The translations under genes were made by a program, and so were the position numbers. DNA of 25,392 bases from a virus. Positions 1 to 25,392 of this stretch are shown here, piece by piece (position 1 is the stretch's first letter; every line of letters begins with the position of its first letter). The notes beneath the pieces were generated by a model. The model was not told the origin of the DNA and did not search any database. It saw only the letters and a list, made by a program, of their open reading frames with translations. The stretch is from positions 1-25,392 of IMG/VR virus record IMGVR_UViG_3300005613_000381. One strand, given 5' to 3'.

Positions 1-1581
1 GATACTCGAAGTGTCAGTCGAAAAGGCGTTATGCGAATAAACGTACCACCCAGCTTGCGAACCGTAAAGCGAGAGACCGCCGAGCAGAACAACACGCATA
101 CCACTATTCGGGTCATCATCAAAATACGTATAATAATAAGCACAAATATAGGTAGAGCTCGAACCACTTGTTTCTGTCGGGTAAAATGTTCCGCTTAAAA
201 TGTCTGACATATATCCGTCTGTTTCGGCAAGGTATCCCTTCATCGTAAAATAGGTTTCTACGCTGTCTTCGCTTGGGGACGTAGTGAGATAAGAGTAATC
301 GGTATAGTCTGTAGATGTCCATAATTCAGAATACATACTATCTGCCGTAGCCCCTACAGAGTCATTGTCTACTGCCACACCATCCACAAATTGCCAAAGC
401 GAGCCGTAAATATTCTCAATCCCCCGATATGACGAGTATTCAGATACAGAATCAGAGCCATTCACATCTGTTGCATCGTCCAGCGCATCTTCTTCTGAAT
501 TGCTGGCATTACTATAGTTGCCGTCTGAATTTGACAGACCGCAGTCTGCGATACTGTTTGCATAAGACCATGCGTCATATGAAGTGTTGCCTGTTCCAAT
601 CGTGCTTTGGATATTAAAGTCAGCATATTCGATTAGATACAGCATTTCAATAATATAGGATGCATAATAATCAAAAAGATGCCAGCCAGTACCTCTATTC
701 TCCGCAATAGTTCTGTATTCAACAATCGTATCATCAGAATCTGGCTTATATCCGGCAACCGAACAGAGAGTGTCCTCTGTTGTGTTCACACTCACATCTC
801 CATCTGAGATTACACCGTTGTCAGAGACCACTGCTTCGTATGCTCCAACGTAAAACTTGTCGCTTTTGTAGAAGCCGCTGATACTGTCTTCCGAACAATA
901 GAGTCTGCGTTTGTTGCCTACCCAGCTGTCATAATAGTAGAATGCTGGTATCTCGACCATAACCTGTCCGTCTGTTCCGTCTAAATTAGCAGCACTTCCG
1001 TCTGCTTTTTGGGTGGAATTATATGGATTGAGATAATATGCAACCGTACCGTCATCCTCAACCACGCACCTCTTCATATTATTGTGGATAGGAAGGTATG
1101 TTGCCGGCGACTGCCCTGTGCTGTCATATGCAGAGAAGTTACCAAGTCGTGTATATGTGTCTGTATCTGAGTCCCATTCTACGCCCCAGTATTGGTTTGT
1201 GCTGATAAACTCCTCGCCGTTTACATAGAGAGTGTCTACGTCAATCCGATTAGTTATAACATTTCCCATAACAGTAAGATTGGAATCGATCACCACATCA
1301 TCTTGAATGGTAACCAATCCACTATCTCTTGCAGTTATAAAATCAACTGGAAATCCAACAGTCGATCCTACGGTGTCTGCCCATTCAATCCAAGTTATGA
1401 AGGAATTGTAAAAAGCAATCTCGCCGTCAATCCTTCCGTAGCTGTTTGTTCCAAGAGTACTGTCTGCGATGAAATCTTGGAAGTAATTATACATTAGTTT
1501 CGATCCGTCAATAAGTCCGTAATCGGCACTTAAATTAAACCCCACTAATAGTAATATTAACAGTAAAATTATTTTTTTCAT
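1..1581 (-). CDS. Putative receptor-binding / DGR-target-like protein with signal peptide (partial, C-terminus off window)
   Basis: I translated this by hand: it is open for 527 codons from ATG at 1581 (Shine-Dalgarno AAGGAGATAAA) to the window edge, with no stop. Residues 1-19 form a Sec-type signal peptide (MKK, a hydrophobic leucine-rich core, then NLSA-DYG). Residues 88-125 look like a fibre shaft (QDDVVIDSNLTVMG, VDTLYVNGEEF). From about 130 onward it resembles the C-type-lectin / formylglycine-generating-enzyme-like domain found at the tips of many phage receptor-binding proteins: FYVGAYEAVV (about 243-252), IENIYGSLWQFVDG (388-401) and GMRVVLLGG (494-502). Residues 496-527 resemble a DGR variable region: RVVLLGG, then GSQAGWYVYSHNAF, with many NNC/NNT codons. 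It is the last visible gene of the tail operon, where a receptor-binding protein is expected. The domain call rests on motif resemblance. DGR status is inference, because no reverse transcriptase is in the window. Confidence 0.75.
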   Translation of the reverse strand, partial: MKKIILLLILLLVGFNLSADYGLIDGSKLMYNYFQDFIADSTLGTNSYGRIDGEIAFYNSFITWIEWADTVGSTVGFPVDFITARDSGLVTIQDDVVIDSNLTVMGNVITNRIDVDTLYVNGEEFISTNQYWGVEWDSDTDTYTRLGNFSAYDSTGQSPATYLPIHNNMKRCVVEDDGTVAYYLNPYNSTQKADGSAANLDGTDGQVMVEIPAFYYYDSWVGNKRRLYCSEDSISGFYKSDKFYVGAYEAVVSDNGVISDGDVSVNTTEDTLCSVAGYKPDSDDTIVEYRTIAENRGTGWHLFDYYASYIIEMLYLIEYADFNIQSTIGTGNTSYDAWSYANSIADCGLSNSDGNYSNASNSEEDALDDATDVNGSDSVSEYSSYRGIENIYGSLWQFVDGVAVDNDSVGATADSMYSELWTSTDYTDYSYLTTSPSEDSVETYFTMKGYLAETDGYMSDILSGTFYPTETSGSSSTYICAYYYTYFDDDPNSGMRVVLLGGLSLYGSQAGWYVYSHNAFSTDTSSI

Positions 1582-1590
1582 TTTATCTCC

Positions 1591-1746
1591 TTATTGATTT
1601 ACCCATTCAAGAAAATCTTCAATGGAATCAAAATTAACTGTATCGTTTTGATATTCTAAAACTACTTTATATTGAGAATCAATAGTAATGCTCTCAAAAC
1701 TTTTATTCCCCGATAAATATTCAACTATTTCTTGTAATTCAGTCAT
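1591..1746 (-). CDS. Small acidic hypothetical protein (51 aa)
   Basis: ATG at 1746 follows the TAA of the upstream gene after one nucleotide, with AGAGGG a few bases upstream as Shine-Dalgarno. The frame runs 51 codons to TAA at 1591, and the ribosome site of gene 1..1581 starts directly after it. The product begins MTELQEIVEYLSGNK and ends IEDFLEWVNQ; it is acidic, with no membrane segment or cysteines. Its tight fit between two tail genes supports it being real. It may be a small fibre chaperone or tail-tip protein, but I do not recognise the family. Confidence 0.75.
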   Translation of the reverse strand: MTELQEIVEYLSGNKSFESITIDSQYKVVLEYQNDTVNFDSIEDFLEWVNQ

Positions 1747-1747
1747 G

Positions 1748-2680
1748 TTATACCCTCTTTAGTTTTATGGTTAGATGAAGACCTGCCGCCTCAGTTCCGT
1801 CAGCAGACAATACAAGTCCAATACGATCCCCGTCTGCAAGTGTTGTGTTTGTCAAAGTACCAACCCTCGTTGTTTTCGCAGTATCTTTTAAGCTAAACCC
1901 ATTATTGGTATTATTCGTTAGAATATCATCTCCACCGCCCTTTGCCTCAACGCCACTCAATCTCTCAACTTGTATATATAAAGTCGCAGCAGTTGTTTCG
2001 GCAGTTTCTGTAAAACACTCAATGCTTACAACTTCATAAGCAGCATCACAGATAAATAATGTCCTGTCCACCGTTGCCTGTTTTATATTGCCAGCATTTG
2101 GTTCGCAGTATGTTATATAAACATACGGTTGAACAATTATACTGTCAACTAATAGCGTGTCAGCAGTACAGTCAAGAGTTCCGCCAGTTACTGTACAATC
2201 TCCGTCAAAATCCCAATCACCAGCCACAGTATCATTGGCACTTTTATCCAACAAATTTTGATTTTGAATACCAGCAATCGTCCCATTGACATCGGTGAAT
2301 GTAATCGTATCAACACCTGTTACTGAATTATCTCCCATTGCAATATTGCCAGACATCGTACCGCCATCATTCGCCAATGCTGGTTCAAGTTGAATATAAA
2401 TAGGTGCATATCCATTAACGGCAGCCCATGTTCCTGTTGCTGTGGTATAACTCTCAATACGATAATATCCAGAATCTTCGCTGTCAATTTCGATGCTCCA
2501 GATTCCGTTTCCACGATCTGTGAAATCTCCACTTCCTGCAAGGTTACCAGTATATTCGCCAGAATCAGTTCCCGCCTCAACCGATTCTCTTAATCGGACA
2601 GCAGCACCTGCTTCGTTTACCCCGCTAAATGCTGTATTGTCTGACTGTTCAATGTAAATTCTTTTCTCTATATCAGCCAT
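1748..2680 (-). CDS. Putative tail fibre / tail-tip protein
   Basis: 310 residues from ATG 2680 (Shine-Dalgarno AAGAGG), overlapping the previous gene by 8 bp (ATGGCTGA). The N-terminal half is a small beta-rich domain (MADIEKRIYIEQSDNTAFSG, then a YTGNLAGSG and GIWSIEIDSEDSGYY stretch). Residues 100-170 hold a shaft-type repeat, including NQNLLDKSANDTVAGDWDF, that matches repeats in the protein encoded at 10181-11215. The C-terminal part (about 185-310) is beta-rich and ends in HLTIKLKRV. NLLDK..TVSG.W repeats are common in phage fibre shafts. There is no signal peptide, unlike gene 1..1581 and the two fibre genes at 9.6-11.2 kb. The fibre role is inferred from the repeat and from position downstream of the tape measure. 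Confidence 0.6.
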   Translation of the reverse strand: MADIEKRIYIEQSDNTAFSGVNEAGAAVRLRESVEAGTDSGEYTGNLAGSGDFTDRGNGIWSIEIDSEDSGYYRIESYTTATGTWAAVNGYAPIYIQLEPALANDGGTMSGNIAMGDNSVTGVDTITFTDVNGTIAGIQNQNLLDKSANDTVAGDWDFDGDCTVTGGTLDCTADTLLVDSIIVQPYVYITYCEPNAGNIKQATVDRTLFICDAAYEVVSIECFTETAETTAATLYIQVERLSGVEAKGGGDDILTNNTNNGFSLKDTAKTTRVGTLTNTTLADGDRIGLVLSADGTEAAGLHLTIKLKRV

Positions 2681-3056
2681 TTTTACCTCTTATTTTTTTT
2701 AAACATGTTTCAAATAATTCATCTTGGTATCTTATATTCGCATGAGTGTATTTCTCTGCCTGAAACAACTCATCAAAAACAAACCTTGTTGCTTCATTGC
2801 ATTCATGAGATAACACCCTTAACCAATAAGCACTCTCGTCAAACTTTCTTAACCAAATAAATAAATGGAATATCTCGTTATGATAATCACCAATACAATA
2901 ACCTTCGGCTGTCTTAAATTTATTGTAATCTCCCGCTACCGCATCAATAAAAATACTGTCTTTAAAATTCTCATTCAAATATTCTACAAATTCAACGTTC
3001 GAGCCAACAGCCAAATAAACATTTATTTTAAGTATCTCATCACGAATTATTATCAT
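2673..3056 (-). CDS. Hypothetical tail-operon protein with HExxx motif
   Basis: 127 residues from ATG 3056, whose ATGA overlaps the stop of the upstream gene, with AGGGAT as Shine-Dalgarno. A longer frame to 3095 exists, but that start lies inside the upstream gene. The product has a helical middle with VLSHECNEATRFVFDEL at about residues 79-95 (H84, E85), followed by a YQDELFETCLKK segment. The layout recalls small zincin-like phage proteins with an HExxH helix and a downstream acidic helix. Here the second histidine is replaced (HECNEA), so catalysis is doubtful. It has no signal peptide. Function is not established; it sits among tail-tip genes. Confidence 0.7.
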   Translation of the reverse strand: MIIIRDEILKINVYLAVGSNVEFVEYLNENFKDSIFIDAVAGDYNKFKTAEGYCIGDYHNEIFHLFIWLRKFDESAYWLRVLSHECNEATRFVFDELFQAEKYTHANIRYQDELFETCLKKIRGKNG

Positions 3057-3622
3057 GCTGTCATCCCTATATATGGTTCGAAATATCCCTGACATGGTGC
3101 ATTATACAGCCCCCACGCACCAGTCGAGCTTTCTCTATATACTCTTACACTATAATCATCTTCGGTTATCAGATTTCTTGTTTGTCCCTTTAAAACTAAT
3201 ACCTGACCAGCAAACTTGTAATTGCAAATGTCTGTGATATATGGTTCTTCCGTTAATATAACAATTTGACCGATAATACTAAAAACTGAAGCCCACCCTG
3301 AGCCAGTATCATCATATACAGGGTATAAACCAATCCTTCTGTCTGAATGTAAATTATCTCTGCTATGATATGATTTCAAAAAATTATTCATTTCATTCTG
3401 CGTTCCAGAGGATAAATTCTTATCTATTAACATCATATTGAAATCGAGATGATGACCCTGAATATGCTTTTGAACAGTATGATTAATGTCAATGTAACTT
3501 GTTGCAACTTCACGAGGCATTACGGGATTCTCCGAAACATTATAAAAGTTGAATGCTTGATATATCCCATTTACATAACAACTTAATCTTACCCAACCAT
3601 ATCCGCCCGGTATCTTCATCAC
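3053..3622 (-). CDS. Hypothetical tail-tip protein
   Basis: About 189 residues. The start is GTG at 3622 or ATG at 3619; the sequence GTGATG overlaps the stop of the upstream gene and a GGGTGAG lies just upstream. The product is a mixed, aromatic-rich protein (IPGGYGWVRLSCYVNG near the start, then SGWASVFSIIGQIVILTEEPYI, ending GYFEPYIGMTA) without signal peptide or membrane segment. It lies between the putative baseplate/hub gene and a small helical gene, each joined by a 4-bp overlap, so the four genes from 5007 to 1748 are probably translated in a coupled chain. I do not recognise the family. A baseplate or tail-tip structural role is inferred from position only. Confidence 0.65.
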   Translation of the reverse strand: MMKIPGGYGWVRLSCYVNGIYQAFNFYNVSENPVMPREVATSYIDINHTVQKHIQGHHLDFNMMLIDKNLSSGTQNEMNNFLKSYHSRDNLHSDRRIGLYPVYDDTGSGWASVFSIIGQIVILTEEPYITDICNYKFAGQVLVLKGQTRNLITEDDYSVRVYRESSTGAWGLYNAPCQGYFEPYIGMTA

Positions 3623-5007
3623 TCACCCCACGCCTTAATGTAATATATGTTCTCATTATACGGTTCATCTATTTCAACAATTCTCATATCTTTACCATCG
3701 CTTGTAATAGTATCTCCTAACGCCAAACTTATATCTGAATTGACCGCTAAATTGTACTCATATTTGAATGTCTCAAAAAGATTATTGTAATAATCAGTAA
3801 TTGCTTTTGCCAAATTTTTGCTTCCTGATATAAAACTGAACATACTATTAAAATCCTTTTCAGAGTGTAATATAAACCCCTTCTTGTTATCTAAGGTATA
3901 AGAATCAATATCAGTTCCTGTCCCGACCAGGTCTTTATCTTCTACTGTTATATCACCATCTTTATCAATACGAATACCAGCATTGAGTAAAAGCAATAAT
4001 GCCTTAATTATATCTTTTCTGTTTTTTGTGATATATGTGACATCTTCATCGGCGTCTAAATTTATTTCTTCAAGCGTTAAATCGCCCGTGAAATAAAATC
4101 TCGCTCCATTTGTTGCCGTTCCAAAGTTAAATGTGTCATCTCCATTAGTCGCAGAACTTGAACTTGTCTCTGTGCCGAAAGAACCATTTGCCCAATTATC
4201 CCAAAGATGATTTTCGTCATCGTAAACACCTTCAAGATGCCTGTAATAATAAGCATCAATAAACAAGTCTGTATTTATCTCAAAATAAACATAATCAATC
4301 GTGTCGTGATATTCAGATTCATCACGGTCAATATCTTCATAATAATCACATATTTTTACAATAAACTTTGAGCCATCATACACAACGCTTCTTATTCTAC
4401 CCGTATATGTGCCACCACCATAAACGCCACCACCTGCATCATAAATAAGTCCGTTATAACCAACCACCTCTTCAAAGTTCTCATAATTACTATACACGAT
4501 TTCAAAGTCGCTCATTTCATAAGTTATATTATCGGAAGTGTCTGAATAATCAACATCAAATCCCGATAAAATACCTGTTATCTCGGTTTGTAAAAGCGTA
4601 TTTACATTATGAATTCCTTCATTATAATCATTATCTGTGTCTGCAAGATCAAGCAACACCCCCAAAATATCAGTTGCGGAAATATCTACCATGCCTGTCT
4701 TGACATCATAAATTACATTATCTGGTTTGACATATCCTATGTAATCAGTAACGTCATCTTTAGACAACCTAATCGCAAAAATGTTATACTTTGTTCCAGA
4801 TATATAACTCCAATTCGTAAGAAAATACGTATTGAAAAAAGAACTCTCATCATAAAAGGAAAATCGTGCTTTTCGAGATTCGATAGAGTGATAATCTATT
4901 CCCTTTACACTTTGTGGATCAACCTTGACTGATTTTAATTCACTAACTGTATGGTAAGAAGTACCCGTCTTTGTCTCGGTATAATGCACAAATTCAATCT
5001 TAATCAC
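3619..5007 (-). CDS. Putative distal tail / baseplate hub protein
   Basis: 462 residues, starting with GTG at 5007 inside a GTGA overlap with the tape measure stop; AGAGGGA is the ribosome site. The N-terminal region (MIKIEFVHYTETKTG, then VDPQSVKGIDYHSIESRKARFSFYD) reads like a distal-tail or hub beta-domain. A long acidic beta-rich middle follows. The C-terminal part (about 395-462) contains SEKDFNSMFSFISGSKNLAKAI and ends LGDTITSDGKDMRIVEIDEPY, similar in style to hub proteins that end in a small beta barrel. In long-tailed phages the gene after the tape measure normally encodes the distal tail or hub protein. The assignment is positional plus general fold impression, not a recognised motif. 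Confidence 0.6.
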   Translation of the reverse strand: MIKIEFVHYTETKTGTSYHTVSELKSVKVDPQSVKGIDYHSIESRKARFSFYDESSFFNTYFLTNWSYISGTKYNIFAIRLSKDDVTDYIGYVKPDNVIYDVKTGMVDISATDILGVLLDLADTDNDYNEGIHNVNTLLQTEITGILSGFDVDYSDTSDNITYEMSDFEIVYSNYENFEEVVGYNGLIYDAGGGVYGGGTYTGRIRSVVYDGSKFIVKICDYYEDIDRDESEYHDTIDYVYFEINTDLFIDAYYYRHLEGVYDDENHLWDNWANGSFGTETSSSSATNGDDTFNFGTATNGARFYFTGDLTLEEINLDADEDVTYITKNRKDIIKALLLLLNAGIRIDKDGDITVEDKDLVGTGTDIDSYTLDNKKGFILHSEKDFNSMFSFISGSKNLAKAITDYYNNLFETFKYEYNLAVNSDISLALGDTITSDGKDMRIVEIDEPYNENIYYIKAWGE

Positions 5008-6656
5008 GAATATTCCCTCTTTAATTTACCACGATCAACATACCTGCTCATATCAACATCATCAAATAATATCGTATTTGCAACTGGTTTGCTTCTAACC
5101 TCTGCAATAAGCTGTTTCAATAAATCATCTGTCTCTGAACCTCTACCTGAAGGCGTAACGCTTACGTGTTCGCCACTCTCTACAAGAATAGGGAATGAAT
5201 CATTTGGAAATCCTGATGGCACAGTAAAGTCTAATCCTGAAGCACCCTTAACGGGATAACCACCCTGATTTGATATTTCAAGTCCGCTATGTCCACCAAA
5301 CAATCCTGCAAAGAAACCAAAGCCCGATGAAGCACCCTGCGTAATTAATTGCAATATTCCACTTATAACCAAATCTGCCAGCATCCTATTGATTAAATCC
5401 TCAAACATATCACCAATGTTATCAAAACCCGTCTTAAATCCAGATTGTAATATACTTGACGCCGTGCTTGCGAAATTGTTCAGGAAAGGCGACATCTTGT
5501 CTATTTCTTCTTCAAGATATTCTGGATCAATCGTAATTTCCATAGCCGGAACTGCTGTGTATAATCTGTCTAAGTGTTCTTGTATCGTTTCAATATCTTC
5601 TTGCGTGGGTTCGGCAAATTCTAAGTTAACAGGGATATTCGCACTTATCGTTTCGGGTATTTGCAACATTTTCTCTAATGTTTTTTTAAGGTCATCTTCC
5701 CACGTTTGATAACTAAAAGAAAACTCCAATTCGCTGCCAACAGTCCTTAGATTTTCTGCCAAGTCAAGCATTTTTAAAATATCGGAAAAAGTGGCATTCA
5801 ATCCAGCAAGTTCGTTTTTCTTATAATCTACATAAGATTGTTGAAACGCATCTCTGGCTTTTTTGTATTTAGCCATTTCAATTTCTGTACGTTCCTCAAC
5901 CGTTTTTCCAATAAACTCTTCATCAAAAAGCCCAAAGGTTTCGCCAATAGTCCTTCCAAGAGTATTTAATATCGGCAAAACTTTATCCCCTATTGCTTCT
6001 CTGAAATCGCCCCAATAATTATTTAATTGCTTTATCTGTCCAGCAGTTGTTTGAAGTTCTTTTTCTGCAAGTCCACCAAACTTCTTTCTCAATACATCAA
6101 CTGCATACGCTACTTTTTGAGATGCAGTCATGTTCTTTAGCTGTTCATTCGTGGTTGTCTTAAACTCAGCAATATACCTTCCAAGCATTTCAATATTGCC
6201 AGTCATCGCCATACCAACATATCGAGCAGCAGTGCCAGCATCGAATAATCCCGAAGCTGCCAAATCTAAAGCAATAGGAAGTCCCGTTAATGCTTTCTCA
6301 TAATCGCCTGTAAGAGTGATAATTCTCTGGAATACTTCTGCACTTTCGGTATCTCCATATTGAGTTGTTCTTTGGAGAGAAGCAAATAGATTATCTAACT
6401 CAACTGATGCAGAACCCCACGCTTTACCAGTAATCTCAACCGCACTCTGTAGCTTACGGAATATCTTCTCTTGCTCCATTGCCATCTTTGTAGATTGAGC
6501 AAAGAAGTCCACTGCCTTTTTAGCAGCCGCCAAAGCAACGGTTATCGAGACTACACTTTTAAGGGTACTCTTTAGTTTATCGTCAAAGCCCCCTAAGTCC
6601 CGCTTCGCCTGAGCACTATCGCTTGTTACTCTTATTTTTAGATTTTCTGTTGCCAT
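5004..6656 (-). CDS. Tail tape measure protein
   Basis: 550 residues from ATG 6656 (Shine-Dalgarno AAGGTG), overlapping the chaperone frame by 41 bp as in lambda-like tails. The N-terminus is typical of short tape measures: TSDSAQAKRDLGGFDDKLKS, then a hydrophobic segment near residues 35-55 (VVSITVALAAAKKAVDFFAQ). A long helical region follows, with NMTASQKVAYAVDVLRKKFGGLAEK and TAGQIKQLNNYWGDFREAIGD, a hallmark of the family. A second hydrophobic, glycine-rich segment lies near 425-460, followed by ILVESGEHVSVTPSGRG, a common C-terminal tape-measure motif. The short length implies a tail of about 80 nm, using the general rule of roughly 0.15 nm per residue. It is expected to occupy the tail tube lumen. 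Confidence 0.93.
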   Translation of the reverse strand: MATENLKIRVTSDSAQAKRDLGGFDDKLKSTLKSVVSITVALAAAKKAVDFFAQSTKMAMEQEKIFRKLQSAVEITGKAWGSASVELDNLFASLQRTTQYGDTESAEVFQRIITLTGDYEKALTGLPIALDLAASGLFDAGTAARYVGMAMTGNIEMLGRYIAEFKTTTNEQLKNMTASQKVAYAVDVLRKKFGGLAEKELQTTAGQIKQLNNYWGDFREAIGDKVLPILNTLGRTIGETFGLFDEEFIGKTVEERTEIEMAKYKKARDAFQQSYVDYKKNELAGLNATFSDILKMLDLAENLRTVGSELEFSFSYQTWEDDLKKTLEKMLQIPETISANIPVNLEFAEPTQEDIETIQEHLDRLYTAVPAMEITIDPEYLEEEIDKMSPFLNNFASTASSILQSGFKTGFDNIGDMFEDLINRMLADLVISGILQLITQGASSGFGFFAGLFGGHSGLEISNQGGYPVKGASGLDFTVPSGFPNDSFPILVESGEHVSVTPSGRGSETDDLLKQLIAEVRSKPVANTILFDDVDMSRYVDRGKLKREYS

Positions 6657-6912
6657 TCAGCACCTTTTGAGCTATACTCAATAATTCCAAGAACCAATCC
6701 GGTTGATCCCATAAACTCCCATCCCATACCTTTGTCTCTCCTGCGTACAGATATTCGAGAATAAGTCTCGATGTGCGTAGTATCTTTTGACCTTTATGAT
6801 TACAGGTCTCGTATTCCTTACAGTCTCTGCAAAACGCATGTTCACCAGCATACCCTTCTAACAGCAGTCTCGTATTTTCATTATTATCAAAGAACAAGAC
6901 TGCCTGAGTCAG
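6616..6912 (-). CDS. Tail assembly chaperone, C-terminal (T-like) part, reached by -1 frameshift
   Basis: This frame is open from the slippery site at 6912-6918 to TAA at 6616. As a stand-alone gene it could only begin at TTG 6897, which has no good Shine-Dalgarno, so it is best read as the -1 extension of the gene at 6909-7265. After the slip the product continues LTQAVLFFDNNENTRLLLEG and adds 98 residues, giving a fusion of about 216. It carries a cysteine cluster FCRDCKEYETCNHKG, possibly metal-binding, and an aromatic C-terminal segment (LWDQPDWFLELLSIAQ), then a lysine-rich tail. It overlaps the tape measure start. Gene position, overlap and frame reproduce the lambda G/GT arrangement, whose fusion product guides tail tube assembly on the tape measure. 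Confidence 0.85.
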   Translation of the reverse strand: MTQAVLFFDNNENTRLLLEGYAGEHAFCRDCKEYETCNHKGQKILRTSRLILEYLYAGETKVWDGSLWDQPDWFLELLSIAQKVLNGNRKSKNKSNKR

Positions 6913-7265
6913 TTTTTTGAGATGCCCTCTTTATCCCAATTCTCTAATTCATTAATCGCAACATCAATCGCATTAAAATATTTGTCTGGTAAAAGACCGA
7001 TGTTCTCGTCAGTTACTTCTCGATCAAACTCCCAACCAACATTCTTATGTCCAGTAAGAGATAATCTCATTCTTACGATCTGTGTCTTGAATGAATTGAC
7101 CTCAATGACAATCTCACCTTTTTTTATCTGCTTGGTTACTGCTTCTTTTTCAATAACCGATCTGTCATTTCTTGAAAGTGCTTTTATCGTTGCGATCTTC
7201 TCGTCATCCACAAACACATCTTTGAAGAAATCTGGCTGCTCGTCCATGAAACAATTTTTAATCAT
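6909..7265 (-). CDS. Tail assembly chaperone, N-terminal (G-like) part
   Basis: 118 residues. ATG 7265 overlaps the TAA of the tail tube gene (TAATG), so translation is probably coupled. The product contains DVFVDDEKIATIKALSRNDR, then a charged region and IGLLPDKYFNAIDVAINELENW, resembling tail chaperones that precede tape measures. It ends ISKN directly before TGA 6909-6911. The last two sense codons and the preceding base form A AAA AAC, so a fraction of ribosomes should shift to -1 and extend into the next frame. Location between tail tube and tape measure supports the role more strongly than the sequence itself. Confidence 0.8.
   Translation of the reverse strand: MIKNCFMDEQPDFFKDVFVDDEKIATIKALSRNDRSVIEKEAVTKQIKKGEIVIEVNSFKTQIVRMRLSLTGHKNVGWEFDREVTDENIGLLPDKYFNAIDVAINELENWDKEGISKN
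6912..6918 (-). other. Programmed -1 ribosomal frameshift site (A AAA AAC)
   Basis: Read on the minus strand, the end of the first chaperone gene is TCA AAA AAC TGA. The heptamer A AAA AAC fits the X XXY YYZ rule in the zero frame and lies immediately before the UGA stop. After a -1 slip the next codons are CTG ACT CAG GCA GTC TTG, which continue without a stop into the second chaperone frame down to 6616. The adjacent stop codon may itself promote shifting by pausing. I did not find a strong stem-loop downstream by eye. Confidence 0.85.
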
Positions 7266-8188
7266 TATGCCGCCGTATAAGTAAATGTTATTGGTGCATG
7301 ACTTCCGTCATACAATAACTTTCGTGTAAAACTTCCCTCGAAAATACATCTGTCCGGATCAGGTAAACTGTAATCTACAAGCTGTCCATAGGTTTCAAAA
7401 GCAAGTTGGTTATGATTAACAGAGGCGTCTTTAAGCGTAATCGTATCATGACTCATAGTTTGCGACATAAGTTCATCAAATACATTTGCATCATTTGTCT
7501 CTGAATAGACATATGTTGCCTTAAACTCGCCCTGAATCTCGCATTGATATGCAGCAGTCCAAACCTGACTGTTTTGAAACATAAACTTATCGTCTGGAAA
7601 TATTCTCGTGAGAGAAATCTCAAATGAAGTTGCATTTGTGATATGTCCGTCATGCAGAGAAGGCGTGAGGCAGAATTGATACATATAAGGTTTTGTGGTT
7701 ACAACCGCAGCTGCCTGATATGTTTCTGTGGTTTCCCTGTCAACTGTTCCACATCTAAAAGTAGCGTCATACATGATCGGCTGTCCAGCAGATCCGTAAA
7801 TCCTAAGAGTTTCCATCACGCAACCATTTACTTCATTCGCTTCGGCAGTTGCAAACTGCTGAACAATAGTATAACTATTAACAGTATTTTGGTTTGTGAT
7901 CGTATAAGCTGAAGATTCATCTCCCGTCATTGCAGTTAAAAGAATATTATGATCCTTTGTCCATTCTCCAGATAAATTTACAATCGGTTTCTTCAACCCT
8001 GCAAGATTTGTGTGGTTATACCGCACTATGTATTGATCCTTTTTGCTTAGAGCTACTTGTTCTGGTGCTTCATTGGTGATTTCCATCTTATCCGCAAAAG
8101 CAGTCCAGCCAGTAGTCAAGTTAACCGGATCAACGTTAAATGCACTATCCGCTTGAATCAGTACATTATAATCATTTCCCGTTCTCAT
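7265..8188 (-). CDS. Major tail tube protein
   Basis: 307 residues from ATG 8188, which lies inside the end of the 46-aa gene just upstream. The product (MRTGNDYNVLIQADSAFNVD, TTGWTAFADKMEITNEAPEQ, then PIVNLSGEWTKDHNILLTAMTGD, and C-terminal FEGSFTRKLLYDGSHAPITF) has the alternating beta pattern and paired domain look of tail tube proteins. It has no signal peptide. Its place between a tail-terminator-like domain and the tail chaperones is the canonical position. I assign it from position and fold impression, with no diagnostic motif. Confidence 0.8.
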   Translation of the reverse strand: MRTGNDYNVLIQADSAFNVDPVNLTTGWTAFADKMEITNEAPEQVALSKKDQYIVRYNHTNLAGLKKPIVNLSGEWTKDHNILLTAMTGDESSAYTITNQNTVNSYTIVQQFATAEANEVNGCVMETLRIYGSAGQPIMYDATFRCGTVDRETTETYQAAAVVTTKPYMYQFCLTPSLHDGHITNATSFEISLTRIFPDDKFMFQNSQVWTAAYQCEIQGEFKATYVYSETNDANVFDELMSQTMSHDTITLKDASVNHNQLAFETYGQLVDYSLPDPDRCIFEGSFTRKLLYDGSHAPITFTYTAA

Positions 8189-8312
8189 CTTTTCCGTCCT
8201 TTATATAGCCCTGTTCTTTCAAAATCTTCACCAAATCTTTTGGTAAATCCTTAACTTTGTAATCACCGAGCTTATAGTGTTTATTTTTCCATATAAATAT
8301 TTTATCAGCCAT
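8172..8312 (-). CDS. Small basic hypothetical protein (46 aa)
   Basis: 46 codons from ATG 8312 with Shine-Dalgarno AGGAG eight bases upstream. The start overlaps the end of the tail-terminator fusion by 8 bp (ATGGCTGA), and the end overlaps the start of the tail tube gene by 17 bp. The product begins MADKIFIWKNKHYKLGDYKV and contains DLPKDLVKILKEQGYI. It is lysine-rich, with no cysteines or membrane segment. Overlap on both sides plus a strong ribosome site make it likely real. Small proteins often occur between tail terminator and tube genes, but I do not recognise this one. Confidence 0.75.
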   Translation of the reverse strand: MADKIFIWKNKHYKLGDYKVKDLPKDLVKILKEQGYIKDGKDENGK

Positions 8313-9657
8313 TTATACGCTCCTGTATCCTTAAAGATATAATCCTCAAAGAATAGTTGTCATTATATCCAGCACGAGTTGGATCAAACGCACCTGAATA
8401 ATAATCGCCCTTATCAACATTAATAATTCTTGCACAATATGCGTAACCACCAAGATCGCCATCGTCAATTATTGTATCGCATATCGCCTTCTGATCTTCG
8501 TTAATACGTTCTAATCTGTCTTGGTTAATGTTATGAAACATATATAAATCAACAAAATGACCAACATCATATCGGTATCCGCCCGCTTCTTCCCACTCCT
8601 CATTTCCGTCTTTTATCAATACGGCAGGATACCTGTTTCCTATTTTCACAACATTATCTTCAGTCAAGTAATCCACATAACCAAATATATCTCTTTCATA
8701 TCGCTGAATATTATCAATAAGGTCTTTCAAGTAATCCAAATACAGCTGTTGATTAGATTCCCAATTATCAACTAAGGTTACTGTCTCATAGTCGAAACTC
8801 TCAACCTGTGAATAATCACCATTGGAGTTTTTGCCTTGAAATACTATATAATATGTTCCCGCTTTTCCGTAAATCGTTTCGGTGTCACTTGTTCCCGTAC
8901 TATCATAAAAACCAACCGGTTCTACATCGCTTGCGGGTTCTTCATCATAAATAGAAATAACAGTCGAAGCATTAGCTGAATCTTTTGGATTTACCCAAGA
9001 CAGAGTAAGAACATTTGAGCTATTCGATACAGATATTCGAGTAGGTGACATAGGTTCAAGAGAAGTAACCGCTTTCGCAGCTGTTTTGTCCATTGTTCCA
9101 TAGCCAGTTTCCTTGACCCATCCAGTTGAGTAGTTCGAGCAAGTCTGTCTTATTGCCTGTCTCGCATCGTGAAAGTTCCAAGTAGGATTGTCAACAAGTA
9201 TCTGTGCTATAACACCAGCTACACGAGCAGTTGCGGCAGACGTACTTGAATCATCGGTCTGTATTTCAAGACCTGCACCATGACTGCCATCTTCATGTGC
9301 CACCGCACAAATTATATCTAATCGTGAAGGTTCGGTAAATTCCGTATTAGTACCATCACCAAACGAATGTACAATTCCAACCCTGTTTATGTAAGTACTG
9401 CTTCCATAAGTAGAAGTTCCATATTCACCATCTCCACCACCTGCCCATGCTGTATCTCCACCGCCTTCGTTTCTTGCATCTGTCAGCCCCGTTAACGAAC
9501 TTGATATTATGTCAAAGCCATTCTCTATTGCATAAATAATTGCTGCTGCTATACCAGAACTTGTATCCTCTATCGTTGCAGTGGGACACTCTGCCTGTAT
9601 TATAGCAGTCATTGTGGCTGCATGTCCAGCACCTGCGTCAGCTACTAAAACCTTCAT
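8305..9657 (-). CDS. Subtilase-like domain - FN3-like - tail terminator-like fusion protein
   Basis: 450 residues; ATG 9657 overlaps the stop of the upstream gene (TAATG). Residues 1-200 match the peptidase S8 layout: VADAGAGHAATMTAII at 5-20 (D7, H12), IYAIENGFDIISSSL at 41-55, STSAATARVAGVIAQIL at 138-154 in place of GTSMATPHVAG (S140), and GYGTMDKTAAKAV at 185-197. The usual ~30 residues between Asp and His are missing, and the oxyanion Asn region reads FGDGTN, so activity is uncertain. Residues 205-290 look like a fibronectin type III domain (TRISVSNSSNVLTLSWVNP). Residues 300-450 resemble a tail terminator or completion protein (NRYPAVLIKDGNEEW, YRYDVGHFVDLYMF, YSLRIISLRIQE), which fits its place before the tail tube gene. 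Confidence 0.75.
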   Translation of the reverse strand: MKVLVADAGAGHAATMTAIIQAECPTATIEDTSSGIAAAIIYAIENGFDIISSSLTGLTDARNEGGGDTAWAGGGDGEYGTSTYGSSTYINRVGIVHSFGDGTNTEFTEPSRLDIICAVAHEDGSHGAGLEIQTDDSSTSAATARVAGVIAQILVDNPTWNFHDARQAIRQTCSNYSTGWVKETGYGTMDKTAAKAVTSLEPMSPTRISVSNSSNVLTLSWVNPKDSANASTVISIYDEEPASDVEPVGFYDSTGTSDTETIYGKAGTYYIVFQGKNSNGDYSQVESFDYETVTLVDNWESNQQLYLDYLKDLIDNIQRYERDIFGYVDYLTEDNVVKIGNRYPAVLIKDGNEEWEEAGGYRYDVGHFVDLYMFHNINQDRLERINEDQKAICDTIIDDGDLGGYAYCARIINVDKGDYYSGAFDPTRAGYNDNYSLRIISLRIQERING

Positions 9658-10169
9658 TAGTAAAACAAAACCCTAATCCAAAAATTGCTATCTTGAGCAA
9701 GAGTATCAACAGCAGTTGCACTATAATCATAAGTGTAAACATAAAGCGTAGAATCAGAAGCTCTCCTGCATTCAAAAAAAACAAGTTTGCTGTTTTCCCC
9801 TATTAAATCTTCACCAATAGCATAATTTAACATTATTTTACCGGAAGTGTCAAATGTATAATCGCTAAATGTTAATTTAAAATAATTTGGTGCTGATTGG
9901 TTTATAACACAAGTTCCACCAGTAGTATTCGCACATTCAGTTTGACTCCAATTTGTACCAACTTCAGCTACTACATAAACAGTATATTCTTTACATTGCA
10001 ACATATCCACATTATCATAAACGGTAGTTCCCGTTAGTGCGTCATATAAATTTGTTATGTGACTTGCCTCAATATCATTTCCAGCACTAATGCCAGTTTT
10101 AGATAAATCCGCACCCCACACACTCACACACATTGCTATTAATACTATTATTATTATAAACTTTTTCAT
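9657..10169 (-). CDS. Secreted-looking small fibre/collar protein
   Basis: 170 residues from ATG 10169 with Shine-Dalgarno AGAGG. The N-terminus is a clear Sec-type signal peptide: MKK, then FIIIIVLIAMCVSV and a probable cleavage after VWG. The mature part begins ADLSKTGISAGNDIEASHI. It contains NLYDALTGTTVYDN, a motif often seen in phage fibre N-terminal regions that list objects to be trimerised, then two cysteine pairs in a beta-rich region, and ends TLAQDSNFWIRVLFY. It sits between another signal-peptide fibre gene and the tail-terminator fusion. I do not recognise a named family; a surface fibre or collar whisker role is inferred. Confidence 0.65.
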   Translation of the reverse strand: MKKFIIIIVLIAMCVSVWGADLSKTGISAGNDIEASHITNLYDALTGTTVYDNVDMLQCKEYTVYVVAEVGTNWSQTECANTTGGTCVINQSAPNYFKLTFSDYTFDTSGKIMLNYAIGEDLIGENSKLVFFECRRASDSTLYVYTYDYSATAVDTLAQDSNFWIRVLFY

Positions 10170-10180
10170 TTTTACCTCTT

Positions 10181-11215
10181 TTAATCTGCACTATGCAGGT
10201 CTGTTTCAAACCAACTTGTTACAAGCCACTGGACACCATTAGTGGTATCTCCATTTCCTGTATTTTTTAAAATAAAACAACCACCTGTTTTAAGAAACGA
10301 CAATACGCTATCCCTTACCGAAGAACTGTCTGCGTTTGCCATACCAAAATATTCACCATCTGCTGTTTCTATATCAACATCATGAGTATTGTCTTTTGAT
10401 AAAAAAACGCATTCCGCCAAAACACCCAATTCGTTATATGTAGGCAAAACAACATCTATGCTGTCGGTAGTAGAATCAAATTCTATCTGTCCAGATTTAA
10501 ACTGTGTTGCAGTTACAACGGTATCAGAATGAGTTATGGTTTTTTTTGACACACCACCAATTATTCCAGAAGTAGAAAGAAGGTTTGTATTTGAATCTAC
10601 TCCATCAATAGAGCTTGCCGCAATATTCTGTAACGTATTGTCATCACCGTCAATTACTTTATTAGTTAATGTGTCGGCAGCACTATCGGTTACAATAGAT
10701 GATGTAATGACAGTTCCCTTTATTGCAAATTCGCCAGTAATATTAAGGGTATCTGAATAAGTATATTTTCCACTTATTGTTTCACTTGCAGTCTTGTCTA
10801 ATAGGTTTTGACTTGACACTCCACCAATAGAACAGGTATCCGAAAATGTCCACTCCCCGCTTACTGTATCATCAATAGTTGCATCTAAAAGATTTCCCAC
10901 CTGAATGTCATTTATTGTGGACGACTGTGCGGTAAAGCCAATGCTTGTTACAACATGTAGCGTGTCTGCATAAATAGTGTCAACCTCAAAATCGTTTATA
11001 TTCAACGAATCAATACCAGTTGCAACCAAATAAGCAGCAACAAGGTTTGCTACCGAAATCTTTTTGGTCGCCACCGAAGAAGTGTCCTCAATAACCAAAT
11101 AATCATTTGAAGCAGCAGTTGTCAGTTCCGTTAAGTCCAATACTGTTTTTGTAGATGCACCAATTAGCAACATCGAAATACAAATAATAACAGCCAAAGT
11201 TATAAATTTTTTCAT
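10181..11215 (-). CDS. Fibre protein with signal peptide and shaft repeats
   Basis: 344 residues from ATG 11215, Shine-Dalgarno GAGG. Residues 1-20 form a signal-peptide-like segment (MKKFITLAVIICISMLLIGA). Then TVLDLTELTTAASNDYLVIEDTSS matches the common phage fibre adhesin opening LTEL..A..D.L.I.D. The shaft contains repeated blocks: VGNLLDATIDDTVSGEWTFSD, SQNLLDKTASETISGKYTYSD and TNLLSTSGIIGGVSKKTI; a related block occurs in the protein at 1748-2680. The C-terminus (QIEFDSTTDSIDVVLPTYNE onward) is a compact beta domain like those ending structural fibres. It lies next to the neck protein, so it may be a collar fibre. A signal peptide on a virion protein assembled in the cytoplasm is unexpected. 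Confidence 0.7.
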   Translation of the reverse strand: MKKFITLAVIICISMLLIGASTKTVLDLTELTTAASNDYLVIEDTSSVATKKISVANLVAAYLVATGIDSLNINDFEVDTIYADTLHVVTSIGFTAQSSTINDIQVGNLLDATIDDTVSGEWTFSDTCSIGGVSSQNLLDKTASETISGKYTYSDTLNITGEFAIKGTVITSSIVTDSAADTLTNKVIDGDDNTLQNIAASSIDGVDSNTNLLSTSGIIGGVSKKTITHSDTVVTATQFKSGQIEFDSTTDSIDVVLPTYNELGVLAECVFLSKDNTHDVDIETADGEYFGMANADSSSVRDSVLSFLKTGGCFILKNTGNGDTTNGVQWLVTSWFETDLHSAD

Positions 11216-11224
11216 AATTTCCTC

Positions 11225-14026
11225 TTAATCATACTTTATGTAATAACCATCTTGCGTTTGTATATACTCTCCATCCTGTGTAACAAGATAGCCAGTAATT
11301 GTATCTTCTTGATTGTGCAATATATACTGATTATTCGTTTTACAGATAAACCCTATATAATTATCAGTCTCGTCTAATGTGCCAAGATCAACAATTTTAT
11401 TTCCCTCTCTGTCGTTACTGATTATTTCAATGCCACTTCTTGAAATTCTACATACACCAACTTCGGCAAGCCAGTAATATGTATCAGCATCTCTTGCAAT
11501 ACTTCGTGGTGCATATAAACCATATCCTTCATTTTCCCAGATAAGATTTTCGGCACCCACATTCCACTCTCCTTCACTACCCTCAAGAATAAATCTATAT
11601 ATTTTATGTCGTGTCCATATAAGTATAGTATTAACATACATACCATTTGACTGTAAGAAAGGTGCTTGCCCCATAGCAAGTATCTCTCCCTCAATATCTC
11701 TATAATATAAGTCAGGGAAATTTATTCCATTAACCTCTCCCCACTTAACCCTATTCTTATATTCCTTATACTCAACTGATCGTACTTCGCCAAAGGTAAT
11801 ATTGTTGTTGTGTGTAGTATAATTATATCCAATCATTGTTTCAAAAGCTGGCATCAAATTGGCGATTTGTTTTACAGTTTTTTCATTATTTGTCGAACTT
11901 GAAATATATTTATTTTCAACATATTGCCATTGGTCAATCTCTCTCCATGTATATGGCGACCTGTGTATTACAAAACTTGTTAGCGTTTCTTCATCAATAT
12001 CCTCAATGGTATATTCTTCGCTTTCTATCGTATTGCCACAAACATCTAAAACAAACAAACTTCTTTTTTCTGTATCTAAATTCCAAGAAAATAATATAAA
12101 ATATATTTTGATTAATGCCGTATCATATTCTATTGACAGAACATTATCATCTTCATCTTTAAAATAACCAGTTGAATCTAATTTTATTGCCAAACTATAT
12201 GTTGCACTATTAATATTTATTGACAACAACAAATCGTTTTGTGGATAGCCAGAACCGCTATATCTTAAAAATCCACATACATATCCAGAATTACTTATAT
12301 TTTTATCTTCATTAAATGCAACGCCAACACCCGTGGCAACAGAACCACTTGCTATTCTAATTGCAGAATTCCCAAAGGTTTGATTTACTGCTGGCAATAT
12401 TGCCCTTTGGGTAGTAATCCATTCTGCATGAGTAAATTGTCCGTCATAAACAGTATTAGCTTTATTTAGAAACTTTGTGTCTATATCGGGATAACCATCC
12501 CAATCTTTTTCATTCATCGGTGCGGTTACAATAGCACCATCAACAACTTTTATTCCATCTCCCCACACTTCTTGGTCAGCCCACGTCTCTGTCCACTGTC
12601 CGTATTCTTCATCCTGATACTTTGTAATATCAACGCCAGCATAGTCCGACTGGTCATCTTCAGGTGTCCAACATAAATATATTGTGTGTGTGGAAGATCC
12701 AGTTAGCTGTGGTATCTTAATATAAACATCGGTATAGTTTGAAGTATTCCAAGTGCCGATATAACAGTTTATTGGAGTTGTAACATCTGTATCATACAAC
12801 CTGATATAATTAGCATTACTAAAACTACCAGAACTTTCAAAATCTTCCCAATTAAGAGAATCTATTGCATCATCTTCGCTACTGCCACTATCGTATAACC
12901 TTACTCTAATAACCGCATCTATAAAGGTTTTTGTGTTTACATTTGTAATATTTATCGGAACATAGTATTTAAACTTAAATGGAAATTGCACCTTTGTTTT
13001 TACACAGCCCAATACTGGCACACCGCTTACAACAGCACCAACCTTAGCAATAGGAGCTATGTCATTTTCATAACTTACCAAAGCACCAGCATCATTCTCA
13101 ACTGATATAATATAACTATTACCAGTATCATCATCTACATTTGTTTTATCAACAATATCATAAGACTGTGCATATCTAAACGTACCAGCACTCGATCCTT
13201 CTGAATAGTTTACAATTCTATAAAATACCGCAAACTCTTTAAGTCTATCCTCGGTAAGTTCATCTGTATCTGGAATTGATAAATTACTTATGGTAACCTT
13301 ATTTACCCACCGTTCTGCTTCACCATCTGTTTCCTTAAAGAACTGCATGTCAAGGGTATCAGAAATAGGAGAGGGATTACTATACTCTCCATTTTCTGTA
13401 ACAACACAGTAACATATCTGAATAAGACCACACTCACACATTCTGTCCTGATCTGCATTTTCTTCCCAATCATCACTATTCCAGTCAGTTAGTTGCGTTA
13501 CTTCTGGTTTTGCTCTTGGTGCTTCGATCCCCATTTTCCCATACTGCAAATCGCCGTCAGTATCGTATGCTACAAAGTGAGTAGTATTACTTCCACCCCA
13601 ATCAGTTATAATTAGTTTATCTGGTGCTTCTATAAACTCCAAGCTCGTAGCAGAACTATACTCAACACCATCTATACTTATTTGATTAGTCGAATAATCC
13701 CCATCTTCATCAAGATATATCACATACAGTTCAAGTCCGCTAACGCCATCTACTAATACAACGTAACATACAGTAGTATCACTATCAATATCAGAAGGAG
13801 AACTTGACGGATACCAAACATAGAAATCGTTTAAATCCCCAAGATCGTCTATGACTGTTTGCAAATCTGAATCATAGGTTTCTACATCTTTCCTAACAGA
13901 AAGAGTTCCCTTGTTCAGAATTTCATAGTTTCTGCAAATCTGAGTTTCTCCGTCTTTAAGTATATCAGCACGAACACCATCATTAAGACCTTCACTCAGG
14001 TCTGAAATCAGTATTCTTTTTTTCAT
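11225..14026 (-). CDS. Large neck/tail beta-propeller-like protein with DUF2341 and LamG-like insertion
   Basis: 933 residues from ATG 14026 (ATGA overlap with the upstream gene). The N-terminal part (MKKRILISDLSEGLNDGVRA, then FIEAPDKLIITDWGG) and the C-terminal part (about 730-900: NRVKWGEVNGINFPDLYYRD, TILIWTRHKIYRFILEG, APRSIARDADTYYWLAEVGV) match the repeating blades of beta-propeller-like phage neck or stabilisation proteins. Between them, about 348-462 reads as a DUF2341 domain (FKFKYYVPINITNVNTKTF, YIRLYDTDVTTPINCYIG, VYIKIPQLTGSSTHTIYLCW). Residues 475-690 look like a concanavalin/LamG-type sandwich. It has no signal peptide. The insertion may carry sugar binding at the head-tail collar. 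The domain names come from motif memory. Confidence 0.7.
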   Translation of the reverse strand: MKKRILISDLSEGLNDGVRADILKDGETQICRNYEILNKGTLSVRKDVETYDSDLQTVIDDLGDLNDFYVWYPSSSPSDIDSDTTVCYVVLVDGVSGLELYVIYLDEDGDYSTNQISIDGVEYSSATSLEFIEAPDKLIITDWGGSNTTHFVAYDTDGDLQYGKMGIEAPRAKPEVTQLTDWNSDDWEENADQDRMCECGLIQICYCVVTENGEYSNPSPISDTLDMQFFKETDGEAERWVNKVTISNLSIPDTDELTEDRLKEFAVFYRIVNYSEGSSAGTFRYAQSYDIVDKTNVDDDTGNSYIISVENDAGALVSYENDIAPIAKVGAVVSGVPVLGCVKTKVQFPFKFKYYVPINITNVNTKTFIDAVIRVRLYDSGSSEDDAIDSLNWEDFESSGSFSNANYIRLYDTDVTTPINCYIGTWNTSNYTDVYIKIPQLTGSSTHTIYLCWTPEDDQSDYAGVDITKYQDEEYGQWTETWADQEVWGDGIKVVDGAIVTAPMNEKDWDGYPDIDTKFLNKANTVYDGQFTHAEWITTQRAILPAVNQTFGNSAIRIASGSVATGVGVAFNEDKNISNSGYVCGFLRYSGSGYPQNDLLLSININSATYSLAIKLDSTGYFKDEDDNVLSIEYDTALIKIYFILFSWNLDTEKRSLFVLDVCGNTIESEEYTIEDIDEETLTSFVIHRSPYTWREIDQWQYVENKYISSSTNNEKTVKQIANLMPAFETMIGYNYTTHNNNITFGEVRSVEYKEYKNRVKWGEVNGINFPDLYYRDIEGEILAMGQAPFLQSNGMYVNTILIWTRHKIYRFILEGSEGEWNVGAENLIWENEGYGLYAPRSIARDADTYYWLAEVGVCRISRSGIEIISNDREGNKIVDLGTLDETDNYIGFICKTNNQYILHNQEDTITGYLVTQDGEYIQTQDGYYIKYD

Positions 14027-14913
14027 TTAGACGGATCGTTATAGTTATAGCTCTGTTCGGCTGTCTCCATTGTGAATCGTGCATTTTCCTGATTGATGAT
14101 TGCCTGCATCATATTATTAAACACACCATAGTTAAACTTAAAGGTGTCTGCGTCTCGATACTCTTTCATGGTTGCAATATTAGCAAGAACACCAGCAGTA
14201 AATCCCTCAATCCAACTATCCGGTATTGCTATTGTTGCATCGTAGGCACTTGAAGTAGGTATTGTTATGCCAAAATATCCACGAATTAACGTATCAACAT
14301 CATCTTCAAACGCACTTGCACCAAAAACAATTTCATCTCTTTCGTTAATGTTATACGCTTCTTCTGACGTATTCCTGAGAATATAATCAATAGTTCTTTG
14401 ATCCCACGCTTCATTCGCAACAATCACGCCATTGGGTGCTAACTTAATAAATCCATCTGGAAGTGTAAGCATATAGTTAGACCCTGCCGTATTATAAGAA
14501 AGCGAGAAGTCTGAGTCAACGGAACAGATAATAACTGTTACGTTATCTATATCCCCCGTTTCTTCTACCATATCTTCGTCTACTGTAATATTGTCGGCAT
14601 CAACCCTACTTGCTAACGTATAAACACCATCGTTTGAAGTTGTTCCGCTTAAAATAACCATATAATCTGCAACGGCAACGGCAGTAGTAAATACCTCTTC
14701 AGCATCTCCGCTCGTAATTGTTTTAGTTTCATAATTAATATTAAGCATCATTGTGTGGTTTAATTTTTCCGTAATAGCAGTTTTTGTATCCAGTTTTCCA
14801 TTTGTTGCACTATTGAGTTGTCGCACAATTCTTTTTGCCTGTCGTAAAATCTGTTTCGGGGATACTTGTGGAAAAACATCTTTTACCTGTGCTTCTAAAT
14901 AACTAAATTCCAT
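14023..14913 (-). CDS. Putative head-tail connector / neck protein
   Basis: 296 residues from ATG 14913 with Shine-Dalgarno AGAGG. The start (MEFSYLEAQVKDVFPQVSPK, then QILRQAKRIVRQLNS) is helical. The centre is a beta-rich region of about 100 residues (SGTTSNDGVYTLASRVDADN), a motif often seen as an inserted Ig-like or gene-product-specific domain. The C-terminal 120 residues are helical (DSWIEGFTAGVLANIATMKE, MMQAIINQENARFTMETAEQ). No catalytic motifs are visible. It sits between an adaptor-like gene and the large propeller protein, so a neck or connector role is the best guess. The family is not recognised. Confidence 0.55.
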   Translation of the reverse strand: MEFSYLEAQVKDVFPQVSPKQILRQAKRIVRQLNSATNGKLDTKTAITEKLNHTMMLNINYETKTITSGDAEEVFTTAVAVADYMVILSGTTSNDGVYTLASRVDADNITVDEDMVEETGDIDNVTVIICSVDSDFSLSYNTAGSNYMLTLPDGFIKLAPNGVIVANEAWDQRTIDYILRNTSEEAYNINERDEIVFGASAFEDDVDTLIRGYFGITIPTSSAYDATIAIPDSWIEGFTAGVLANIATMKEYRDADTFKFNYGVFNNMMQAIINQENARFTMETAEQSYNYNDPSK

Positions 14914-14924
14914 AATTACCTCTT

Positions 14925-15488
14925 TTAATTAACTTCTTTGTTTAGTTTATCTGCGGTTATATCAGCAGCCCTTTGTATAAATGGCTGGCTGTATTTTCCT
15001 AACATTTCATCATCATCACTCCATTGCTCTGGAGATTTTATATATAAGAGCGTTGGCTTCTTTCCACTTGCGGTTGCCTTTGGATAGAAAATAATATCGC
15101 TTCCACGATAATACCAAAACAACTCTTTTGTATCTGGTGCTAATTGTGAGTTTTGTGAAATCCCTCGAATATAGGCAATTTCCTTTTTTACATATACATA
15201 CCCGTCATCAGCACTATCCGGGTCATCATATATCTCTGCTATGTCAACAACTATTGGATCGCCAGTCAAATCATTATCTGCACCAAGAAAAGTAAACTTG
15301 CCCGTTGCGTCTAAAGTAACTTCCTCAGAAGCAACAAGTTCTGGTATATCGTTTAATTTATATTCTCCTGCACCAACAAGTTGTGCAACAGCAGAAAGAA
15401 ATAGTGCCTTTGCCCTATCTTCGTATTCATCAGCATAGTCAGCATCGCACCGGCTAATTATATCAGCTATTAAGTCGCTGTAAGTCAT
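14925..15488 (-). CDS. Putative head-tail adaptor
   Basis: 187 residues from ATG 15488 with a good AAAGGAGAG site; it overlaps the upstream gene by 26 bp. The N-terminus MTYSDLIADIISRCDADYAD, then YEDRAKALFLSAVAQLVGAG, is typical of the helical opening of adaptor proteins that follow the capsid genes (P22 gp4 / gp11-like style). A beta-rich middle follows (IAEIYDDPDS, YVYVKKEIAYIRGI, WYYRGSDIIFYPKATASGKK, LLYIKSPEQW), then a helical end (QPFIQRAADITADKLNKEVN). This layout of helix, beta barrel, helix is common among these adaptors. The assignment is by resemblance and position. Confidence 0.65.
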   Translation of the reverse strand: MTYSDLIADIISRCDADYADEYEDRAKALFLSAVAQLVGAGEYKLNDIPELVASEEVTLDATGKFTFLGADNDLTGDPIVVDIAEIYDDPDSADDGYVYVKKEIAYIRGISQNSQLAPDTKELFWYYRGSDIIFYPKATASGKKPTLLYIKSPEQWSDDDEMLGKYSQPFIQRAADITADKLNKEVN

Positions 15489-15912
15489 TACTCTCCTTTA
15501 ACCTTTCAAGGTTTTTTTCAAATCGTTCCTGTTTAGCTTCTTTTTTTGTATGTACTCTTCTCTCCACACCATCCAGCCTTGCCTTTCTAATCGCCATACG
15601 CATATCGTCAAGCCCCATTTGGAACGAATTAATACCATATTCCCTACATACATGCCGAAGGTCGTTCAGCTTCATTTCATCCAGATCATCTTTTATGGAT
15701 AAATTGTTTAACTCATCATCCACAATATGAACTGATGGATATTTATTTACTAATTTATACGCTACCTTATCTTCTTTTATATCAACAAATCTTTTATGCC
15801 TAAATATAAAATTCAATCTCCTTCTTGGATTCATCTCAGGATATTCTCTCCGTGTTAAAAATCTTGATGTTGCCTGCCCCTTAAATGCTTCTGAGTCTAT
15901 TAAATGATACAT
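15463..15912 (-). CDS. Hypothetical head-completion protein with SAP/Rho_N-like motif
   Basis: 149 residues from ATG 15912, with AAAGGAGAT just upstream; this ribosome site overlaps the T-tract of the terminator-like hairpin at 15921-15948. Residues about 79-110 (DEMKLNDLRHVCREYGINSF, then a second helix) look like a small SAP/Rho_N/HeH-type two-helix motif found in phage head-completion proteins. The C-terminus is strongly basic and helical (VERRVHTKKEAKQERFEKN). The N-terminal half is arginine-rich (NPRRRLNFIFRHKRFVDIKE). A DNA- or protein-binding role at the filled head is possible, but the exact function is not visible. Confidence 0.6.
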   Translation of the reverse strand: MYHLIDSEAFKGQATSRFLTRREYPEMNPRRRLNFIFRHKRFVDIKEDKVAYKLVNKYPSVHIVDDELNNLSIKDDLDEMKLNDLRHVCREYGINSFQMGLDDMRMAIRKARLDGVERRVHTKKEAKQERFEKNLERLKESNDLQRLNS

Positions 15913-15920
15913 TAATCTCC

Positions 15921-15948
15921 TTTAAAACGGGGAGGGTTTCCCCTCCCC
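15921..15948 (-). terminator. Terminator/attenuator hairpin after decoration gene
   Basis: On the minus strand GGGGAGGG pairs with CCCTCCCC around a GAAA tetraloop, 8 bp of almost pure G-C, followed by GTTTTAAA. It lies directly after the stop of the decoration-like gene (15956) and before the next gene's ribosome site. The T-tract is short, so partial read-through is likely. This would lower expression of the adaptor and tail genes relative to the capsid genes. Confidence 0.75.
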
Positions 15949-15955
15949 TATATTT

Positions 15956-16384
15956 TTATGACGGTTGAATAACAAGAGTAACTGTGGCATCACCATCGGC
16001 ATGAGCAGACGATACGAGTTTTAGGTCGTTGTCGTCAGCAGCAAACTCGGCATAAGTTGAATCAATGGTTGTTGCCCTTGCAATTCCCTTATCTGTTGCC
16101 ATGCTCAAAGCACTTGAAACAGCACTTGAACCATTATATACAGTAAGAGTTTTACTGCCAACATTTTCGCCATTTTCCACACGCAGATATGCGTCTATAA
16201 CCTCAAACGCAAATGGTGTGTTTATCGTAATATATTCCGTAGAACCTAAGTTCGCAAAATATACTACAATTCGACCATCCTTGAATGCCTTTGCGGTAAC
16301 AGTTTCACTTCCGCTGTGTGTTGCGGTAAGGGATGCTCCGTCAGGATTTGCACTAAAGTACTTATAGAAATCTATACTTTTCAT
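15956..16384 (-). CDS. Putative head decoration protein
   Basis: 142 residues from ATG 16384; the ribosome site AGGGGGA is close upstream. The product (MKSIDFYKYFSANPDGASL, then GRIVVYFANLGSTEYITINT, VSSALSMATDKGIARATTID, ending DATVTLVIQPS) is a small beta-rich protein without cysteines. It sits just after the major capsid gene, where decoration or cement proteins are usual, and before a strong hairpin. It may coat the capsid surface. No specific family is recognised. Confidence 0.6.
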   Translation of the reverse strand: MKSIDFYKYFSANPDGASLTATHSGSETVTAKAFKDGRIVVYFANLGSTEYITINTPFAFEVIDAYLRVENGENVGSKTLTVYNGSSAVSSALSMATDKGIARATTIDSTYAEFAADDNDLKLVSSAHADGDATVTLVIQPS

Positions 16385-16392
16385 TTTTCCCC

Positions 16393-17655
16393 CTACCCTT
16401 CATCCGTACAGAATACTAATGAACTTTGGTTAATACAGGATAATGCAGCAGCGTCATGAGCAGCAGATTGATTCTTATAGAACGCAGCCCCTGAATTCTG
16501 TGCAGCATCGCCACCATCAGAAGCATTGTCGTCAAAGAAATCAGCTCTGTTATAGCCGTCAATAGACCTTGCACCAATTTCAATAGTGTTCTCGTGATCG
16601 TCAACTTCGCTTGTCATTCCAAGTTTGGATGCAATACCTTTACCCATTGCACTATTACCAAATACAAGTGCATTGTACATAGATGTACCAACAGCAGTTG
16701 AATTGAATCGTGCAGAAGTAGTTGTTCCGAAGAACGCAGCATTGGTTGCATCCCACTCACGAACAAGTGCAATATCTTCAATAATCATAAATCCAGCATA
16801 ATACTGAATCATACCATTAATGGTAGGATGTTGAATCTTTGCACCATCATAAGCTCTGTTATACCTATTGAAATCATCATCTTTCAAAAGAGTTGTCATC
16901 TGTTTGGGATGCACAAGCATAACCCAGAAACTATGACCACCTTCTGTTTGGATTTGCGGTATCTTCAATTCCATACATGTTTGACGCAAAGCGTAAAGTG
17001 AATCACATGTGATATCAGAATCACAAGATCCGCCATCACCAATAGCAGCATCAAGCTGTGCGTTGGTTTTAAGTGTTTTCGCAGTTCCAATAGCAGTAAC
17101 CACGTCTCCATCCAAACAATACCAGTTAGGGTGATAACGTCTTGCAAGACCAAGACCATCTGATGCAGTACCAACAGACAGGTTAGGTGAAACACCCTCG
17201 TAAAACGCCTGCATTACTGCTTGGTTTTCCCACATTGATACCCACTTTGAAAGTGCGGGTTGAGCAGCACCATATACGTTAAGCATTTTGGCTCTCTGTT
17301 CAGCCATCTGTCCAGATCGTTTATATACTGCTTTTCTTGTCTGGTTTACGTATGCTCGTAACCAGTAGAAGTCCATCTGTTCACCAGTACCTTTAAGTAC
17401 GGTGTCACCATATACAGGACTTCCCGTAAGGTATTTCTCAAAAGGAATGAGCATATTATCTCTGCCCTCTGTGACATAATGATTCATAATTTCAATCGGT
17501 TTGCCAGAAGGTCGTTTAAGATAGTTGCCATTATCCTGTTGTGAAACATCCACAAAACCAGCAAACGGAGCCCAGAATGAATTATACCACGATTCCTTAC
17601 GCAGTTTTTCATTAAGAATCTCTACATTCGCTATAAAGGTTTGTGCAGCTTCCAT
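16393..17655 (-). CDS. Major capsid protein (N4-gp56-like)
   Basis: 420 residues from ATG 17655 with AGAGG upstream. The N-terminus (ILNEKLRKESWYNSFWAPFA, then PIEIMNHYVTEGRDNMLIPF) and the block SPVYGDTVLKGTGEQMDFYW followed by LRAYVNQTRKAVYKRSG are characteristic of N4 gp56 / DUF4043-type capsid proteins. Later blocks GGHSFWVMLVHPKQMTTLLKD and MIQYYAGFMIIEDIALVREW, plus the FGNSAMGKGIASK segment near 330-345, fit the same fold. Length is in the usual 380-430 range. It follows a scaffold gene and is followed by a decoration gene. No cleavage site or prohead protease gene is evident. Confidence 0.88.
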   Translation of the reverse strand: MEAAQTFIANVEILNEKLRKESWYNSFWAPFAGFVDVSQQDNGNYLKRPSGKPIEIMNHYVTEGRDNMLIPFEKYLTGSPVYGDTVLKGTGEQMDFYWLRAYVNQTRKAVYKRSGQMAEQRAKMLNVYGAAQPALSKWVSMWENQAVMQAFYEGVSPNLSVGTASDGLGLARRYHPNWYCLDGDVVTAIGTAKTLKTNAQLDAAIGDGGSCDSDITCDSLYALRQTCMELKIPQIQTEGGHSFWVMLVHPKQMTTLLKDDDFNRYNRAYDGAKIQHPTINGMIQYYAGFMIIEDIALVREWDATNAAFFGTTTSARFNSTAVGTSMYNALVFGNSAMGKGIASKLGMTSEVDDHENTIEIGARSIDGYNRADFFDDNASDGGDAAQNSGAAFYKNQSAAHDAAALSCINQSSLVFCTDEG

Positions 17656-17675
17656 ATTTCCTCTTTCCCTCGAAC

Positions 17676-18593
17676 CTACTTCATTTTCTCATACAATTTA
17701 TCAAGCTGTTTCGGTGTAAGTTTTTCCAAAATCTTAGGATTCTTTGCAATGGCATCAGCAAGACTTTTAGGCGACAAGTCTAAAAGATTTATTCCCTTAG
17801 ATTTTGACGCCCCCCCAATGTCCTTATCTTCCTTAGATGTCGCCACTTTGATCTTTTCTCTTTCATTGACGCCACCTTGAAGCATAACCATCTTTCTGTA
17901 CTTGTCAACACCAAGTGCTCTTACTAAAGCACCCTCATAATCCTCTTTGGTTAGCTTAACATCGGGAGCGGTTTCTTTTGCAGTCTTTTCAGCTGCATCC
18001 CACTCCTCATCACTCAGTTCTAAACCAAACTCATCCTTATAATGCCCTCGCATTTCACCAGATAGTTTTTGGTTATTGCCTTGTGCGGTCTCTTGATATA
18101 CAAGTTCTTTAAGAAATGTTTCCTGATAGTTTCTTTCAGCCCCATCAAGTTCTTGCTCGAGTTGTCTAATTCTTTTTTTAGTTGCTTTAAATTCAGCTTC
18201 ATCAAGTTCTGAATCTAAATTTTCAAGTTTATCTCGATAATTGACAAGTTTGCTTTTATCACTTGCAATCTTATCTTTCATTTCTTTAGACGTTAGCTTC
18301 TTTTCGGTAGTTCTCTTCCGCAGGTCTCCAATCTCGTTGGTCTGTTTTCCGATGAACTCCTCTTGGTTTCGGATTATTTTTAACAATTCATCCGAATCCT
18401 TGTCCTCGTATTTTTTCATGAATCCTTCTGAAAATGTAGGTTTCTCGGTGGTCGGTTCACCTTCTGGTTCGCTCTCTGTCTCACTTTCGGGCTCGACCTT
18501 TTCTTCCGTTCCTTCAATCTCTTCGGGATCTACAATTATTTCTTCTTCTTGCACTTCTTCTTGGATTTCTTCATTTTCCACTGTTTCCTCCAT
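17676..18593 (-). CDS. Putative capsid scaffold protein
   Basis: About 305 residues from ATG 18593, which has AAAGG close upstream; a longer frame to 18629 would start deeper inside the portal gene. The N-terminal 60 residues are extremely acidic and low complexity (METVENEEIQ-type start, repeated EE, ESETESEPEGEPT). A long coiled-coil region follows from about 65 to 165 (LRKRTTEKKLTSKEMKDKIA, LDSELDEAEFKATKKRIRQL), and the C-terminus is lysine-rich (KNPKILEKLTPKQLDKLYEK). This pattern, directly before the major capsid gene, is that of head scaffolds. It overlaps the end of the portal gene by 23 bp. The first residues in the translated frame are MEETVENEEIQ. Confidence 0.8.
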   Translation of the reverse strand: MEETVENEEIQEEVQEEEIIVDPEEIEGTEEKVEPESETESEPEGEPTTEKPTFSEGFMKKYEDKDSDELLKIIRNQEEFIGKQTNEIGDLRKRTTEKKLTSKEMKDKIASDKSKLVNYRDKLENLDSELDEAEFKATKKRIRQLEQELDGAERNYQETFLKELVYQETAQGNNQKLSGEMRGHYKDEFGLELSDEEWDAAEKTAKETAPDVKLTKEDYEGALVRALGVDKYRKMVMLQGGVNEREKIKVATSKEDKDIGGASKSKGINLLDLSPKSLADAIAKNPKILEKLTPKQLDKLYEKMK

Positions 18594-20397
18594 TGTCCCT
18601 TTCTTGGGGTGGTTTTTGTTGCATGGCATTCATGGATGAAGCCATTGCTAATTTGTTCAAAGTTTCATTATCTGCCTGTTGTGCATCCATTGTATTTTGC
18701 ATCATTTGTTGACGCATTACTAAAAATTTTACCCATTCTTCTTTATCTCTAAATCGTGAATGTTTTATTATTATATCCCACGGGATGTCATTAAATTTAG
18801 CACCTGAACTTATAAGCATATTTACAAGTGCTACATTTTGTTCAAATGTTTTCTGAACTCTATCAGGAGTGTTTTCTGCATCATCCAATACTGCCCTTGC
18901 TCTTACGTTTCTAATATCTTTTTCAATATTACCCTGATAATTCAAATTTACAAGCTCATAGGTCAACGCATTAGCACGTTTAACCGGAAGCAGTCTATCA
19001 TCTTCAAAGTAAACATAAGGTGCTAATTCTACATAATCTTTTGCAATAAGTTCTCTTGTATATGCAAGATTCTCAAAAAATGGATTTGTTGAAGTATATC
19101 CCTGCCCTAATTTCTGCTGATATAATACTCCGCTTTCTCCACTTCTTTCTGAAAATCCCTCCATTGCTGGATTTATACCGCTAATATCGTAAAGAATTGA
19201 CTTTTCCAACTGTGCTTCTTCAAATAATGCAGGCGGAAGATTTATATCTTCATCGGTTTGTCCCCTATTTTTCATACTCATAAGAGGAATAATCGCATTC
19301 GGGTCGCCTTTTGTCTTTTGCAGTTTATCAATAGCTTCTTTTTCAATCTTTGAAATCCATGTTTTCTTACCAAGCATCTGTGTAATGTAATCAATTCTCT
19401 GTGATATACTTTTATTTATCCTGTCTTGTGGCTGTCTTAGTAATGAAATTAGCGAAACCTGATCGCTCTTTGTCATGTTATAGTTAAAACTGAAAAACGG
19501 AAACACAGAAAATCTCTTGGTAGGGAATGGAAATTTCTTATCTTCTAAAACAACATCAAATTCAGGTAATATTGTTGTAACATGAATACGAGTATCTTTA
19601 TCACGCTTAATATATTCTATATCTTCGTCTTTGAACAATTCCTCAATTTCTTTATCTGTAAGTTTGAAATACTCATTACCAACCCTGATTATATTAACAG
19701 GAACAGTTACACGCTCTTCTAAAGTACAAACCAAATATTTTGATCCCCTGCGATAATCAGAACTACTCTCTTTATGTTCGGTGTCGAACATACCATAGGT
19801 TATATCATACCACCATTTTTTATTCTCATCAAATTTACTATAACCATATTCTTGAATTATTGCATCTTTGGTCAACCAATCTTCTAAAATAATATATTGA
19901 GCATCCATTAAATCATATCTGCGAAAATCTGGATCAGGTCTTACTTCCTCAAGGTTATCCATCACATCATACTTAAATTCCAAATAACCCATATCATCCA
20001 TTTTTATCTTACGCCTTGCCCATCCGCCAGTTGGAGATATTAAACCATCAGCAAAAACCAAAGCTAATTTCTTTTCTAAATCCTCGCATTCCTGTATATG
20101 TTCCCAATTATCGCTTAAAATACGAACAATATCCTCATCATTGGTATATTTCGGTAATATCTTAGCACCCCTGCGACTTAACTGCTCATTACCAAGCAAT
20201 ACATTTAGCTTTGCCACAAGTATATTATATGTTACTAACGGTTTTACATTATCTTCTGCCTTTTCACGTTCCGCAGCAGTAAACTGATCATTGTTTATAT
20301 AATCGATACACTTTCTTGCTTCAGTTCTGGAATCACCCCAACCAAGTTTGCTGTTCTCTCGTAAATTTATTACCTTAATACACTGTTCGTTCTTCAT
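18571..20397 (-). CDS. Portal protein (P22-like)
   Basis: 608 residues from ATG 20397; the ribosome site TAGGAG includes the stop of a 12-codon leader frame. The N-terminal region (WGDSRTEARKCIDYINNDQF, then VKPLVTYNILVAKLNVLLGN) matches P22-type portals, as does the block ARRKIKMDDMGYLEFKYDVM followed by RPDPDFRRYDLMDAQYI near 125-165. A conserved helix-rich centre (QVSLISLLRQPQDRINKSIS, then IDYITQMLGKKTWISK) and SGINPAMEGFSERSGESGVL near 410-430 follow. The C-terminal stretch MRQQMMQNTMDAQQADNET is the usual helical barrel end. It forms the dodecameric DNA gateway docked by the terminase. Length is normal for the family. Confidence 0.92.
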   Translation of the reverse strand: MKNEQCIKVINLRENSKLGWGDSRTEARKCIDYINNDQFTAAEREKAEDNVKPLVTYNILVAKLNVLLGNEQLSRRGAKILPKYTNDEDIVRILSDNWEHIQECEDLEKKLALVFADGLISPTGGWARRKIKMDDMGYLEFKYDVMDNLEEVRPDPDFRRYDLMDAQYIILEDWLTKDAIIQEYGYSKFDENKKWWYDITYGMFDTEHKESSSDYRRGSKYLVCTLEERVTVPVNIIRVGNEYFKLTDKEIEELFKDEDIEYIKRDKDTRIHVTTILPEFDVVLEDKKFPFPTKRFSVFPFFSFNYNMTKSDQVSLISLLRQPQDRINKSISQRIDYITQMLGKKTWISKIEKEAIDKLQKTKGDPNAIIPLMSMKNRGQTDEDINLPPALFEEAQLEKSILYDISGINPAMEGFSERSGESGVLYQQKLGQGYTSTNPFFENLAYTRELIAKDYVELAPYVYFEDDRLLPVKRANALTYELVNLNYQGNIEKDIRNVRARAVLDDAENTPDRVQKTFEQNVALVNMLISSGAKFNDIPWDIIIKHSRFRDKEEWVKFLVMRQQMMQNTMDAQQADNETLNKLAMASSMNAMQQKPPQERDNGGNSGK

Positions 20398-20404
20398 ATA
20401 TCTC

Positions 20405-20443
20405 CTAAAGGAGGAAGGCAGGCAAGGAGCAAACCTGCCCCAT
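20405..20443 (-). promoter_or_regulatory. Short leader ORF with hairpin before the portal gene
   Basis: A 12-codon frame (MGQVCSLPAFLL) starts at ATG 20443 behind a strong AGGAGGG site, and its TAG stop (20405-20407) is the TAG of the portal Shine-Dalgarno TAGGAG. Within it GGCAGG can pair with CCTGCC, and CTCC just upstream can pair with the portal GGAG. Translation of the leader could therefore open the portal ribosome site. Conservation was not tested. Confidence 0.35.
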
Positions 20444-20452
20444 AAAACCCTC

Positions 20453-20563
20453 CTACTTAAAATTCTTTGGCGTTTGCTTCCACAATTTCTTTAATTGTTT
20501 GTACGTTACGCCATCCAGTTTCTCTGCCAACTTCCTTAACTTCTTAGCTGTCTTACCCCTCAC
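20453..20563 (-). CDS. Small basic hypothetical protein (36 aa)
   Basis: 36 codons starting at GTG 20563, which overlaps the terminase stop (GTGA), with GGAAGG as ribosome site. The product starts MRGKTAKKLRKLAEKLDGVT and ends KKLWKQTPKNFK: a short, lysine-rich, helical protein. The stop overlaps the ribosome site of the leader frame that precedes the portal gene. The stop-start overlap, repeated elsewhere in this operon, supports translation. The product may bind DNA or the terminase, but nothing specific is recognisable. Confidence 0.6.
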   Translation of the reverse strand: MRGKTAKKLRKLAEKLDGVTYKQLKKLWKQTPKNFK

Positions 20564-22131
20564 GCTACCTTCCAGTTGCCATTTTTTGTTTCAGGTGCTC
20601 CTAACATATCCCTCCAACCCTTCTTCTTGGGTTTTCTCGCCTCGACATCCTCAGCCAGTATGTGTGTTAAAAAATATCGCATCTCATCATAAGTATGATC
20701 CTCTGCCTTAGTATCTACATCCTCAGGTCTATTCTCATCAGCAGGTAAATTCGGAATCGTATCAATCGTATTTATACAGTTACTTAATATAACTAACCTT
20801 GCAGTACCATCCTTGCGAATACGCAACGCTTCAGCTACCATCATTGCACCCTGAACACGCTCATTATTCGCCTCTGTTAAAAAAATTCCCTCCTCATCAT
20901 AATAGTCCTTCGGTCTTACAAAATCATCTCCCGTATCATGACGCTTCCAGTAACTTTTTGGATCTGCTAAGTTTAATATAAAATCATCATTCGATAAATT
21001 ATAATTTACCATACTGTATTCTAAACACTTCTTCGCCTGCTGAGATGAAGTTAATCCAGTCTCATATATCTCCCCAAATTTAACTATGTCCCTTGACACA
21101 TTATGTACTGCATAAAAACCACCTGCCCAAGGTGCTTTAAATCCATAGTCAAATGACCTATATAAAGACCAATCACTCCAATCAAAATGACGCTTCTTCT
21201 CTATTAACTCTAATCCATCTCTTGCATTGAAAAACTTCTTCTCGTCCATGACATGAACATCATCATCCCACATATCAAAATACTGCCCTGCAAATACATC
21301 CCAATTACCAAATAACCACATCTCTCTCAATATTCTGTTCTTGCTAAGCAAATTCCTTACGTAATTCTTGTCTCTATTACATAAATACTCATTATCAAAT
21401 ACAGTAGAAGGTATAAACCAATATGTCTCACCATCAGCAGTAGTATATATATCACCAGGTTTCTTCGGCTGATACCATATATCGTATTCCTCTAAATATA
21501 CCTTCGCACCATCAACCTTCGGTCTGCACACATCTATGTATTTTTTCTTAACCCATTTATGCCCGATCTTGCCAGGATTACAGTCATAAATCTTTCTTGC
21601 CTTAATAAATTCATGAGAACTTCTACAACAACTCTCAATCTCTTCAACATACTGTAACGTAAACTGTGTCAACTCACCTATATATATCCTATGAAAATTC
21701 TGCCCCTGAAAGAAATTCAAATCCTCATCTCTGTGACAAGGTCTATTCAATATCTCAGCCCCAGAAGGAAACTCCCACTTCCTAAACTGCTTATTCCACT
21801 TACCACCAAATTGAGGATATATCTTCCTCTGCTCTACTAATGTATTCGCATTCAACTCCGGCTCAGTCCTACGAATACAACAACCCTGATAATCAGAATA
21901 ATCTATCAGCATCTTGTAAAAATACTTAACACCATCTTCTACATAACTGCGATACTCATTACGATTATACTTCTTCCGTAATATCTGACTCTCTGTATAT
22001 CTCTCAACTACATCCAAAGCCATCTTCGCACAACAAGCATAACTCTTACCACCACCCCTCGCTCCTCCATAAACAGTGGTGTCCGCCACACTCGTCATTA
22101 ATAATTCCTGCTTCGGCTGATACTTAATCAA
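20560..22131 (-). CDS. terL: Terminase large subunit
   Basis: 523 residues. The start is TTG 22131: an in-frame TAG lies two codons upstream and GAGG is well placed. Walker A is YGGARGGGKS at 21-30. Walker B is FHRIYIGEL at 145-153, with E152 the likely catalytic glutamate. YDCNPGKIGHKWVKKKY (181-197) is the family's NP...HxW motif. The RNase-H-like nuclease begins RSFDYGFKAPWAGG, with D327 the likely first metal ligand, and continues with NLADPKSYWKRHDTG. The enzyme pumps DNA into the prohead through the portal and cuts the concatemer. It is one of the most reliable calls in the window. It is separated from the putative small subunit by an inverted two-gene cassette. Confidence 0.96.
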   Translation of the reverse strand: MIKYQPKQELLMTSVADTTVYGGARGGGKSYACCAKMALDVVERYTESQILRKKYNRNEYRSYVEDGVKYFYKMLIDYSDYQGCCIRRTEPELNANTLVEQRKIYPQFGGKWNKQFRKWEFPSGAEILNRPCHRDEDLNFFQGQNFHRIYIGELTQFTLQYVEEIESCCRSSHEFIKARKIYDCNPGKIGHKWVKKKYIDVCRPKVDGAKVYLEEYDIWYQPKKPGDIYTTADGETYWFIPSTVFDNEYLCNRDKNYVRNLLSKNRILREMWLFGNWDVFAGQYFDMWDDDVHVMDEKKFFNARDGLELIEKKRHFDWSDWSLYRSFDYGFKAPWAGGFYAVHNVSRDIVKFGEIYETGLTSSQQAKKCLEYSMVNYNLSNDDFILNLADPKSYWKRHDTGDDFVRPKDYYDEEGIFLTEANNERVQGAMMVAEALRIRKDGTARLVILSNCINTIDTIPNLPADENRPEDVDTKAEDHTYDEMRYFLTHILAEDVEARKPKKKGWRDMLGAPETKNGNWKVA

Positions 22132-22240
22132 ACTCTACCTCTATTTCCATGCCATACAAATATTCATACTCCTCACAATCCATACTATCTAAATAATCAT
22201 CTTCATATATATAAACAGTATCATCTACAATAAACGTCAC
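22124..22240 (-). CDS. Small acidic hypothetical protein (38 aa)
   Basis: 38 codons from GTG 22240, overlapping the stop of the cysteine-rich gene by 4 bp (GTGA), and ending at TAA 22124 just inside the terminase start. The product (MTFIVDDTVYIYEDDYLDSM, ending GMEIEVEFD) is very acidic and tyrosine-rich. The overlap at both ends and a GGAAAG site upstream support translation. Its codons carry the ribosome site of the terminase gene, so coupling is likely. It may mimic DNA charge, but that is only a thought; no family is recognised. Confidence 0.55.
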   Translation of the reverse strand: MTFIVDDTVYIYEDDYLDSMDCEEYEYLYGMEIEVEFD

Positions 22241-22386
22241 TTCGCTTTCCACTTCGGACAATGATCACTAAAATATACAGTCCAACCACACTTAGAACTG
22301 TACTTGTTCATACACACTCCCTTACCTCGATCACCATCTCTGGCAACCACCCTGCAAAACCTGCAATATTGACACGTCTCTTTCAT
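22237..22386 (-). CDS. Cysteine-rich small protein, probable zinc-binding (49 aa)
   Basis: 49 codons from ATG 22386 with a strong AAGGAG site. The product has six cysteines (C5, C8, C11, C25, C33, C43) plus H42; the C5-C8-C11 spacing (CQYCRFC) and the later pair suggest a small zinc ribbon or knuckle. It ends DHCPKWKAK. It opens the short chain of small genes before the large terminase. A DNA- or protein-binding role is inferred from the metal-ligand pattern only. Confidence 0.7.
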   Translation of the reverse strand: MKETCQYCRFCRVVARDGDRGKGVCMNKYSSKCGWTVYFSDHCPKWKAK

Positions 22387-22409
22387 CTTTACTCCTTTTT
22401 ATTTTATTC

Positions 22410-22526
22410 CTACTCGGTTATTTTCTTAAAAAATTCTGTGTGTGGGATATATATATACACACCCCCCTGCCCCCCAAAGGTGACCCCTATAGTTATCTCT
22501 CTTACTGGGCATCTCTCTACATTCAT
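22410..22526 (-). CDS. Possible small protein (38 aa), weakly supported
   Basis: A 38-codon frame from ATG 22526 to TAG 22410 (MNVERCPVREITIGVTFGGQ, ending TEFFKKITE). It lacks a clear Shine-Dalgarno, and its middle is encoded by a G-rich tract followed by a TATA repeat, so the frame may be accidental. It would be the first gene of the terminase-side minus operon, 23 bp before the cysteine-rich gene. Confidence 0.3.
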   Translation of the reverse strand: MNVERCPVREITIGVTFGGQGGVYIYIPHTEFFKKITE

Positions 22527-22579
22527 TTTAATAGATCGGCTCTTCTCGTGCCTCTTTTGTGCCTTCTCGATGAAATAAC

Positions 22580-22610
22580 TTGACAATCAATTCCATATAG
22601 GCAGGATAGT
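22580..22610 (+). promoter_or_regulatory. Putative promoter of first plus-strand cassette
   Basis: TTGACA at 22580-22585 and a weak -10 (GATAGT at 22605-22610, spacing 19) lie about 30 bp upstream of ATG 22639. The leader that follows (ATTAATCGTGGAGGAT) closely matches that of the second cassette, which strengthens the call. Confidence 0.5.
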
Positions 22611-22638
22611 GACATCAATTAATCGTGGAGGATTAAAG

Positions 22639-22959
22639 ATGAAAGTTAAAAACATGATCAGCAGTTCAGGCAATGCAGTTGCCAATCAGTTCATTATTGA
22701 GACAAAAGAAAAAGGTTTCATCAATGGCGAAGAGTACGAAGATGACGCTGTCTACTTCCAGAGTTATGACTCTATCATTGCCAAGAAAGTATTTGAAGCA
22801 AAGCATTTCAACAGGTGGCAAGTCTATCTTGACAAAACATACTGGGACTATTCCAACACCATTGGGGAATATCGCAACCTCTTCTTAGGTGAAAACAAAA
22901 AGAAAACAGAAAAGAAAATCAAATCCGGTGAGTATATTCTTACCGATCTAAACCGTTAA
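22639..22959 (+). CDS. Small hypothetical phage protein
   Basis: 106 residues from ATG 22639 behind GTGGAGGAT; an upstream GTG at 22609 is in frame, but it has no ribosome site. The product begins MKVKNMISSSGNAVANQFII, has YFQSYDSIIAKKVFE and YLDKTYWDYSNTIGEYRNLF, and ends IKSGEYILTDLNR. This order (GN.V.NQFII, YFQSY.S.I, DYS.TT..Y, K.I..G.Y) recalls a small uncharacterised family widespread in phages and plasmids, often next to a partner like the following gene. It is the first gene of a plus-strand cassette inserted between the two terminase subunit genes. Function is unknown. Confidence 0.8.
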   Translation: MKVKNMISSSGNAVANQFIIETKEKGFINGEEYEDDAVYFQSYDSIIAKKVFEAKHFNRWQVYLDKTYWDYSNTIGEYRNLFLGENKKKTEKKIKSGEYILTDLNR

Positions 22960-22972
22960 AGGAGATTAAATC

Positions 22973-23305
22973 ATGAAACAATCAATTAATAAGTACGCAT
23001 TCATTGACGCATTCAATGAAATACGTCCCGACAATTTCTCATACGAAGGACTCAAGGCACTGTATGAATATTTAACAGAATTCGAGGACGAATCAGGCGG
23101 AGAACTTGAACTTGACGTAATCGCTTTCTGCTGCGAATTCACTGAATATGCAAACATTGATGAATATTTAAGAGAATACCGCTCCGACCTTCTTCAGGAC
23201 TATGACGACCCTGAAGAATACAAAGAAGCTATAATGGACGAGATCAGAGACAAGACTGCCTGCATTCCCGTTGACGAAAACGCTTTTATCATTCAATGCT
23301 ATTAA
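22973..23305 (+). CDS. Small acidic hypothetical phage protein
   Basis: 110 residues from ATG 22973, with a strong AAAGGAGATT site 13 bp after the previous stop. The product (NFSYEGLKALYEYLTEFEDE, then ELDVIAFCCEFTEYANIDEY, and the ending VDENAFIIQCY) matches a small acidic family I have seen repeatedly in phages and plasmids: FSYEGL.ALYDYLE, ELDVIALCC.FTEY, FIIQ near the end. Role unknown. It closes the first plus-strand cassette, just before a terminator. Confidence 0.82.
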   Translation: MKQSINKYAFIDAFNEIRPDNFSYEGLKALYEYLTEFEDESGGELELDVIAFCCEFTEYANIDEYLREYRSDLLQDYDDPEEYKEAIMDEIRDKTACIPVDENAFIIQCY

Positions 23306-23320
23306 GGAGGCACACACACA

Positions 23321-23348
23321 AGACACCATCTGAGGTGTCTTTTTTTTT
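23321..23348 (+). terminator. Rho-independent terminator
   Basis: AGACACC and GGTGTCT pair around an ATCTGA loop and are followed by nine T. It lies 16 bp after the stop of the acidic gene. An AAGGAGG just after that stop (23304-23310) has no start codon near it. Confidence 0.85.
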
Positions 23349-23410
23349 CACTTATGCGCTAATAAAAGAACTCATATTATACTAATTACTATAAAAACTA
23401 CTCACCACAG

Positions 23411-23524
23411 CCCCGTATCGAAGCCGAATTTCACCAAAAAACACCAAAATCATAATATCCTACTCAAAATTAGAATATCGATGAACACTACACAAAATGC
23501 TATTTTCATAGTATCTCAGTATCT
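23411..23524. repeat. Array of TATC-containing direct repeats near small terminase
   Basis: Five copies of a TATC core (GTATCG, AATATCC, AATATCG, AGTATCT, AGTATCT) lie within 110 bp on the plus strand, the last two as a near-tandem pair. The stretch is intergenic, between the cassette terminator and the end of the putative small terminase gene. AT-rich sequence can produce such repeats by chance. A packaging or regulatory site is possible. Confidence 0.3.
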
Positions 23525-23531
23525 AACCTCT

Positions 23532-23969
23532 CTATTTAGGAGGAATATAATTAATGTTTGCACTGATGTTTGACGTTGATCTGCCCTGCAGTAGTCTTAG
23601 TTTGGTAACTGCATTGGCAAAGTACTGCACAAGGTCTCTGGTACTCATATCAGGTATGCGTTGACCGAGTTCATTTATGATCATCCGAATCTGTATAGAT
23701 AGCGTCAGGACAATGCTTTGAGGCATTGCATCAATCATTGCGGACACCTGTTTTTCAATCTCTTCTTTTCTTGCGTACCAATTATGTAATGTAGCTGGAG
23801 GAATATCCAACATCTGACCTATCTTATCATATTGTGGGACAAGCTCTCCATCAAAGTCTCTTCTGCTTGAATCTAATACGCCAATAGCCAATAGTTTTTC
23901 ATCAATGGAGTATTTATTTGTTTTTCTTTTGGGTATTAGTTCCCATTTCATTTCAGATGCTTTATTCAT
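23532..23969 (-). CDS. Putative terminase small subunit (HTH protein)
   Basis: 145 residues from ATG 23969; no strong ribosome site is seen. A helix-turn-helix lies near residues 45-75 (YDKIGQMLDIPPATLHNWYA). A helical region follows (SIVLTLSIQIRMIINELGQR, then STRDLVQYFANAVTKLRLLQ), which would suit an oligomerisation core. The basic opening MKWELIPKRKTNKYSIDEK and the layout fit small terminases, which recognise the packaging start site. Here it lies over 1.4 kb from the large subunit, separated by an inverted cassette. A phage transcription regulator with HTH is the main alternative. Confidence 0.6.
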   Translation of the reverse strand: MNKASEMKWELIPKRKTNKYSIDEKLLAIGVLDSSRRDFDGELVPQYDKIGQMLDIPPATLHNWYARKEEIEKQVSAMIDAMPQSIVLTLSIQIRMIINELGQRIPDMSTRDLVQYFANAVTKLRLLQGRSTSNISANINYIPPK

Positions 23970-24009
23970 ATTCGTATCTTTTATTCTTATGTGTTATCGT
24001 TTCCGTCAT

Positions 24010-24040
24010 GTTATACCTACTTTTTTCAAAAACTTGACAA
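24010..24040 (-). promoter_or_regulatory. Putative promoter of the HTH / small terminase gene
   Basis: On the minus strand TTGTCA (24040-24035) and TATAAC (24015-24010) with spacing 19 lie about 40 bp upstream of ATG 23969. The -35 is the reverse complement of the plus-strand TTGACAA, so both directions use the same bases. Confidence 0.45.
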
Positions 24041-24063
24041 TTTTTTATTAAGTTATTTTATCT
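24034..24063 (+). promoter_or_regulatory. Putative promoter of second plus-strand cassette
   Basis: TTGACA at 24034-24039 with a possible -10 TTATCT at 24058-24063 (spacing 18). The leader to ATG 24089 contains CATTAATATCGTGGAGGAT, close to the leader of the first cassette. Confidence 0.5.
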
Positions 24064-24088
24064 GTTCATTAATATCGTGGAGGATAAC

Positions 24089-24607
24089 ATGGAAGTGAAT
24101 CGTTCTTATAAGTACGGCATTGATGGTCATGAATTAACGGAAGCCCTAAAAACTTTTGATGGTTATTCAATAACCGTTGATTTTTGCGATCTACCAAGGC
24201 CGTGCATTCAGGTTTCCGTTGATAACAACGACCCTGCAGACTGGCTTTTTGTAATACGTACTCACAAACTACCAAAGACACCTACCATTGATTGGGTTGT
24301 CAAAAAAGTAATTAAAACAATTAACTTCTTATATGCTAAATCTGTTTTCATTAATTTAAAACCTGTTATTGAAGATGTTATCTGTCTTGGCTCTTCCTGG
24401 TCATACTTTACGTCTTTTGGTTTTTCTGTTACCACTTGGCAGCGATCTGAATCATTCCACAAACAAGTCAAAGAACTCGAAGATGAACTTAATTCCAAAG
24501 GTATAGAATACAGGAACGAATACTCAGACGCTTTTTGGGTTTATCGTTTTATAATAGCAAAGAATGAGAATAACCTTAATAAAATAAAACAACTACAAAG
24601 GGCATAG
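24089..24607 (+). CDS. Hypothetical protein
   Basis: 172 residues from ATG 24089, placed by the GTGGAGG site; an in-frame GTG at 24077 lies inside that site. The product (MEVNRSYKYGIDGHELTEAL, then ITVDFCDLPRPCIQVSVDNN, TPTIDWVVKKVIKTINFLYA, VKELEDELNSKGIEYRNEYS) is a mixed alpha/beta cytoplasmic protein without signal peptide. It starts a two-gene plus-strand cassette transcribed away from the small terminase. I do not recognise the family. Confidence 0.75.
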   Translation: MEVNRSYKYGIDGHELTEALKTFDGYSITVDFCDLPRPCIQVSVDNNDPADWLFVIRTHKLPKTPTIDWVVKKVIKTINFLYAKSVFINLKPVIEDVICLGSSWSYFTSFGFSVTTWQRSESFHKQVKELEDELNSKGIEYRNEYSDAFWVYRFIIAKNENNLNKIKQLQRA

Positions 24608-24622
24608 CCCGAAAGGATTAAG

Positions 24623-24874
24623 ATGAAAATACAACGAATAGTGAGACATTACGCAATTAAGTTTGCCAAAGAGTTTAAGAACGACAACCCTAAAAAGTTT
24701 ACTGCAACTGGCAGCTTATCTCGTTCCCAAAAAGCTAAAAAGGCAAAAGAGATATGGACAAAAACAAGCAGATTATACCATAATCTCTATTGCAGAGCAT
24801 ACAACTATGCACTTCGCCACAACATCAATATTAGCAAAGATCAGGTCGTTGGTGACATTTGGGATCATATTTAA
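24623..24874 (+). CDS. Small basic hypothetical protein
   Basis: 83 residues from ATG 24623 with GAAAGGA upstream, 15 bp after the previous stop. The product is strongly basic and helical in its first two thirds (MKIQRIVRHYAIKFAKEFKN, SRSQKAKKAKEIWTKTSRLY), then YNYALRHNINISKDQVVGDI. It may bind nucleic acid, but no known domain is visible. It is followed after 20 bp by a terminator and closes the second cassette. Confidence 0.75.
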   Translation: MKIQRIVRHYAIKFAKEFKNDNPKKFTATGSLSRSQKAKKAKEIWTKTSRLYHNLYCRAYNYALRHNINISKDQVVGDIWDHI

Positions 24875-24893
24875 ACCAATCTCCTCCACGCAC

Positions 24894-24922
24894 AGACCGA
24901 CTTCAGAGTCGGTCTTTTTTTT
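24894..24922 (+). terminator. Rho-independent terminator
   Basis: AGACCGACT and AGTCGGTCT form a perfect 9-bp stem with a TCAG loop, followed by eight T. It ends the second plus-strand cassette. Confidence 0.92.
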
Positions 24923-24925
24923 CAC

Positions 24926-25324
24926 GTCTATGTAAGTTGGACAGTATTACTAACCAACTAAAAAGCAGTGTGGGGCAGGGTTACCACCCCACGTTAGATC
25001 ATAGTTTGAGCTTGAGCTAAACTCTAACCATAAAAATTTAACACACGCCCTCTATTCCTCTGCATATTATATGCAGACGGCTATTATTCAGCACAAGCTA
25101 TTTCAAACTATAATCTCTGCACCTATATAATGTCATTTGACAAGTTTTAGGATTTTAATTTTCTATAATTCCACTTACTAAGCTCACGCTATGCATTGGC
25201 GGGGTTCATCAGGGCGTCGATGTAGTCCCCTTGCAAGTGGGCTTGAACTTTCAGAATCATTGATCTTATTTAACCTCGTTTCAATCACTTTTAATTCCGA
25301 GCACATTTTAACACTTATAAAAAT
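24926..25324. other. Non-coding stretch with several hairpins and a GC-rich island
   Basis: No convincing gene in about 400 bp. Hairpins: 24935-24959 (AGTTGG/CCAACT), 24970-24992 (GTGGGG/CCCCAC, followed on the minus strand by a short T-run), 24993-25028 (GTTAG..AGTTT..AGC / GCT..AAACT..CTAAC) and 25060-25076 (CTGCATA/TATGCAG). A GC-rich island at about 25190-25250 contains a 23-codon minus-strand frame (ATG 25260, stop 25189) with only a distant GAGG. A TTGACA (25137) and TATAAT (25164) on the plus strand are spaced 21 bp apart, too far for a normal promoter. It could encode a structured RNA from the minus strand. Confidence 0.45.
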
Positions 25325-25392
25325 TGGTAGCGGGAGCAGGACTTGAACCTGCGACCTTCAGGATATGAACCTGACGAGCTACCCTCTGCTCT
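25325..25392 (-). tRNA. tRNA with anticodon CAU (Met or Ile2), 5' end off window
   Basis: Read on the minus strand: D-arm GAGC-AGAGGGTA-GCTC, anticodon arm TCAGG-TTCATAT-CCTGA, variable loop AGGTC, T-arm GCAGG-TTCAAGT-CCTGC, acceptor 3' strand TCCCGCT, discriminator A and encoded CCA. The 5' acceptor strand and base 8 (about 8 nt) are missing. The anticodon stem lacks the three G-C pairs of initiator tRNA, so elongator Met, or Ile with modified C34, is more likely. Confidence 0.93.

Follow-up and report, generated by a model that had tools for sequence, protein, structure and literature searches.

The left end of the virus DNA analysed here, a 25,392-bp linear fragment that we call the window and took at its full length, appears to lie inside the variable repeat of a diversity-generating retroelement (DGR). 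We put at nearly nine in ten the probability that the minus-strand stretch 96..1 is the variable repeat (VR) of a tail-protein gene with an FGE-type C-type-lectin fold, that this gene is the target of a DGR, and that the template repeat (TR) and reverse transcriptase (RT) lie no more than about 1 kb past the left end. That the gene is a DGR target is very probable from its family, its fold, the position of the repeat and the pattern of change taken together. The features of the window on which this reading turns are given below.

1581..1, minus strand: predicted target gene for a tail protein of phrog_5302, 527 aa, truncated on its 3' side where the contig stops
1..1083, minus strand: C-type-lectin-like domain (FGE subtype), residues ~167-527, Z of 19.1 to TaqVP (5VF4)
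96..1, minus strand: predicted VR, its first ~96 nt, placed by alignment to the VR of the closest relative (L001) and 47 family TRs
1596..1745, minus strand: small ORF of ~49 aa directly upstream of the target gene, read from the sequence
1748..2680, minus strand: 310-aa protein upstream of the target gene, without a family match

The reading frame 1581..1 consists of 527 stop-free codons and runs off the window. The C-terminal residues present are ...GMRVVLLGGLSLYGSQAGWYVYSHNAFSTDTSSI, the final ones of the truncated protein being given as RVVLLGGLSLYGSQAGWYVYSHNAFSTDTSSI, and the motif RGIENIYGSLWQFVDG occupies residues 386-401. In L001 (IMGVR_UViG_3300022890_000131), the sole close relative found (77% identity), the protein goes on from the window end with GARLCFKP followed by a stop, which implies that about nine codons are missing from the window gene. 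The VR, which starts at window base 96, therefore lacks about its last 9 codons, and makes up the 3'-terminal 96 nt of the gene as far as the window contains it. PHROGs searches matched residues 107-521 to phrog_5302, a tail protein family (E = 2e-75), and searches of Pfam and NCBIfam with the target protein (P0001) gave no match.

A PDB search with the single window sequence returned nothing meaningful, whereas the family profile recovered the structure 5VF4 as its only sequence match (E = 2e-7). An AlphaFold2 model computed from an alignment of 63 homologues has a mean pLDDT of 77, with values mostly of at least 80 in the C-terminal two thirds and about 90 over most of residues 131-500. This model aligns with TaqVP (5VF4), the variable protein of a Thermus aquaticus DGR, at a Z of 19.1 (248 residues over model positions 167-526, 18% identity), and at a Z of 8.7 with PvdO, which we take to be an FGE-fold protein. 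The model, these two structural matches and the profile match together place the window protein in the FGE-type C-type-lectin fold. As the structural alignment runs to TaqVP residue 372, the window stretch takes the place of the VR. TaqVP is thus comparable to the window protein both in its FGE-subtype fold and in its C-terminal VR (residues 341-374; PMC6328139); it differs in its low identity in the structural alignment given above, and in that the window gene comes from a phage fragment and encodes a tail protein.

To survey relatives of the target we used a profile derived from five homologues and took the best 80 of 337 IMG/VR loci; the 3'-terminal 190 nt of every gene were extracted and near-copies sought in each locus. 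Some of the 80 loci are near-duplicates, and the counts that follow are not all independent. A near-copy of the VR follows the stop codon in 53 of these 80 loci, starting 22-465 nt on (median 51), and the TR is found in 51 of the 68 in which the gene is complete and the sequence extends 150 nt or more beyond it. Summed over the pairs from the 53 loci, 1050 of 1583 template adenines (66%) are changed in the VR, as against 93 of 4398 other template bases (2%); the changed adenines are replaced by G (617), T (238) or C (195). In 45 of the best 80 loci of the 337, tblastn places the start of an RT match 174-688 nt past the target stop, and its orientation is that of the target in every case; RVT_1 is present in 43 of 79 records of relatives. 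The RT motifs found in relatives all read SQ (42 of 42), which is the signature of DGR RTs. The mismatches to the TR fall at A in 30 of 30 cases in Psychrobacillus phage Perkons, 8 of 8 in a Helicobacter canis prophage and 26 of 28 in Synechococcus phage S-EIV1, and an annotated RT lies just downstream in the first two.

The preliminary description of this DNA had drawn attention to a variable stretch rich in NNC/NNT codons at the end of a truncated tail gene. The stretch is real and lies on the minus strand, a detail that the description left unstated, and its codon pattern is borne out: the codons at family template-adenine positions are CTC, CTT, TAC, CAA, TAT, CAT, AAC, ACT, ACT and AGT, and nine of these ten end in C or T, with CAA as the exception. 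For comparison with L001 the adenine positions of 47 family TRs were mapped onto the VR, standing in for the window's own TR, and the two VRs were aligned with a codon gap, the window being one codon shorter. They differ at 12 of 22 template-A sites versus 10 of 74 others (one-sided p = 2e-4), a test with less force than pairing a VR with its own TR, since the templates of the two phages probably differ slightly. Differences in the gene body number 207 at third codon positions versus 113 at positions one and two.

A second VR copy is present in L001 itself at 11356-11458, 22 nt after the target stop, where it forms the last 103 nt of the contig. It differs from the L001 VR at 20 of 23 template-A sites versus 5 of 80 others (p = 8e-14), the differences being distributed 12/12/1 over the three codon positions. 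Judged from these sequences, the two copies are strong evidence of adenine-linked diversification in the closest relative. The second copy sits where relatives keep an adenine-rich TR, and has an adenine at none of the 23 family template-adenine sites (G 11, T 9, C 3). We rejected its identification as an ordinary TR on account of this absence of A, the differing letters being G (11), T (9) and C (4). Were it a VR, the chance of finding no A at the family-average retention of 34% would be about 7e-5, a figure to be read with the caveat that substitution reaches 92% in some relatives' VRs. Neither copy resembles the adenine-mutated template of the other, and hence both seem to derive from a third, unseen copy. 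It is possible that the second copy is a template that its own product has replaced, or that it arose as a chimera where the contig ends. We consider it unlikely that an adenine-free hypermutated copy homed into the TR of L001 and overwrote it; if it did, the L001 element destroyed its own template, and the group includes phages whose DGRs have turned themselves off. A search of the L001 record, which is cut at the VR or TR, found no RT.

The preliminary description had also placed an RT and a near-repeat to the left of the window, and proposed a search for both. When this search was run in the window neither was found, and the contig ends inside the VR, before the place where they are expected: the best non-self match to the VR within the window is 43/96, versus 41-45 in shuffled controls, and RVT_1 has no match in the window's record. 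The window likewise ends before the IMH or GC-rich place at the 3' end of the VR, where L001 carries GGCGCGCGCC. The exact VR/TR start CGTGTTGTTCTGCTCGGCGG occurs in the viral collection only in L001's contig (the window's own record was perhaps left out). No leftward extension of the phage was obtained, a scan with the upstream 462-aa gene giving no relatives, and a scan of the genome contigs collection for relatives likewise gave none. By comparison with relatives, the TR and RT of this phage were presumably lost to truncation of the contig. The contig ends between the VR start and the TR end in 9 of the best 80 of the 337 relatives (L010, L016, L024, L035, L066, L067, L070, L077 and L087), and that of L018 is scrambled at the same place; an end inside the VR is therefore unsurprising. 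Such breaks would be expected wherever a population contains several versions of the VR and the TR duplicates it, and the window contig most likely stopped because the sampled phages differed in their VR, part of which recurs in the TR.

The most serious alternative is that the gene is a former target, belonging to a phage that has lost its TR and RT, so that the VR is now fixed. Among the 68 testable relatives from the best 80 of 337, 17 (about a quarter) have no detected TR near the gene, including L011, the next-closest relative after L001 (44% identity), and the relative MetMV has neither TR nor RT. Going by the testable relatives without a detectable TR, target-only members of the family may exist. 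We nevertheless regard a fixed VR as distinctly improbable in the window phage, as its contig breaks inside the VR, just where relatives' contigs break too, and as the second VR copy in L001 shows diversification at template-A sites. Lectin-like tips can vary through point mutation and recombination alone, and the gene could accordingly encode an ordinary receptor-binding tip under positive selection that was never a DGR target, with its NNY codons and C-terminal position coincidental; the adenine-specific TR-VR pairs with adjacent RTs across the family, and the enrichment of changes at template-A sites, make this very improbable. A chimeric contig end, at which the apparent VR would not be the real end of the gene, might be suspected because the stretch is the last part of a virus contig and because L018 has a scrambled end there, but is extremely improbable, as the frame stays open across the conserved motif RVVLLGG...GS.AG...NAFS...SI and keeps the register of L001 and the family.

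The reading as a DGR target, which the preliminary description had proposed, is thus supported by the adenine-specific TRs and adjacent RTs of relatives, the TaqVP-like fold, the changes relative to L001 at template-A sites and the several contigs of relatives that likewise stop inside the VR or TR. By analogy to characterised DGRs, the RT would reverse-transcribe the TR RNA, making random errors at its adenines, and the mutated cDNA would then replace the VR, altering about 11 residues. We infer both DGR activity in the window phage and a receptor-binding role for its tail protein.

In the DGR of Bordetella phage BPP-1 (PMC3240598), adenine-specific rewriting of the VR takes place in the C-type-lectin tail-tip protein Mtd. 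The principle is common to Mtd and the window, whereas the protein families differ at the sequence level; the Pfam model Mtd_N matches one member of one of our alignments (A3; E = 1e-4). A further counterpart is ORF176 of Psychrobacillus phage Perkons (MT325768.1), a homologous target at 35% identity: its TR and RT follow immediately downstream, and every mismatch to the TR falls at a template A. In the window the corresponding downstream part is cut off. The DGR of crAssphage LMMB (PMC7290462; MT006214.1) has a distantly homologous tail-collar fibre as its target (26% identity over residues 125-406); it differs in belonging to another phage group, and neither RT nor TR was found in the window. 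In a survey of more than 30,000 DGRs the adenine bias was almost universal and C-type-lectin folds were present in annotated VR regions (PMC8144416), and by this measure the window system is an ordinary member of a well-known kind. With so many DGRs already published (PMC8144416) the biological news is small. An uncultivated phage without close relatives in the collections searched would join the phages that hypermutate their tail tip, and family membership suffices to recognise a contig broken at such a tip as a probable DGR target.

Several relatives show peculiarities of their own. In S-EIV1 a clear adenine-specific TR follows the target gene (L007, 5969-6092), yet its entire 79-kb record has no RVT_1 match; its DGR has possibly lost its RT. 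A conserved protein of ~96 aa overlaps the 3' end of the RT gene in L012 (8539-8829) and L014 (4170-4460), and has matches in 18 loci of the target family (these two and 16 further). Searches with it gave no match in Pfam or NCBIfam and one weak PHROG match, and it is a candidate DGR accessory protein. The target gene of L067 (6001-7224) contains seven in-frame TGA codons and has a TR directly downstream; this phage probably reads TGA as an amino acid. In the crAss-like phage cr111_1 (L004; record positions 84148-84279) a weak RT fragment with one TAG directly follows the target gene, and would represent a decayed or recoded RT.

Elsewhere in the window, the right end (25328-25392) falls within a minus-strand tRNA gene (Rfam RF00005) and truncates it; ARAGORN did not report this gene. 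A gene of the structural region at 8305-9657 encodes a partial subtilase domain (Peptidase_S8, E = 5e-8) that covers profile positions 94-288 only.
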